From Lutimaribacter saemankumensis (lineage in GTDB: Bacteria; Pseudomonadota; Alphaproteobacteria; Rhodobacterales; Rhodobacteraceae), in the NCBI RefSeq assembly GCF_900100005.1, contig NZ_FNEB01000002.1, positions 124,001 to 188,000 of the forward strand: 64,000 nt of DNA. The letters run 5' to 3'. The notes beneath the pieces were generated by a model. That model was not told the origin of the DNA. It searched no databases and saw only the letters and a list, made by a program, of their open reading frames with translations. The translations under genes were made by a program, and so were the position numbers. This document shows positions 1 through 64,000 of the stretch, in pieces. Position 1 is the stretch's first letter; each line of letters begins with the position of its first letter.

Positions 1-753
1 ACCACCATCGCCGGCGGCAATCTGTGGGTGTTGGGGCCGACCTTCCAGAACACGGCGGACCGCCTGGTGAACTATGCCACGGCGCAGGGCAAATCCCGCA
101 TCCTGGTCGTGCATTCCAGCGACGTGGCGGGGCAGTTGGGCAACCAGGCGATCCAGCAGGCGATTTCGACGGCCGGCGCGACGCTGGCGGGCACGGTCTC
201 GCACGAATTCTCCCAGCAGGGCGTGGTCAACGCTGTCCCGCAAATCGTCTCGACCGCGCGCGGCAATGCGGCCGATGCCATCTTCATGACGGCGAATTCC
301 GCCGGCGCGCTTCCCCTGCTCAGCCAGATGCTGCCCGAGGCCGGGCTTGGCCCCGACGTGGCGCAGTATATCGGCCTGTCGCGCTGGGATATCCCGGCCC
401 AGACGCTGGACCTGCCGGGCGTGCAGAACGGCTGGTTCGCCGTTCCCGACCCGCAGAAATCCGCCGCGTTCCGCAGCCGCTACGAGGCGGCGAACGGTTC
501 GGCGCCGCATCCGATCGGGTCGCTTGCCTATGACGGCATCGCGGCCATCGGCGCGCTGGTGAAAAATGGCCAGTCGAACGCGCTCAGCGGGGCCGCGCTG
601 ACGCAGAGCGCGGGCTTTCAGGGAACTGGCGGTATTTTCCGCCTGCTGCCCAATGGCACGAACCAGCGCGGCCTTGCCGTGGCCACGATCCGCAACAGAC
701 AGGTGGTTGTGATTGACCCAGCTCCAAGAGCATTCGGCGGCGCCGGCCTCTGA
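1..753 (+). CDS. Periplasmic-binding-fold protein, LpoA/LppC-like penicillin-binding protein activator family (3' part)
   Basis: The reading frame is open from the first base and ends at TGA 751-753, so only the C-terminal ~250 residues are present. The sequence has the alternating alpha/beta pattern of a type 1 periplasmic binding fold, and the tail (GLAVATIRNRQVVVIDPAPR) resembles alphaproteobacterial proteins annotated as penicillin-binding protein activators or LppC-family lipoproteins. By family knowledge such proteins sit in the periplasm and stimulate peptidoglycan synthases. The signal peptide or lipobox is outside the window. An ABC-type amino-acid-binding protein is the main alternative. 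Its last 41 bp overlap the predicted glnD start. Confidence 0.65.
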   Translation, partial: TTIAGGNLWVLGPTFQNTADRLVNYATAQGKSRILVVHSSDVAGQLGNQAIQQAISTAGATLAGTVSHEFSQQGVVNAVPQIVSTARGNAADAIFMTANSAGALPLLSQMLPEAGLGPDVAQYIGLSRWDIPAQTLDLPGVQNGWFAVPDPQKSAAFRSRYEAANGSAPHPIGSLAYDGIAAIGALVKNGQSNALSGAALTQSAGFQGTGGIFRLLPNGTNQRGLAVATIRNRQVVVIDPAPRAFGGAGL

Positions 754-3538
754 GCCGGCCTGGCCGTTTTCAATAGACGTCCTACCCGCCCCGGCGGCAG
801 ATCTGATCTGTCCGCCCGAGGCGATTTTCGACGCACCGCACGTCCTGACCGCACTTGCGGCGGCGCTTGACGGCACCTCGGCAGACGGGGTGCGCGCGGC
901 CGTGGTGCCGGTTCTTCTGACCGCACTGAAAAACGGGCGCGATGCGATCGCCGAGGGCTTTTCCGCCCATCCGTTCGACGCAAGGCCCACGGTCAAGGCC
1001 TATGCCTGGCTGACCGATTGCATCGTGACCAGCGCGTTGCACCTGTCGCTGGACGTGCTGCACCCGCTGCCCAACCCGACACAGGGCGAACGGCTGGCAC
1101 TGTTTGCGGTCGGCGGCTACGGCCGGGGTGAAATGGCCCCGCAATCCGATGTGGACCTGCTGTTTCTAACGCCGCACAAGATCACCCCCTGGGCCGAAAG
1201 CGTGATCGAAAGCATGCTCTACATCCTGTGGGATCTGCGGCTCAAGGTCGGCCATTCCAGCCGCACGATCCGCGACTGCATCCGGCTCGGCGGCGAGGAT
1301 TTCACCATTCGCACCGCCTTGCTCGAACACCGCTGGCTGGGCGGCGACGACCAGTTGGCGCGCGACCTGGACAAACGCCTTTGGAAAGAACTGTTCGCGG
1401 GGTCCGCTTCGGATTTCATCGAGGCGAAGCTGACCGAACGCGACACCCGCCACAAGAAACAGGGCGCCCGCTACGTCGTCGAACCGAACGTCAAGGAAGG
1501 CAAGGGCGGGCTGCGCGATCTGCAAACGCTCTACTGGATCGCGAAGTACGTGCACCGTGTCCAGAACGTGGCCGAACTGGTCAAGCTCAAGGTCTTTCGC
1601 CCCGAGGAATTCGAAACCTTCACCCGCGCCGAGAACTTTCTATGGGCAGTGCGCTGCCACCTGCACCTGATCACCCGCCGTCCTTCCGACCAGCTGACCT
1701 TCGATCTGCAGGTCGAGGTCGCCGCGCGCATGGGATATGAGGACAAGGGCGGACGGCGCGCGGTCGAACACTTCATGCAGGACTACTTCCGCCACGCGAC
1801 GGCGGTGGGCGACCTGACGCGCATCTTCCTGACCAAGCTCGAAGCGACCCACACCAAAAGCGCCCCGCTGCTGGAGCGCATCTTCCGCCGCCGCCCCCGG
1901 GTCAAGGACGGCTACGAGGTGGTGCACGGGCGGCTGGCGATCACCGACGACAAGGCGTTCCTGTCCGACAAGGTCAACATGCTGCGCCTTTTCGAGGAAG
2001 GGCTGCGCACCGGGATGCTGATCCACCCCGACGCGATGCGGCTGGTCAAGGCGAACCTGCACCTGATCGACGAAGAGATGCGCAACGACAAGGAAGCCCG
2101 GCGGATCTTCCTTGACCTGCTGCTCAAGCACGGCAACCCCGAACGGGCGCTGCGGCGCATGAACGAACTGGGTGTGCTGTCGGCGTTCCTCCCCGAGTTC
2201 GAGCCGATCGTGGCGATGATGCAATTCAACATGTATCACAGCTATACGGTGGACGAGCATACGATCCAGTGCATCCGCGTCCTCAGTCAGATCGAACACG
2301 GCGAACTGCAGGAGGAACTGCCCGTTGCAAGCGGCATCCTGAAGGCCGGGGTCAATCGACGTGTGCTGTATACCGCGCTTCTGCTTCACGACATCGGCAA
2401 GGGCCGGGACGAGGATCACTCGGTCCTCGGCGCCCAGATCGCGCGCAAGGTCGCGCCGCGACTGGGGCTGAACCGCAGCGAATGCGACACGGTGGAATGG
2501 CTGGTGCGCTATCACCTGCTGATGTCGGACATGGCGCAGAAACGCGACCTCAGCGATCCCCGAACACTGCGCGACTTTGCCAAGGCGGTGAAAACGCGCA
2601 AGCGGCTGGATCTGCTGACGGTGCTGACGGTCTGCGACATCCGCGGGGTCGGCCCCGAAACCTGGAACAACTGGAAGGCCATGCTGCTCCGCCAGCTGCA
2701 CCGCGAAACCGCGCGCGCACTGGAACATGGGTTGGAAGAGGTCAACCGCGAGAACCGCGGCGCTGAAGCCCGCCGCGCACTGCGCGAGGCCCTGGGCGAC
2801 TGGGACGCCACCATGCTCAAGGCCGAAACCGGCCGGCATTACCCGCCCTACTGGCAGGGGCTCGACACGGCGACTCAGGTGGTCTTCGCCAACCTGCTGC
2901 GCGACCTGCCAGACAACGAGATCGCGATCGACCTCGCCATCGACGACGACCGCGACGCCACCCGCGCCTGCTTCGCGTTGTCCGACCATCCCGGCATCTT
3001 CTCGCGGCTCGCAGGCGCGCTGGCGCTTGTGGGCGCCAACGTGGTCGATGCGCGCACCTACACGTCCAAGGACGGCTACGCCACGGCGGTGTTCTGGATC
3101 CAGGACGGCGACGGCGCGCCCTACGAGGCCGAGCGTTTGCCGCGCCTGCGTCAGATGATCCACAAGACCCTCAAGGGCGAGATCAAGACGACCGAGGCGA
3201 TCAAGAGCCGCGACAAGATCAAGAAACGCGAACGCGCCTTCCGCGTGCCGACCTCGATCACCTTCGACAACGAAGGCTCGGAAATCTACACCATCATCGA
3301 GGTCGACACCCGCGACCGCCCCGGCCTGCTGTTCGATCTCACGCGGACGCTGGCGAACAACAACGTCTATATCGCCTCGGCGGTGATCGCGACCTATGGC
3401 GAACAGGTGGTCGACACCTTCTACGTCAAGGACATGTTCGGCCTGAAATTCCACGCGCCCACAAAGCAGAAAACACTGGAACGCAAACTCCGCGACGCGA
3501 TCGAGGCCGGCGCCCAACGGGCGGTCTCGGGGCAGTAA
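713..3538 (+). CDS. glnD: [Protein-PII] uridylyltransferase / uridylyl-removing enzyme GlnD
   Basis: This 941-residue protein has the complete GlnD architecture. A nucleotidyltransferase motif, GGYGRGEMAPQSDVDLLFL, lies near residues 133-151; an HD hydrolase motif, LLHDIGKGRDEDH, near 555; and two ACT domains near 750-830 and 860-935. It uridylylates or deuridylylates PII proteins according to glutamine level and so controls nitrogen assimilation in the cytoplasm. The start chosen is TTG at 713, preceded by AGGTGG (701-706). It overlaps the upstream gene by 41 bp, and no ATG lies before the conserved N-terminal region (PPEAIFD). The exact start is less certain than the identity. Confidence 0.95.
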   Translation: MTQLQEHSAAPASEPAWPFSIDVLPAPAADLICPPEAIFDAPHVLTALAAALDGTSADGVRAAVVPVLLTALKNGRDAIAEGFSAHPFDARPTVKAYAWLTDCIVTSALHLSLDVLHPLPNPTQGERLALFAVGGYGRGEMAPQSDVDLLFLTPHKITPWAESVIESMLYILWDLRLKVGHSSRTIRDCIRLGGEDFTIRTALLEHRWLGGDDQLARDLDKRLWKELFAGSASDFIEAKLTERDTRHKKQGARYVVEPNVKEGKGGLRDLQTLYWIAKYVHRVQNVAELVKLKVFRPEEFETFTRAENFLWAVRCHLHLITRRPSDQLTFDLQVEVAARMGYEDKGGRRAVEHFMQDYFRHATAVGDLTRIFLTKLEATHTKSAPLLERIFRRRPRVKDGYEVVHGRLAITDDKAFLSDKVNMLRLFEEGLRTGMLIHPDAMRLVKANLHLIDEEMRNDKEARRIFLDLLLKHGNPERALRRMNELGVLSAFLPEFEPIVAMMQFNMYHSYTVDEHTIQCIRVLSQIEHGELQEELPVASGILKAGVNRRVLYTALLLHDIGKGRDEDHSVLGAQIARKVAPRLGLNRSECDTVEWLVRYHLLMSDMAQKRDLSDPRTLRDFAKAVKTRKRLDLLTVLTVCDIRGVGPETWNNWKAMLLRQLHRETARALEHGLEEVNRENRGAEARRALREALGDWDATMLKAETGRHYPPYWQGLDTATQVVFANLLRDLPDNEIAIDLAIDDDRDATRACFALSDHPGIFSRLAGALALVGANVVDARTYTSKDGYATAVFWIQDGDGAPYEAERLPRLRQMIHKTLKGEIKTTEAIKSRDKIKKRERAFRVPTSITFDNEGSEIYTIIEVDTRDRPGLLFDLTRTLANNNVYIASAVIATYGEQVVDTFYVKDMFGLKFHAPTKQKTLERKLRDAIEAGAQRAVSGQ

Positions 3539-3548
3539 AGCCGCCCCG

Positions 3549-3562
3549 CTTCATCTTGCCTC
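3549..3562 (+). repeat. Short intergenic repeat, copy 1 (CTTCATCTTGCCTC)
   Basis: The 14-bp string CTTCATCTTGCCTC lies 11 bp after the glnD stop and recurs exactly at 54303-54316, also directly after a gene end. It looks like the leading edge of a dispersed intergenic sequence found after genes. This copy is not followed by an obvious strong hairpin. The rest of the 143-bp gap to murJ holds only the murJ ribosome-binding region (AAAGGGG, 3665-3671). Confidence 0.4.
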
Positions 3563-3681
3563 GGATGCTGTGGGTGGCGAGGGCCGCGCAACTGCTCCTG
3601 CGGCGGCAAAAACACCTGTTCCCGTCACTCACGATCCGCTAAGCCACACATGGGCAAGGGACGCAAAGGGGCCGCATCACC

Positions 3682-5226
3682 ATGAAACCGATCCGCCTGA
3701 TGCGCGGTTTTCTGACCGTCGGGTTCTGGACCCTCATGAGCCGCGTCCTCGGTTTCGTGCGCGAGGTGCTGATCCTTGCCTACATCGGCCCCGGCCCGGT
3801 GATGGACGCCTTCGTCGCCGCCTTCCGGCTGCCCAACATGTTCCGCCGCTTCTTTGCCGAGGGCGCGTTCAACGCCGCCTTCGTGCCGATGTTCTCCAAG
3901 AAATACGAAGGCGACGAGGACGCGCAGAAATTCGCGCGGGACGCGTTCAACGGGTTGGCATTCGTCGTGCTGATCCTGACCGGGCTTGCGATGGTCTTCA
4001 TGCCCGCGCTGGTCTGGGCCACGGCCGAGGGGTTTGCCGGCGACGAACGGTTCGATCTGACCGTCGGATACGGGCGGATCGTCTTTCCCTATATCCTGTT
4101 CATGTCGCTTGCCGCGCTGTTTTCCGGTGTGCTGAACGCGACGGGCCGGTTCGCGGCGGCCGCCGCCGCGCCGGTTTTGCTGAACATCTTCGTCATCGCC
4201 GCGATGGTCGCGGGCGCGCGAATGGGCGGGGCCGTGATCGACTGGCTGCTCTGGGCCATTCCTGTGGCGGGCGTGGCGCAGTTGGTGCTCGTGTGGCAGG
4301 CCACCACACGGGCCGGCATCTCGATCGTGCCGGGCCGGCCACGCTGGACACCCGACATGAAACACATGATCGTCGTCGCGGTCCCGGCGGCGCTTGCCTC
4401 GGGCGTTTTGCAGATCAACCTGTTGGTGGGACAGTTGGTGGCGTCGAACACGCCCAATGCGCTGAGCTGGCTTTACGCCGCCGACCGGCTGTACCAGTTG
4501 CCGCTTGGTGTCGTGGGCATCGCCGTGGGGATCGTCCTTTTGCCCAGCCTGTCACGCCACCTGAAATCCGGCGATGCCGCTGCATCGCGCGCCTCGCTCA
4601 GCCGCGCGGGCGAGGTCAGCCTGGCCCTGACGCTGCCTGCTGCCGTGGCGCTGATGGTGATCCCGCTGCCGCTGGTGTCGGTTCTCTATGAACGCGGCCA
4701 GACCACCAGCGACGACAGCGCCGCCATCGCCGTCGCGGTGTCGATCTACGGCCTGGGGCTGCCCGCATTCGTTATGCAGAAAGTGCTGCAACCGCTGTTT
4801 TTCGCGCGCGAGGACACGCGCACGCCCTTCCGCTATGCCACCGTGGCGATGGTGGTGAACGCCATACTGGCGGTCGGTTTGTCCTATGTGATCGGCTGGA
4901 TCGCCGCGGCCATCGCCGCGACCGGGGCCGCGTGGGTGCAGACCGCTTTGCTGTGGCGCGGCACACGGCCCATGGGGGACATCGCCCGTTTCGACGACCG
5001 GTTCCGCGACCGGCTCTGGCGCATCGTGCTGGCCAGTGCGCTGATGGGCGCGGTGCTGTGGGGCGCGACGCTCGTGCTCAGCCCGTTCCTGGGTATGGCT
5101 GGCTGGCGCTATCTTGCGCTTACGGCGCTGATCGCGGTCGGGATTTTCAGCTATTTCGCCATCGCCCAGATGATCGGCGCGCTGCAATTGTCGGATTTCC
5201 GCCGGGCGTTGCGACGGGGGGACTGA
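3682..5226 (+). CDS. murJ: Lipid II flippase MurJ (MviN)
   Basis: This 514-residue polytopic membrane protein begins with the typical MurJ N terminus (RGFLTVGFWTLMSRVLGFVR) followed by VMDAFVAAFRLPNMFRRFFAEGAF, here split across the first transmembrane helices. Length and the repeated hydrophobic segments fit the 14-helix MOP-superfamily fold. It moves lipid-linked peptidoglycan precursors across the inner membrane. The ATG at 3682 follows AAAGGGG by about 10 bp. In my recollection glnD-murJ adjacency is common in Rhodobacteraceae. Confidence 0.95.
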   Translation: MKPIRLMRGFLTVGFWTLMSRVLGFVREVLILAYIGPGPVMDAFVAAFRLPNMFRRFFAEGAFNAAFVPMFSKKYEGDEDAQKFARDAFNGLAFVVLILTGLAMVFMPALVWATAEGFAGDERFDLTVGYGRIVFPYILFMSLAALFSGVLNATGRFAAAAAAPVLLNIFVIAAMVAGARMGGAVIDWLLWAIPVAGVAQLVLVWQATTRAGISIVPGRPRWTPDMKHMIVVAVPAALASGVLQINLLVGQLVASNTPNALSWLYAADRLYQLPLGVVGIAVGIVLLPSLSRHLKSGDAAASRASLSRAGEVSLALTLPAAVALMVIPLPLVSVLYERGQTTSDDSAAIAVAVSIYGLGLPAFVMQKVLQPLFFAREDTRTPFRYATVAMVVNAILAVGLSYVIGWIAAAIAATGAAWVQTALLWRGTRPMGDIARFDDRFRDRLWRIVLASALMGAVLWGATLVLSPFLGMAGWRYLALTALIAVGIFSYFAIAQMIGALQLSDFRRALRRGD

Positions 5227-5283
5227 CGCCGCGGGCCAGCCAAGCTATGGTGGCCCTTCGCGCAACAACCCGGATCGTTCCCC

Positions 5284-6795
5284 ATGTCCGACCCTGACAC
5301 CGTGACCCCGCTTATCACGGCGGCGCAGGCCTTTCCGAAGATGGAAGAGGTCGTGCTGGGTGCGCGCGACGAAGTGCTGGCCTCGTTTCGCATTTTCGAT
5401 GCGCGCACACCGCTGCGCAGTGATGCGGCGCGTGCGGCCAGGCTTGAAACCTGGGCCGACCTGATGGCACGGAAAGTCGCCGAAGGCGTGCGTGTGCGCA
5501 TCCTCATGGCGGATTTCGACCCGGTCTTTGCCGCCGACCTGCACCGCGATGCGTGGGCCAGCGCCCGTGCTCTTTGCAAGGCGCTTGGCCGTCAGGAACA
5601 GCATGACGCTCAGGTGCTGGTCGCCTGGCACGGGCAAGAGGTAGGGCCCTTCTGGAAACGCGTATTGTCCGGACAGGTCGCCACCCGGCTCAGCGCGCTC
5701 CAACAGGCGCAAGCCCCCACTGCCCCGCAGAAAGAGGCGCTTGGCGGCCGATGGACTGTGCGCCCGGTATCGCTGCACCAGAAATTCCTGGTCGCCGACG
5801 GCGAGGCGGCCGTCATCGGCGGACTGGACGTGAACCCCCGCCGCTGGGACGACCCGGACCATAAGCGCGACCCCGAAGACACCTGGCACGATATCAGCCT
5901 GCATGTGACAGGGCGTATCGCAAACGATATCCGCGCCCATTTCTGCGCCTGCTGGAACGATGCGCTGAACGTGCCAGCCCAAAGCTTTGCCGACACGCCA
6001 GCCCCGATGCCGGCCGACGCACCGCAGCGCCGCAGCACCGGTCCAAGGCTTGTGCGCACGTTGTCCCGACCCGCCGGCGGCTGGCTGCGTTTCGGCCCCG
6101 CGCCGGACATCCGCGAACACGAACAACTCCACCTCGCCGCCATCGCAAGCGCACGCGACAGCATTTACATCGAAACGCAATTCTTGCGGCACAAGCCGAT
6201 TGCGCGCGCGCTGGCCCGCGCCGCCGCCCGCGCCCCGCACCTGCAACTGATCCTGGTTCTTCCAACGGAACCCGAAAGGGTGATCTTCGGCGGAGATGAC
6301 GGCCCGGACGCCCGGCACGCCCAGGCGTTGCAGATTGACTGCCTCGACATGCTGCGCCAGGCCTTCGGCCAAAGGCTTGCCGTCGTGTCCCCGGTGCAGC
6401 CGCGCGTTGCGGATCCGGGCCAGAACGGCGATCCGGTCAAGGGTGCGGGCATCGTCTATCTTCATGCCAAGGTCACGCTGGTCGATGACCGGTTCGGGAT
6501 CGTGGGCTCGGCCAATCTGAACGGGCGCTCGATGCTGTGGGACACCGAGGCGTCGGTCCTGTTTACCGATGCGGGCCGGATTGGCGCCTTGCGCCAGGAT
6601 CTGGCGGCCAAGTGGTTGCGGGGATGGTTGCAGGATGGCGACGATCCCCGCTCGGCCGCGCTGTGGAACGGTGCCGCCCGGGAAAACGCGGCGCGCGATC
6701 CGTCGGCGCGCGAAGGCTTCGTGATGCCCTACCCCAAAGCGCGCAACCGCCGTTTCGCCCGGCGCCTGCCGTTCCTGCCGGACGCGCTGTTCTGA
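5284..6795 (+). CDS. Phospholipase D-like (HKD) family protein
   Basis: The 503-residue protein has two HKD motifs. The first, HQKFLVAD, starts at about His165 and is followed by GGLDVNPRRWDD. The second, HAKVTLVD, starts at about His394 and is followed by GSANLNGRSM. Two such motifs make one active site for phosphodiester hydrolysis or transphosphatidylation. No signal peptide or transmembrane segment is evident at the N terminus, so a cytoplasmic or peripheral protein is likely. The substrate cannot be told from sequence: phospholipase D, cardiolipin-synthase-like activity or another phosphodiester are all open. It starts 57 bp after murJ. Confidence 0.85.
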   Translation: MSDPDTVTPLITAAQAFPKMEEVVLGARDEVLASFRIFDARTPLRSDAARAARLETWADLMARKVAEGVRVRILMADFDPVFAADLHRDAWASARALCKALGRQEQHDAQVLVAWHGQEVGPFWKRVLSGQVATRLSALQQAQAPTAPQKEALGGRWTVRPVSLHQKFLVADGEAAVIGGLDVNPRRWDDPDHKRDPEDTWHDISLHVTGRIANDIRAHFCACWNDALNVPAQSFADTPAPMPADAPQRRSTGPRLVRTLSRPAGGWLRFGPAPDIREHEQLHLAAIASARDSIYIETQFLRHKPIARALARAAARAPHLQLILVLPTEPERVIFGGDDGPDARHAQALQIDCLDMLRQAFGQRLAVVSPVQPRVADPGQNGDPVKGAGIVYLHAKVTLVDDRFGIVGSANLNGRSMLWDTEASVLFTDAGRIGALRQDLAAKWLRGWLQDGDDPRSAALWNGAARENAARDPSAREGFVMPYPKARNRRFARRLPFLPDALF

Positions 6796-6805
6796 TATAA
6801 TTGCC

Positions 6806-7489
6806 TCAGTCGTGCCGCAGGCGCGCGCGCAACCGCGCCCATCCGCCCGGCGCCAGAACGATCGTCACCGCGAACCCGGCGAAGAACCCGGCCAGGTCCG
6901 CCAGCCAGGTCGCGTCGGCGCCGAACAGCAGCCCGAAGACCAGCTTGATCGCCATCAGGAACCCGATCAGCGCAAAGGCGCGTGCGCCGTTCGACCCTTT
7001 GCTGACCAGCCGTACATACAAAAGGTAGGTGAACGCGCCGATCAGCCCGTAAACCCCCGGAAAGCCACCGACCAGCCATGGCTGTGCCTCGATGAAGATC
7101 CCATGCGCCAGTGCCCCTGCCACGGTGCCCACGACGAAAACAGCCAGGATGGCCCATTGTGCCAGCACCTCGCCCACGAACTTGCCCATCGCCAGCAGCA
7201 TGACCCCCACGAACAGCGCGTGCGTGAACGTGCCGTGGACAAAGGCATATGTCAGGAACCGCATCATGTGTTCGGGCGGGTAGCGGCCGTTTTCCAGCAT
7301 CCAGCGGAACACGTCGGACGAAAACCCGTAATCCTGAATCGCGGCCACACGCCATCCCACCGCCTGCGCGCCACCGGCCAGCCCGTAGGCCCCAAGCGAA
7401 AACACCGCCTCGATCCCCATGATCGCAAGGAACAGGGCGGTTACCACCGGCGGCAGGGGGTTCACCGGGCTGATATTGGGGTTCTGCAT
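6806..7489 (-). CDS. Rhomboid-fold membrane protein lacking the catalytic dyad
   Basis: A 227-residue protein with about six hydrophobic segments and rhomboid landmarks. The HGTFTHALF segment matches the second rhomboid helix, and GGFPGVYGLIGAF matches the GxSGxxxG helix. However the Ser position reads Pro (GFPGVYG), and the C-terminal WLADLAGFFAGF segment has Asp where active rhomboids have the catalytic His (AHxxG). The Asn of helix 2 is also absent. It is therefore probably a pseudoprotease, comparable in principle to iRhoms and derlins. The start was set at ATG 7489 (MQNPNISP); a longer frame would overlap trpS. Its stop is 10 bp from the end of the convergent PLD-like gene. Confidence 0.75.
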   Translation of the reverse strand: MQNPNISPVNPLPPVVTALFLAIMGIEAVFSLGAYGLAGGAQAVGWRVAAIQDYGFSSDVFRWMLENGRYPPEHMMRFLTYAFVHGTFTHALFVGVMLLAMGKFVGEVLAQWAILAVFVVGTVAGALAHGIFIEAQPWLVGGFPGVYGLIGAFTYLLYVRLVSKGSNGARAFALIGFLMAIKLVFGLLFGADATWLADLAGFFAGFAVTIVLAPGGWARLRARLRHD

Positions 7490-7564
7490 CGCGGGCCTCT
7501 GCTTGACCATGCTTCGGGGCATGGGTAAGCCACCCGCAGCCATAAATCCAGACGGAGACCGACA

Positions 7565-8611
7565 ATGTCGGATGCAACCCAAGCGCAGCAAGCAGCGAAC
7601 GCGAAATTCAAACCGCGGGTGTTTTCCGGCATCCAGCCCTCTGGCGGGTTGACGCTGGGCAATTACCTCGGTGCGATCAAACGCTTCGTGGACATGCAAG
7701 AGCAGGGGATCGAAACGCTCTATTGCGTCGTCGACATGCACGCGATCACCGTCTGGCAGGATCCCGACGCGCTGCGCCGGCAGACGCGGGAACTGGCCGC
7801 GGGCTACCTTGCGGCGGGGCTCGATCCGTCGAAATCCATTCTTTTCAACCAGTCACAGGTCGCCGAACACGCGCAGCTTGGCTGGATCTTCAACTGCGTT
7901 GCGCGGATGGGCTGGATGAACCGCATGACCCAGTGGAAGGACAAGGCCGGCAAGAACGCCGAAAAGGCGTCGCTGGGGCTGTTCGCCTACCCGTCGCTGA
8001 TGGCGGCCGACATCCTGCTTTACCACGCCACCCATGTGCCGGTGGGCGAGGATCAGAAACAGCATGTGGAACTGACGCGCGACATCGCCGCCAAGTTCAA
8101 CAACGATTACGGCGTCGATTTCTTCCCGCTGACCGAACCTGTGATCGAAGGCGCCGCCACGCGGGTCATGAGCCTGCGCGACGGGTCCAAGAAGATGTCG
8201 AAATCCGACCCCTCGGACATGAGCCGCATCAACATGACCGATGACGCCGACACGATCGCCAAGAAAATCCGCAAGGCGAAAACCGACCCCGAGCCTTTGC
8301 CCGAAACCGTGGACGGGCTGGATGACCGGCCCGAAGCGCGCAACCTCGTTCGGATCTACGCCGCGCTGGCCGAAACCACGCCCCAAGCCGTGCTGACCGA
8401 ATTGGGCGGCAAGCAGTTTTCCGAGTTCAAGCCCGCGCTGGTCGATCTCGCCGTGGACAAGCTTGCGCCGATCTCGCAGGAAATGGGCCGCCTGATGCAG
8501 GATCCCGCCGAGATCGACCGCATTCTCGGGCAAGGGGCTGCACGCGCCCGCGCCATCGCGGCGCCGATCCTGCAGGACACCTATGACATCGTCGGCATGA
8601 TCCGCGGCTGA
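7565..8611 (+). CDS. trpS: Tryptophan-tRNA ligase
   Basis: A 348-residue class I aminoacyl-tRNA synthetase. The HIGH-type signature appears as [15 protein letters not shown] around residues 24-38, and the KMSKS loop is exact ([12 protein letters not shown], around 207-218). It charges tRNA-Trp in the cytoplasm. The size matches bacterial TrpRS. ATG at 7565 follows a purine-rich GGAGACCGACA segment. It is divergent from the rhomboid-fold gene, with 75 bp between the two starts. Confidence 0.97.
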
Positions 8612-8634
8612 CGCGGGTTTCATAAACTCGTTAC

Positions 8635-8667
8635 AGGGGCGTCACGGAATCGATTCGTGGCGCCCCT
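8635..8667 (+). terminator. Stem-loop downstream of trpS
   Basis: Arms AGGGGCGTCACG and CGTGGCGCCCCT pair over 12 positions, with one possible G-U pair, around a short loop built on GAATCGATTC. It begins 23 bp after the trpS stop. No T-tract follows, so it may be an mRNA-stabilising 3' hairpin or a weak terminator. Confidence 0.5.
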
Positions 8668-8824
8668 AACGTTTCGGCGTGGCTGCAAAGCTGTCCGCCG
8701 GCCGGCGCCTGTCCCCACTATCCCGCCCGGCTGCAAAACATTGGTGTGGGCGCGGTGGCGCCTTCGCAAATTTAATTTTTCAGTAGTGTCGCCCCCGGTG
8801 CAGCCCCTGTACCGGGGGCTTTTC
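8668..8824 (+). ncRNA. Possible small RNA between trpS and the DUF2157 gene
   Basis: This stretch is flanked on the left by the trpS 3' hairpin and ends at a canonical terminator, only 73 bp before the next gene. It has no convincing open frame. A terminator at this place is not needed by trpS, which already has its own hairpin, so an independent short transcript is possible. I see no match to tmRNA, 6S or SRP RNA. A leader with an attenuator for the DUF2157 gene is an equal alternative. Confidence 0.25.
8791..8824 (+). terminator. Rho-independent terminator
   Basis: GCCCCCGGT (8791-8799) pairs perfectly with ACCGGGGGC (8811-8819) across an 11-base loop and is followed by TTTT. It lies between trpS and the DUF2157 gene on the plus strand. 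Confidence 0.7.
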
Positions 8825-8897
8825 ATCCATGCGCGGGCTTGTTCTTCGCGCATTCCGGGTGTTTTGTGGAACCTGTCGCCGCATTGGAACAGTTCAA

Positions 8898-10154
8898 ATG
8901 CATTGGAAAAGCCGCAAATCCCTTTTGACCGAGGCCGTCGAAGACTGGGCCACCCGAGGATTGTTGCGCCCTGACGATGCGCGCAGGCTGCAGACGGATA
9001 TAGCGGCACAAGGCAGCGGCCTGGATTTCCGCGCACTTGTCATCGCTTTCGGGGTGATCTGTCTCGTGCTTGCCGCGCTTACCTTTGTCGCCGCCAACTG
9101 GGATGCCATTCCGCGCCCTGGCAAGCTGGGGCTGATCGGAGGCGTGGTCTGGCTGGCCTGGTCCGGCGCGGTCGCGGCGGGATGGCGCGGCGCGCACTGG
9201 TGGTACGAAGGGCTGACGCTTCTGGCCTGCGGACTTTATGGCGCGGCCATCATGCTGGTCGCGCAGATCTATCACATCCAGGGCGAACCGGCGGATGCCG
9301 TCTGGCTCTGGGCGCTTGGGACGCTGATCGCGGCGGCGCTGATGCGCGCGGCGATGCCGCTTGCCCTGGCTACGGGGCTATTCTTCCTGTGGTTCGCCAT
9401 GTCGCTGGAACGCGACTTTGCGACGGTCAACCTGGCCTATCTGGGATGGTGGACGTGCGGCGCCGTTCTGGCGGCGCTGTTGCCCAGCCGGTTCTGCGGC
9501 CATGTCTCGGCGCTGGCGCTTGTGGCCTGGGTGTTCGTGTCGCTGGGCCAGGAAGATTTCGACAGGCTGGCGGCGATGCTCGCCGTGGGCGGCGCGCTGG
9601 TCGTTGTGTCGCTCATGCTGATCTCGGCCGCGTCCGGCCGCTGGCTGCGCGGGTTCGAGGGCGCGGCGCTGTTCTATACCCTCGGCCTTGCACTCGCCCT
9701 GACAGTGCTCCTGCACCTGTCCGGCACCGATTTCCTTTATCGGACGGGCAGCGCGCCGGTCGGGGCCCCGGTTCTTTTCGCCGCGCCCGTGGCCTGCCTT
9801 GTCGCGGCGTTGTGGGGTTACATGCAGGGTGTCGACACGCGCTACGACCTTTGGGTAACGACACTGGCCGCAGCCCTGTTTTCGGCCATATTCACCGGAC
9901 AGTGGAGCCAATGGCTCACCGCCGCTTTCGCCCTGGGACTGGCGCTGTGGATCACGCGCATGGGCTGGCGGCTGTCTCTCCGCCGCTTGCGTTGGCTCGG
10001 GATCGCAGGCTTCGCCGTGATCCTGCTGATCGTCTATGCCGAAACGCTGGGCAGCCTTATGGGTACGGCGGGCTTCTACCTCGGGGCAGGCATCCTGCTT
10101 TTGGTCGGGGCGCTCATCCTGCCACGCGTCCTGCGCAAGAGGGCAGCCCCATGA
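8898..10154 (+). CDS. DUF2157 domain-containing membrane protein
   Basis: A 418-residue protein. The N-terminal cytoplasmic part (EDWATRGLLRPDDARRLQ) matches the start of DUF2157, followed by roughly ten hydrophobic segments. Function is unknown for the family. The ATG at 8898 (MHWKSRKS) is preferred over an upstream in-frame ATG at 8829 because it begins right before the conserved region. Its stop overlaps the next ATG by four bases (ATGA, 10151-10154), so the two genes are translationally coupled, as is usual for DUF2157/DUF4401 and GDYXXLXY proteins. Confidence 0.8.
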   Translation: MHWKSRKSLLTEAVEDWATRGLLRPDDARRLQTDIAAQGSGLDFRALVIAFGVICLVLAALTFVAANWDAIPRPGKLGLIGGVVWLAWSGAVAAGWRGAHWWYEGLTLLACGLYGAAIMLVAQIYHIQGEPADAVWLWALGTLIAAALMRAAMPLALATGLFFLWFAMSLERDFATVNLAYLGWWTCGAVLAALLPSRFCGHVSALALVAWVFVSLGQEDFDRLAAMLAVGGALVVVSLMLISAASGRWLRGFEGAALFYTLGLALALTVLLHLSGTDFLYRTGSAPVGAPVLFAAPVACLVAALWGYMQGVDTRYDLWVTTLAAALFSAIFTGQWSQWLTAAFALGLALWITRMGWRLSLRRLRWLGIAGFAVILLIVYAETLGSLMGTAGFYLGAGILLLVGALILPRVLRKRAAP

Positions 10155-10708
10155 TCCGGTTGTCCCGAAAGCTGATCCTGCCCGCCGCACTGCTGGCAGC
10201 GCTGATCCAGAGCGCGGCCGTCGGCAAGATGGTGATCGACCGCAACACCCTGATGCGCAACGGCCAGGAGGTTCGGCTTGAAACCGGTTTCGTCGATCCG
10301 CGCGACATCTTTCGCGGCCATTACGTGACCCTGCGGCTGGAAATATCGCAATTCCCCCAAGACAGCGTGGAAACGCTCGGGGATCCATTGATCCGCGACC
10401 CTGTATGGATCGAGCTGTCCGAAGGCGACGACGGTTTCTGGCAACCCGTCCGTCTTTATACCGCCCCGCCCGACGCGCCCGCAGGCCCGCTGCTGCGCGG
10501 AGAGCTTCTGGGCATGTACAACGACGCCTACACGATACGGTATCCGGTCGACCGCTATTTCGCGCCGGAGCTGCGCGCAAAGGAACTCGAACAGTTCCGC
10601 CGCGACGACAAGCTGGGCGTGATCCTGGCATTGTCGCCGGACGGTCAGGCCGCGATCAAGGGGCTGACCGTGGCCGGCGAAACCGTCTACGTGGAACCGC
10701 TTTACTAG
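10151..10708 (+). CDS. GDYXXLXY domain-containing protein
   Basis: A 185-residue protein with one N-terminal hydrophobic helix (LILPAALLAALIQSAAVGKM) that probably anchors it to the membrane, leaving the rest in the periplasm. The motif naming the family appears in variant form as RGHYVTLRLEIS around residues 54-65. The function is not known. It is coupled by an ATGA overlap to the DUF2157 membrane protein and presumably forms a complex with it. Confidence 0.75.
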   Translation: MIRLSRKLILPAALLAALIQSAAVGKMVIDRNTLMRNGQEVRLETGFVDPRDIFRGHYVTLRLEISQFPQDSVETLGDPLIRDPVWIELSEGDDGFWQPVRLYTAPPDAPAGPLLRGELLGMYNDAYTIRYPVDRYFAPELRAKELEQFRRDDKLGVILALSPDGQAAIKGLTVAGETVYVEPLY

Positions 10709-10759
10709 CCCGGTCTGCCTGATACAGTCCGCGCGACGACACACGAGGGGAACACGACG

Positions 10760-11623
10760 ATGGCCGCCGGCACCAATATCCGCACCTATTTCGAAGGCAC
10801 CTGGCACGATGGCGACGCGATGATCATTCGCGCGGCCGATCACGGTGCGTGGCTGGGGTCGGGCGTGTTCGACGGGGCGCGATACGTGAACGGGCTGGCC
10901 CCCGATCTCGACGCGCATTGCGCCCGCGTAAACCGGTCGGCCCGCGCGCTGGGACTTAACCCCACGGTTTCGACCGAAGACATGGTGCAGATCGTCTGGG
11001 ACGGGCTGGCGGCCTACCCCAAGGACACCGCTGTTTATATCCGGCCGATGTACTGGGGTATCGACGGCGACGTCACCGCGATCGTGCCCGGCGAGGACAA
11101 GACAGGCTTCGCCGTCTGTCTCGAGGAAATCCCGATGGCGCCGGACACCGCCACCACGACGCTGGGCCGCACGCAATTCCGCCGCCCCGTTTTGGAAAGC
11201 TCGGTCGTCAACGCCAAGGCGGGCTGCCTTTATCCCAACAATGCCCGGATGCTGCGCGAAGTCCGCGCGCGCGGCTTCGGCAACGCGCTGGTGGCCGACG
11301 CCATGGGCAATGTCGCCGAAAGCGCCACCGCCAACGTTTTCATGGTGCGCGATGGCGAGGTGTTCACCCCGATCGCGAACGGCACCTTCCTGGCCGGCAT
11401 CACCCGCGCCCGGCACATGGTGAACATGCGCGGTGACGGCATGAAGGTGCACGAAACCGTGCTGACCTTCGACGATTTCCTGGCGGCGGACGAGGTGTTC
11501 CTGTCTGGAAACATGAACAAGGTCACGCCCGTAACCGCCTTCGAGGACACCCAGTACCAGGCCGGCCCCGTCGCCCGCCGCGTGCGCGAGATGTATTGGG
11601 ACTGGGCGCACAGCACCGCGTGA
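10760..11623 (+). CDS. ilvE: Branched-chain amino acid aminotransferase (class IV, PLP)
   Basis: A 287-residue fold-type IV aminotransferase. NAKAGCLYPNNARMLREV near residues 151-168 holds the expected PLP lysine, and GNVAESATANVFMV matches the class IV glycine-rich cofactor-binding segment. It catalyses the last step of Leu, Ile and Val synthesis and the first of their breakdown, using 2-oxoglutarate/glutamate. ATG at 10760 follows GAGGGG (10745-10750). A D-amino acid transaminase or aminodeoxychorismate lyase is possible but less likely by length and motifs. Confidence 0.87.
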   Translation: MAAGTNIRTYFEGTWHDGDAMIIRAADHGAWLGSGVFDGARYVNGLAPDLDAHCARVNRSARALGLNPTVSTEDMVQIVWDGLAAYPKDTAVYIRPMYWGIDGDVTAIVPGEDKTGFAVCLEEIPMAPDTATTTLGRTQFRRPVLESSVVNAKAGCLYPNNARMLREVRARGFGNALVADAMGNVAESATANVFMVRDGEVFTPIANGTFLAGITRARHMVNMRGDGMKVHETVLTFDDFLAADEVFLSGNMNKVTPVTAFEDTQYQAGPVARRVREMYWDWAHSTA

Positions 11624-11628
11624 CCGTG

Positions 11629-12225
11629 ATGGCCCGCCCGCTTGAATTCTGGTTCGAATTCGCCAGCACCTATTCCTATCTGGCGGCCATGCGGGTGCAG
11701 GACGCCTGCGCCGCGCGCGGCGTGCCGCTGGTCTGGCGTCCGTTCCTGCTGGGGCCGGTCTTTGCGGCGCAGGGGCTGACGGACAGCCCGTTCAACCTGT
11801 TCCCGGCCAAGGGTGCCTATATGTGGCGCGATCTTGAACGGGAATGCGCCCGGCTGGGCCTGCCCCTACGCCGCCCGTCACGCTTTCCGCGTGGCAGCCT
11901 GCTGGCGGCGCGCATCGCCTGCGCGCATGCGGATGCCCCCTGGATCGGCGCCTTCGTCCGCGCGACTTATGCCGCAAATTTCGCCGAAGACCGCGATATC
12001 GACACAGACGATGTGATTGCCAGCCTTTTGGGCAACATCGGGCAAGACCCTGCGCCGATCCTTGCTTTGGCCGCCACGCCCGCCGCGAAATCCGCACTCC
12101 GCGCCCAGACCGAGACGGCACGGGCGCGCGGGATCTTCGGCGCTCCCAGCTTCATTGTCGGGAACGAGCTGTTCTGGGGGCATGACCGCATGTCACAGGC
12201 CATCGACTGGGCGGCAGGCGCCTGA
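11629..12225 (+). CDS. 2-hydroxychromene-2-carboxylate isomerase family (DsbA-like fold)
   Basis: A 198-residue protein starting ARPLEFWFEFASTYSYLA, where Ser-Thr-Tyr-Ser replaces the CxxC of thioredoxin-type enzymes, as in the HCCA isomerase/kappa-class GST family. GIFGAPSFIVGNELFWGHDR near the C terminus is the conserved family end. Characterised members are glutathione-dependent isomerases in naphthalene breakdown; housekeeping members have no assigned substrate. The start could also be GTG at 11620 or 11626. It lies directly after ilvE (5 bp) and is probably co-transcribed. Confidence 0.82.
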   Translation: MARPLEFWFEFASTYSYLAAMRVQDACAARGVPLVWRPFLLGPVFAAQGLTDSPFNLFPAKGAYMWRDLERECARLGLPLRRPSRFPRGSLLAARIACAHADAPWIGAFVRATYAANFAEDRDIDTDDVIASLLGNIGQDPAPILALAATPAAKSALRAQTETARARGIFGAPSFIVGNELFWGHDRMSQAIDWAAGA

Positions 12226-12315
12226 CCCCGTCCAATCCGCGCCGGGCATCACGCCCTGTTGCCACGCGCGTGGCCCTGCGCCATGATCGCCCAAGCTCAG
12301 GGGAGGGCCGTCAAG

Positions 12316-12771
12316 ATGCGCAAGTTCATGGTCGTTCTGGACGACAGCCGCGAATGTCTCAACGCGATGCGCTTTGCGGCGATGCGCGCAGCCAAGTCGG
12401 GTGGCGGCGTCGAAATTCTGTCGGTCATACCCCCCGAAGAGTTCAACCACTGGATCGGTGTGGGCGACATCATGCGCGAAGAGGCCCGGGAACGGATTCA
12501 CGCGCATTTCGAGGTATTCGCCAAGTGGATGCGCGACAAGCAGGGTGTGGATCCGCATCTCGTGATCCGCGAGGGCGAGCCGGTGAACGAAATCCTGGCG
12601 CAGATCAGGGAAGACCCGGAAATCGGGGTTCTGGTGCTGGGCGCTGGCACCGACAAGAAAGGCCCCGGCCCGCTGGTCAGCCAACTCAGCCGAAATGCCG
12701 GTTCCCTTCCCGTGCCGATCACCATCGTGCCCGGCGACCTGTCCAAGGAACGGCTTGAATCGATCACCTGA
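12316..12771 (+). CDS. Universal stress protein (UspA family)
   Basis: A 151-residue single-domain UspA protein. The start KFMVVLDDSRECLNAMRFAA is the first beta-strand and nucleotide-binding Asp, and VLVLGAGTDKKGPGPLVSQL resembles the G-2x-G-9x-G(S/T) ATP-binding signature. Usp proteins are cytoplasmic and linked to stress survival. The ATG at 12316 follows GGGAGG (12301-12306); the frame is open upstream but not conserved. Confidence 0.88.
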   Translation: MRKFMVVLDDSRECLNAMRFAAMRAAKSGGGVEILSVIPPEEFNHWIGVGDIMREEARERIHAHFEVFAKWMRDKQGVDPHLVIREGEPVNEILAQIREDPEIGVLVLGAGTDKKGPGPLVSQLSRNAGSLPVPITIVPGDLSKERLESIT

Positions 12772-12788
12772 GCGGTGGCGCGGCTGAA

Positions 12789-12805
12789 CTTAGAATGGTT
12801 CCAAA
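12789..12805 (+). promoter_or_regulatory. Irr-box-like inverted repeat upstream of nfuA
   Basis: CTTAGAA-TGG-TTCCAAA is an imperfect 7-3-7 inverted repeat (five of seven positions symmetric), close to the alphaproteobacterial Irr/ICE consensus TTTAGAA-N3-TTCTAAA. It sits just before a candidate -35 element and upstream of an Fe-S cluster gene, where iron-responsive control is expected. Confidence 0.4.
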
Positions 12806-12807
12806 CC

Positions 12808-12836
12808 TTGACTCTGCGCAATGCCGGGCGCATGTA
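12808..12836 (+). promoter_or_regulatory. Candidate sigma-70 promoter of nfuA-tsaB-rimI
   Basis: TTGACT (12808-12813) and CATGTA (12831-12836) are separated by 17 bp. The -35 element is near-consensus and the -10 is weak. It lies 32 bp before the nfuA ATG. Confidence 0.4.
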
Positions 12837-12867
12837 AGGGGCAACCCCGGAAAAAGGTGCAAATCGC

Positions 12868-13431
12868 ATGTTCATTCAAACCGAATCCACCCCGAACCCC
12901 GCGACGCTGAAATTCCTGCCCGGTCAAAGCGTGCTGGAAACCGGCACCGCCGATTTCCCCAGCGCCGAAGCGGCAGGCGCATCGCCGCTGGCACAGCGCA
13001 TCTTCGCGGTGTCCGGCGTGACCGGCGTCTTCTTCGGCACCGATTTCGTGACCGTCACCAAGGGTGACGCGGTCGAGTGGGACCATATCAAACCCGCGCT
13101 CCTTGGCGCGATCATGGAACACTACCAGTCCGGCGACCCGGTGATGGCCGGTGAGGCGCAGGCCGCTTCGGGCCATGCCGATCACGACGGCCCGGACTCC
13201 GAGGTGGTGGGCCAGATCAAGGAACTTCTCGACACCCGTGTGCGCCCCGCCGTGGCGCAGGACGGTGGCGACATCACGTTCCACGGGTTCGACCGTGGCG
13301 TTGTCTACCTGCACATGCAGGGCGCCTGCGCGGGCTGCCCGTCCTCGACCCTGACGCTGAAGATGGGGATCGAGAACCTGCTGCGCCATTACATCCCCGA
13401 GGTGACCGAGGTCCGGCCCGTTGCCGTCTGA
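12868..13431 (+). CDS. nfuA: Fe-S cluster scaffold/carrier NfuA-type protein
   Basis: A 187-residue protein with an N-terminal Nfu_N domain (MFIQTESTPNPATLKFLPG, residues 1-19 onward) and a C-terminal NifU-like domain carrying the CxxC cluster ligand pair in GACAGCPSSTLTLKMGIENL near residues 152-171. It delivers Fe-S clusters to target enzymes; likely local clients include SdhB and other cluster proteins. It overlaps tsaB by 11 bp. The upstream region has an Irr-box-like repeat and a promoter candidate. Confidence 0.93.
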   Translation: MFIQTESTPNPATLKFLPGQSVLETGTADFPSAEAAGASPLAQRIFAVSGVTGVFFGTDFVTVTKGDAVEWDHIKPALLGAIMEHYQSGDPVMAGEAQAASGHADHDGPDSEVVGQIKELLDTRVRPAVAQDGGDITFHGFDRGVVYLHMQGACAGCPSSTLTLKMGIENLLRHYIPEVTEVRPVAV

Positions 13432-14002
13432 CCGGCCAATCCTCGGATTCGACACATCGGCGGCGCATTGCGCCGCCGCTTTGCTGTCCGGCGGCCGGAT
13501 CGTCGCGCAGACAACCGAAGAGATGGGCCGGGGGCAAGCCGAACGGCTGTTTCCCTTGCTCGAAGAGTTGCTTGCCGGCGCCGGTATCGGCTGGGCCGAT
13601 CTCGACCGGATCGGGGTCGGCATCGGGCCGGGCAACTTCACCGGTATCCGCATTTCCGTTGCTGCTGCGCGCGGGCTGGCGCTGTCGCTGGATATTCCCG
13701 CGATCGGGATCAGCACCTTCGACGCGATCCGGCTGGACGACCCGCAGGCCCGTGCCGCCGTGCCGGCCCCGCGCGACCACGTCTACCTGCAGGCGCCGGG
13801 AACCGCGCCGGTTCTGCTGCCGCTGACCGAGGCGGGCGCGCCCCTTGTCCTTCCGCCGGCACCGGACGTGCTGGCCGCGCAGATCGCGCGCGCCGCCGCC
13901 ACCGCACCGGCCGATGGCCCGCCCCCCGCGCCCCTCTATATCCGGGCGGCCGATGCCGCGCCGTCCCGCGACGCGCCGCCGGTGATCCTCGATGACGCCT
14001 GA
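13421..14002 (+). CDS. tsaB: tRNA threonylcarbamoyladenosine biosynthesis protein TsaB
   Basis: A 193-residue ASKHA-fold protein beginning ILGFDTSAAHCAAAL, with the conserved GIGPGNFTGIRISVAAARGL segment near residues 66-85. TsaB partners TsaD and TsaE in making t6A37 of ANN-decoding tRNAs. It is shorter than E. coli TsaB (231 residues), as I recall for alphaproteobacterial members. The TTG start at 13421 overlaps nfuA by 11 bp; no ATG precedes the first conserved strand. Confidence 0.88.
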   Translation: MPSDRPILGFDTSAAHCAAALLSGGRIVAQTTEEMGRGQAERLFPLLEELLAGAGIGWADLDRIGVGIGPGNFTGIRISVAAARGLALSLDIPAIGISTFDAIRLDDPQARAAVPAPRDHVYLQAPGTAPVLLPLTEAGAPLVLPPAPDVLAAQIARAAATAPADGPPPAPLYIRAADAAPSRDAPPVILDDA

Positions 14003-14411
14003 GGCGCTGGCGCGCCTGCATGTGCGCGCTTTCACACATCCCCGCCCCTGGAGCGCGCAGGAATTCACCCAGCTGCTCGACAGCCCGCATGTCTTCGTCG
14101 TGGCGCAATCACATGCCTTCGCCCTTGGCCGCGTGATCGCGGGCGAGGCCGAATTGTTGACGATCGCCACCGACCCCGACCGCCGCCGGCAGGGCCTTGG
14201 CGCCGCAACACTTGCGGGTTTTCACGAAACCGCGGCGGCCCGCGGCGCGGCGACCGCCTTTCTCGAAGTCGCGGCAGACAACACCGGCGCGCGGGCGCTT
14301 TACGGGTCAGCAGGCTACGACCAGACCGGCCTGCGCGCAGGGTATTACAAGCGGGCCGATGGCACCGCCATCGACGCGCTGATCCTGTCGCGCGCCCTGC
14401 CCTTGGGATAG
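13992..14411 (+). CDS. rimI: Ribosomal protein S18 alanine N-acetyltransferase RimI-type GNAT
   Basis: A 139-residue GNAT protein. The acetyl-CoA loop is TIATDPDRRRQGLGAATL (about residues 56-73), and FLEVAADNTGARALYGSAGY matches RimI's conserved C-terminal region. The tsaB-rimI pairing (11-bp overlap, start ATG 13992) supports RimI rather than a general GNAT, since this pair is common across bacteria. A 7-bp stem-loop, GCTGACC-caa-GGTCAGC (14426-14442), follows the gene. Confidence 0.85.
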   Translation: MTPEALARLHVRAFTHPRPWSAQEFTQLLDSPHVFVVAQSHAFALGRVIAGEAELLTIATDPDRRRQGLGAATLAGFHETAAARGAATAFLEVAADNTGARALYGSAGYDQTGLRAGYYKRADGTAIDALILSRALPLG

Positions 14412-14474
14412 CCGGCCCGCCGCACGCTGACCCAAGGTCAGCCGCCCATGCCCGAAACGTGACCCAGATTCCTG

Positions 14475-14504
14475 TTGACCCCTGCCGCCCGTCACGGCCT
14501 TAAT
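14475..14504 (+). promoter_or_regulatory. Candidate promoter of the BMP-family ABC operon
   Basis: TTGACC (14475-14480) and CTTAAT (14499-14504) are 18 bp apart, about 64 bp before the substrate-binding-protein start. Both boxes are only moderately close to consensus. Confidence 0.35.
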
Positions 14505-14567
14505 CGGGACCGGAACTGCTTGACCGGGCGCGCCCCTCGCGCCCTCTCAACCAACTGGGAGATTCAA

Positions 14568-15566
14568 ATGACAATGATGAAAACCATTCTCGGCGCTGCC
14601 GCATCCGTCGCGCTGACCGCAGGTGCGGCGCTGGCCGATCCGGCTCTGATTTTCGACCTTGGCGGGAAGTTCGACAAAAGCTTCAACGAAGCCGCGTTCA
14701 ACGGCGCGCAACGCTGGGCCGAGGAAACCGGCGGCAGCTTCAACGAAATCGAACTGCAATCCGAGGCACAGCGCGAACAGGCGCTGCGCCGCTTTGCCGA
14801 GGCCGGGTTCAACCCGGTGATCACCATGGGCTTTGCCATGGCGGACCCGCTCAGCACCGTGGCGCCCGACTATCCCGACACCAAGTTCGCCGTGGTCGAC
14901 GTGACCTGGCTGGACGCGCCCAACGTGCGCCAGATCGGTTTTGCCGAACACGAAGGCTCGTACCTGGTGGGCATGATGGCGGCGATGGCGTCGAAAACCG
15001 GCACCGTCGGCTTTATTGGCGGTATGGACGTGCCGCTGATCCGTCATTTCGGCTGCGGCTATGCGCAGGGCGCCAAGGCCGTTAACCCCGATATCAACAT
15101 CGTGGCCAACATGACCGGCACGACGCCCGCCGCCTGGAACGACCCGGTCAAGGGGTCGGAACTGACCAAGGCGCAGATCAGCCAGGGCGCTGACGTGGTC
15201 TATGCCGCGGCAGGCGGCACCGGCGTGGGCGTTCTGCAGACAGCCGCCGACGAAGGCATCCTGTCGATCGGCGTGGACAGCAACCAGAACCACCTGCATC
15301 CCGGCAAGGTTCTGACCTCGATGCTCAAGCGCGTCGATGTCGCCGTGTACGAGGCGATGAAGGCCGGCGAAGACCTGGAAACCGGCGTTGTCACGCTGGG
15401 CCTGTCCGAAAACGGCGTGGGCTATGCGCTGGACGAAAACAACGCCGCGCTTGTGTCGGACGAAATGAAAGCCGCCGTTGACGAGGCCCGCCAGAAGATC
15501 ATCGACGGTGAGATCAACGTGGTCAGCTACTACGAAAACGACAGCTGCCCGGCACTGACCTTCTAA
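14568..15566 (+). CDS. BMP-family ABC transporter substrate-binding lipoprotein-like protein
   Basis: A 332-residue secreted protein. Residues 1-23 form a signal peptide (MKTILGAAASVALTAGAALA after a short lead), and the mature part begins DPALIFDLGGKFDKSFNEAA, the PnrA/Med-type BMP signature. No cysteine lipobox is visible, so it is probably a soluble periplasmic protein. Characterised BMP proteins bind nucleosides or nucleobases, which suits the nucleoside-type transporter encoded just downstream. ATG 14568 follows CTGGGAG. Confidence 0.92.
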   Translation: MTMMKTILGAAASVALTAGAALADPALIFDLGGKFDKSFNEAAFNGAQRWAEETGGSFNEIELQSEAQREQALRRFAEAGFNPVITMGFAMADPLSTVAPDYPDTKFAVVDVTWLDAPNVRQIGFAEHEGSYLVGMMAAMASKTGTVGFIGGMDVPLIRHFGCGYAQGAKAVNPDINIVANMTGTTPAAWNDPVKGSELTKAQISQGADVVYAAAGGTGVGVLQTAADEGILSIGVDSNQNHLHPGKVLTSMLKRVDVAVYEAMKAGEDLETGVVTLGLSENGVGYALDENNAALVSDEMKAAVDEARQKIIDGEINVVSYYENDSCPALTF

Positions 15567-15572
15567 GCCAGT

Positions 15573-15596
15573 GGCGGGCCGGTTTACCGGCCCGCC
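15573..15596 (+). terminator. Strong stem-loop after the substrate-binding-protein gene
   Basis: GGCGGGCCGG and CCGGCCCGCC pair perfectly around a TTTA loop, 7 bp after the stop. No T-tract follows, so it probably stabilises the upstream mRNA or attenuates transcription, giving more binding protein than membrane components. Confidence 0.55.
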
Positions 15597-15600
15597 TTCA

Positions 15601-15666
15601 CGCTCATGGGCCCCCTTGCGGGGCCTTTTCGCGAAGACAAGCCCGGCCACGGGCTTGATGAGCGCC
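15601..15666. repeat. REP-like palindromic repeat, copy 1
   Basis: Terminal CGCTCAT and ATGAGCG are inverted, with internal arms GGGCCCC...GGGGCC and AAGCCCG...CGGGCTT around CTTTTCGCGAAGA. The reverse complement of the copy at 55789-55850 aligns to it over nearly its whole length. It lies between the binding-protein gene and the ATPase gene. Confidence 0.6.
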
Positions 15667-15684
15667 ACCGGCAGGGAGCACTCG

Positions 15685-17334
15685 ATGACCACCGCACCGG
15701 CAATCGAACTCAGGGGCATCTCCAAGGCATTCGGCCCCGTTCAGGCCAACAAGGACATCTCGATCCGTGTCGAACGCGGCACGATCCACGGCATCATCGG
15801 CGAAAACGGCGCGGGAAAATCCACGCTGATGTCGATCCTCTACGGGTTCTACAAGGCAGATGCCGGCGAGATCTTCATCGGTGGCAGCAAAACCGAAATC
15901 CCCGACAGCCAGGCCGCCATCGCCGCCGGTATCGGCATGGTGTTCCAGCATTTCAAACTGGTCGAAAACTTCACGGTTCTGGAAAACGTGGTCCTGGGTG
16001 CCGAGGATGGCCGCCTTCTGAAAACCAGCCTCTCCAAGGCACGGTCCGAACTCAAAGCGCTGGCCAGCGACTATGGCTTGAACGTCGATCCCGACGCGGT
16101 GATCGAAACCATCGGGGTGGGCCAGCAGCAGCGTGTCGAAATCCTCAAGGCGCTTTATCGCCAGGCCGACATCCTGATCCTGGACGAACCCACCGGTGTG
16201 CTGACCCCGGCCGAGGCCGACCAGCTTTTCCGCATCCTCGGGCGGCTGAAATCCGAGGGCAAGACGATCATCCTGATCACCCACAAGCTGCGCGAGATCA
16301 TGGAGATCACCGACACCGTTTCGGTGATGCGGCGCGGCGAGATGACGGCCACGGTCAAGACGGCGGAAACCACGCCGACGGAACTGGCCGAATTGATGGT
16401 GGGCCGCAAGGTGCTGCTGCGCGTCGACAAGGCCCCGGCGCAGCCCGGTGCCCCGGTCCTGCAGATCGACGGCCTGTCCGTCACCGACAGCGCTGGGGTG
16501 CAGCGGCTCAAAGACGTGTCGCTGAACGTGCGCGCAGGCGAAATCCTCGGGATCGCGGGGGTGGCAGGCAACGGACAATCCGAACTGCTCGAGGTTCTGG
16601 GCGGCATGCGCACCGCCACCGGCCGCATCACCATGAACGGCCAGCCGATCGACCTGACGGGCAAGCAGTCCGACGGGCAATCGCGCCGCGCGCGGGGCAT
16701 CGGACACGTCCCCGAAGACCGCCAGCGCGAGGGCCTGATCATGGCCTATTCCGCGTGGGAAAACAGCGTCTTCGGCTATCACCGCGACCCGCGCTGGCAA
16801 AAGGGCGCGCTGATGGACAATGCCGGGATCGAATCCGCCGCGCAGGAACAGATGGACCGCTTCGACGTGCGTCCGCCGAACCCGCGCCTTGCCGCGCGCA
16901 ATTTCTCGGGCGGGAACCAGCAAAAGATCGTCGTCGCCCGCGAAATCGACCGAAACCCTGACCTTCTTCTGATCGGCCAGCCCACGCGCGGCGTCGATAT
17001 CGGCGCGATCGAATTCATTCACAAGCAGATCATCGCCCTGCGGGACGAAGGCAAGGCGATCCTGCTTGTTTCGGTCGAACTGGACGAAATCCTGTCGCTC
17101 TCGGACCGGGTGGCGGTGATGTTCGACGGTCAGATCATGGGCGAAGGCCCCGCCGAAACCGCCACGCAGGTTGGTCTTGGCTGCCTCATGGCAGGGCTTG
17201 GCGGCGATGACACGCGCGACATGACCGGCTGGCGGATCACCGACGCCGCCACCATCGAAGAGGGCACGCCCGACGTCGCCCGGATCGAGGCGCAGCTGGC
17301 GGACCGCCACGCCGACGCCAGCAAGGAGGTCTGA
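15685..17334 (+). CDS. BMP-family ABC transporter, tandem ATP-binding protein
   Basis: A 549-residue protein with two ABC domains. The first has an intact Walker A (GENGAGKST), a degenerate signature (GVGQQQRVEI) and Walker B ILILDEPTGVLTP. The second has a degenerate Walker A (GVAGNGQSE), a good signature (FSGGNQQKIVVARE) and LLLIGQPTRGVDIG, where the usual Glu is Gln. This asymmetric layout is typical of sugar/nucleoside (RbsA-like) ATPases with one strong composite site. ATG 15685 follows CAGGGAG; an upstream in-frame ATG at 15571 lies inside the stem-loop and repeat region. Confidence 0.93.
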   Translation: MTTAPAIELRGISKAFGPVQANKDISIRVERGTIHGIIGENGAGKSTLMSILYGFYKADAGEIFIGGSKTEIPDSQAAIAAGIGMVFQHFKLVENFTVLENVVLGAEDGRLLKTSLSKARSELKALASDYGLNVDPDAVIETIGVGQQQRVEILKALYRQADILILDEPTGVLTPAEADQLFRILGRLKSEGKTIILITHKLREIMEITDTVSVMRRGEMTATVKTAETTPTELAELMVGRKVLLRVDKAPAQPGAPVLQIDGLSVTDSAGVQRLKDVSLNVRAGEILGIAGVAGNGQSELLEVLGGMRTATGRITMNGQPIDLTGKQSDGQSRRARGIGHVPEDRQREGLIMAYSAWENSVFGYHRDPRWQKGALMDNAGIESAAQEQMDRFDVRPPNPRLAARNFSGGNQQKIVVAREIDRNPDLLLIGQPTRGVDIGAIEFIHKQIIALRDEGKAILLVSVELDEILSLSDRVAVMFDGQIMGEGPAETATQVGLGCLMAGLGGDDTRDMTGWRITDAATIEEGTPDVARIEAQLADRHADASKEV

Positions 17335-17337
17335 GCC

Positions 17338-18432
17338 ATGGACAGAATGCCCCCCTGGGCCGACGCGCTGCTGGTGCCCCTGATCTCGCTGGTGCTGGCC
17401 GCGATCTTGTCTGCGCTGGTGATCATCGGCATCGGCGAGGACCCCGTCGCCGCCGTCACGCTGATGGTCAAGGGCGCGCTCGGGTCGACCTATGGCTGGG
17501 GCTATACCCTGTATTACGCGACGAATTTCATCTTTACCGGGCTTGCCGTGGCGGTCGCCTTTCATGCCCGCATGTTCAATATCGGCGGCGAAGGCCAGGC
17601 AATGCTGGGCGGGCTCGGCGTGGCGCTGGTGTGCCTTTACCTGCCCCTGCCGCACTGGACGGTCGCGCTGGTCGCCGCAGCGCTGGGGGCGGCGGCGTTC
17701 GGCGCGGCCTGGGCCTATGTTCCCGCGGTGCTTCAGGCGCGGCGCGGCAGCCATATCGTGATCACGACGATCATGTTCAACTTCATCGCCGCGGCCTTGC
17801 TGAACTACGTCCTCGTCAACCTGCTGCGCCCCAAGGGCGCGATGGACCCGGCAACCGCGAAATTCCCCGAAGGCACGCATCTGCCCACGCTTCACGACAT
17901 GCTGGCCCCCGTCGGGATCGAGTTTTCCAAGGCCGCGCCCGCCAACGTGACGCTTTTGATTGCGCTGCTGGCGTGCCTCGCGGTCTGGCTGCTGATCTGG
18001 CGCACGCGCCTCGGGTACGAAATCCGCGCCTTCGGCCATTCGGAAACCGCCGCGCGCTATGCCGGGATCAGCCCTGTGCGCATCACCGTCGTGGCGATGC
18101 TGATATCCGGAGGGCTGGCCGGGCTGATGGCGCTCAACACAACCATGGGCGAGGCGGAACGCCTCGTGCTGAACTCGGTCGAGGGCGCGGGCTTTATCGG
18201 GATCGCCGTGGCCCTGATGGGGCGCAGCCACCCGCTGGGCGTGCTGATGGCGGCGATCCTGTTCGGGTTCCTGTACCAGGGCGGGGCCGAACTGGCGCTC
18301 TGGACGAATATCCCGCGCGAACTGATCGTGGTGATCCAGGCGCTGGTGATCCTGTTCACCGGCGCGCTCGACAACATGGTGCGGATGCCGCTGGAACGGC
18401 TGTTCCTGGCCCGCCGCAAGAAAGAGGGCTGA
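17338..18432 (+). CDS. BMP-family ABC transporter permease 1
   Basis: A 364-residue membrane protein with about nine to ten hydrophobic segments and the family segment FNIGGEGQAMLGGLGVALVC near residues 79-98. It forms half of the inner-membrane channel of the nucleoside-type importer. It starts 3 bp after the ATPase stop and is followed 3 bp later by the second permease, so the operon is tight. Confidence 0.92.
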   Translation: MDRMPPWADALLVPLISLVLAAILSALVIIGIGEDPVAAVTLMVKGALGSTYGWGYTLYYATNFIFTGLAVAVAFHARMFNIGGEGQAMLGGLGVALVCLYLPLPHWTVALVAAALGAAAFGAAWAYVPAVLQARRGSHIVITTIMFNFIAAALLNYVLVNLLRPKGAMDPATAKFPEGTHLPTLHDMLAPVGIEFSKAAPANVTLLIALLACLAVWLLIWRTRLGYEIRAFGHSETAARYAGISPVRITVVAMLISGGLAGLMALNTTMGEAERLVLNSVEGAGFIGIAVALMGRSHPLGVLMAAILFGFLYQGGAELALWTNIPRELIVVIQALVILFTGALDNMVRMPLERLFLARRKKEG

Positions 18433-18435
18433 GCC

Positions 18436-19401
18436 ATGGATTTCATCACCGCCCTCCAGGTCCTCGATTCCACGGTGCGCCTGTCCACGCCACTGCTGCT
18501 GGCCTGCCTCGCGGGGCTGTTTTCCGAACGCGCCGGCATCTTCGACATCGGGCTCGAAGGCAAGATGCTGATGGCCGCGTTCTTTTCCGCCGCCGTGGCT
18601 TTTGTCACCGGGTCGGTCTGGCTCGGAATGCTGGCGGGCATCGCCTCGTCGATGCTGCTTTCGGCGCTCCACGGGCTGGCCTCGATCACCTTTCGCGGCA
18701 ACCAGCTTATTTCCGGCGTGGCGATCAATTTCCTGGCGGCAGGGATGACGGTTCTCATCGCACAGGATTGGTTTTCCCAGGGCGGGCGCACGCCGTCGCT
18801 GATCGGGCAGGCCAGGTTCGAACCGCTGACGCTGCCCTTCGCCGAAGCGCTGCAAGGCGTGCCGATCCTCGGCCCCTTGTATTACGAGCTGATCTCGGGC
18901 CACACGCTGCCTGTCTATTTCGCGTTCCTCTGCGTGCCGGCGACTTGGTGGATTCTCTATCGCACGCGGTTCGGCCTGCGCCTGCGCGCGGTGGGTGAAA
19001 ACCCAGCCGCCGTGGACACGGCCGGCATTTCGGTGATCGGCCTGCGCTATGCCGCGGTCGCGATCTGCGGGCTGCTCTGCGGCATTGCGGGCGCCTACCT
19101 GGCAACCGCCCTTCAGGCCGGGTTCATCAAGGACATGACCGCCGGGCGCGGCTACATCGCGCTGGCCGCGCTGATCTTTGCAAAGTGGCGGCCATGGTAT
19201 GCGCTGATGTCCTGCCTGCTGTTCGGCTTTCTGCAGGCCATCGCCCTGCGGTATCAGAATATCGACATCGGCCCGATCACCCTTCCGGTGCAGTTCATGG
19301 ACGCCCTGCCCTATATCCTGACCGTTGTGATCCTTGCCGGGTTCGTCGGCCGCGCCATCCCGCCCCACGCTGGTGGCGAGCCTTATGTCAAGGAACGCTA
19401 G
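18436..19401 (+). CDS. BMP-family ABC transporter permease 2
   Basis: A 321-residue membrane protein with FDIGLEGKMLMAAFFSAAVA near residues 36-55, the counterpart of the FNIGGEGQ segment in permease 1. The two different permeases with one fused ATPase and one BMP protein complete the importer. Probable substrates are nucleosides or related purines, by family. The gene is the last of the operon; a 108-bp gap precedes the next gene. Confidence 0.92.
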   Translation: MDFITALQVLDSTVRLSTPLLLACLAGLFSERAGIFDIGLEGKMLMAAFFSAAVAFVTGSVWLGMLAGIASSMLLSALHGLASITFRGNQLISGVAINFLAAGMTVLIAQDWFSQGGRTPSLIGQARFEPLTLPFAEALQGVPILGPLYYELISGHTLPVYFAFLCVPATWWILYRTRFGLRLRAVGENPAAVDTAGISVIGLRYAAVAICGLLCGIAGAYLATALQAGFIKDMTAGRGYIALAALIFAKWRPWYALMSCLLFGFLQAIALRYQNIDIGPITLPVQFMDALPYILTVVILAGFVGRAIPPHAGGEPYVKER

Positions 19402-19509
19402 ACCCGTCGGTCCAATTCCCGCCCCCGCATAAGGCCAGACACCGATTTTACCCGGCATCCGGCGCATGCCGCGCTTGCAAAGCGCGGCAACCCGGCGCTA
19501 GGAACAGTT

Positions 19510-20433
19510 ATGCAGATCTACCTCCCCATAGCCGAGGTTTCGGTCAACGCCTTCCTCCTCCTGGGGCTGGGCGGGCTTGTGGGGGTTCTTTCGGGCATGT
19601 TCGGCGTCGGAGGCGGGTTTCTTTCCACGCCGCTTTTGTTTTTCATCGGCATCCCCCCGGCCGTGGCCGTGGCGACGCAGGCGACCCAGATCGTGGCCTC
19701 GTCGATATCGGGTGTGCTGGCGCATCTTCGACGAAAGACGGTCGATCTCCGAATGGGCACGGTATTGCTGGCAGGCGGCCTTGTCGGGGCCGGGCTTGGC
19801 GTTTTCGTCTTCAACTACCTTAAGTCGCTGGGCCAGGTCGATCTGCTCGTGCGGCTTTGCTACGTGCTGTTCCTGGGCGTGGTCGGCGCACTGATGTTCT
19901 TCGAAAGCCTGCGCGCGATCCGCCGCAGCCGCGCGGCGGGCGGTGTGCCCGCCCCGAAACGGCGGCAACGCAACTGGGTCCATGTGCTGCCGTTCAAGAT
20001 GCGGTTCCGTACATCGGGGCTTTATATCTCGGTGATACCGCCGCTGCTGGTCGGGCTGGCCGTCGGTGTGCTGTCCGCGATCATGGGGGTCGGGGGCGGT
20101 TTCATCATGGTGCCTGCGATGATCTACATCCTCGGGATGCCGACCAAGGTGGTCGTGGGCACCTCGCTGTTTCAGATCATTTTCGTCAGCGGGTTCACCA
20201 CGCTCTTGCACGCCACGACGAACTTTACGGTCGATTTGGCGCTGGCTGTCCTGTTGCTGATCGGTGGCGTGATCGGCGCGCAGATCGGAACGGGTATCGG
20301 GCTGCGGATGAAAGCCGAACAATTGCGGATTCTGCTGGCGATGATGGTGCTTGTGGTCTGCGGCAAGATCGCTCTCGATCTGTTGTTGCAACCGGGCGAG
20401 CTTTATTCCATCGATATCGTGGTGGGGGCATGA
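19510..20433 (+). CDS. TauE/SafE (TSUP) family sulfite/sulfonate exporter-like membrane protein
   Basis: A 307-residue membrane protein with two related halves. GMFGVGGGFLSTPLLFFIGI (about residues 33-52) and AIMGVGGGFIMVPAMIYILG (about 195-214) are the duplicated TSUP glycine motifs. TSUP proteins are proposed to export sulfite, sulfoacetate or similar anions. It overlaps the next gene by ATGA, a pairing seen repeatedly for TIGR02186 proteins. Confidence 0.88.
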   Translation: MQIYLPIAEVSVNAFLLLGLGGLVGVLSGMFGVGGGFLSTPLLFFIGIPPAVAVATQATQIVASSISGVLAHLRRKTVDLRMGTVLLAGGLVGAGLGVFVFNYLKSLGQVDLLVRLCYVLFLGVVGALMFFESLRAIRRSRAAGGVPAPKRRQRNWVHVLPFKMRFRTSGLYISVIPPLLVGLAVGVLSAIMGVGGGFIMVPAMIYILGMPTKVVVGTSLFQIIFVSGFTTLLHATTNFTVDLALAVLLLIGGVIGAQIGTGIGLRMKAEQLRILLAMMVLVVCGKIALDLLLQPGELYSIDIVVGA

Positions 20434-21194
20434 TGCGCGTCATTCTTGCCCTTTTCGCCCTGATGCTCGCATCAGCCCCGCTGCGCGCCGAAGAGGTCGT
20501 GATGGGCCTCAGCCAGAACCGCGTGTCGATCACGGCGAATTTCGATGGCTCGGAAATCCTGATCTTCGGTGCGGTCAAACGCGAAAAACCCCTGATGGCC
20601 GATCCGCTCGAGGTGGTGATCGCCGTGGCCGGACCATCCGAACCCGTCACCGTGCGCCGCAAGGACCGCCGCGCCGGCATCTGGGTGAACAATGCCGCCG
20701 TCGAAATCGACGCGGCGCCGTCCTTCTACGCGGTGGCCAGTTCCGGCCCGTTGGCGCAGGTGCTGCGCGACACCGAAGATCTGCGCCACAAGATCACGAT
20801 CCCCCGCGCCATCCGTTCGGTCGGCGCCCCGGCCGAGGTGGGCGATTCACAAAAGTTCACCGAGGCACTGATCCGCATCCGCGAAAAAGCGGCGCTCTAT
20901 CAGACGCTCGAAGGCGCGGTCGAGTTCCGCGAACAGACCCTGTTCAACACCTCCATCGCACTGCCCGCCAACCTGACCGAAGGCGCCTACGCCACCCGGA
21001 TTTTCCTGACCCGCGGCGGCGAGGTCGTGGCGCAATACGAAACTGCGATCGAAGTGGACAAAGTCGGGCTTGAAAGGTTCCTCTACACCCTCTCGCGCGA
21101 ACAGCCGCTGGTCTACGGATTGATGTCGCTCGCCATCGCGATCTTTGCCGGGTGGGGTGCGTCGGCGGGCTTCACGCTGCTGCGGCAAAGCTGA
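20430..21194 (+). CDS. TIGR02186 family periplasmic membrane-anchored protein
   Basis: A 254-residue protein with a signal peptide (MRVILALFALMLASAPLRAE), a periplasmic beta-rich body (EEVVMGLSQNRVSITANFDG onward) and one C-terminal transmembrane helix (LVYGLMSLAIAIFAGWGASA). This is the TIGR02186 layout; function is unknown. Translation coupling with the TauE-like exporter (ATGA at 20430-20433) points to an accessory role in anion export. An adjacent ATG at 20433 could equally be the start. Confidence 0.82.
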   Translation: MMRVILALFALMLASAPLRAEEVVMGLSQNRVSITANFDGSEILIFGAVKREKPLMADPLEVVIAVAGPSEPVTVRRKDRRAGIWVNNAAVEIDAAPSFYAVASSGPLAQVLRDTEDLRHKITIPRAIRSVGAPAEVGDSQKFTEALIRIREKAALYQTLEGAVEFREQTLFNTSIALPANLTEGAYATRIFLTRGGEVVAQYETAIEVDKVGLERFLYTLSREQPLVYGLMSLAIAIFAGWGASAGFTLLRQS

Positions 21195-21241
21195 TCCGGC
21201 GGACTTTCGAAACCGTTTACCTTTACCCGTTCTTAACCTCG

Positions 21242-21278
21242 AAAACCGCGCGGTTTCGGCCTGAAAGCGCGCGGTTTC
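21242..21278. terminator. Bidirectional terminator hairpin
   Basis: AAACCGCGCG (21243-21252) and CGCGCGGTTT (21268-21277) form a 10-bp stem between the convergent TIGR02186 and SDR genes. A-rich and T-rich flanks on either side suit both directions. Confidence 0.6.
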
Positions 21279-21305
21279 TGCATATTTTTAGCATCTGAAA
21301 ATATA

Positions 21306-22025
21306 TCAGCCCCGCCCGATATAGGGCATTTTCGTCGCCATGATCGTCATGAACTGCACGTTCGCCTCGGGGCCCAGCTCGGCCATTTGGCGCACCGCGC
21401 GCGACACGTCGGCCACATCCATCGTCGGAGGCGGATTGTCGGGATTGCGGTCGATCAGATCCTGCAAAAGCTGGGTCCGGGCATTGCCGATATCGATCTG
21501 GCCGCAGGCGATGTCAAAGGCGCGCCCGTCCAGCGACAGGGTTTTCGTCAACCCGGCAATCGCGTGTTTTGTCGTTGTATAACAAACCGATAGTTCACGC
21601 GGGGTATAGGCGCTGATTGACCCGTTGTTGATGATCCGCCCGCCCTGCGGGGACTGCGCGCGCATCTGCCGGAACGCGGCGCGGGCGCACAGGAACATGC
21701 CGTGCAGGTTCACGTCCACCACCTGCCGCCACTCGTCATACTCCAACTCGTCGATCGTCGCGGGGCGGCCGAACATGCCGGCATTGTTGAACAGAACGTC
21801 CAGTCGCCCGGCCCGCTGGGCAAAGGCGTCGAACGCTGCATCGACCGCCGCCGGGTCGGTCACATCGCACGGAAAAACATGTGCGTTTTCATGGCCTTGC
21901 GCGACCGCCTCCAGCTTGTCGGCACGGCGCGCCAGCAGACCGACGCGCCAGCCTGCCTCCAGGAACTCACGCGCGCAATCGGCGCCGATACCGGCACTGG
22001 CTCCGGTGATGATGATGGATTTCAT
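21306..22025 (-). CDS. Short-chain dehydrogenase/reductase (SDR)
   Basis: A 239-residue classical SDR. TGASAGIG (residues 7-14) binds the nicotinamide cofactor, NNAG follows at about 86-89, and YTTTK holds the catalytic Tyr and Lys with an upstream Ser (NGSISAY). The basic residue after the second strand (LLARRADK) suggests NADP(H). The substrate is unknown. Its ATG overlaps the stop of the upstream helicase gene by four bases. Confidence 0.9.
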   Translation of the reverse strand: MKSIIITGASAGIGADCAREFLEAGWRVGLLARRADKLEAVAQGHENAHVFPCDVTDPAAVDAAFDAFAQRAGRLDVLFNNAGMFGRPATIDELEYDEWRQVVDVNLHGMFLCARAAFRQMRAQSPQGGRIINNGSISAYTPRELSVCYTTTKHAIAGLTKTLSLDGRAFDIACGQIDIGNARTQLLQDLIDRNPDNPPPTMDVADVSRAVRQMAELGPEANVQFMTIMATKMPYIGRG

Positions 22026-23551
22026 GTCTCGGCCTCCAGGGCAAAGGGCGCGGGTTTCACCGCCGCGCGCAGGTCGTCGATTTCCAACGGATGTGTGGGC
22101 TTTTTCAATCGGTTACGCACGACCCAGAACAGCCGCTCCTGCGCCCGCGTCACCGCGACATAGGCGAGGCGCTTCCACAGCGGCTGGCCTGCTTCGGACC
22201 GGCCCATGCGCGCAGCGGCCCACAGGTCGGGCGCAAAAACCTGCACGTTTTCCCACTGGCTGCCCTGCGCCTTGTGAATAGTGACCGCCGCCCCATGCAG
22301 GAAAGTCGCGCCCATATTGGCGGCAAAGGGGATAAACGGTTCTTCTTCGTCGGGTTTTTCGATCTTCACAATACTGGCCGCGCTGACCTGGGGTTCTTCC
22401 GCGCCGATGACGTGCAGGCGCGAAAACCCCGGCTTTCGCCCCGGCCCCAGATAGATCACCTGCGCGCCCTTGATCAGCCCGCACGCCTCGAGGTCGAGCC
22501 GTTTCTTGCGGTGCTTGAGCGGCAATTCGATCCCGTCGCAGATCAACGGCTCACCGGGCAAGAGCGCATCTTCGGGTGCGCCATGCACGGCACGAAACGC
22601 ATTGATCAGGCGAATGCGGGTCGCGTTGCGCCACACAAGGACGGGGCTGCGCGCCATCAGGTCGACCTCGACCCGTTCGGCCCAGACGACGCGGTCGTCC
22701 TCGCGCGATTTCTGTTGGATCAGCGCCTCGAAATCCTCGAACCCAAGCTCGGGATCGCCCAACGCATGGGCAAGGTCGAGGATCGGGTTGTCGGCCTCCT
22801 GACGGTGGATGCGGTGCAGTTCCAGCTTGGCCGGCGCGGGCAGTTGCTCGAACACCATACCCCCCGGCGCGTTGACCGGGGCAAGCTGCGCCGGATCACC
22901 GAAAAGGACGAGCGTCGGGAAAATCTCTTTCAGATCGTCAAATTGGCGTTCATCCAGCATCGAGGATTCGTCGATGAACCCGATATCCAGCGGCTCTTCG
23001 CGGCGTTTCCAGCCTGTGATGAAATCGCTGCCACGCAAACCGGCGGCCGCCAGCGCGCCCGGCACCGATTTCTGCGCCTGGTAGAAATTCCAGGCCCGCT
23101 CCAGCGCCTGCTCGGTCAGACCTTCGATTTCGGGCTTTTCGCCGTTTCCCGTCAGCCATTCGGCGATGCGTTCGTATTCGGGATCGTAAACCGGCGTATA
23201 GAGAATGCGGTGGATCGTCGTGGCGGGCACCCCGCGCATCCGCAGGACGCTTGCGGCCTTGTTGGTGGGGGCGAGGATGGCCAGCGTGCGGCGGTCCTTG
23301 CGGCGGCGGCCTTCGTAGTCGCCGGAGATGGTGTCGACCCCTGCCGCCTCGAGCGCCTTGACCAACTCGGCCAGCAGCAGCGTCTTGCCTGATCCGGCCT
23401 TGCCAAGAACGGCCATGACGCGGGTCTTGCCCTCGGCGCGGGGCGTCAGGCTTGCGTCTTCCAGATCGACGCCAACACCGCGCAGCGCTTCGGCGATGGT
23501 GTCGAAGGCTTCGGCCTGATCGTCAGAAAAAGTGATGGCGGGCAAGCTCAT
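22022..23551 (-). CDS. RecD-like ATP-dependent DNA helicase (superfamily 1)
   Basis: A 509-residue SF1B helicase. Walker A is GKAGSGKTLLLAEL (about residues 51-64), Walker B is GFIDESSMLDE, and motif VI near the C terminus is YVAVTRAQERLFWV; TIHKAQGSQWENV is the UvrD_C_2 motif. It lacks the N-terminal extension of RecD2 and is not beside recB or recC, so it is a stand-alone RecD-like or Dda-like helicase. It may act in DNA repair or replication restart. It is translationally coupled to an SDR gene, which has no obvious functional link. Confidence 0.88.
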   Translation of the reverse strand: MSLPAITFSDDQAEAFDTIAEALRGVGVDLEDASLTPRAEGKTRVMAVLGKAGSGKTLLLAELVKALEAAGVDTISGDYEGRRRKDRRTLAILAPTNKAASVLRMRGVPATTIHRILYTPVYDPEYERIAEWLTGNGEKPEIEGLTEQALERAWNFYQAQKSVPGALAAAGLRGSDFITGWKRREEPLDIGFIDESSMLDERQFDDLKEIFPTLVLFGDPAQLAPVNAPGGMVFEQLPAPAKLELHRIHRQEADNPILDLAHALGDPELGFEDFEALIQQKSREDDRVVWAERVEVDLMARSPVLVWRNATRIRLINAFRAVHGAPEDALLPGEPLICDGIELPLKHRKKRLDLEACGLIKGAQVIYLGPGRKPGFSRLHVIGAEEPQVSAASIVKIEKPDEEEPFIPFAANMGATFLHGAAVTIHKAQGSQWENVQVFAPDLWAAARMGRSEAGQPLWKRLAYVAVTRAQERLFWVVRNRLKKPTHPLEIDDLRAAVKPAPFALEAET

Positions 23552-23595
23552 GGCGCGACCCTATACCGGGCAATCCGCAAGGGCCATCCCGCAAA

Positions 23596-23627
23596 GAAAA
23601 ACCCGCGCCCCGTTTTCAGGGCGCGGG
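23596..23627 (-). terminator. Rho-independent terminator of ccr
   Basis: On the minus strand CCCGCGCCC pairs with GGGCGCGGG (9 bp) across an 8-base loop, followed by TTTTTC. It lies 24 bp after the ccr stop. Confidence 0.8.
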
Positions 23628-23650
23628 CCTGTCATGTTGCGGCAAGCGTG

Positions 23651-24940
23651 TTATTTCTTGCCGGCTTCCAGCACATCCTCGACCGTGCGCAGGCCGGTCT
23701 TGGGCGCCTGCACCAGAACGGCCATGTTGCCGGGCTTGTGCTCGTTGTTCAGCATCTTGGTATGCGCCGCCGGGATTTCGTTCCAGGGGAAAACCTCGGA
23801 CATGCAGGGATCAAGACGGCGCTCGATCATCAGTCGGTTGGCCGATGCAGCCTGCTTGAGGTTGGCAAAGTGCGATCCCTGAAGACGCTTCTGGTGCATC
23901 CACATGTACCGCACGTCGAAGGTGCAGTTGAACCCGCTGGTGCCGGCGCAGATCACGACGATGCCGCCCTTTTTCACCACCAGGGTCGACACCGGAAAGG
24001 TCGCCTCGCCGGGATGTTCGAACACCATGTCGACATTCACGCCCTTGCCGGTAATGTCCCAGATCGCCTTGCCGAACTTGCGGGCTTCTTTCAGCCAATC
24101 GTTATATTCGGGCGAATTGACCTTGGGCAGCTGCCCCCAGCAATTGAACTCTTTGCGGTTGATGACACCCTTTGCGCCCTGGTCCATCACGAACTGGCGC
24201 TTGCTTTCGTCCGAGATCACGCCGATCGCATTGGCGCCCACGGTGTTGGCAAGCTGGATCGCATACGACCCGAGGCCGCCGGACGCGCCCCAGACCAGCA
24301 CGTTCTGGCCGGGCTTGAGCTCATGCGGATGGTGGCCGAACAGCATCCGGTAGGCGGTGGCCAGCGTCAGCGTATAGCAGGCGCTTTCTTCCCAGGTCAG
24401 GTGCTTGGGACGCGGCATGAGCTGCTGCGCCTGCACGCGGGTGAACTGCGAGAACGAGCCATCGGGCGTTTCATAGCCCCAGATGCGCTGGGTCGGGCTG
24501 AACATCGGGTCGCCACCGTTACATTCCTCGTCGTCGCCGTCATCCTGGTTGCAGTGGATCACGACCTCGTCGCCCACTTTCCAAGTCTTGACCTTGTCGC
24601 CGACCTTCCAAACGATGCCAGACGCGTCGGACCCGGCAATGTGATAGGGCTGCTTGTGGCCGTCGAACGGGCTGATCGGCTGGCCGAGCCCCGCCCAGAC
24701 GCCATTGTAGTTGACGCCCGCGGCCATCACCAGAACCAGCACCTCGTGGCTGTCGATTTCCCAGGTGTCCACCACCTCGACCTGGAAGGATTTTTCCGGC
24801 TCGCCATGGCGTTCACGGCGAATGGCCCAGGCGTACATCTTCTTGGGGACATAGCCCAACGGGGGCATTTCACCGATTTCGTACAATTCCTTTTCCGGTG
24901 CGTCGTAGGGGGCGATCCCTGTTTCCGTATCCAGCGCCAT
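23651..24940 (-). CDS. ccr: Crotonyl-CoA carboxylase/reductase
   Basis: A 429-residue medium-chain dehydrogenase/reductase. The cofactor segment is VLVWGASGGLGSYAIQLANT near residues 196-215, and the N terminus (YEIGEMPPLGYVPKKMYAWA) and C terminus (EHKPGNMAVLVQAPKTGLRT) are characteristic of Ccr. It reductively carboxylates crotonyl-CoA to ethylmalonyl-CoA with NADPH and CO2, the committed step of the ethylmalonyl-CoA pathway for acetyl-CoA assimilation. ATG 24940 follows GAGGCTTGAA. The partner mutase gene ecm lies 1.6 kb away, in opposite orientation. Confidence 0.95.
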   Translation of the reverse strand: MALDTETGIAPYDAPEKELYEIGEMPPLGYVPKKMYAWAIRRERHGEPEKSFQVEVVDTWEIDSHEVLVLVMAAGVNYNGVWAGLGQPISPFDGHKQPYHIAGSDASGIVWKVGDKVKTWKVGDEVVIHCNQDDGDDEECNGGDPMFSPTQRIWGYETPDGSFSQFTRVQAQQLMPRPKHLTWEESACYTLTLATAYRMLFGHHPHELKPGQNVLVWGASGGLGSYAIQLANTVGANAIGVISDESKRQFVMDQGAKGVINRKEFNCWGQLPKVNSPEYNDWLKEARKFGKAIWDITGKGVNVDMVFEHPGEATFPVSTLVVKKGGIVVICAGTSGFNCTFDVRYMWMHQKRLQGSHFANLKQAASANRLMIERRLDPCMSEVFPWNEIPAAHTKMLNNEHKPGNMAVLVQAPKTGLRTVEDVLEAGKK

Positions 24941-25060
24941 TTCAAGCCTCCAAAAACTGTATTGCCGCATCGCAGAATCGCGGCGTCTGACCCAATGGGA
25001 TAAAGACGGCTGCGCAACAATGCAATCACGTTATGGCGCATTTTGAAATTTTATAACCTC

Positions 25061-25089
25061 GCGGATGCAGAAAATCATGCTGCATCCGC
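25061..25089. repeat. Perfect inverted repeat at the acyltransferase stop, upstream of ccr
   Basis: GCGGATGCAG (25061-25070) and CTGCATCCGC (25080-25089) are exact reverse complements 9 bp apart and span the stop codon of the acyltransferase gene. No T-tract follows on the minus strand. It could be a 3' stabilising hairpin, or an operator for ccr 121 bp downstream. The rest of the 134-bp gap (24941-25074) shows nothing else definite. Confidence 0.45.
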
Positions 25090-26433
25090 GTCATCAGCGA
25101 GCAAGAGATGCCGGATCGAAGCCGCGTAATAGGCAATCGTCGCGGCTTCGGCCTCGGGCACGACGATCACGCCACCGTCCATTTGCACGATGTGCCGCAG
25201 GGCCAACTCACCCAGCCCGTTGCGCGCCGTTTCCACCGGGTCTTCGGTCGGGCGGTGACTGTCTGGAAGGGTATCGACAAGCTCCGTGACCGCGGCTGGC
25301 AAAGCGCTGCTTTCCAGCCTTCCACCGGACCGCTGCAGGGCCAGGGCGACAAGCGGAACGGGAAGAACGGGCATTTCGCCCGCGATGCGATCCATAAGCT
25401 GTGCGGCCAGGTCTTCGACGTCGCCGGAAAAGCTGTTCAGCGATAACGGCGGGCCAAACCGAACCCCGGCCTGCCCGAAACGGCGGAACCGGCCACGAAG
25501 GCGCAGCCAGAACATGCGCAGGGCGAACCCGATCACCACCGTGATGCGCGCTCGGAACTGGCGACGCCCCTCTTTCGCGGCGGCGATCAGCACGCGGTCT
25601 TCGAGAACGCGATCATAGTTCAGGGCAACCGGCACGAACACGACGTCGCGCGCATCGGCGGGCCGGTCGGCGGCCAGGTATTTCAGGATGCCGTGACGCG
25701 GCGGGGCCAGCGCGCCATCCAGGCTCAGCCCGCCTTCGGGGAACACCGCCTGCGCCACCCCGCCGTCGGTGGCCAGCCGCACATAACGCGCAAGAACCTT
25801 GCGATACAGCTCCCCCCGGCTTTTGCGGCGGATGAAATAGGCGCCCATTGCCCGGATCAGCCGCGACAAGGGCCAGATCCTGGCCCATTCGCCCACGGCA
25901 TAGGCCAGGGCCGACCGGTTGGCCGCAAGATAGGTGACCAGGACGTAGTCCATGTTCGAACGGTGGTTCATCACGTAGACCACGGTGGCCTGAGGATCGA
26001 TCCCGGTCAGCGCGCCTTCGTCGCGGTGATCGAGGCGCACGTCATAAAGCGCGTTCGACAGCCAACGCGCCAGCCGCGTCGCCACCCCGAAATAAAGAGA
26101 GGCCGAGAACCCGGGCACGATTTCGCGGGCATACCGCCGCGCGGTTTCGAAGGCCACGTTTTCGGGAATGCCTTCTTCGCGGGCATGGGCGACGATCGCG
26201 CGGTTCACCTCGGGGTCGTAGATCAGGCGCTGGATCATGTCGTGGCGGCGTGCCAGTTTGAACGGCTGGATCGGCCGCTCGAGGCGCTTGTTCAGTTCGG
26301 CGACGGCGCGCTCCAACCGGCGGCGAAAGAACCAGCGCACGGACGGGAACAGGAAATGCGATGCAAAGGTGACGGCAGCAAAGCCCACCAGCAGCACCAG
26401 CGCCCAGACGGGCATTTCCACCGTTTGCAACAT
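25075..26433 (-). CDS. Glycerol-3-phosphate/lysophospholipid acyltransferase family membrane protein
   Basis: A 452-residue protein with one N-terminal membrane helix (VWALVLLVGFAAVTFASHFL) and a PlsB/PlsC-type acyltransferase domain. NHRSNMDYVL near residues 157-166 is the HxxxxD catalytic motif, and FPEGGLSLDG is the second acyltransferase block. The size and C-terminal extension resemble PlsB-like glycerol-3-phosphate acyltransferases rather than small PlsC. It lies between ccr and ecm; a functional link with the EMC pathway is not obvious. ATG 26415 (MPVWAL) is an alternative start. Confidence 0.8.
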   Translation of the reverse strand: MLQTVEMPVWALVLLVGFAAVTFASHFLFPSVRWFFRRRLERAVAELNKRLERPIQPFKLARRHDMIQRLIYDPEVNRAIVAHAREEGIPENVAFETARRYAREIVPGFSASLYFGVATRLARWLSNALYDVRLDHRDEGALTGIDPQATVVYVMNHRSNMDYVLVTYLAANRSALAYAVGEWARIWPLSRLIRAMGAYFIRRKSRGELYRKVLARYVRLATDGGVAQAVFPEGGLSLDGALAPPRHGILKYLAADRPADARDVVFVPVALNYDRVLEDRVLIAAAKEGRRQFRARITVVIGFALRMFWLRLRGRFRRFGQAGVRFGPPLSLNSFSGDVEDLAAQLMDRIAGEMPVLPVPLVALALQRSGGRLESSALPAAVTELVDTLPDSHRPTEDPVETARNGLGELALRHIVQMDGGVIVVPEAEAATIAYYAASIRHLLLADDADAA

Positions 26434-26519
26434 AGCCGCAGAATGACCGGGATGCGACGCCGCGTAAATGCGGTCATGCCGCAATGCAGCGAATTGACCT
26501 TGGCACAAAATTCCGGTCT

Positions 26520-26537
26520 ATTGCGCGCTGACGCAAT
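26520..26537. promoter_or_regulatory. Candidate operator ATTGCG-N6-CGCAAT upstream of ecm
   Basis: A perfect 6-6-6 inverted repeat, ATTGCG-cgctga-CGCAAT, lies 35 bp before the ecm ATG, in the 139-bp gap between the divergent ecm and acyltransferase genes. Its place and symmetry suit a repressor or activator site. I do not recognise the regulator. Confidence 0.4.
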
Positions 26538-26572
26538 ATTATTGCCCAACCGATTCATTGCCGGAGGCCCAG

Positions 26573-28540
26573 ATGACCGAGACGCAAAAAGACCGCCCGT
26601 GGCTTATTCGCACTTATGCCGGCCATTCCACGGCCAAGGCGTCGAACGCGCTGTATCGCAGCAACCTGTCCAGGGGGCAGACCGGGCTTTCGGTGGCTTT
26701 CGACTTGCCGACGCAGACCGGATACGACAGCGATCATGTCCTGGCGCGCGGCGAGGTGGGCAAGGTCGGCGTTCCCGTCTGCCATCTTGGGGACATGCGC
26801 ACGCTCTTTGACGAGATTCCGCTGGAGCAGATGAACACCTCGATGACGATCAACGCGACAGCGCCGTGGCTGCTGGCGCTTTACATCGCGGTGGCCGAGG
26901 AACAGGGCGCCGATATCTCGAAACTGCAGGGAACGGTTCAGAACGACCTGATCAAGGAATACCTGTCGCGCGGCACCTATATCTGCCCGCCCAAGCCGTC
27001 ACTGCGCCTGATCGGGGACGTTGCAGAATATTGCTACGTCAACGTGCCGAAATGGAACCCGATGAACGTGTGTTCCTATCACCTGCAAGAGGCGGGCGCG
27101 ACGCCCGAACAGGAACTTGCCTTCGCGCTGGCCACGGCCACCGCCGTTCTGGATGAGCTGAAACCCCGCGTCCCCGCCGAGGATTTCCCCGCGCTGGCCG
27201 GGCGCATCAGCTTTTTCGTCAATGCCGGCATCCGCTTCGTCACCGAGATGTGCAAGATGCGCGCCTTCGTCGATCTGTGGGACGAATTGCTGGAAACCCG
27301 CTATGGCGTGGACAATCCGAAATTCCGCCGCTTCCGCTATGGCGTGCAGGTAAACTCTCTTGGCCTGACCGAACAGCAGCCGGAAAACAACGTCTACCGC
27401 ATCCTGATCGAGATGCTGGCTGTCACGCTGTCGAAAAAGGCGCGCGCCCGCGCCGTGCAGTTGCCCGCATGGAACGAGGCGCTTGGCCTGCCCCGCCCCT
27501 GGGACCAGCAATGGTCGATGCGGATGCAGCAGATCCTGGCCTATGAAACCGACCTGTTGGAGTTCGAAGACCTGTTCGACGGCAACCCGGCGGTCGATGC
27601 CAAGGTCGAAGCCTTGAAAGAAGGCGCGCGCCACGAGCTGGCCAATATCGACGGCATGGGCGGCGCGGTCGATGCGATCGAATACATGAAGGCGCGACTG
27701 GTCGACAGCAACGCCGACCGCCTGAACCGCATCGAAGCGGGCGAAACCGTGGTCGTGGGCGTCAACAAGTTCACCGAGGGCGAACCCAGCCCGCTGATGT
27801 CCGAGGATGGCGGCATCATGGTGGTCGACCCAGCGGTCGAGCAAGATCAGATCGACCGCCTGAATACGTGGCGGTCCGAACGTGACGCCGGGGCGGTCAA
27901 GGCCGCGCTGGCCGATCTTCGCGCCGCTGCCGCCGAAGGGCGCAACGTGATGCCCGCCTCGATCGCCTGTGCCAAGGCCGGCGTGACGACCGGCGAATGG
28001 GCGGCGCAGATGCGCGCCGTGCATGGCGAATACCGCGGTCCCACCGGGGTGTCGAAATCCGTCAGCAACAAGACCGAGGGACTGGACGATATCCGCGATG
28101 CGGTGAACGCCGTCAGCGACCGGTTGGGCCGCAGGCTCAAGTTCCTGGTGGGCAAGCCGGGGCTCGACGGTCATTCGAACGGCGCCGAACAGATCGCGTT
28201 CCGGGCGCGCGACTGCGGGATGGATATCGACTATGAAGGCATCCGCCTGACACCCGAACAGATCGTGAGCGCCGCGCAGGACACGCAGGCGCATGTCGTC
28301 GGCCTGTCGATCCTGTCGGGCAGCCATATCCCGCTGGTCGAAGACCTGATGGAACGGATGCGCGCGGCCGGCATGGGCCATGTCCCGGTGATCGTCGGCG
28401 GCATCATCCCGGAGGAAGACGCCAGGCGCCTGCGCGCGATGGGCGTGGCAAAGGTCTATACGCCCAAGGATTTCAACCTGAACGCCATCATGATGGATAT
28501 CGTCACGCTGGCCGATCCAAAGGAAATCGCGGCCGAATAA
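26573..28540 (+). CDS. ecm: Ethylmalonyl-CoA mutase (adenosylcobalamin-dependent)
   Basis: A 655-residue B12-dependent acyl-CoA mutase. The N-terminal part (RTYAGHSTAKASNALYRSNL, then GLSVAFDLPTQTGYDSDH) is the mutase domain. The C-terminal cobalamin-binding domain has DGHSNG (DxHxxG, near residue 531), then SILSGSH and VIVGGIIP. It converts (2R)-ethylmalonyl-CoA to methylsuccinyl-CoA in the EMC pathway. ATG 26573 with CCGGAGG 6 bp upstream is preferred over TTG 26558. Identity as Ecm rather than methylmalonyl-CoA mutase rests on length and on proximity to ccr. Confidence 0.92.
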   Translation: MTETQKDRPWLIRTYAGHSTAKASNALYRSNLSRGQTGLSVAFDLPTQTGYDSDHVLARGEVGKVGVPVCHLGDMRTLFDEIPLEQMNTSMTINATAPWLLALYIAVAEEQGADISKLQGTVQNDLIKEYLSRGTYICPPKPSLRLIGDVAEYCYVNVPKWNPMNVCSYHLQEAGATPEQELAFALATATAVLDELKPRVPAEDFPALAGRISFFVNAGIRFVTEMCKMRAFVDLWDELLETRYGVDNPKFRRFRYGVQVNSLGLTEQQPENNVYRILIEMLAVTLSKKARARAVQLPAWNEALGLPRPWDQQWSMRMQQILAYETDLLEFEDLFDGNPAVDAKVEALKEGARHELANIDGMGGAVDAIEYMKARLVDSNADRLNRIEAGETVVVGVNKFTEGEPSPLMSEDGGIMVVDPAVEQDQIDRLNTWRSERDAGAVKAALADLRAAAAEGRNVMPASIACAKAGVTTGEWAAQMRAVHGEYRGPTGVSKSVSNKTEGLDDIRDAVNAVSDRLGRRLKFLVGKPGLDGHSNGAEQIAFRARDCGMDIDYEGIRLTPEQIVSAAQDTQAHVVGLSILSGSHIPLVEDLMERMRAAGMGHVPVIVGGIIPEEDARRLRAMGVAKVYTPKDFNLNAIMMDIVTLADPKEIAAE

Positions 28541-28560
28541 GGACCGCGGTCGAAAGAAAA

Positions 28561-28590
28561 AAGGGCAGGCCCGGCGGCCTGCCCTTTTGC
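28561..28590. terminator. Bidirectional terminator between ecm and the DUF4168 gene
   Basis: AAGGGCAGGC pairs with GCCTGCCCTT across a 6-base loop, with A-rich sequence before it and TTTT within and after the right arm. It serves the convergent ecm and DUF4168 genes. Confidence 0.8.
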
Positions 28591-28601
28591 ACATCTGCGT
28601 C

Positions 28602-28979
28602 CTACCGCCCGGTCATCGAGCGATATTCGACCATGATCCGCGAATTCAGCGTCTCGTCGCCACGCGCGGCGCGGCCGATGGCCAGGTATTCGGCGGGTGT
28701 CACGCCCTGCACATCGACGACGGCCTGCATCGCTTCGGTGTTGGCCTGGTCCATCAACTCCTTGCGGGACGCGTCATCCTGCGCTGCCTCGATCTGCGGA
28801 TCGTAGATGCCGCGCACCTCTTCGACCGCGATAGCCGCTTTGACAAAGGCATCCACCTGCGCGTCGGTCACGTCATCTGCGGCGATGTTCGGCACTTGCG
28901 TCTGTTGCGCCACGACCGGCGTTGCAAGGCCCAGCGCGATGGCTGTCAGGGTTGCGGTCAACTTGGGTGTAAAGGTCAA
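28602..28979 (-). CDS. DUF4168 domain-containing secreted protein
   Basis: A 125-residue protein starting at TTG 28979, preceded by GGAGG at good spacing (GGAGG-atcgaa-TTG on the minus strand). The start gives a signal peptide (LTATLTAIALGLATPVVAQQ) ending in AQQ. The mature part (DDVTDAQVDAFVKAAIAVEE and AEYLAIGRAARGDETLNSRI) resembles DUF4168, a short helical domain of unknown role. No ATG is available in a sensible place. It is probably periplasmic. Confidence 0.7.
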   Translation of the reverse strand: MTFTPKLTATLTAIALGLATPVVAQQTQVPNIAADDVTDAQVDAFVKAAIAVEEVRGIYDPQIEAAQDDASRKELMDQANTEAMQAVVDVQGVTPAEYLAIGRAARGDETLNSRIMVEYRSMTGR

Positions 28980-29147
28980 TTCGATCCTCCGTTTTGTCGT
29001 TTGCGATCGGGTTTCATACGATCCCGTCAGACGTGGCCATCCCGGCGCGCGTGTGCAAAACCACCGGCAAGAAAATGCTGATCCCGGGGCATGGACCCCG
29101 CGCCCATTTACGCGCAGACTGCGCCCAGCTTTGCACGGGAAGACACC

Positions 29148-29588
29148 ATGACACTGACCATCCGCCGATTGGAAAAAACGGACGAGGCCGAATGGCGCCG
29201 TCTTTGGACCGCCTATCTGAACTTCTACGAATCCAGCGTGACCGAAGAGGTTTATGCCACGACATTCGCCCGTCTTCTGGATGACGCACGCCCGCAGCAG
29301 AACGGGCTGATCGCCCTGCAGGACGGACGCGCGGTCGGGTTGGTTCATTACATCTTTCACCCGCATAACTGGCGCGTCGAAGACGTATGTTACCTCCAGG
29401 ATCTCTATGCCGACCCGGATGTCCGCGGGACAGGCATCGGCCGCGCACTGATCGAAGCGGTCTATGATGCCGCGGACGCGAACGGCACGCCGTCGGTCTA
29501 CTGGCTGACCCAGGAATTCAACAAGACCGCGCGTCACCTTTATGATCGCATCGCGCAGGTCACACCCTTCATCAAGTATCAGCGCTAG
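29148..29588 (+). CDS. GNAT family N-acetyltransferase
   Basis: A 146-residue [24 protein letters not shown] near residues 79-98 contains the acetyl-CoA-binding (R/Q)xxGxG/A loop, and [20 protein letters not shown] is the C-terminal GNAT segment. The substrate is unknown; the layout resembles small diamine or amino acid acetyltransferases. ATG 29148 follows GGGAAGA. It precedes deoD by 28 bp. Confidence 0.87.
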
Positions 29589-29616
29589 GCCGCGCAAACC
29601 CAAGCCGGAGCTTTCC

Positions 29617-30330
29617 ATGACCATCCATATCGGGGCCAAACCGGGCGAGATCGCCGAAACAGTTCTCATGCCGGGCGACCCCCTGCGGGCGAAATGGGCC
29701 GCCGAAACCTTTCTGGAAGACGCCAGATGCGTGAACGAAGTGCGCGGGATGCTGGGATTCACCGGCACATGGCGCGGCCACCGGGTGACGATCCACGGTT
29801 CGGGCATGGGCATGCCGTCGCTGTCGATCTATGCCAACGAACTGATCCGCGATTACGGCGCGCAGACGTTGATCCGCATCGGATCCTGCGGGGCGATGCA
29901 GCGCCATGTTCGGGTGCGCAACCTCATCCTGGCGATGACGGCCAGCTCGGTCTCGACCCCCTCGACCGGCATTTTCCGCGAGCTGAACTTTGCCCCCTGC
30001 GCCGATTGGGGCCTGCTGCGCGCTGCCGTCGAAGCGGCCGAGGCGCGCGGGCTGTCGCCGCATGTGGGCGGGATATATTCGGCGGACGTGTTCTATGACG
30101 AACGCCCCGACCTGAACGAGATGATGACGCGCCACGGCATCCTTGGCGTCGAAATGGAGGCGGCCGAGCTTTACAACCTTGCTGCCCGCCACAACGTGCG
30201 CGCCCTTGCGGTTCTGACGGTCAGCGATCATCTGCTCACGCATGAGGCGCTGCCTGCCGAGGACCGCGAACGCAGCTTTGGCGACATGGTGGAAATCGCG
30301 CTGGCCGCGGCATTTCCGGGCGAGGTATGA
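29617..30330 (+). CDS. deoD: Purine-nucleoside phosphorylase, DeoD type
   Basis: A 237-residue protein close to E. coli DeoD in length, starting [47 protein letters not shown] and the catalytic Asp in [10 protein letters not shown] are present. It cleaves purine (deoxy)nucleosides with phosphate, in the cytoplasm, feeding purine salvage; the BMP importer in this window may supply substrate. It overlaps the following PLP gene by four bases (ATGA), so the two are translated together. Confidence 0.93.
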
Positions 30331-31649
30331 CAATGCTGGAAAAACGCGGCTGGGTGCCCGAAACCGTCGAAAGCTATGTGCAGGATATCGCCTCGAACAC
30401 CGCGCAGGCGGCGAGCGCCGATATCGCCAACCGGATCGAGGCGCTTGCAGACGAAAACCGCCAGATACACGAACGGGCGTGTTTCAACCTCAACCCGGCC
30501 ACCAACGTGATGAACCCGCGCGCCGAGGCGCTGCTGGCATCGGGCATCGGCACGCGGCCTTCGCTGGGCTATCCCGGCGACAAGTACGAGATGGGGCTCG
30601 AGGCGGTCGAACAGATCGAGGTCATCGCCGCCGAACTCGCCGCCGAGACCTTTGGCGCGAAATACGCCGAAATCCGCGTGCCATCGGGCGCGATCGCCAA
30701 TCTTTACGGGTTCATGGCGCTGACGAAACCGGGCGATGCGATCATCGCACCGCCCGCGTCGGTCGGTGGCCATGTGACCCATCACCAAGCGGGCTGCGCC
30801 GGGCTTTACGGGCTGGACATCCACCCCGCACCCGTCGATGCCGATGGGTATTCCGTCGACCTGAACGCGCTGGTCAAACTGGCCGAAGAGGTGCGTCCAA
30901 AACTGATTACCATCGGCGGGTCGTTGAACCTGTTTCCGCACCCCGTGGCCGAAATCCGCGCCATTGCCGACCGGGTGGGCGCGCATGTCCTGTTCGACGC
31001 GGCGCATCAATGCGGGATCATCGCGGGCCATGCCTGGCCCAACCCGCTGGATCACGGCGCGCACCTGATGACGATGAGCACCTACAAATCGCTGGGCGGG
31101 CCGCCTTCGGGGCTGATGGTGACGAACGACGCCGAAATTGCCGAACGGCTGGACGGCATCGCCTTTCCCGGCATGACGGCCAATTTCGACGCGGCGAAAT
31201 CCGCCTCGCTGGCGATGGCGCTGCTGGACTGGCGCGATTTCGGCAAGGCTTATGCGGCGGAAATGGTGCGCATGGCGCGCGCGCTGGCGCAGGCGCTGAC
31301 CGACGAAGGGCTGCCCGTTTTCGCGGCCGGACGGGGCGCCACCACAAGCCACCAGTTCGCCGTGCTGGCCGAAGGTTTCGGCGGCGGTCAGGCGGCATCG
31401 AAGACCCTGCGCAAGGCCGGCTTTCTGGCCTGCGGGATCGGGCTGCCCGCGCCCGAGGTGCCGGGCGACATGAACGGGCTGCGGATCGGGACGCCCGAGC
31501 TGGTGCGCTGGGGCATGACGGCCGAGGACGCCCCGCGCCTGGCCGGGCTGATCGCCGCGGCGTTGCGTTCGAACGATCCCGCAGCACTCGCCCCCGAGGT
31601 GGCCGAGTGGCGCCGCAGCTTTGACAAGCTGCATTTCCTACACGGCTGA
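30327..31649 (+). CDS. SHMT-like fold-type I PLP enzyme with altered active site
   Basis: A 440-residue protein of the serine hydroxymethyltransferase family. [18 protein letters not shown] matches SHMT's GYPGxRYYxG block, and [12 protein letters not shown] near residue 253 holds the PLP lysine (SHMT: THKxLRGPRGG). However, the SHMT motif ELIASEN is replaced by [11 protein letters not shown], so the catalytic Glu is missing, and the His before the PLP Lys is Tyr. It is coupled to deoD by ATGA, not to folate genes. A role in another aldol or retro-aldol reaction on an amino acid is possible; standard SHMT activity is doubtful. Confidence 0.8.
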
Positions 31650-31660
31650 GCGGCGGGCGA

Positions 31661-32503
31661 TCAGCGTCCGTGGCTGCGGTCGTATCCGTTGACCGGAGGC
31701 GGCGCCCAACCATCCAGCGCGCCATCGGCGGGTGCGAAGGTTTCGACCAGCAACGGGAAACAGGCCGCCGTGTCCGAGGAATGCTCGGACGAGCAATCGC
31801 CGCCGGGACAGGCGCTGAGTGCGCCCAACAGGTCGATCTCGGCGAAGAACTCGATATGGTCGCCGGGGCGAACGGGGCTGGCCTTCATGAAATATTGCCC
31901 TGTGTCGCGCGTGAACCCGGTGCACATGAAGACGTTGAGCACGTCATGCACATGGGGTTCAGCCTCGGCCAGGGACAGTCCGGTTTCGTCGGCCAGCGCA
32001 CGGATCAGGTTGGAATGGCAGCAATGGTGATACTGCGAGCCGGACAACAGGTTGCCGGTATAGGGATCGCACCGCGTGCCGATCACGTCATGAACCGAGC
32101 CGCCATATTCGTCCTTTCCATACCAGCCCAACGTATCATGCGTGACCGTCGCCATGGGCCGCAGCGTGGGAAAGGACGACCACATGCGATGGCCCGTCGT
32201 CAGATGCGTGCCGTGCAGCGCGCGTGTCTTGCCCGAATAAAAACGTTCGGACAGGTCATGCGCATTCCACAGGTTCAGGTCGCCCACCTGCGGGCCATCG
32301 ATGCTGGAGATGCGAAAGAAATGCCCGGCGGGAACCCGGAAGGTGGCTGCCTCGCGCGGTGGGGCGATGACCTCGCCCGTCTTCACGGCGGTTTGGCGCG
32401 CGCTTTGATACAGCGAAATGTCGGGCTGGGGCAGCGTGTCGGTTGGATAGCAGATCACGGGCGCTATGGCGCGGCGCGCGGCGGCATCGGCAGGTTCGGT
32501 CAT
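31661..32503 (-). CDS. DUF1989 / urea-carboxylase-associated family protein
   Basis: A 280-residue protein. RVPAGHFFRISSIDGPQVGDLNLW, here spread over residues 50-73, and the Cys/His-rich segment YHHCCHSNLIRAL are typical of DUF1989 proteins, often called urea carboxylase-associated or aminomethyltransferase-like. The conserved Cys and His residues suggest metal binding. ATG 32503 (MTEPADAA) has AAGGA at good spacing; ATG 32512 is an alternative. It lies downstream of ornithine decarboxylase with a terminator between them, so linked function is uncertain. Confidence 0.75.
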   Translation of the reverse strand: MTEPADAAARRAIAPVICYPTDTLPQPDISLYQSARQTAVKTGEVIAPPREAATFRVPAGHFFRISSIDGPQVGDLNLWNAHDLSERFYSGKTRALHGTHLTTGHRMWSSFPTLRPMATVTHDTLGWYGKDEYGGSVHDVIGTRCDPYTGNLLSGSQYHHCCHSNLIRALADETGLSLAEAEPHVHDVLNVFMCTGFTRDTGQYFMKASPVRPGDHIEFFAEIDLLGALSACPGGDCSSEHSSDTAACFPLLVETFAPADGALDGWAPPPVNGYDRSHGR

Positions 32504-32573
32504 GGCGGGCATCCTTGTCGTTCGGGCCGAGCGTGGCCCGGATCGAGGCGATGCGCAAGCCGCCGGGTGGAAC

Positions 32574-32612
32574 GAAAACCGCGCGGTTCCGGTGGGAAAC
32601 CGCGCGGTTCTT
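32574..32612 (-). terminator. Terminator of the ornithine decarboxylase gene
   Basis: Two copies of the self-complementary AACCGCGCGGTT flank a 9-bp spacer. On the minus strand the second copy runs into TTTTC. It lies 44 bp after the decarboxylase stop. Confidence 0.65.
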
Positions 32613-32655
32613 TCCATGTCCGCTGATCGGGCCATGCGGCCCCGTCGAGCGCTGT

Positions 32656-33831
32656 TCAGATCACGACCACGTCCAGCGGCGGGAAGCCGTTGAAGCCGAC
32701 CGAAGCATAGGTCGAGGTATAGGCCCCGCAGTTGCGGATCACGATGCGGTCGCCGGCGGCCAGCCCGACGGGCAGGTCCACCGGACGCTTTTCGTATAGC
32801 ACGTCGGCACTGTCGCAGGACGGGCCGGCCAGGATGCAGGGCGCGGTCGGCTCTCCGTCATGCGGGGTGAGGAAGTTGTAGCGGATCGCCTCGCCCTCGG
32901 TTTCGGCCAGGCCCGAGAAACGGCCGATATCGAGATAGACCCAGCGGTTCAGGTCCAGGTCGGACTTGCGCGACACCAGCAGCACCTCGGCCGCGATTGC
33001 GCCGGCCTCGGCGACAAGCCCACGGCCCGGTTCTGCCATCACGTGCGGCACATCGCCGAAACGCTCGGACACGAGGTGCATCACGCGCGCGGCATAGAGC
33101 TCGGGTGCATCGACGGCTTCGCCGTAGAATGCAGGGAAACCGCCGCCGATGTTCAGCAGGCTGAGGTCATGGCCATCATCGCGCGCTGCGTGCCAGACGG
33201 CGGCCACCTGGTCCAGAACCGGCGCCCACATGTCGGCGCGGCGGGTTTGCGAGCCGACATGGAACGACAGGCCGACGGGGCGCAGGCCCAGACGGGTGGC
33301 CAGCGCCATCAGGTCAAGCGCCTTGTCAGGGGCGCAACCGAATTTCCGGGACAGCGGCCAGTCGGCCTGGCTGTTGAGAACGAGCATGCGGATGTAGACG
33401 CGGGCACGCGGGGCGTGGCGGGCGATCTTTTCCAGCTCTTCCTCGGCATCGGCGGCGAAGAGGGTGATGCCGGTTTCATGCGCCCAGGCGATGTCGGCGG
33501 CGCGTTTGATGGTATTGCCAAAGCTGATGCGGTCGGGCGTGGCGCCTGCGGCCAGGCACATCTCGATCTCGGCGCGGCTGGCGGCATCAAAGCCCGACCC
33601 GGCCTCGGCCAGACCTTCTAGCAGTTCGGGCGCCGGGTTGGCCTTGACGGCATAGTGGATATGCGCACGTCCCAGACCCTGCGACAGCGCGGCGTAGCGG
33701 CGCACGACGGCGTCGCGGTCGATCACCAGCGTCGGGCGATCGAAACGGTGGGTCAGGATATGCGCCTCGGCGCGGGACAGGGATGCGTCAAGGACGGGCA
33801 CGGGCCCGGTTACAAAAGCGTTCATGGTCAT
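32656..33831 (-). CDS. Ornithine decarboxylase-like type III (alanine racemase-fold) PLP decarboxylase
   Basis: A 391-residue protein. HYAVKANPAPELLEGLAEAG near residues 55-74 contains the PLP lysine, AEPGRGLVAEAG is the phosphate-binding region, and CDSADVLYE with GAYTSTYASVGFNGFPPL near the C terminus are the eukaryotic-type ODC motifs, including the catalytic Cys. It most likely makes putrescine from ornithine in the cytoplasm; lysine or diaminopimelate decarboxylation is less likely because lysA is separate (62.6-63.9 kb). The upstream region has several hairpins that may be a regulatory leader. Confidence 0.88.
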   Translation of the reverse strand: MTMNAFVTGPVPVLDASLSRAEAHILTHRFDRPTLVIDRDAVVRRYAALSQGLGRAHIHYAVKANPAPELLEGLAEAGSGFDAASRAEIEMCLAAGATPDRISFGNTIKRAADIAWAHETGITLFAADAEEELEKIARHAPRARVYIRMLVLNSQADWPLSRKFGCAPDKALDLMALATRLGLRPVGLSFHVGSQTRRADMWAPVLDQVAAVWHAARDDGHDLSLLNIGGGFPAFYGEAVDAPELYAARVMHLVSERFGDVPHVMAEPGRGLVAEAGAIAAEVLLVSRKSDLDLNRWVYLDIGRFSGLAETEGEAIRYNFLTPHDGEPTAPCILAGPSCDSADVLYEKRPVDLPVGLAAGDRIVIRNCGAYTSTYASVGFNGFPPLDVVVI

Positions 33832-34019
33832 CTCCGTTCAGACCGGTGGCCGGTAAGGCCAAGTTCCAAGGGAGACGTTACCGTCGCTGCTGTAACCGTA
33901 GGGGTATTACCCCTTTCGACAGAGGCGCGTGCGTTGGCGTCTTGAGCGCGCATATGGGGCAGAAGCGCGAGTCGATCAAGAAGGAATTTTTGCGTGGAAT
34001 TATTTTTTTCGCGGGGGAC
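33832..34019 (-). promoter_or_regulatory. Structured 5' leader of the ornithine decarboxylase gene
   Basis: This 188-bp gap carries three consecutive inverted repeats. They are AGGGGT-att-ACCCCT (33900-33914), GTTAC...GTAAC (33877-33881 with 33892-33896) and ACCGG-tgg-CCGGT (33842-33854), the last just before the start codon region. Alphaproteobacteria are known to carry the speF RNA motif upstream of ornithine decarboxylase genes. Position fits, but I have not matched its consensus. An AT-rich stretch at 33988-34018 may hold the promoter. Confidence 0.4.
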
Positions 34020-34211
34020 TCAACCGTGGTGCCGCAGACACGTTTTCGGCGGTTTGCCGTTTGACGTTTCGGTTTCGGCCCCGCAGGCCGCGCAGCGCCA
34101 CAGGCTGCGGCCATCGCGCCGGTATTCGCGCCAACGGCATTCGCGCGTCGCACGGTTCGACAGGATCGCGACACCGACCAGCGCGAGTATGATCAGGATC
34201 GGATAGAGCAT
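34020..34211 (-). CDS. Small single-pass membrane protein with Cys pairs
   Basis: A 63-residue protein, not matched to a named family. Residues 2-19 (LYPILIILALVGVAILSN) form one transmembrane helix. The short C-terminal part has Cys in TRECRW, CAACG and KTCLRHHG, a possible zinc-ribbon-like cluster. Its ATG overlaps the stop of the upstream FAD dehydrogenase gene by one base (TGATG), and this coupling is the best evidence that it is real. Confidence 0.6.
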   Translation of the reverse strand: MLYPILIILALVGVAILSNRATRECRWREYRRDGRSLWRCAACGAETETSNGKPPKTCLRHHG

Positions 34212-35848
34212 CAGACCGCAAGGCCCGCGGCCCGGCCGGAAAAGATGCACCCGCCCAGGAACGTCCCTTCGAGCGCGTTGTACCCGTGATAGCCACCGCC
34301 GCCGAAACCGGCGACCTCGCCCGCGGCGAACAGTCCGTCAAAGGGCGTGCCATCGGGGCGCAGCACCCGCGATGCCAGATCGGTGTGCAGCCCGCCCAGC
34401 GACTTGCGCGTCAGGATGTTCAGCCGCACGGCGATCAGGGGGCCATTGGCCGGGTCGAGTATCTTGTGCGGCTTTGCGGTGCGGATCAGGCGGTCACCGC
34501 GGTAGGCACGGGCCTGGCGGATCGCGATCACCTGCGCATCCTTGGCAAAGGGATTGTCGATCTGGGCGTCGCGTGCGGCAATCTGGGCACGGATATGCGC
34601 CGGATCGAGCGGCGCATGCGGGGTCAGCGCGTTCATGCCCTGCACAAGACTGTCCAGATCGGTGGCTACGACGAAATCCTCGCCCTTGGCCTTGAACGCC
34701 TCGACCGCCGCGGTCGCGCCCTTGCCAAGCCGTTCTTTCAGCACCGTCGACCAGCGCCCCGAGACGAGATCGGGGTTCTGTTCGCTGCCGGACAGCGCGA
34801 ATTCCTTTTCGATGATCTTTTGCGTCAGCACGAACCAGCTATGGTCGTGACCCGCCGACAGGATGCGCCTGAGCGTCGCCAGCGTGTCGAACCCGGGCAT
34901 GCAGGGCGGTTCCATCCGGTCGCCATTGCCATCGAACCAGATCGAGGACGGGCCGGGCAGCACCCTGATACCATGGTTGGGCCAGATCGGATCCCAGTTC
35001 CTGAGCCCCTCGCAATAATGCCACATGCGGTCTTCGTTGATCGCCGCCGCCCCGGCGGATTTCGCGGCGCGCGCCATCTGACCGTCGACATAATCGGGTA
35101 CGCCCGACACCATCGTGGCGGGGGCAGGCCCAAGGCGATCAACGGGCCAGTGCGCGCGCACCTGGGCATGATCGCCACCGATCCCGCCCGTTGTCAGGAT
35201 GACCGCGTCGGCCTGCAGACTGAACTGGCCCGTGACGCTGCGGCTGGTCGAGGCGCCACGGCGGGCGTCATCCTGGACCAGGGTATCGCCGGTGATGCCG
35301 GCAACGCGCCCGTTCGTCACCTCAAGCCCCGTGACCTTGTGCCGGAAACGGAATTCCAGTTGCCCGTCGTCCTCGGCCTGTAGGGCCAGTCGGACATAGG
35401 GCGCGACGATCCCTTCGCCCGCACCCCAGGTGATATGAAAGCGCGGGACCGAGTTGCCGTGCCCGTCGGCCAGTGCACCGCCGCGTTCGGCCCAGCCGAC
35501 GACCGGGAACCAGCGCATGCCGATTTCGGCCAGTTCCGCGCGCATCGGCCCGGCGGCAAAGTCGATATACGCCTGGGCCCAGGCGCGGGGATTGGCGTCT
35601 TCGGCCCGGTCGAAACCCGCGCTGCCCATCCAGTCCTGCATTGCGAGGGCATGGCTGTCGCGGATGCCCATGCGGCGCTGTTCGGGCGTGTCGACCATGA
35701 ACAGGCCACCCAGCGACCAGAACGCCTGCCCACCCAGCGATTGCCGGCCTTCCTGGTCGACGATGATAACGCGGCGCCCGCGCCGGATTGCCTGATGCGC
35801 GGCGGCAAGCCCCGCCAGTCCGGCCCCCACGATGATGACATCGGCCAT
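34211..35848 (-). CDS. FAD-binding dehydrogenase (fumarate reductase/KstD-type flavoprotein)
   Basis: A 545-residue flavoprotein. VIIVGAGLAGLAAAHQAIRR (residues 4-23) is the Rossmann FAD-binding motif, and LEGTFLGGCIFSGRAAG near the C terminus is the FAD-binding end of the FAD_binding_2 family. The region between holds a substrate domain like that of 3-ketosteroid dehydrogenases and soluble fumarate reductases. No signal peptide is visible. The substrate is unknown. It is coupled to the small Cys-containing membrane protein downstream. Confidence 0.85.
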   Translation of the reverse strand: MADVIIVGAGLAGLAAAHQAIRRGRRVIIVDQEGRQSLGGQAFWSLGGLFMVDTPEQRRMGIRDSHALAMQDWMGSAGFDRAEDANPRAWAQAYIDFAAGPMRAELAEIGMRWFPVVGWAERGGALADGHGNSVPRFHITWGAGEGIVAPYVRLALQAEDDGQLEFRFRHKVTGLEVTNGRVAGITGDTLVQDDARRGASTSRSVTGQFSLQADAVILTTGGIGGDHAQVRAHWPVDRLGPAPATMVSGVPDYVDGQMARAAKSAGAAAINEDRMWHYCEGLRNWDPIWPNHGIRVLPGPSSIWFDGNGDRMEPPCMPGFDTLATLRRILSAGHDHSWFVLTQKIIEKEFALSGSEQNPDLVSGRWSTVLKERLGKGATAAVEAFKAKGEDFVVATDLDSLVQGMNALTPHAPLDPAHIRAQIAARDAQIDNPFAKDAQVIAIRQARAYRGDRLIRTAKPHKILDPANGPLIAVRLNILTRKSLGGLHTDLASRVLRPDGTPFDGLFAAGEVAGFGGGGYHGYNALEGTFLGGCIFSGRAAGLAV

Positions 35849-35938
35849 GTTCGCGCCTCCCCCTGTTCAGGGGATGCTAGGGCCGAAAACCACGTTGGTG
35901 CAACGCCGCTTTACCCACGACGTCGGGGAAAGCGGCGG

Positions 35939-36082
35939 TCAGGCCGCTTTCACGTCTTCGAAATAGGTGTCTTCGTGAACCGGTGTCACCGGTGCCGGTT
36001 TCGGCGCATCGTCGTAATAGGCAAAAGCCTGTTCCAGCGCTGCGAGTGCGGATTTACGGTCGGTTTTCGTTTGCGTGCTCAT
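35939..36082 (-). CDS. Small hypothetical protein, 47 residues
   Basis: The short frame reads MSTQTKTDRKSALAALEQAF and continues with an acidic, Pro-rich tail (EDTYFEDVKAA at the end). It has no Cys or membrane helix and I do not recognise it. A weak AGGG lies 8 bp before the ATG. Codon use is like its neighbours. It follows the sdhB terminator, so it would need its own promoter. Confidence 0.5.
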   Translation of the reverse strand: MSTQTKTDRKSALAALEQAFAYYDDAPKPAPVTPVHEDTYFEDVKAA

Positions 36083-36192
36083 GGGGTTGCCCTGTGCGTT
36101 GAGACATCCCCTCCCTGCCGCGCAAAATGGCACCGCGGGCGGGCGATGACATCGCACAATCGCAAATGCCCGCCATGCACCGCGTGCAAAGC

Positions 36193-36228
36193 AAAAGACC
36201 GGCCCCGAGGGGACCGGCCTTTTTTTCG
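36193..36228. terminator. Terminator after the sdh operon
   Basis: An inverted repeat, AGACCGGCCCC and GGGGACCGGCCT with one bulge, has TTTTTTT on the plus side and TCTTTTGC on the minus side. It lies 14 bp after the sdhB stop and can act in both directions. Confidence 0.65.
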
Positions 36229-36241
36229 GGTGCCGTTGGTA

Positions 36242-37021
36242 TCAGACGGCGCGTTCGACCATCATCTTCTTGATCTCTGCAATCGCCTTGGCCGGGTTCA
36301 GACCCTTGGGGCAAGTCTTGGTGCAGTTCATGATCGTGTGGCAGCGATAGAGCTTGAAGGGGTCTTCAAGCTGATCGAGCCGCTCGCCTGTCGCCTCGTC
36401 GCGGCTGTCGATGATCCAGCGGTAAGCGTGCAGCAGCGCGGCCGGGCCGAGGTAACGGTCGCCGTTCCACCAGTAGCTGGGGCACGAGGTCGAGCACGAA
36501 GCGCACATGACGCATTCATACAGACCGTCGAGTTTCTTGCGGTCTTCGATCGACTGCTTCCACTCTTTCGCGGGGCGGTTCGTCTTGGTTTCCAGCCAGG
36601 GCATGATGCTGGCGTGCTGGGCATAGAAATGCGTGAGGTCCGGGATCAGATCCTTGACCACAGGCATGTGCGGCAGCGGATAGATCTTCACGTCGCCCTT
36701 GATCTCGTCCAGACCGTAGATGCAGGCCAGCGTGTTGATCCCATCGATATTCATCGCACAGGAGCCACAGATGCCTTCGCGGCAGGACCGGCGGAAGGTC
36801 AGCGTCGGGTCGATCTCGTTCTTGATCTTGATCAGCGCATCCAGAACCATCGGGCCGCACTTGTCCATATCCAGGAAATAGGTGTCGACCCGCGGGTTTT
36901 CGCCATCATCTGGCGACCAGCGGTAAATGCTGAACTTGCGCACGTTCTTGGCGCCTTCGGGCTTGGGCCATGTCTTGCCCACGCGGATGCGCGAGTTCTT
37001 GGGGAGTGTGAGTTGAACCAT
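36242..37021 (-). CDS. sdhB: Succinate dehydrogenase iron-sulfur subunit
   Basis: A 259-residue protein with all cluster ligands. The [2Fe-2S] site is Cys80, 85, 88 and 100 ([13 protein letters not shown]). The C-terminal clusters use [11 protein letters not shown] (Cys170, 173, 176, 180) and [11 protein letters not shown] (Cys227, 233, 237). It passes electrons from SdhA to ubiquinone at the inner membrane. Two small genes separate it from sdhA, yet orientation and spacing suggest the same transcript. Confidence 0.97.
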
Positions 37022-37036
37022 TTTCGTCTCCTCCGA

Positions 37037-37363
37037 TCAGCCAGCCAAAACAGTCAGGCTGTTTTCGGCAATACATTGGACGGATTGCGGGCGCTGGCCG
37101 ATTTCCAGCACCTCGTTGACCGTGGATTGGGTGACGCCGGTAACGGATGCACCGGCGATGCGCAGGATTTCATTGGCCGAGGCCGCGTCGATCACGCAGT
37201 CGGTGATTGGCGCCGCGTTCACGCCGGGAAAGCGATCGGTGACGATGCCGTTCACCACGCCTTTTGCCTGATCGCGGGCAATGGTGTCAGCGGCCTGATT
37301 GGCCATCTGGCACCCCGCGAGCGTTGCCGAAACACCGCATATGGCAAACACCTTCTGCATCAT
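37037..37363 (-). CDS. Small lipoprotein-like protein within the sdh operon (1)
   Basis: A 108-residue protein with an N-terminal hydrophobic stretch and lipobox-like TLAGC (Cys18), suggesting a lipoprotein. The mature part begins QMANQAADTIARDQAKGVVN and has two further Cys (TDCVID and VQCIAE) that could form a disulfide in the periplasm. I do not recognise a family. Its ATG overlaps the stop of the preceding lipoprotein gene (ATGA). It ends 15 bp before the sdhB start. Confidence 0.7.
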   Translation of the reverse strand: MMQKVFAICGVSATLAGCQMANQAADTIARDQAKGVVNGIVTDRFPGVNAAPITDCVIDAASANEILRIAGASVTGVTQSTVNEVLEIGQRPQSVQCIAENSLTVLAG

Positions 37364-37791
37364 TGATGCGTGCCCACGCAGTATTGCTTGCCGCCGACCA
37401 TGACCGAAGACCGAGGCGGGCAACCCGAAGTCGGTGCCGTCCCGTAATACATCTGGTTCAATTCGGCCTCGGCACGGGCGCGGGCGGTGTTGGGGTCGGG
37501 ATAGGCCACCGCACCCGATGCGATGCGTTCAGCGGCGCAGGCGTTGATCGCCCCGGCATCGGCTGCGCTGATCGCGCCGCCGGGCAACACGCGCACGGTA
37601 TACTTTCCGTTGCGCAGCGTGGTGTCCAGCCGCACCTGGCTGCCTTGAGGCAGGGTGCCTTTGATCGTGCCGATGCACGCAGATATGGCATCACGTTGCT
37701 CCACGAAGGATCGCGTATGTTCGCCACCAGTCAGTACACAACCCGACAGCACACCTGAGGCCAGTGCTGCGAATACAATAGAACGGCGCAT
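37360..37791 (-). CDS. Small lipoprotein within the sdh operon (2)
   Basis: A 143-residue protein with signal peptide and lipobox LSGC (Cys18). The mature part has further Cys residues (AISACIG, NACAAER, SGCPPRS and KQYCVG) and a beta-rich middle (TLRNGKYTVRVLPGG). No family is recognised. Its start codon overlaps the sdhA stop by one base (TGATG), so it is translationally coupled to sdhA. It probably sits on the periplasmic face of the inner membrane or in the outer membrane. Confidence 0.75.
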   Translation of the reverse strand: MRRSIVFAALASGVLSGCVLTGGEHTRSFVEQRDAISACIGTIKGTLPQGSQVRLDTTLRNGKYTVRVLPGGAISAADAGAINACAAERIASGAVAYPDPNTARARAEAELNQMYYGTAPTSGCPPRSSVMVGGKQYCVGTHQ

Positions 37792-39596
37792 CAGAACGTC
37801 CTCGCCTTGGGGGCGATTTTCTTCAGCTCGATCCCGCCTTCCTTTTCGGTGGTCAGCGGGTCGGTGATGACATCACGGTAGGTCAGCTTGACCTTGTTGC
37901 CCTCGACATGCGCGATGGAATGGACGCGCCATTTCTTGTCGTCGCGTTCGGGGTGATCCTCGTGCGCGTGGGCGCCGCGGGATTCCTTTCGCGCCTCGGC
38001 GCCGACGATTGTGGCCAGAGCGTTGGGCATCAGGTTGGTCAGTTCCAGCGTTTCCATTAGGTCGCTGTTCCAGATCAGGCTGCGGTCCGTGACCTTGAGA
38101 TCATCCAGCTTTGCCGCGATTTCCGTCATCCTGTCGACGCCCTGCTTGAGGGTATCCGAGGTGCGGAACACGGCGGCGTCTTCCTGCATGGTCCGCTGCA
38201 TTTCCAGGCGCAGTTCTGCGGTGGGGGTGCCACCATCGGCGTGGCGCAGGCCATCGAAGCGGTCGAACGCGGCGTCGATCGACGCCTGGTTCAGTACCGG
38301 GTTGGGCGCGTCGCGGTCGACGACCTTGCCAGCGCGGATCGCGGCGGCGCGGCCGAACACCACGAGGTCGATCAGGCTGTTCGAACCAAGGCGGTTCGCA
38401 CCGTGGACCGAGGCACAGCCCGCCTCGCCCACGGCCATCAGGCCGGGCACGATGGCGTTATGGTCGTCCTTGGTCGGGTTGATCACCTCGCCCCAGTAGT
38501 TCGTGGGGATGCCGCCCATGTTGTAGTGAACGGTCGGCAGAACCGGGATCGGTTCCTTCGTCACGTCGACACCGGCGAAAATCTTGGCGGATTCCGAAAT
38601 GCCCGGCAGACGCTCGGCCAGCGCCTCTTTCGGCAGGTGGCTGAGGTTCAGGTGTATATGGTCGCCGTTTTCACCCACGCCGCGGCCTTCGCGGATTTCC
38701 ATCGTCATGCAGCGGCTGACATAGTCGCGCGGTGCAAGATCCTTGTAGTGGGGGGCATAGCGTTCCATGAACCGCTCGCCTTCGGAGTTCGTCAGGTATC
38801 CGCCCTCGCCCCGCGCGCCTTCGGTGATCAGGCAGCCGGAACCGTAGATGCCGGTGGGGTGGAACTGAACGAATTCCATGTCCTGCAGGGCCAGGCCCGC
38901 GCGCGCCACCATGCCGCCACCGTCGCCGGTGCAGGTATGGGCGCTGGTCGCGCTGAAATAGGCGCGGCCGTAACCGCCGGTGGCCAGCACGACCATCTTG
39001 GCGTTGAACACATGGAAGGTGCCGTCATCGAGCTTCCAGCAGACGACGCCCTGGCACTGCCCGTCATCGGACATGATCAGGTCGATCGCGAAATACTCGA
39101 TATAGAACTCGGCGTTGTTCTTGAGGCTCTGGCCATACAGCGTGTGCAGGATGGCGTGACCGGTGCGGTCCGCGGCGGCGCAGGTACGCTGCACGGGCGG
39201 GCCTTCGCCGAACTCGGTCGTGTGGCCGCCGAACGGGCGCTGATAAATCTTGCCTTCTTCGGTGCGGCTGAAGGGAACGCCGTAGTGTTCAAGCTCGTAA
39301 ACCGCCTTGGGCGCCTCGCGGGCGAGGTACTCCATCGCGTCGGTATCGCCCAGCCAGTCCGAGCCCTTGACGGTGTCGTACATGTGCCACTGCCAATGGT
39401 CGGGGCCCATGTTCGACAGCGACGCCGCGATGCCGCCCTGCGCGGCAACGGTGTGCGAACGGGTCGGGAAAACCTTGGTCACGCAAGCGGTGCGCAGCCC
39501 CTGTTCGGCCATGCCCAGCGTCGCGCGCAGACCGGCACCGCCGGCACCGACGACCACGACGTCATATTCATGCGTCTCGTATTCGTAAGAAGCCAT
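37791..39596 (-). CDS. sdhA: Succinate dehydrogenase flavoprotein subunit
   Basis: A 601-residue flavoprotein. [20 protein letters not shown] (residues 13-32) binds FAD, and [10 protein letters not shown] (His48) is the covalent flavinylation site. [20 protein letters not shown] is the conserved active-site region. It oxidises succinate to fumarate, in complex with SdhB, C and D. It follows sdhD by 19 bp and is coupled to a lipoprotein gene at its 3' end. Confidence 0.97.
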
Positions 39597-39615
39597 GTTC
39601 TTTCAGTCTCCGGTC

Positions 39616-39987
39616 TTAAAGCGCGATTTTGGCAATGGCGAAAAGGCCCGTCGCCATCGCGGCATAGGACAGGCAGGTCACCAGGATCAGGGCCAGTTTC
39701 TGGCTGGCGCCATGAACGTAGTCTTCGATCAGAACCTGCGCGCCGTCGTTGAAGTGCTTCCACCCGACGATAAAGGTCAGCGCGGCAACCAGCGCCGGGA
39801 AGGGCCGGGCGAAATAGGCGGTGACCTCTTCATAGGTGCCGCCCAGCGCGGGGCCGAATGTAAAGACGAACAGCGGCACCAGGATCAGGAGCGCCACGGA
39901 CGACACCTTCATCGCCCAGAAATGGTGAACGCCGGACTTGGCCGAGCCAAGCCCAATGGCGCGTTTGCGGTCGGTCAGGTAACGCAT
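39616..39987 (-). CDS. sdhD: Succinate dehydrogenase membrane anchor subunit SdhD
   Basis: A 123-residue protein with three membrane segments, starting YLTDRKRAIGLGSAKSGVHH. The HHFWAMKVSSVALLILVPLF segment is typical of alphaproteobacterial SdhD. Together with SdhC it anchors the enzyme and forms the quinone and heme sites. It starts 10 bp after the sdhC stop. Confidence 0.92.
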   Translation of the reverse strand: MRYLTDRKRAIGLGSAKSGVHHFWAMKVSSVALLILVPLFVFTFGPALGGTYEEVTAYFARPFPALVAALTFIVGWKHFNDGAQVLIEDYVHGASQKLALILVTCLSYAAMATGLFAIAKIAL

Positions 39988-39997
39988 CTTGGCCTCC

Positions 39998-40381
39998 TTA
40001 CACGATCAGCAGCGTCAGCACGGTCAGCACGACCGACCCGATGATGCAGCCCCAGCCCAGCTTTTCGGCCAGTTCCAGCTCGAGCATCATCGCGTTGTCC
40101 CAGATCAGGTGCCGGATGCCGGCCAGCGTGTGATACCAAAGGCCCAGCACCGAAAGCGCCAGGACCAGATCGCCGAACCAGCTTGTGACAAAGCCGTTTG
40201 CGATGGCGAAATATTCCGGCCCGCTGGAGGCGGCCAGGAACCACCATACGATCATGAGCCCGCCCACGACGAGCGCATTGCCCGTGATCCGCGTCAGGAT
40301 CGAACTGATCGAGGTGATCTGGGGGCGGTAAATGGAAAGGTGAGGTGAAAGCGGGCGATTGCCCCTGTTTACATCAGCCAT
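39998..40381 (-). CDS. sdhC: Succinate dehydrogenase cytochrome b556 subunit SdhC
   Basis: A 127-residue protein with three membrane helices. RPLSPHLSIYRPQITSISSI is the SdhC family N-terminal signature, and YHTLAGIRHLIWD holds the heme-ligand His region. It is the first gene of sdhC-sdhD-sdhA-two lipoprotein genes-sdhB. The paired TGTGATCACA operator lies 134-164 bp upstream of its start. Confidence 0.95.
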   Translation of the reverse strand: MADVNRGNRPLSPHLSIYRPQITSISSILTRITGNALVVGGLMIVWWFLAASSGPEYFAIANGFVTSWFGDLVLALSVLGLWYHTLAGIRHLIWDNAMMLELELAEKLGWGCIIGSVVLTVLTLLIV

Positions 40382-40514
40382 TGGTCATCCCTTGGTGCAT
40401 GCACGGGTATACCCGGTGTCGCGCTGTGTTGTGCAACGTTTTAGCGTTCATGTCACGCGCGCACAGGCCTGATAACGCGATAAATCCGGGCATTTTGCCG
40501 CAAAGGTCGAATTT

Positions 40515-40545
40515 TGTGATCACATGATCATCCGCTGTGATCACA
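40515..40545. promoter_or_regulatory. Paired palindromic operator upstream of sdhC
   Basis: TGTGATCACA occurs at 40515-40524 and 40536-40545, start-to-start distance 21 bp, about two helical turns. Each copy is a perfect 10-bp palindrome. A further TGATCA lies between them (40525-40530). The same pair with the same spacing is found upstream of sucC (46020-46050), so a shared regulator of TCA-cycle genes is likely. The rest of the 178-bp gap (40382-40559) includes GGCATTTTGCC (40489-40499) and presumably the promoter. Confidence 0.75.
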
Positions 40546-40559
40546 AGCCGGCCCAAAAC

Positions 40560-40766
40560 TCAGGTCTGAACGAATCCCAGCATCTCCAGCGCCCTGCGCG
40601 CGGCATCTTTCTGTGCGGTTTCGCCGCTCAGAAGGTGGGTGTTCAGGTCATGCACAAGGGGGCTGAGCCGCCTGCTCCGGCGCAGATCGGCGACCATCGG
40701 CGCCAATGCGTCTTTCGGTGCATTCAAAATGTCGTCCAGCGACGGAATCGGAACCGACTGGTCCAT
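40560..40766 (-). CDS. Small hypothetical protein, 68 residues
   Basis: A short soluble protein beginning MDQSVPIPSLDDILNAPKDA, mostly helical, with no Cys and no membrane helix. The frame is supported by codon use and by an upstream GGAGGCTGCACC ribosome-binding region. I do not recognise a family. It lies 110 bp downstream of mch, on the same strand, and ends 14 bp from the sdh operator. Confidence 0.55.
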   Translation of the reverse strand: MDQSVPIPSLDDILNAPKDALAPMVADLRRSRRLSPLVHDLNTHLLSGETAQKDAARRALEMLGFVQT

Positions 40767-40876
40767 GGTGCAGCCTCCACGCGTGATTCCCGAACTCTCC
40801 CCAACGGAAGTGTAAGGATTTCGTGAAGGCTGGCACAAGGACTCATTGTGTGCGCCGCCCGGCGGGACGGTGCCGG

Positions 40877-41908
40877 TCAGACCGGCATAAGCGCCCAATA
40901 GTCGAGATCGAGCATAACCTCGGGCAGGTATTTGCCGTCATCGCCCTTCAGGCGGAAAGGCGCACCGCCACGCGTCGCCACCAGCCGCAACCGGACCGCG
41001 CCAACGCCCGGAACGGATGTTTCCGCCTTGTCCAGAACCTCGGACCACGCCTTGACGGTCAGGCCGCTGAAACACGGGTTGGCATGCGCGCCGCCATTCA
41101 GACCGACGATCATCTGGGCATTGGCCAGACCGTTGAAGGACAGCGCGCGCGCCATCGAAATCACGTGCCCGCCATAGATCAGCCGCTGGCCGTCGGGGCG
41201 GAATGTCGCGTCGAAATGCACCTTGGCTGTGTTCTGCCACAGACGCGTGGCCATCATGTGCTCGGCCTCTTCGATCGTCACACCATCGACATGATCGATC
41301 TGCTCGCCCACCTCGTAGTCGCCCCAGCGGTGCGGCTCACCGGCCAGCGTGAAATCATAGTTCGAGAAATCCAGCCCATCGGGGATCACGAGGTCATCGA
41401 CCGACAGAACCCGTTTCAGTTCAGGCACCACGGTTTCGGGCGCGGGCGCGTCCACGTCGTTCTTGCGGACCATGACCCAACGCACGTACTCCATCACGGT
41501 TTCACCCGCCTGGTTCATGCCGCGCGTGCGGACATAGACGACGCCGGTCTTGCCGTTCGAATTCTGTTTCAGCCCGATCACCTCGGAGCTGGCGCGCAGC
41601 GTATCGCCTGGATAGACCGGCTTAAGCCAGCGCCCCTCGGCGTAACCCAGATTGGCAACCGCGTTCAGCGATACGTCCGGCACCGTCTTTCCGAACACAA
41701 CGTGAAAGGCCGCCAGATCGTCCAGCGGGCTTTGCGGCAAACCGCAGCCGCGCGCGAATTCATCCGAGGAATAAAGCGCATGACGCGCCGGATAGAGCGC
41801 ATGATAGAGAGCGCGCTCGCCCTGCCCCACGGTGCGCGGCACCGCGTGGTCGATCACCTGACCGATGGCGTAATCCTCGAAAAAGCGGCCCGGGTTTGTC
41901 TTGGCCAT
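40877..41908 (-). CDS. mch: Mesaconyl-C1-CoA hydratase / beta-methylmalyl-CoA dehydratase
   Basis: A 343-residue double-hotdog MaoC-family hydratase. TNPGRFFEDYAIGQVIDHAV is the N-terminal MaoC-like start, and the second half (WGDYEVGEQIDHVDGVTIEE) repeats the domain. The length and N terminus match Mch of the ethylmalonyl-CoA pathway, which interconverts mesaconyl-CoA and erythro-beta-methylmalyl-CoA. It is the last gene of a tight operon with mcl2, nnrU and a DUF1737 gene (3-12 bp gaps), which supports the EMC assignment. Confidence 0.9.
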   Translation of the reverse strand: MAKTNPGRFFEDYAIGQVIDHAVPRTVGQGERALYHALYPARHALYSSDEFARGCGLPQSPLDDLAAFHVVFGKTVPDVSLNAVANLGYAEGRWLKPVYPGDTLRASSEVIGLKQNSNGKTGVVYVRTRGMNQAGETVMEYVRWVMVRKNDVDAPAPETVVPELKRVLSVDDLVIPDGLDFSNYDFTLAGEPHRWGDYEVGEQIDHVDGVTIEEAEHMMATRLWQNTAKVHFDATFRPDGQRLIYGGHVISMARALSFNGLANAQMIVGLNGGAHANPCFSGLTVKAWSEVLDKAETSVPGVGAVRLRLVATRGGAPFRLKGDDGKYLPEVMLDLDYWALMPV

Positions 41909-41911
41909 GTC

Positions 41912-42115
41912 TTACTGCTCTCCAAGCTTCATGTCGGGGGAATAGGTGCCGGGCGCCTCTTTGACCACGGCCTGGCCGCAGCGCATCACACCGTTGGCCG
42001 CATCGAACGCATAGGTGGGCGAGCCATAAAGCTCCCACCCTTTGTTCAACGCATCCGTCACCTTGTGGCAAAAGGCCGACGTGTCATCGGCCGTCAACAA
42101 ACGATAGAGTTTCAT
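41912..42115 (-). CDS. DUF1737 domain-containing small protein
   Basis: A 67-residue protein, MKLYRLLTADDTSAFCHKVT at its start, with WELYGSPTYAFDAANGVMRCGQAV in the middle (broken across the domain), characteristic of DUF1737. The function is unknown. It lies between nnrU and mch with gaps of 4 and 3 bp, so it is translated as part of the mcl2-mch operon. Confidence 0.82.
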   Translation of the reverse strand: MKLYRLLTADDTSAFCHKVTDALNKGWELYGSPTYAFDAANGVMRCGQAVVKEAPGTYSPDMKLGEQ

Positions 42116-42119
42116 CGGC

Positions 42120-42665
42120 TTACCCCGGGAAGGGCGAAACGCCCAGCCAGTAATGGATCGCGGCAATGACGACAAAGCCCACGACCGTTGCAACGACAAG
42201 GATCACATCCCGCTTGGGATCACCCGGCTGGGGCGCGACCCAGGGTTCGGAGCGGTTGATCAGGATCACCTCGAGCACGGCCCAGACCAACAGCCCGCCG
42301 AACAGGATGATCGAGGCCAGGTCGCCATTCACCAGCAGGTGAGCCACCGCCCAGATCTTGACCGAGGCAAGCATCGGATGGCGGAACCGCGCCTTGAGCC
42401 GCCCCTTGGAATGCGACATCGCGAAAAAGAACACCGCGAACAGCATCAGAAGATTGTTCAGATGTACCGTCCAGCTTGGCGGATACCAGACATTGACGAA
42501 CTCGGCCTGGCGATAGCCCAGAACCATCAACACAAGGCCCGCAAGAATCGCCACGGCGGCGACACCCTTGCCGGCATTGCCCATGGTTTCGCGCGCGCCC
42601 GGCGCCACGCGTTTGAAAAGATGCGCCGCAATCCACAGGATCAGGCCGATAATCAGTAGGGTCAT
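42120..42665 (-). CDS. NnrU family membrane protein
   Basis: A 181-residue protein with about five hydrophobic segments. Family landmarks are FAMSHSKGRLKARFRHPMLA and KIWAVAHLLVNGDLASIILF. NnrU proteins were first noted in denitrification regulons and are related to isoprenylcysteine methyltransferase-like membrane proteins; their activity is not established. It lies inside the mcl2-mch operon, with no denitrification gene nearby. Confidence 0.85.
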   Translation of the reverse strand: MTLLIIGLILWIAAHLFKRVAPGARETMGNAGKGVAAVAILAGLVLMVLGYRQAEFVNVWYPPSWTVHLNNLLMLFAVFFFAMSHSKGRLKARFRHPMLASVKIWAVAHLLVNGDLASIILFGGLLVWAVLEVILINRSEPWVAPQPGDPKRDVILVVATVVGFVVIAAIHYWLGVSPFPG

Positions 42666-42677
42666 GTCACGCTCCGC

Positions 42678-43529
42678 TTAGAGAGAGGCGATGGAGGATG
42701 CCATCGCCAGAATCTTCTTGGCGGTCTCAACATGCAGGTTTTCGACGATTTTGCCATCCACGACGGCAACGCCCTGACCCGTGCGCTCGACCTCTTCGAA
42801 GGCTTCGATCTGGCGGCGGGCCAGGTCGATTTCCGCCTCGGACGGCGAGAAACACTCGTTCGTCACATCCACCTGCGCGGGATGGATCAGGGTCTTGCCG
42901 TCAAAGCCGAGGTCGCGGCCCTGTTCGCATTCGGCGCGCAGGCCGTCCTCGTCCTTGAACTGATTGTAGACACCGTCGATGGCAATCACGCCGTAGGCGC
43001 GCGCGGCCAGCAGCATCTGCTGCAGCGCCGTCATCATCGGCAGGCGGTCGGCCCGGAAACGGCAGTTCAGCTCTTTCGCAAGGTCGTTGGTTCCGGCGAC
43101 AAACCCGCTGAGCTGCGGATGCGCGGCGATTTCCAGCGCGTTCAGCACGCCAAGCGGCGTTTCGATCATCGCCCAGATCGGCTTGCCGTTGCCCAGCAGG
43201 TCGGCCAGCGCCTGGACGTCGGCGGCAGAATTCACCTTTGGCAGCAGGAAGGCATCGCAATCGGCGTCTTTCAGTGCCTCGACATCGCCCTTGCCCCACT
43301 CTGTGTCCATGCCGTTGATGCGGATGATGCGGGCGCGGGCGCCGTATCCGCCCTGGGCCAGCGCATCGCGCAACGTGTCGCGGGCCTCGATCTTGGCGTC
43401 GGGGGTGACCGCATCTTCGAGGTCGAAGATGATCGCATCGACAGGCAAGCCACGGGCCTTGTCCAGCGCGCGCTCTTTCGAGCCGGGGATATAGAGAACC
43501 GAGCGATAAGGGCGAACGGTGCTGTCCAT
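42678..43529 (-). CDS. mcl2: (S)-malyl-CoA thioesterase Mcl2 (CitE-like family)
   Basis: A 283-residue CitE/HpcH-fold protein. SVLYIPGSKERALDKARGLP (residues 10-29), AIIFDLEDAV and AMIETPLGVL are the family motifs. Members of about this length with this N terminus are malyl-CoA thioesterases (Mcl2) in Rhodobacter, which release malate from malyl-CoA; longer Mcl1 is the lyase. Citrate lyase beta is the alternative annotation, but citrate lyase alpha and gamma genes are absent. It heads the operon to mch, and mdh lies 1.4 kb away in divergent orientation. Confidence 0.85.
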   Translation of the reverse strand: MDSTVRPYRSVLYIPGSKERALDKARGLPVDAIIFDLEDAVTPDAKIEARDTLRDALAQGGYGARARIIRINGMDTEWGKGDVEALKDADCDAFLLPKVNSAADVQALADLLGNGKPIWAMIETPLGVLNALEIAAHPQLSGFVAGTNDLAKELNCRFRADRLPMMTALQQMLLAARAYGVIAIDGVYNQFKDEDGLRAECEQGRDLGFDGKTLIHPAQVDVTNECFSPSEAEIDLARRQIEAFEEVERTGQGVAVVDGKIVENLHVETAKKILAMASSIASL

Positions 43530-43700
43530 GAGTCTCTCCCGTAACAAAGTTGCGCGGGACTTGGCATTTTTTTTCACAAATGTTCAAGCAGTTTCTCGCC
43601 GCGATGCAGCAAGGCGGTGCGGGACGCAGCGTTAACCCTTCGTTCACCCGATGAGCGGCAGGTTTGTTCCGTTCCCGAACAGCGCGGAAAGTCAGCTTCC

Positions 43701-44006
43701 ATGATCGCTCGCCTTGCACTGACACTTACGATGATGGGCATGTTTGGCACGGCTTCGCAGGCGCAGGTTTCGACCTGCGCGCCGCGCGACACGGTGATTG
43801 CCCGCCTCGCAGAACACTATGGCGAAACCCGGCGCGCGGTGGGGTTGGGCACGGATAATTCTGTGATCGAGGTGTTTGCCGCCGATGACACGGGCACCTG
43901 GACGATCACCGTCACCTCGCCCACGGGCCTGACCTGCCTTGTCGCCAGCGGACAGGCGTTCGAGGCGATGGCCGACAGCCTGCCCGCACCTGGCGACGAT
44001 GCCTGA
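43701..44006 (+). CDS. Small secreted hypothetical protein
   Basis: A 101-residue protein with a clear signal peptide (IARLALTLTMMGMFGTASQA) and a mature start at QVSTCAPRDTVIARLAEHYG. Cys residues in STCAP and LTCLV may form a disulfide. Similar short secreted proteins are common in Rhodobacteraceae, but I do not know a function. It is divergent from mcl2 (171-bp gap without other clear features). Its stop TGA abuts the convergent stop TCA (TGATCA at 44004-44009). Confidence 0.75.
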   Translation: MIARLALTLTMMGMFGTASQAQVSTCAPRDTVIARLAEHYGETRRAVGLGTDNSVIEVFAADDTGTWTITVTSPTGLTCLVASGQAFEAMADSLPAPGDDA

Positions 44007-45883
<1,877 letters not shown>

Positions 45884-45904
45884 ACCTGATCCGAGGGACA
45901 GACG

Positions 45905-45940
45905 AAAGGCCCCGCGGACACACCGCGGGGCCTTTTTCTT
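45905..45940 (+). terminator. Rho-independent terminator of mdh
   Basis: GGCCCCGCGG and CCGCGGGGCC form a 10-bp stem with an ACACA loop, preceded by AAA and followed by TTTTTCTTT. It begins 21 bp after the mdh stop. Confidence 0.9.
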
Positions 45941-46019
45941 TGCCATCACCGCATTGAGCGAATTATGCATACCATGGCATACATTTAGCGCGATTCTTTC
46001 CGGCGCCTTTCAGCGCTTT

Positions 46020-46050
46020 TGTGATCACACGATTTCTGGCTGTGATCACA
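46020..46050. promoter_or_regulatory. Paired palindromic operator upstream of sucC
   Basis: TGTGATCACA occurs at 46020-46029 and 46041-46050, start-to-start 21 bp, the same arrangement as upstream of sdhC. The outer flanks CGCTTT and AAAGCG extend the dyad symmetry of the whole site. Next to it, GCGGA-aaa-TCCGC (46055-46067) is a second inverted repeat. The operator lies 110-140 bp before sucC. The same 276-bp gap also holds the mdh terminator and direct repeats GCATAC (45967 and 45977), 10 bp apart. Confidence 0.75.
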
Positions 46051-46159
46051 AAAAGCGGAAAATCCGCCGGTTTTCCCGTCCGGCGATAGAAATCAGTTAA
46101 ACATGGCGCATACTTGTGCCACTACGACTGCCAATCGCAAGCCAAGACGGGACAGTTTC

Positions 46160-47353
46160 ATGAATATCCATGAATATCAGGCGAAGGCGCTTCTTCGCTC
46201 TTATGGCGCCCCGGTTTCCGACGGTCGCGCCGTCATGAAAGCCGAAGACGCCAAAACCGCAGCCGGTGAACTTGACGGGCCCCTTTGGGTGGTCAAGGCG
46301 CAAATCCACGCCGGCGGCCGCGGCAAGGGCCACTTCAAAGAGGCGGAAGCCGGTGAAAAGGGCGGTGTGCGTCTGGCCAAGTCGGTCGAGGAAGCCGCCG
46401 AAGAAGCGAAAAAGATGCTGGGCAAGACCCTGGTCACGCACCAGACCGGCCCGGCCGGCAAGCAGGTCAACCGCATCTACATCGAAGACGGCTCGGACAT
46501 CGAGCGCGAGCTGTATCTGGCGCTGCTGGTCGACCGCCAATCGAGCCGCATTTCGTTTGTCTGCTCGACCGAAGGCGGCATGGACATCGAAGAAGTCGCC
46601 GCCGAAACACCCGAGAAGATCCTGTCGTTCAGCGTCGATCCGGCCACCGGCTACCAGCCGTTCCACGGCCGCCGCATCGCCTTTGCGCTGGGCCTCGAAG
46701 GCGCACAGGTCAAGCAGTGCGTCAAGCTGATGGGCATTCTCTATACCGCCTTCGTCGAGAAGGACATGGAGATGCTGGAAATCAACCCGCTGATCGTCAT
46801 GACGAACGGCGAGCTCAAGGTGCTGGACGCCAAGCTGGGCTTTGACGGCAACGCGCTTTACCGCCAGCCCGACGTGGCCAACCTGCGCGACGAAACCGAA
46901 GAAGACCCCAAGGAGCTTCAGGCCAGCAAGTACGACCTGAACTACATCGCGCTCGACGGTGAAATCGGCTGCATGGTGAACGGCGCGGGTCTTGCCATGG
47001 CGACGATGGACATCATCAAGCTTTACGGCGCCGAGCCGGCGAACTTCCTCGACGTGGGTGGCGGCGCCACCAAGGAAAAGGTGACCGAGGCGTTCAAGAT
47101 CATCACCTCTGACCCGAACGTCAAAGGCATCCTGGTGAACATCTTCGGCGGCATCATGCGCTGCGACGTGATCGCCGAGGGCGTCGTGGCTGCCGTGAAA
47201 GAAGTTGGCCTGAAGGTGCCGCTGGTCGTCCGCCTGGAAGGCACGAATGTCGAAAAGGGCAAGGACATCATCAACAATTCCGGCCTCGACGTGATCGCGG
47301 CGGACGATCTGAAGGACGGTGCGCAAAAGATCGTCAAAGCGGTGAAGGGATAA
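46160..47353 (+). CDS. sucC: Succinate-CoA ligase, beta subunit
   Basis: A 397-residue ATP-grasp protein starting [40 protein letters not shown] is the nucleotide-binding region and [10 protein letters not shown] near the C terminus is conserved. With SucD it makes ATP or GTP from succinyl-CoA. ATG 46160 matches the universal N terminus. It is the first gene of sucC-sucD, and sucA begins 140 bp after sucD, so suc genes may form one transcript under the paired operator. Confidence 0.96.
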
Positions 47354-47357
47354 GAAA

Positions 47358-48245
47358 ATGGCAGTCCTCGTTGACGAAAACACAAAAGTCATCTGTCAGG
47401 GCTTCACCGGAAGCCAGGGCACATTCCACTCCGAACAGGCCATCGCCTATGGCACCAAGATGGTCGGCGGCGTGACGCCGGGCAAAGGCGGCCAGACCCA
47501 TCTGGACCTGCCTGTCTTCAACTCGGTGCACGAGGCCAAGCACGTGACCGAGGCGAACGCCACGGTGATCTACGTGCCCCCGCCCTTCGCCGCGGATTCC
47601 ATCCTCGAGGCGATCGACGCCGAGATGGAGCTGATCGTCTGCATCACCGAAGGCATCCCCGTGCTCGACATGATGAAGGTCAAGCGCGCGCTGGAAGGGT
47701 CGAAATCCACGCTGATCGGCCCGAACTGCCCCGGTGTCATCACGCCCGACGCCTGCAAGATCGGCATCATGCCCGGCCACATCCACAAGCGCGGCAAGGT
47801 CGGCGTCGTGTCCCGTTCGGGCACGCTGACATACGAGGCGGTCAAGCAGACCACCGATGTGGGCCTGGGCCAGTCGACCTGCGTCGGCATCGGCGGCGAC
47901 CCGATCAAGGGAACCGAGCATATCGACGTGCTGGAGTGGTTCCTGGCCGACGACGAAACCGAAAGCATCATCATGATCGGTGAAATCGGCGGCAGCGCCG
48001 AGGAAGAGGCTGCAGCCTTCCTCGCATCCGAAAAGAAAAAGGGCCGCTGGAAACCCACCGCGGGCTTCATCGCCGGGCGCACCGCACCTCCGGGCCGCCG
48101 CATGGGCCACGCGGGCGCGATCGTCGCCGGCGGCAAGGGCGGCGCCGAGGACAAGATCGAGGCGATGAAATCCGCCGGTATCGTCGTCGCCGACAGCCCC
48201 GCCACGCTGGGCGAGGCTGTGCTGGACGCGATCAAGAAAGGCTGA
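47358..48245 (+). CDS. sucD: Succinate-CoA ligase, alpha subunit
   Basis: A 295-residue protein with a CoA-binding Rossmann start ([20 protein letters not shown]) and phosphohistidine segment [17 protein letters not shown] near residues 250-266. Phosphohistidine carries phosphate between succinyl phosphate and nucleotide. It starts 4 bp after sucC. Confidence 0.96.
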
Positions 48246-48277
48246 GGCCCGGGCCTCGGTCGGAAACGAATGGAACA

Positions 48278-48298
48278 GGCCGGGCACCATGCCCGGCC
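48278..48298 (+). repeat. Stem-loop between sucD and sucA
   Basis: GGCCGGGC and GCCCGGCC pair across an ACCAT loop. No T-tract follows, so it probably stabilises or helps process a sucCD-sucAB transcript rather than end it. The remaining 140-bp gap shows only the sucA ribosome-binding site (AAAGGA). Confidence 0.5.
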
Positions 48299-48385
48299 CG
48301 TCCCGCAAGAAAAGAGCATCGCGACGGATACCCGCAAACGGATATCTCTCCTGCTGCTCAGGATCGGTCAGAAAGGACGCGCAAC

Positions 48386-51352
48386 ATGACGGATCAAAGC
48401 CCGAACGACGCCTTCCATGCCTCAAGCTTCATGCAGGGGCACAACGCGGAATACCTCGAACAGATGTATGCCCGCTATGCCAACGACCCGGCCTCGGTCG
48501 ACGAAAGCTGGGCCGATTTCTTCCGCCAGCTTGGCGACACCGACATGGACGTCAAGAAAGAGGCCGCAGGCCCCAGCTGGGCTCGCGCCGACTGGCCGCC
48601 CAGCCCCGCCGACGACCTGACCGGCGCACTGACGGGCGAATGGCCCGCAGCGGCGGCCGAAATGAAAGGCGCCGGCGACAAGATCAAGGCGAAGGCGCAG
48701 GAAAAGGGCGTCGAAATCACCGATGACGCGGTCAAGCGTGCGGTGCTCGACTCGGTCCGCGCACTGATGCTGATCCGCGCCTACCGGATCCGTGGACACC
48801 TTGCGGCCGATCTCGATCCGTTGGGGATGCACAACGCGACCAACCACCCCGAGCTCGATCCGAAATCCTACGGCTTCACCGATGCCGACATGGATCGCCC
48901 GATCTTCCTCGACAACGTGCTGGGCCTGCAGATCGCGCCGATGCGGCAGATCGTGGACATCGTAAAGCGCACCTATTGCGGCACTTTCGCGCTGCAATAC
49001 ATGCATATCTCGGACCCGGAACAGGCCGGCTGGCTCAAGGAACGGATCGAAGGGTTCGGCAAGGAAATCCAGTTTACCCGCGAAGGCCGCAAGGCCATCC
49101 TGAACAAGCTGGTCGAGGCCGAAGGCTTCGAAAAGTTCCTGCATGTCAAATACATGGGCACCAAGCGTTTCGGTCTTGACGGCGGCGAGGCGCTGATCCC
49201 CGCGATGGAACAGATCATCAAGCGCGGCGGGAACCTGGGCGTCAAGGAAATCGTCATCGGGATGCCGCACCGTGGCCGCCTGAACATCCTTGCCAACGTG
49301 ATGGGCAAACCCTATCGCGCGATCTTCAACGAATTCCAGGGCGGCAGCTTCAAGCCCGAGGACGTGGACGGATCGGGCGACGTGAAATATCACCTCGGCG
49401 CCTCCAGCGACCGTGAATTCGACGGCAACAACGTGCACCTGTCGCTGACCGCGAACCCCAGCCACCTCGAGGCGGTGAACCCCGTGGTTCTGGGCAAGGC
49501 GCGCGCCAAGCAGGACCAGCTGAACGATCCCAAGCGCATGGCAGTGCTGCCGGTGCTTCTGCATGGCGACGCGGCTTTTGCCGGTCAGGGCGTCGTGGCC
49601 GAATGCTTTGGCCTTTCGGGCCTGCGCGGGCACCGCACCGGCGGGACGATCCACATCGTCGTGAACAACCAGATCGGCTTTACCACCGCGCCGCATTTCA
49701 GCCGCTCGTCGCCTTACCCGACGGATATCGCGCTGATGGTCGAGGCGCCGATCTTCCACGTCAACGGCGACGACCCCGAGGCCGTGGTCCACGCCGCCAA
49801 GGTGGCGACCGAATTCCGCCAGAAATTCCACAAGGACGTGGTCATCGACATGTTCTGCTACCGTCGCTTCGGTCATAACGAAGGCGACGAGCCGATGTTC
49901 ACCAACCCGTTGATGTACAAGAACATCAAGGGTCACAAGACCACGCTTGCCCTTTATACCGACCGCCTCGTCAAGGACGGGCTGATCCCCGAGGGCGAGA
50001 TCGAGGACATGAAGGCCGCTTTCCAGGCGCACCTGAACGAAGAGTTCGAATCCGGCAAGGATTACAAGCCTAACAAGGCCGACTGGCTGGATGGCCGCTG
50101 GAGCCACCTGGACCGTCAGAAACAGGGCAAGTACCAGCGCGGCAAGACCGCGATCAAACCGGAAACCATGGCGGAAATCGGCCGCGCGCTGACGATCCCG
50201 CCCGAAGGGTTCGCCGTGCACAAGACGGTGCAGCGCCTGCTGGAAACCCGCAAGCAGATGTTCGACACCGGCGAAGGGTTCGATTGGGCCACGGGCGAGG
50301 CGCTCGCCTTTGGCAGCCTTCTGACCGAAGGCTACCCCGTGCGCCTGGCCGGTCAGGACAGTACGCGAGGCACCTTCAGCCAGCGGCACTCCGGCCTGAT
50401 CAACCAGGACACCGAGGAACGGTATTACCCGCTCAACCACATCCGCGAGGGCCAGGCGCATTACGAGGTCATCGACTCGATGCTGTCGGAATACGCGGTT
50501 CTCGGGTTCGAATACGGCTATTCGCTGGCCGAACCCAACGCCTTGACCCTGTGGGAAGCGCAGTTCGGCGATTTCGCCAACGGTGCGCAGATCATGTTCG
50601 ACCAGTTCGTCAGCTCGGGCGAAAGCAAGTGGCTGCGCATGTCGGGCCTCGTCTGCCTGCTGCCGCACGGTTACGAAGGCCAGGGGCCGGAACACAGCTC
50701 GGCCCGGTTGGAACGTTTCCTGCAGATGTGCGGACAGGACAACTGGATCGTGGCGAACTGCACGACGCCCGCGAACTATTTCCACATCCTGCGGCGGCAG
50801 CTTCACCGCAGCTTCCGCAAGCCGCTGATCCTGATGACGCCGAAATCGCTGCTGCGTCACAAGCTGGCGGTATCGCGGGCCGAGGAATTCACCACCGGGT
50901 CGTCCTTCCACCGTGTTCTGTGGGACGATGCGCAATACGGCAATTCCGACACCAAGCTGGTCGCCGATGAAAAGATCAAGCGCGTGGTCATGTGCTCGGG
51001 CAAGGTCTATTTCGACCTGCTGGAAGAGCGTGACGCCCGCGGCATCGACGATGTCTATATCCTGCGGATCGAACAGTTCTATCCCTTCCCCGCGCAATCG
51101 CTGGTCAAGGAACTGGAACGCTTCAAGGAGGCCGAGATGGTCTGGTGCCAGGAAGAGCCCAAGAACCAGGGCGCCTGGACCTTCATCGAACCGAACATCG
51201 AATGGGTGCTGGGCCGCATCAAGGCCAAGCATGGGCGTCCGGTCTATGCCGGCCGTGCCGCCAGCGCCTCGCCCGCGACGGGTCTGGCCCGCGCGCACAA
51301 GGAACAACAACAGGCGCTCGTGGACGAGGCGCTGACCATCAAAGGGAAATGA
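48386..51352 (+). CDS. sucA: 2-oxoglutarate dehydrogenase E1 component
   Basis: A 988-residue thiamine-diphosphate enzyme. The N terminus ([20 protein letters not shown]) is the E1o-specific helical segment, [17 protein letters not shown] and VNNQIGFTT are conserved, and [20 protein letters not shown] lies in the C-terminal transketolase-like domain. It decarboxylates 2-oxoglutarate and passes the succinyl group to the SucB lipoyl domains. ATG 48386 follows AAAGGA. Its stop is within a few bases of the sucB start. Confidence 0.96.
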
Positions 51353-51357
51353 TCAGA

Positions 51358-52890
51358 ATGACGACAGAAGTCCGCGTTCCCACACTTGGCGAATCCGTGA
51401 CCGAAGCAACGGTCGCAACGTGGTTCAAGAAACCCGGTGACAGCGTCGCCGCCGACGAAATGCTGTGCGAGCTGGAAACCGACAAGGTGACCGTCGAGGT
51501 GCCCAGCCCCGCCGCTGGCACCCTTGGCGAAATCGTCGCCAAGGAAGGCGAAACCGTCGGTGTCGACGCGCTGCTGGCCACGATCACCGAAGGCGCGGCC
51601 GCCGCCCCGAAAAAGGAAGCCCCGGCCGCGAAATCCGCGCAGGCCACCAGCGCCCCGGCCAAGTCCGGCGGTGACGAGGTCAAGGTCATGGTCCCCTCGC
51701 TGGGCGAATCCGTGACCGAGGCGACCGTCAGCACGTGGTTCAAGAAAGAAGGCGACAGCGTCGCGCAGGACGAAATGCTGTGCGAACTGGAAACCGACAA
51801 GGTCTCGATCGAGGTTCCGGCCCCGGCGTCCGGCACGCTGACGAAGATCATCGCGGGCGAAGGCACCACCGTGGATGCCAGCGCCCAACTGGCGGTGATC
51901 TCGGGCGGTGACGCCCCTGCTGCCGCGCCCAAGGCGGAACAGGAAGGCGCCCATGGCGAAGCCTACCAGACGCCGGCAGCCGGCAATGGCAGCCGCGATG
52001 TCGAAGACGCGCCCAGCGCCAAAAAGGCGATGGCCGAGGCCGGCATCAGCCGCGACCAGGTGCAGGGTTCGGGCCGCGATGGCCGCGTGATGAAGGAAGA
52101 CGTGGCCAAGGCCGTGTCCGCCGGAAGCTCTGCACCGCAGCCCGCGGCCCCCGCGCAGGCGCCCCGCGCCCCTGTTGCCGCCGAAGATGCCGCGCGCGAG
52201 GAACGGGTCAAGATGACCCGCCTGCGCCAGACCATCGCCCGCCGCCTCAAGGACGCGCAGAACACCGCCGCGATCCTGACCACCTATAACGAGGTCGACA
52301 TGACCGAGGTCATGGCGCTGCGCAACGAGTACAAGGATCTGTTCGAAAAGAAACACGGCGCGCGCCTGGGCTTCATGTCCTTCTTCACCAAGGCCTGCTG
52401 CCATGCCCTGAAAGAGGTGCCCGAGGTCAACGCCGAAATCGACGGCACCGACATCGTGTACAAGAACTTCGTGCACATGGGCATCGCCGCTGGCACGCCG
52501 CAAGGCCTTGTTGTGCCGGTGATCCGTGACGCCGACCAGAAATCCTTTGCCGATCTCGAAAAGGAAATCGCCGAAAAGGGCCGCCGCGCCCGCGACGGCA
52601 AGCTCAGCATGGCGGAAATGCAGGGCGGCACCTTCACCATCTCGAACGGTGGCGTCTACGGCTCGCTCATGTCCTCGCCGATCCTGAACCCACCGCAATC
52701 GGGTATCCTCGGCATGCACAAGATCCAGGACCGCCCGATGGTCATCAACGGCGAAATCAAGATCCGCCCGATGATGTACCTCGCGCTCAGCTACGATCAC
52801 CGCATCGTCGACGGCAAGGGCGCGGTCACTTTCCTCGTGCGGGTGAAAGAAGCGCTCGAGGATCCGCGCCGCCTGCTGATGGATCTCTGA
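51358..52890 (+). CDS. sucB: 2-oxoglutarate dehydrogenase E2 component with two lipoyl domains
   Basis: A 510-residue dihydrolipoamide succinyltransferase. It has two lipoyl domains, with lipoyl lysines Lys43 ([12 protein letters not shown]) and Lys148 ([12 protein letters not shown]), then a peripheral subunit-binding domain near 215-250 ([19 protein letters not shown]) and a catalytic domain ending [16 protein letters not shown] (His481). E. coli SucB has one lipoyl domain, so two are noteworthy. ATG 51358 has AAAGGGA upstream; ATG 51349, overlapping the sucA stop, would add three residues. Confidence 0.95.
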
Positions 52891-52944
52891 TCTGAACCGC
52901 GGGCCGGGCCTTGTGTCCGGCCTGCTTCAACCCCGGCCGATTGC

Positions 52945-53916
52945 ATGACCCCTCCCCGCACAGCCCTCGCCGCCTGCATGCGCAACGAAGGCATCTTCGT
53001 GCTGGAATGGCTTGCCTGGCACGCGGCGCTGGGGTTCGACCGCATATTCGTCGTCAGCAACGAGTGCACCGATGGGTCGGACGACCTGCTCGACCGCCTG
53101 GCCGCGCACGGCATTCTGACCCATATCCGCCAAAAGGTGCCGGCCGGTGCCGCCCCGCAGGACGCGGGCATGGATCACGTCCTGGCCGCCTGCCGCGATG
53201 CGGGCATCAGCCATGTTCTGCATATCGACAGCGACGAGTTCCTCGTGCTTGACGGCACGCTTGCCGATCTGCACGCGTGCACGGCCGACGCAGATGTGGT
53301 GCCGATCCCGTGGCGCAATTTCGGTGACAGCGGCGTGACCGAATGGCAGCCCGGCGATCTGGTGACGCAACGCAACACCCTGGCCGAACCCGCGCCCGAG
53401 CCCGGCGTGACCAAGTTCAAGTGCCTGTTTCGCGTTGCCAGCTTTGCCCGCGCCACCGATCACAACCCGCTCGATCCCCAAGTGGATGACCCGCAGGTGC
53501 GCACGCCGGATGGCGCGACGCTGTCGAACAGCTCGCTCTACCAGAAGAAATCCAGCCGTTTCCGCCCGCATGACGTGGCCTGCGCCGCCCGCTCGGCGCG
53601 GATCAACCACTACGCCATCCGGTCGCAGGACGTGTTCCTGCTCAAGAACGACCGCGGCGACGGGCAGGGCAAGCAGGACGAAACGAAATATCACCTCGGT
53701 TCGAACTGGCACCGTGCCGCCAACCGCAACGACGTGCCCGACAGCAGCGCCGCACCGCGCCTGCCCGCCCTGCGCGCGCAATTGGCCGATTGGCGCGCGG
53801 ACCCCGAAACAGCCCGCGCCGAACGCATCTGCCAGGACTGGTTCATCGCCCGCCGCGCAGCCGTCCTGACACCGGAAAACCGCGCGCGCTGGACGCGCCG
53901 AAAGGGGGCCGCATGA
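52945..53916 (+). CDS. Glycosyltransferase family 2-type protein (Glyco_tranf_2_4)
   Basis: A 323-residue protein beginning TALAACMRNEGIFVLEWLAW, followed by a Rossmann-like nucleotide-sugar-binding segment and DSDEFLVL near residue 95, a DxD-type motif. This matches glycosyltransferase family proteins of the PF13704 type. No membrane segment is evident. The acceptor and sugar are unknown; surface polysaccharide synthesis is the usual role. It lies 54 bp after sucB and is coupled (ATGA) to a MAPEG gene, inside the suc-lpd cluster. Confidence 0.82.
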   Translation: MTPPRTALAACMRNEGIFVLEWLAWHAALGFDRIFVVSNECTDGSDDLLDRLAAHGILTHIRQKVPAGAAPQDAGMDHVLAACRDAGISHVLHIDSDEFLVLDGTLADLHACTADADVVPIPWRNFGDSGVTEWQPGDLVTQRNTLAEPAPEPGVTKFKCLFRVASFARATDHNPLDPQVDDPQVRTPDGATLSNSSLYQKKSSRFRPHDVACAARSARINHYAIRSQDVFLLKNDRGDGQGKQDETKYHLGSNWHRAANRNDVPDSSAAPRLPALRAQLADWRADPETARAERICQDWFIARRAAVLTPENRARWTRRKGAA

Positions 53917-54302
53917 CCGCCGAGCTGACCGCACTTTCCCTGGCCGCCCTTCTGCAGGCGCTGCAATTCGCGGCCTACTCCATCACCGCCAACCGCCAGG
54001 TCGGGCCGCGCTACGCGATGTCGCCACGCGACGAGCCGCGACAGCTCACCGGGGCGGCCGGCCGGTTGCAGCGTGCGCTCACCAACCATTTCGAAGGGCT
54101 GATCCTGTTCACCATCGCCGTGGTCGTCGTGACACTCTCGGACCGCTCGAACGCGATCACGCAAATGGCGGCCTGGGTCTATCTGGGCGCGCGCGTCCTT
54201 TACGTGCCGGCCTATGTCTTCGGGCTCAGCCCGTGGCGCTCGCTGATCTGGTTCGTGGGGTTTCTCGCCACGCTCGCCATGCTGGTGATGCCGCTCATGT
54301 AA
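53913..54302 (+). CDS. MAPEG family membrane protein
   Basis: A 129-residue protein with four predicted helices. RAxxNHFEGLILF, seen here as RALTNHFEGLILF near residues 57-69, is the MAPEG signature, and ARVLYVPAYVFGLSPWRSLI is the conserved C-terminal half. MAPEG proteins are glutathione-dependent membrane enzymes in eukaryotes; the bacterial role is unclear. Its ATG overlaps the glycosyltransferase stop (ATGA at 53913-53916). Confidence 0.85.
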   Translation: MTAELTALSLAALLQALQFAAYSITANRQVGPRYAMSPRDEPRQLTGAAGRLQRALTNHFEGLILFTIAVVVVTLSDRSNAITQMAAWVYLGARVLYVPAYVFGLSPWRSLIWFVGFLATLAMLVMPLM

Positions 54303-54371
54303 CTTCATCTTGCCTCAAATACCTCCGGGGGGCCGGCCAGGGGCCGGCGGGGGCAGCGCCCCCTCCCCGCT
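54303..54371 (+). repeat. Intergenic repeat with hairpin after the MAPEG gene, copy 2
   Basis: CTTCATCTTGCCTC (54303-54316) begins directly after the stop codon and matches 3549-3562. It is followed by AAATACCTCCGGGG, GC-rich repeats (GGCCGGC twice) and hairpin GGGGGC-agc-GCCCCC (54349-54363). The composition suggests a dispersed post-gene element, possibly acting as a weak terminator before lpdA. Confidence 0.5.
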
Positions 54372-54391
54372 CAAACAAAAGGATCTGACAC

Positions 54392-55780
54392 ATGGCATCT
54401 TATGACGTGATCGTAATCGGCTCGGGCCCCGGCGGCTATGTCGCGGCCATCCGCTGCGCGCAGTTGGGCCTGAAAACCGCCTGCGTCGAAGGGCGCGATA
54501 CGCTGGGCGGCACCTGCCTCAACGTGGGCTGCATCCCGTCCAAGGCGCTTTTGCACGCCTCCCATCAACTGCACGAGGCCGAACACAACTTTGCCGCCAT
54601 GGGCCTCAAGGGCAAGGCGCCCAGCGTCGACTGGAAACAGATGCTCACCTACAAGGACGACGTGATCGGCCAGAACACCAAGGGGATCGAGTTCCTGTTC
54701 AAGAAGAACAAGATCGACTGGATCAAGGGCTGGGGTTCGATCCCCGAAGCCGGCAAGGTCAAGGTCGGCGACGAGGTTCACGACGCCAAGAACATCATCG
54801 TCGCCTCTGGTTCGGAACCCAGCAGCATCCCCAATGTCGAGATCGACGAAAAGGTGGTCGTGTCCTCGACCGGCGCGCTCGAGCTGTCCAAGGTGCCGAA
54901 AAAACTGGTGGTGATCGGCGCCGGCGTCATCGGGCTGGAACTCGGCTCGGTCTATGCGCGCCTCGGCTCGCAGGTCGAGGTGATCGAATTCCTCGACAAG
55001 ATCACGCCGACGATGGACGGCGAGGTTTCCAAGGGCTTCCAGCGCCTGCTCAAGAAACAGGGGCTGAATTTCACCCTGGGCGCCGCCGTTCAGGGCGTCG
55101 AGGCGACCAAGACAAAGGCCAAGGTCACCTACAAGCTGCGCAAGGATGACAGCGAACACACCGTCGATGCCGATGTCGTGCTGGTCGCGACGGGGCGCAA
55201 GGCCTATACCGACGGGCTGGGCCTGCAGGCGCTCGGCGTCGAAATGACCGATCGCGGCGTGATCCGCACCGACAAGCAGTGGGCGACGAACGTCCCCGGT
55301 ATCTATGCCATCGGCGACGCCATCGAGGGCCCGATGCTGGCCCACAAGGCCGAAGACGAAGGCATGGCCGTGGCCGAGGTCATCGCCGGCAAGGCGGGGC
55401 ATGTGAACTACAACGTGATCCCCAGCGTGATCTACACCCATCCCGAGGTGGCCAGCGTCGGCCAGACCGAGGAACAGCTGAAAGAGGCAGGCCGCGCCTA
55501 CAAGGTGGGCAAATTCTCGTTCATGGGCAACGGCCGCGCCAAGGCGGTCTTTGCCGGCGATGGGTTCGTCAAGATCCTGGCCGACAAGGAAACCGACCGC
55601 ATCCTGGGCGCACATATCATCGGCCCGGCGGCGGGTGACCTGATCCACGAGGTCTGCGTCGCGATGGAATTCGGTGCCAGCGCCGAGGATCTGGCGCTGA
55701 CCTGCCACGCGCACCCGACCTTCTCCGAGGCGGTGCGCGAAGCGGCCCTGGCCTGCGGCGACGGCCCGATCCACGCCTGA
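54392..55780 (+). CDS. lpdA: Dihydrolipoamide dehydrogenase (E3)
   Basis: A 462-residue flavoprotein. [20 protein letters not shown] binds [22 protein letters not shown] holds the redox disulfide (Cys42, Cys47), and [13 protein letters not shown] near the C terminus holds the His-Glu catalytic pair. It reoxidises the lipoyl groups of SucB with NAD+, completing the 2-oxoglutarate dehydrogenase complex. ATG 54392 follows AAAGGA. It is separated from sucB by the glycosyltransferase and MAPEG genes. Confidence 0.96.
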
Positions 55781-55788
55781 TATGTCAG

Positions 55789-55850
55789 GGCGCTCATCAA
55801 GCCCTCGCGGGCTTTCTTCGCGAAAAGGCCCCAAGGGGTTGATGAGCGCC
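55789..55850. repeat. REP-like palindromic repeat, copy 2
   Basis: It has 12-bp perfect terminal inverted repeats GGCGCTCATCAA and TTGATGAGCGCC. Between them AAGCCC...GGGCTT and GGCCCC...GGGG arms flank TTCTTCGCGAAAAG. Its reverse complement aligns with 15601-15666. It lies between the convergent lpdA and PPOX genes and probably also acts as a terminator hairpin. Confidence 0.65.
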
Positions 55851-56452
55851 TACCACAAGGTCTGCAAGGCACGCGCGGGATAGGTCTTGTCCCAATCCCG
55901 CGCGTCGATATCGCCCCCGGTCATTTCCGCCAGGATATCGCCCAGGCTAGGCACGGAGGCGCCATCGTCGCGCGACCAGAGGCCGGACCGGATCATCGAT
56001 TTGGGGCATTGCGAATAGATTTCCGCGATCTCGATCACGATCACGCAGGCGGGCTGACGGCCTTTCTGCTCGAACCGAGCGCGCAATTCCGCATCGTCCG
56101 TCAGCACCGCGCGCCCGTTCACGCGCACCACAGTCGCCTCGCCCGGCACCATGAACATCAGCGCCACGCGCCCGTCGCGCACGATGTTGCGCAACGAATC
56201 CAATCGGTTGTTCCCGCGCCAGTCCGGCATCGCCAGCGTGCCCGGGTCCAGTTCGGCCACCACGGGGCCATCATCGCCGCGCGGGCTGGCATCGGTGCCT
56301 TCGGGGCCGACGGTCGCCAGCACGCAGAACCGCGACGCCGCGATCCAGCGGCGGTAGGCCGGGGTCATCCGGCGCGCCACCTTGCGCAGCGCGGCATCGC
56401 CGGGGGTGCCGTAAAGCGCCTCCAGCGTTTCGACATCGTCGATTGTCTGCAT
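55850..56452 (-). CDS. Pyridoxamine 5'-phosphate oxidase-family (PPOX) FMN flavoprotein
   Basis: A 200-residue protein with FCVLATVGPEGTDASPRGDD (about residues 43-62) and MPDWRGNNRLDSLRNIVRDG, the split-barrel FMN-binding motifs of the PPOX family. It resembles the MSMEG_1061-type FMN-dependent flavoproteins rather than true PdxH. The substrate is unknown. Its ATG lies 3 bp downstream of the plsC stop on the minus strand, so it is probably the last gene of ftsE-ftsX-plsC-PPOX. Confidence 0.83.
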   Translation of the reverse strand: MQTIDDVETLEALYGTPGDAALRKVARRMTPAYRRWIAASRFCVLATVGPEGTDASPRGDDGPVVAELDPGTLAMPDWRGNNRLDSLRNIVRDGRVALMFMVPGEATVVRVNGRAVLTDDAELRARFEQKGRQPACVIVIEIAEIYSQCPKSMIRSGLWSRDDGASVPSLGDILAEMTGGDIDARDWDKTYPARALQTLW

Positions 56453-56455
56453 CGG

Positions 56456-57184
56456 TCACTCCCCGGGCTCGAAGCCCGCTTCGCGCATCAGCTTGTCCGA
56501 ATGCGCCTCTACCTCGCGCTCGAGATGCGCCATGAACGCGCCGCGCGCCATGCCCGGCTCGATCCGGGGCAGGAATTCGACCACCGCGAGGCCCGGCTTG
56601 CGCAGGATGCCCTTGCGCGGCCACAGAACGCCGGCATTCGTCGCCGCCGGCACGCAGGGCTGGCCGAGTTGTTCGTACAGAACCGCCGTGCCCACCTTGT
56701 AGGGCGCGCGCACGCCGGGTTTCACCCGCGTGCCTTGCGAATAGATGATCAACTGTCCGGGCTGGGCGCGGCCCTTTTCAACATCCTCGATCATCTTGGC
56801 GATCGCCGCGCCGCGCTTGCCGCGATCGACCGGCACGCAGCCCAGTCGCCAGGCGTAAAGACCGATCACCGGCGTCCACAGCAACTCGCGCTTCATGATG
56901 AACTTCGCCACCGGCGCGTAGTAGAAGATGATCAGGATATCCAGGAAACTCTGGTGTTTCGCGGCGATAAGCACCTCGTCGGTGGGCACGTCCCCGCGCA
57001 CTTCGTGGCGCAGGCCCAGCATCCAGCGCGCGCTCCACAGGGCGTAGCCCGCATAGGTCTGGCAGGCCGCCCGCGCGCCGCGCGGGCTCAGCGCGGCCCA
57101 GGGCAGGAACACGATGCCCAGCACGCCCATCGCGATGTACACCTGCACCACATAGACCAGCGACTTGATCCATTGCCAGGACAT
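56456..57184 (-). CDS. plsC: 1-acyl-sn-glycerol-3-phosphate acyltransferase (PlsC-like)
   Basis: A 242-residue membrane-bound acyltransferase with a hydrophobic N terminus (SLVYVVQVYIAMGVLGIVFL), the HxxxxD motif in AAKHQSFLDILIIFY (about residues 72-86) and IYSQGTRVKPG as the FPEGTR-like block, here with Ser-Gln in place of Pro-Glu. It likely makes phosphatidic acid. The ATG overlaps the ftsX stop by one base (TGATG), so translation is coupled to ftsX. Another lysophospholipid acceptor is possible. Confidence 0.87.
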   Translation of the reverse strand: MSWQWIKSLVYVVQVYIAMGVLGIVFLPWAALSPRGARAACQTYAGYALWSARWMLGLRHEVRGDVPTDEVLIAAKHQSFLDILIIFYYAPVAKFIMKRELLWTPVIGLYAWRLGCVPVDRGKRGAAIAKMIEDVEKGRAQPGQLIIYSQGTRVKPGVRAPYKVGTAVLYEQLGQPCVPAATNAGVLWPRKGILRKPGLAVVEFLPRIEPGMARGAFMAHLEREVEAHSDKLMREAGFEPGE

Positions 57185-58092
57185 CACGGCAAATCCCTCA
57201 GGGTGCGGGCGGCGGCCATGTGTGTCGCCACGAAGGCCACCAATGCAGCAAGCGGCGGGATCACCAGCGGCAACAGCCATCCCGCACCGCCAAAGCCCAG
57301 ACCGGTCAGGAAACCGCCCGCCGTCTGCGCCGACGGCAGCAACAGGATCGCCGCAATCCCCACGGCCACCCCGACAGCCGCCCCGCCCAGTGTCCGCAGC
57401 GTGTAGCGGCGGACAAACGCCTTGGCGATATAGCTGTCGCGCGCGCCGACCAGCCGCAGCACCGCGATCACCTGCGCGTTCGCGGCAAGCGCCGCATTGG
57501 CGGCTAGCGTGATCATCGCCGCCATGGTTCCGAAAATCAGCAGGATCGACACCCATCCCAGCAGCCGCAGCCGCGATGCCGCATCGACCAGGGGACGCCG
57601 CCAGCGTGTGTGATCATCCAGGACCGCGCCGGGCACCTCGGCCGACAGGCGCAACCGCAGGCCCTGCGCATCGTAGCCGTCCGGGGTCTCGGTCACCTCG
57701 ATCAGCTGCGGAATGGGCAGGGTTTCCACTGGCAGGTCGGGCCCGAACCATGGCTCCAGCAGGGCGCGCTGCTCTTCGTCGCTCAGCGCGCGGGCGCTGG
57801 CCACGCCGGGCGTCTGCTCCAGCACGCGCAGCGCGGCCTGCGTCTGCGCGTCGATCTGGTCGGCCGGTGCCGAGATGCGCAGCGTCGACGACCGCGCCAG
57901 CTCATCGCCCCACCGGTCGGCCATGCGGCCGGTGGCCACCGACAGCGCCAACGCGAACACCGCCAGAAACGCCATCGCCGCCGCGCTCAGCAGCGTCAGC
58001 CGTGCCGTGATGCCAGTGGGCGGCACCATTCGGTCGGCCTGCACGTCGCCCACGATGAATTCGGCAATCTGGGTCAGGTCGGGGCGGGTCAC
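57184..58092 (-). CDS. ftsX: Cell division protein FtsX
   Basis: A 302-residue protein with an N-terminal membrane helix (LTLLSAAAMAFLAVFALALS), a periplasmic loop (about residues 55-165), and three C-terminal helices typical of FtsX. It pairs with the ATPase FtsE to control peptidoglycan hydrolases at the septum. It overlaps ftsE by four bases and plsC by one. Confidence 0.9.
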   Translation of the reverse strand: MTRPDLTQIAEFIVGDVQADRMVPPTGITARLTLLSAAAMAFLAVFALALSVATGRMADRWGDELARSSTLRISAPADQIDAQTQAALRVLEQTPGVASARALSDEEQRALLEPWFGPDLPVETLPIPQLIEVTETPDGYDAQGLRLRLSAEVPGAVLDDHTRWRRPLVDAASRLRLLGWVSILLIFGTMAAMITLAANAALAANAQVIAVLRLVGARDSYIAKAFVRRYTLRTLGGAAVGVAVGIAAILLLPSAQTAGGFLTGLGFGGAGWLLPLVIPPLAALVAFVATHMAAARTLRDLP

Positions 58093-58766
58093 AGGTCTGC
58101 CCCCGCCAGTTGCAGCCGCCGTCCGGCGATGCGCAGCACACGGGCCTGCACCTGGCCCTTGGCCGCACGAATGAGGTTCAGGTCGTGGGTCGCGATCATG
58201 ATCGTCTTGCCCATGCGGTTCAGCTCGACCAGCAACTGCAGCAGACGTTGCGACATTTCCCAGTCGATATTGCCCGTTGGCTCATCCGCCAGGATCACGT
58301 CGGGCGACATGATGACCGCGCGGGCCAGCGCAGCGCGCTGGCGCTCACCGCCGGACAATTCGGGGGGCAGGGCATCGGCGCGCGCCTTCAGCCCGACCCA
58401 GGACAGCAATTCGCGCAGGTTGACCGACTCGTCCAGCGTATCGCGCCCCGAAACCGTCAACGGCAAGGCCACGTTGTCGGCGACCGGCAGGTGATCGAGA
58501 AACTGCACATCCTGGTGCACGACGCCGATCCGGCGGCGTGCCAATGCGATGTCGTCGCGGTCCATCGTGCGTACATCCGTGCCGAACAGACGAACCTGTC
58601 CCGCCGTGGGCATCAGCGCGGCATAACACAGCTTGAGAAATGTCGTCTTGCCCGCCCCGGAGGGTCCGGTCAGGAAATGGAACGACCCCGGCGCAAGCTG
58701 CAGAGAGATCTCACTCAGCAACTCACCACCGCCATAACTCATGGCAACGTTATCCAGCTCGATCAC
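58089..58766 (-). CDS. ftsE: Cell division ATP-binding protein FtsE
   Basis: A 225-residue ABC ATPase. Walker A GPSGAGKT is at residues 34-41, the signature is LSGGERQRAALARA, and Walker B is VILADEPTGNID. Start is GTG 58766 (VIELDNVAMSYGG) with AAAGGGGG upstream; an ATG further upstream would add an unrelated leader. The C terminus is followed by ftsX with a four-base overlap. FtsEX is membrane-associated at the divisome. Confidence 0.93.
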   Translation of the reverse strand: MIELDNVAMSYGGGELLSEISLQLAPGSFHFLTGPSGAGKTTFLKLCYAALMPTAGQVRLFGTDVRTMDRDDIALARRRIGVVHQDVQFLDHLPVADNVALPLTVSGRDTLDESVNLRELLSWVGLKARADALPPELSGGERQRAALARAVIMSPDVILADEPTGNIDWEMSQRLLQLLVELNRMGKTIMIATHDLNLIRAAKGQVQARVLRIAGRRLQLAGADL

Positions 58767-58928
58767 CGCGCCAGCCCCCTTTTGGCCTGTTCTGCACGAC
58801 ACCGGCCACAGTTGCAATCGGGATGCAGGCGCGCGCAAGTCTCTGTTTACACTTTTCGGATGCCGCAATGCCACATATAGTGGCCGCAGACGGCAGAAAG
58901 CCAACCCAAGGGGGCAAGAGGGGGCAGG

Positions 58929-59981
58929 ATGCGACTGGTTTGCCCGAACTGCGGCGCACAATACGAAGTACCGGATGACGTGATCCCTCAGGGCGGTCGC
59001 GACGTTCAATGTTCCAATTGCGGTCATACCTGGTTCCAGGTGCATCCCGATCAGGATCCCGGCCTGGCCGAAGACCTCGAAGAGGCCCCGGCACAGGACG
59101 ACTTCGACGACACGATGGACGAGCCAGCGGCACCGCCCGACACGCGCCCGATATGGGACGAGGCGGACGACGACCTGCCGCTGTCAGATGACCTGCGCCC
59201 CGAAGCCAACGACACTTGGGACGAAGACGAAGAAGGCGAAGTCACGCCGCCTTGGGAAACACAGGACGTGACCCCGGCCCAGGACGTACCGGCCCCGCCC
59301 GTGGAAGACTACGAAGACGATTACGAAAGCTGGGACGAAGAGGCCCCCGCCGCGACCGAACCGCGCCGCAACCTCGACCCCAATGTCGCCGACCTTCTGC
59401 GCGAAGAGGCCGAGCGCGAGGCCCGCCAGCGCGCCGCCGAACGTGGCGGTCTGGAAACCCAGCCCGAGCTTGGCCTGACCCAGTCGGACGAGGACGAATT
59501 CACCCGCCGCCAGCGCGAGGCACAGGAACGCATGGCGCGGCTCCGTGGCGAACCGGCACCAGCCGACGCCGATACCCGCCAGGAGGCCGAGGCCGCCGCG
59601 ATGAGCGCGGCCGCGGCGGAAGCCGCCGCATCGCGCCGCGATCTTCTGCCCGACATCGACGAAATCAACTCGACCCTGCGGTCCACCTCGGACCGGCGCC
59701 CCGCCTCTGCCGCCGGCGATCACGAGACACCGGGCCCCGCGCCCGCCGCAGCGCCGGAAACCCGCCCCGGCGGGTTCCGCCGCGGGTTTTCTATCGTGGT
59801 TCTGCTGATGGTGCTGGCGATCGCGCTCTATGTCCTGGCGCCGCGTCTGGCCGAGATGGTGCCCGCCCTGCGCGGTCCGCTCGCCGCCTATGTCGAGGTC
59901 ATGAACGGCCTGCGTCTGTGGATCGACGAACAGTTGCGCGGGGTGCTTGGCTGGCTCGACAGCATGTCGGACCAGGGTTGA
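58929..59981 (+). CDS. Zinc-ribbon domain-containing (MJ0042-type) membrane protein
   Basis: A 350-residue protein. The N terminus has a zinc ribbon (RLVCPNCGAQYEVPDDVI, then CSNCGHTWF; Cys pairs near residues 5-8 and 29-32). A long acidic, low-complexity stretch follows (about residues 40-260). One transmembrane helix near 282-302 (FSIVVLLMVLAIALYVLAPR) precedes a short periplasmic tail. Such proteins are seen in many alphaproteobacteria next to ftsE, with unknown function; position suggests a role in cell envelope or division. The region between the divergent starts (58767-58928) shows no other feature. Confidence 0.82.
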   Translation: MRLVCPNCGAQYEVPDDVIPQGGRDVQCSNCGHTWFQVHPDQDPGLAEDLEEAPAQDDFDDTMDEPAAPPDTRPIWDEADDDLPLSDDLRPEANDTWDEDEEGEVTPPWETQDVTPAQDVPAPPVEDYEDDYESWDEEAPAATEPRRNLDPNVADLLREEAEREARQRAAERGGLETQPELGLTQSDEDEFTRRQREAQERMARLRGEPAPADADTRQEAEAAAMSAAAAEAAASRRDLLPDIDEINSTLRSTSDRRPASAAGDHETPGPAPAAAPETRPGGFRRGFSIVVLLMVLAIALYVLAPRLAEMVPALRGPLAAYVEVMNGLRLWIDEQLRGVLGWLDSMSDQG

Positions 59982-59984
59982 ACG

Positions 59985-62594
59985 TCAGAACCGCTCCAGC
60001 AGACGCTTGAGGTAGTCACGCTCTTCCTCGGACCGTTCGGTATCGCCTGAACGGCGGCGGATTTCATCCAGCAGTTCGCGCGCGCGGCGATAGACGTCCT
60101 CGCCCTGCAGCATTTCGTCCCCGGTATCCAGGCTTTGCCCGCGCGATCCGGGGTTCCGCCCCAGCGGGTCGCGCTGCGCGCCCTGCGCATCGCTCATCTG
60201 GGTGTTGTCGCCGCCCTGTTGCTGGCGCTGTTCCTCGGCCAGCGCCTCGCCGAGGTTGCGGATACCGTCGCGCAGCGCGTCCATAGCCTCGGCCTGGCGG
60301 TCGATCGCCTCGGGCAAGTCGTCGTCGCGCAGCGCGTCTTCGGCCCCGTCCATCGCGCGGCCGGCACGGTCCAGCGCCTCACGCGCGGCTTCGCCCGCCT
60401 CGCCGCCGACGCCCGGCAATTGCCCGCGCTGCCGGTCCAGTTCCTGACGCAGGGCGCGCTGACGGTCGGCCAGCGATTGCTCCAACCCCTGACCTTCGCC
60501 TTGCCCTTGTCCGGGTTGTGCCTGTTGCTGGCCCTGACCCTCCTGACCCTGGCCTTGCTGGCCCTGTTGACCCTGCTGCTGGCCGGGCTGCCCCTGACCG
60601 GGCTGTCCGGGCTGCTGGCCTTGCTGCTGGCCCTGGTTGGCACCGGGGTTGAACTGTTCCTGCAGGTCGCGGAACGCCTGATCCGACAGGCCCTGCTGAT
60701 CGCGCAGGGTTTCGGCAAGCCCTTCCATGGCCTGCTGGCCGGGCGATTGCTGCCCCTGCCCCTGGCCTTGGGTGACCTGCATGTTCTCGAGCATGCGCTG
60801 CAGTTCCTCCAAGGCCTGCTGCGCCTCTGCCATCCGGCCCTGCTCCATCAGCTCCTGAATGCGGTCCATCATGCGCTGCAGGTCGTCCTGCGTCATGGTC
60901 ATGCTGTCGTTGGGCATCGGGTCGCCATTCTGCTGCGCCTGCTCGTTCTCGCGCTGCGACTGCTGGGCAAGCTGGCGCATGTAATCGCGGGTCGCATCGC
61001 GCAATTCCTGCATCAGGCGGGCGATCTCCTCGTCGCTGGCGCCATTCTTCATGGCCTGCTGCAACCTTTCCTGGGCCTGGCGCAGACGCTCCAGTGCGTC
61101 TTCAAGATCGCCGTCCTCCAGTTCGACGGCCAGATCCCAAAGCGCCTGTGCGATCTCGTCCTGCTTTTCGACACTCAGCCCGTGCACAAGGTTCGCCTCG
61201 AGCGACCGGATGATCGTGCGCAGCCGCAGGTAATCGGTTTCGCGCTTGAAAACGCCCTCTTCCGGGCGATGGCTCAGCGTGCGCAGGATTTGCGCCACGC
61301 GCCGACCATTGTCGCGCGTCCACAACAGGTCGCGCCGCTGTTCGACGATCGCCGCGGCCATCGGGTCGAAAAACCGCCGCGCCGGCAGGTTCATCAGCTT
61401 GGGCTGCGCCTGCCCGGTCAACCCCGAGGCATCCTCGACCGTCACGCTCAACCGCACGGGCAGATGCGCCCAGGGATGCTGCGAGAAATTGTCGACCAGA
61501 CGTTCCTCGAACTCGGCGCGGTTGCCCGTGATCGGCAGCGGCACAGGAATTTCGATCGCGGGGCGCGTTTCAGGCTCGGCGCTCAGGCCGTGACGGCGGT
61601 CGACCGCCGCAAGATCCAGTTCGATCGTCGCGGTGCCGCCGATCACGCCGTAATCGTCGCGCGCGGTGAACGGCAGGGTCATCTGCCCGTCCACCGATGT
61701 TTCCGGCTCGCCCGTGATCTCGATTGAGGGCGCGCCATCGGGGCGCATCGCGATCTGCCATTCCCGCCCGCCGGGGCCGTTGACGGCCAGCGTGCCGGAT
61801 TGCGAGATAGTGAATTCCTGTTCGGGTTCTGACGCGGGCGGCACCTCTCCGGTGCGGCCCGACACGGTTTCGGCCAACGTCAATTCGCCGACCTTGCCGT
61901 AAAACCGCAGGATCACGCGCGCATCTTGCGGCACCTCGATCCGGTTGGCGTCGATATCGGCCATGTAAAGCGTGGGCAGCCCGGTATAGGCGGGCGGTTC
62001 GATCCAGCCTTCCCAGGCGGGGCCGGTCGCCAGCGCCTGGCCCGTTCCCGGGGTCATCTGCGTGACGGTGCCGACCCGCAGGATCGACCCGAACAGAACG
62101 GCCACGGCCAAACCCAGAACCGCGACATAGCGCAGGGCGAACGGGTCTTTGCGCGACACCCGCAGATCGGGTTCGACGGCGCGCGCCTTACGCGCCACGG
62201 CAGCCGCGCGCGCCTGGTGCGCCCGCCACAGCGCGACCGAGGCAGGATCGTCCGCGCCGATTGCGGGCTTGTCCAGCAAGGCACTGATGGGACGGCCCGG
62301 CAGGCGCGCGTCCATGCGCGCCAGCGCCTCCATCCGGCGCGGGATGCGGAAGGCCCGGATGCCACGGTACAGGTACCACGCCAAGGCCGCGCCGGCGGCA
62401 ACGATTGCCGCCCAGACCGCTTCGACAGGGGCGCTGTCATGCAGGCCCAGCATCAGGGCGGCGATGCAAACGAACAGTACGGTCCAGACCGGCCAGAACG
62501 CGTGCGTAATGCGCTCAGCCCAGAGGCCGGCCCATGTCAGCGCCAAAGAGCGGCGGAGTTTCGTCCAGTTGCCTTGCTGTCCGGTGTCGGTCAT
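59985..62594 (-). CDS. TIGR02302 / DUF4175 family membrane protein
   Basis: An 869-residue protein. Two helices near the N terminus (around residues 30-75) are followed by a third near 165-185, a large periplasmic part and a coiled-coil region rich in Gln and Glu. A Gly-Gln-rich low-complexity tract (GQQQGQQPGQPGQGQPGQQ and on, about residues 625-690) precedes the C terminus. This is the TIGR02302 layout; function is unknown. ATG 62594 (MTDTGQQGN) is preferred over an upstream in-frame ATG at 62627, which overlaps lysA's end region. It follows lysA on the same strand. Confidence 0.87.
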   Translation of the reverse strand: MTDTGQQGNWTKLRRSLALTWAGLWAERITHAFWPVWTVLFVCIAALMLGLHDSAPVEAVWAAIVAAGAALAWYLYRGIRAFRIPRRMEALARMDARLPGRPISALLDKPAIGADDPASVALWRAHQARAAAVARKARAVEPDLRVSRKDPFALRYVAVLGLAVAVLFGSILRVGTVTQMTPGTGQALATGPAWEGWIEPPAYTGLPTLYMADIDANRIEVPQDARVILRFYGKVGELTLAETVSGRTGEVPPASEPEQEFTISQSGTLAVNGPGGREWQIAMRPDGAPSIEITGEPETSVDGQMTLPFTARDDYGVIGGTATIELDLAAVDRRHGLSAEPETRPAIEIPVPLPITGNRAEFEERLVDNFSQHPWAHLPVRLSVTVEDASGLTGQAQPKLMNLPARRFFDPMAAAIVEQRRDLLWTRDNGRRVAQILRTLSHRPEEGVFKRETDYLRLRTIIRSLEANLVHGLSVEKQDEIAQALWDLAVELEDGDLEDALERLRQAQERLQQAMKNGASDEEIARLMQELRDATRDYMRQLAQQSQRENEQAQQNGDPMPNDSMTMTQDDLQRMMDRIQELMEQGRMAEAQQALEELQRMLENMQVTQGQGQGQQSPGQQAMEGLAETLRDQQGLSDQAFRDLQEQFNPGANQGQQQGQQPGQPGQGQPGQQQGQQGQQGQGQEGQGQQQAQPGQGQGEGQGLEQSLADRQRALRQELDRQRGQLPGVGGEAGEAAREALDRAGRAMDGAEDALRDDDLPEAIDRQAEAMDALRDGIRNLGEALAEEQRQQQGGDNTQMSDAQGAQRDPLGRNPGSRGQSLDTGDEMLQGEDVYRRARELLDEIRRRSGDTERSEEERDYLKRLLERF

Positions 62595-62628
62595 GCGCCC
62601 TTTCCCGGGCCGTGACACGCCAATCACG

Positions 62629-63894
62629 TCACAGCCATTCAGGAATGGTATCGCGGTTTATCATTTCGTCAAAGGTCGGACGTCGGCGGATAACCGCGAA
62701 TTGATCGCCCTTCACCAGAACCTCGGGGATCAGCGGGCGGGTGTTGTACTCGCTCGACATGACCGCGCCGTAGGCACCCGCGCTGCGGAACGCCACGAGG
62801 TCTCCCTCGGCCATCGGCGGCAGGGCGCGCCGCTTGGCGAAGGTATCGCCGCTTTCGCAGACCGGGCCCACCACGTCGTAAAGCTCCGGCTCGGTCGCGG
62901 CGGCGGGCTCGATCACCGGGATGATGTCGTGATGCGCGTCATACATCGCAGGGCGGATCAGGTCGTTCATCGCCCCGTCGAGAATCAGGAAATCGCGGTC
63001 CTGGCCCGATTTCACATAGATCACGCGACTGACCATGATGCCCGCGTTGCCCGCGATCAGGCGGCCCGGCTCGATCTCGATCTCGCAGCCCAGATGCGCC
63101 AGCTCTTCCTTGACCATCTGGCCGTATTCCACCGGCAGCGGCGGCGCGGTGTTGTCGCGGGTATAGGGAATGCCCAAGCCGCCGCCCAGGTCCAGCCGGG
63201 TGATCTCGTGCCCGTCGGCGCGCAGCGCCTCGGTCAGCTCGGCAACCTTGCGATAGGCCGCGCGATAGGGTTCGAGGTCGGTCAGCTGGCTGCCGATATG
63301 CACGTCGATGCCCACCACCTTGATGCCCGGCAGGCTGGCGGCATGGGCATAGACCGCCCGCGCGCGGCTGATCGGGATGCCGAACTTGTTCTCGGCCTTT
63401 CCGGTGGAAATCTTTTCATGGGTCTTCGCGTCCACATCAGGGTTCACCCGCACGGTGATCGGCGCCACCACGCCCAGCGACAGCGCGACCTCGCTCAACG
63501 CCTGCAATTCGGGCTCGGATTCGACATTGAACTGGCGAATCCCGCCTTCCAGCGCCATGCGCATCTCGTCGCGGGTCTTGCCGACGCCGGAAAAGACGAT
63601 CTTTTCGCCCGGAACGCCCGCCGCGCGCGCGCGGGCATATTCGCCGCCCGACACCACGTCCATTCCCGCGCCCAGATCGGCAAGGGTGCGCAGGATCGCC
63701 TGGTTGCTGGCGGCCTTCATGGCATAGCACACAAGGTGGTCCGTGCCTTCCAGCGCCTCGTCGAACAGCCGGAAATGGCGCGACAGCGTGGCTGTGGAAT
63801 AGCAATAGAACGGCGTGCCCACGGCGGCGGCGATCTCGGCCACCGGCACGTCTTCGGCGTACAGCGCGCCGTCGCGATACAGGAAATGGTCCAT
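62629..63894 (-). CDS. lysA: Diaminopimelate decarboxylase
   Basis: A 421-residue alanine-racemase-fold decarboxylase. VCYAMKAASNQAILRTLADL near residues 51-70 holds the PLP lysine, LDLGGGLGIPYT is the glycine-rich phosphate loop and GPVCESGDTFAKRRALPPMA contains the catalytic Cys-Glu-Ser-Gly-Asp motif. It makes lysine from meso-diaminopimelate. ATG 63894 (MDHFLYRDG) matches the family start. It is distinct from the ornithine decarboxylase at 32.7 kb. Confidence 0.95.
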   Translation of the reverse strand: MDHFLYRDGALYAEDVPVAEIAAAVGTPFYCYSTATLSRHFRLFDEALEGTDHLVCYAMKAASNQAILRTLADLGAGMDVVSGGEYARARAAGVPGEKIVFSGVGKTRDEMRMALEGGIRQFNVESEPELQALSEVALSLGVVAPITVRVNPDVDAKTHEKISTGKAENKFGIPISRARAVYAHAASLPGIKVVGIDVHIGSQLTDLEPYRAAYRKVAELTEALRADGHEITRLDLGGGLGIPYTRDNTAPPLPVEYGQMVKEELAHLGCEIEIEPGRLIAGNAGIMVSRVIYVKSGQDRDFLILDGAMNDLIRPAMYDAHHDIIPVIEPAAATEPELYDVVGPVCESGDTFAKRRALPPMAEGDLVAFRSAGAYGAVMSSEYNTRPLIPEVLVKGDQFAVIRRRPTFDEMINRDTIPEWL

Positions 63895-63959
63895 GCGCTT
63901 GCGTCCCCTTCGGTCCGCCCGCGTCATAAGGCCTTACGGACCGCAACGAAACAGGAATC

Positions 63960-64000
63960 TCAGCCCGGCGTGATGATCCCGCGTTCGGTCACGATCAGGT
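63960..64000 (-). CDS. C-terminal end of an unidentified gene
   Basis: On the minus strand the last 13 codons read LIVTERGIITPG and a TGA stop (63960-63962), 65 bp upstream of the lysA start. The open frame runs off the window. The sequence is too short to identify. Confidence 0.3.
   Translation of the reverse strand, partial: LIVTERGIITPG

Follow-up and report, generated by a model that had tools for sequence, protein, structure and literature searches.

Why do the promoter regions of sdhC and sucC in Lutimaribacter saemankumensis carry the same short palindrome twice, at one fixed distance, and which protein would bind there? The window, by which is meant the whole stretch of 64,000 nucleotides that was analyzed, contains the 31-bp composite TGTGATCACA-N11-TGTGATCACA at 40515-40545 before sdhC and at 46020-46050 before sucC, with every base matching. 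The duplicated 10-bp palindrome that the first-pass annotation described upstream of sdhC is therefore present exactly, and its counterpart upstream of sucC, described there as about 5.5 kb away, has the same start-to-start spacing of 21 bp at a distance of 5,505 bp.

The paired palindrome and the two operons

In the sdhC pair, the promoter-distal palindrome TGTGATCACA (40536-40545) and the promoter-proximal palindrome TGTGATCACA (40515-40524), both located by exact sequence match, are separated by a spacer of 11 bp (40525-40535). The pair is flanked by a 68-codon open reading frame and by sdhC (39998-40381, minus strand, start at 40381), and sdhD (39616-39987), sdhA (37791-39596) and sdhB (36242-37021) are encoded on the same strand. 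The assignments of sdhC and sdhD (both PF01127) and of sdhB (PF13085) come from Pfam, and that of sdhA from homology to relatives. The sucC pair, with its promoter-distal palindrome at 46020-46029 and its promoter-proximal palindrome at 46041-46050, is flanked by mdh and by sucC (46160-47353, plus strand), for which the true start is 46160 (MNIHEYQ) rather than the open reading frame start at 46103. The genes sucD (47358-48245) and sucA, for 2-oxoglutarate dehydrogenase E1 (48386-51352), follow on the plus strand, and all three suc genes were assigned by Pfam. Lying after sucCD and in their orientation, sucA probably shares their transcript.

The 10-mer TGTGATCACA is not a sequence that is common at random: dinucleotide shuffles predict 0.05 copies for the window, which has four. 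The composite occurs twice with up to three mismatches allowed, against 0.00 expected from shuffles. A pattern search of the whole genome (3.77 Mb in 49 contigs) at the same tolerance returned only the sdhC and sucC sites, such that the earlier statement that the window holds no further copies extends to the genome; the reversed composite, used as a control, gave no match genome-wide. The 10-mer alone has six genomic copies: the two pairs account for four, a fifth precedes a GntR gene and the sixth is intergenic. The last of these (G000:C38:256035) stands alone between unrelated genes and can be explained by chance, because the shuffle rate in the window scales to about three copies per genome.

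AkgR as the predicted regulator

Motif and targets both resemble the AkgR regulon of Rhodobacter (Cereibacter) sphaeroides, in which a GntR/FCD regulator is associated with GTGATCAC and with sucCD, sdh and 2-oxoglutarate dehydrogenase. AkgR of R. sphaeroides, which is RSP_0981 and the subject of work by Imam et al. in 2015, is reportedly an activator. The AkgR sites of R. sphaeroides contain GTGATCAC (PMC6365646), and the predicted targets of the GntR regulator RSP_0981 are sucCD (RSP_0967-6), sdh (RSP_0974-6) and 2-oxoglutarate dehydrogenase (RSP_0965-62) (PMC4344238); the motif and targets of AkgR are taken here from papers that cite or precede the primary AkgR study. The two pairs of L. saemankumensis together contain four exact copies of GTGATCAC and lie upstream of sdh and of sucCD, with sucA after sucCD on the same strand.

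The candidate akgR of L. saemankumensis (G000:C25:196797-197441, minus strand) lies outside the window, on a different contig from sdh and suc, and encodes a protein with GntR and FCD domains (Pfam). A GntR/FCD protein that is 76% identical to it is encoded in the R. sphaeroides-like genome G078, just beyond sdhB and 4-5 kb from the sdh site. The order of genes in G078 is sucA-sucD-sucC-(pair)-mdh...mch-(pair)-sdhCDAB-GntR/FCD, which matches the order of the RSP numbers, and 21-bp pairs precede both sdhC and sucC, as in L. saemankumensis. The reaction-centre L chain of G078 is 100% identical to that of R. sphaeroides; this one protein and the gene order are the basis for taking G078 as R. sphaeroides or a sister species. 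Among the best 80 loci for the AkgR-like protein, the closest named match is from Cereibacter ovatus and none is named R. sphaeroides. From the gene order and the reaction-centre sequence, the GntR/FCD gene of L. saemankumensis is the putative ortholog of RSP_0981. The two genomes differ in that akgR of L. saemankumensis lies far from sdh and suc and has an operator within its promoter, whereas akgR of G078 has none.

That operator is the fifth genomic copy of TGTGATCACA, 9 bp before the ATG of akgR. GTGATCAC is found at the matching position in 44 of 56 loci of akgR orthologs, and in 39 of the 44 the box starts at a distance of exactly 18 bp from an upstream TTGAC -35 sequence and thereby overlaps both the spacer and the beginning of the -10 region. 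TTGAC lies most often 35 bp before the ATG, suggesting that the akgR mRNA is leaderless. Given that a single palindrome overlaps the region from -35 to -10, AkgR probably represses its own gene. G078 lacks the site, as do most relatives from Rhodobacter, Gemmobacter and Tabrizicola.

Gene and paired site also occur together. Across 149 genomes of the family, sampled as one genome per genus, 130 have both an akgR ortholog and the paired site, 13 have neither, 3 have only the site and 3 only the gene. This agreement in 143 of 149 (Fisher P = 2e-13) is between related genomes, such that the counts are not phylogenetically independent. Several of the six discordant genomes are incomplete assemblies: two of those with only the gene (G149 and G174) have assemblies of 73-76% completeness in which no intact sucC is present, and the third (G067) retains one palindrome at sucC. 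On a tree of SucC the label "neither" requires four changes, of which well-supported branches force at least two; joint absence of akgR and the site therefore arose more than once. In one genome that has lost akgR (G136, locus L206), a lone TGATCA is found 114 bp before sucC, close to where the proximal palindrome would be, and is possibly a decaying operator.

The first-pass annotation had named regulators of the AkgR or CceR type as candidates, and the comparison with published motifs separates the two: the GTGATCAC of AkgR is present, and the GTT-N6-8-AAC motif of CceR (PMC4344238) is absent from these promoters. CceR, of the LacI family, is like AkgR in being a predicted regulator of sdh and other central carbon genes of R. 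sphaeroides, mdh among them (PMC4344238), but the absence of its motif upstream of sdhC, sucC and mdh in L. saemankumensis speaks against a CceR operator. For proteins of the CRP/FNR type, TGTGA...TCACA does resemble the half-sites of CRP. However, no CRP analogue is predicted for R. sphaeroides (PMC4344238), and the lack of a spacer speaks against a CRP-type operator TGTGA-N6-TCACA, given that the half-sites here abut (0 bp) where 6 bp separate them in CRP sites. Ownership of the site by either CceR or a CRP/FNR-type regulator is thus highly improbable.

The possibility that a different GntR/FCD protein binds the sites has slightly more in its favor. L. saemankumensis encodes such a paralog, 36% identical (G000:C25:45422-46024), and GntR/FCD relatives can share a motif. 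Regulator PS417_07240 of the deoxyribonate cluster in Pseudomonas simiae is 32% identical to AkgR and has a proposed site of GTGATCAC, differing in that a single palindrome is described, which belongs to a catabolic gene cluster and is close to the start codon (PMC6365646). In a genome from another alphaproteobacterial family (locus L227, 992-1020), a 21-bp pair lies between a GntR/FCD gene and a divergent gene for a TonB-dependent receptor, suggesting that the palindrome code is common to regulators beyond AkgR. The autoregulatory copy, however, sits at the AkgR ortholog rather than at the paralog, and it is the AkgR ortholog that tracks the sites across genera and adjoins sdh in G078, which makes binding by the paralog very unlikely. 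Because motif, targets, neighborhood in G078, autoregulatory copy and co-occurrence all agree, the pairs are almost certainly operators of the known regulator AkgR. At the level of prediction, there is good support for the earlier proposal of a dedicated operator pair through which TCA-cycle genes are regulated, with sdh and suc as targets.

Conservation of the pair and its spacing

The composite was found in 30 of 37 family genomes, mostly twice in each, within a search of 61 relatives; the 24 non-family genomes in that search gave no composite except for one match with three mismatches. The loci recovered are upstream of sucC or sdhC, and where second sites were fetched, 19 of 20 were upstream of sdhC, with the remaining one at a contig end. 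Of the 149 genomes sampled by genus, 133 carry GTGATCAC twice within 38 bp. Across 240 genomes sampled from the whole class, the pair is seen outside the family only three times: two cases are in one genus, one of them before a GntR/FCD gene, and the third is within a coding region.

Among 75 pairs listed without a constraint on spacing, the spacing is 21 bp in 64 and 20 bp in 4. It is 21 bp in 103 and 20 bp in 9 of 112 sdhC and sucC promoters that have a pair, a sample collected in part with a fixed 21-bp pattern. The sequence of the spacer varies freely between orthologous promoters, with an A+T-rich middle, and the flanks have diverged as well. The paired site at 21-bp spacing is therefore kept across most of the Rhodobacteraceae, in about 130 genera, and the orthologous promoters of sdhC and sucC do carry it across the family. 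Origin of the pair by chance (expected count 0.00) or from a mobile repeat is refuted by this conservation at orthologous promoters with diverged flanks and spacers; nothing was found in its favor, and its probability is negligible.

The number of palindromes and the genes that follow them vary in some lineages. Upstream of sucC, two loci (L137 and L145) have three consecutive palindromes, each 21 bp from the next. Genome G069 (C16, locus L281) has a third 21-bp pair, at 901/922, upstream of the class II fumarase gene fumC, which was identified by reading its translation; the AkgR regulon may have been extended to fumC in this lineage. In G163 (C1, locus L314), where sucC has diverged and is located elsewhere, the pair at 901/922 is between mdh and the next gene, directly upstream of sucA. 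The pairs before fumC and sucA fit a TCA-cycle regulon. At two further loci (L315 and L322, both 901/932), TGTGATCACA pairs are spaced by 31 bp, or about three helical turns, and that of L315 is upstream of a gene for a TauE-like permease.

Helical phase and a proposed mode of action

The distance from the pair to the promoter follows the helix too. In 38 of 52 sdhC promoters, the proximal palindrome is followed at 57-60 bp by a GTGACA-like -35 box, and in eight of the other 14 the box is found at 36, 47, 48, 48, 48, 68, 70 and 80 bp, offsets of about one or two whole helical turns from the main position. None of 20,000 random draws was equally well phased, a count made over related promoters that are not phylogenetically independent. 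The -35 box is less clear at sucC, where the distance to the best sigma70-like box peaks at 47-48 bp (24 of 60 promoters) and is otherwise scattered. In L. saemankumensis, the predicted -35 box of sdhC is GTGACA (40451-40456, minus strand), 59 bp after the proximal palindrome, as judged from the sdhC promoters of relatives; the accompanying -10 box is weak, and the transcription start is a prediction. The putative -35-like box of sucC, TTAAAC (46097-46102, plus strand), is 47 bp after its proximal palindrome, one helical turn nearer its operator than the sdhC box.

A mechanism can be proposed on this basis. Each composite would be a pair of AkgR operators, with one AkgR dimer per 10-bp palindrome by analogy with the GntR family. 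At a distance of 21 bp, or two turns, the two dimers would share one face of the DNA and could make contact and bind cooperatively. The dimer-of-dimers binding suggested in the first-pass annotation is consistent with the spacing of 21 bp, or sometimes 20 bp. The pairs would be placed upstream of the weak core promoters of sdhCDAB and sucCD-sucA and in helical phase with them. From the upstream position and helical phase, bound AkgR most likely aids initiation by RNA polymerase; in L. saemankumensis it would contact the polymerase and activate both operons together. On the single operator that overlaps the core promoter of akgR, in this genome and in many relatives, it would instead repress its own gene.

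Alternatively, AkgR dimers might bind the two palindromes independently, with the second serving as a back-up or higher-dose site, the spacing being inherited sequence and no contact being made. The single palindromes at akgR, at sucC of G067 and at sdhC of one further locus (L258) suggest that one site may suffice for binding. Independent binding does not, however, account readily for a start-to-start distance held at 21 (sometimes 20) bp across about 130 genera while the sequence varies freely, for third palindromes added at another 21 bp, or for operator-to-promoter distances that shift by about whole turns, and it appears doubtful. The explanation as a whole, in which AkgR dimers occupy the operator pairs, may bind there cooperatively, activate sdh and suc and probably repress akgR, is very probable. 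The broader reading for the family stands at about even chances: a two-mode switch, in which paired and phased operators activate sdh and suc and a single operator represses akgR, that has spread to fumC or sucA or grown to three operators in some lineages and was lost with akgR more than once.

The regulator, the motif and the targets are already known from R. sphaeroides. In a literature search on TGTGATCACA and GTGATCAC, only PMC6365646 was relevant, and no description was found of the pairing at fixed spacing, the phase to the -35 box, the autoregulatory geometry or the joint loss; the primary AkgR paper was outside that search, and no priority is claimed. What the analysis adds is the link from the motif to a named regulator, in a two-promoter TCA-cycle circuit that is conserved in about 130 genera within a family of abundant bacteria. 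Fixed spacing and phasing together provide a simple, testable model for activation, rather than repression, by a GntR/FCD protein, and the composite is a precise search pattern for AkgR targets in uncharacterized genomes.

Small open reading frames are found around the sdh genes of the window. The 68-codon frame beside the sdhC operator (40560-40766, minus strand) is between the operator and a gene for mesaconyl-CoA hydratase; it has no Pfam match, and a relative was found in one congeneric genome (L260) and none in the R. sphaeroides-like genome. Between sdhA and sdhB, two overlapping small frames on the minus strand (37037-37423 and 37360-37791) appear lipoprotein-like, and the first of them has a weak relative at the same position in G078.
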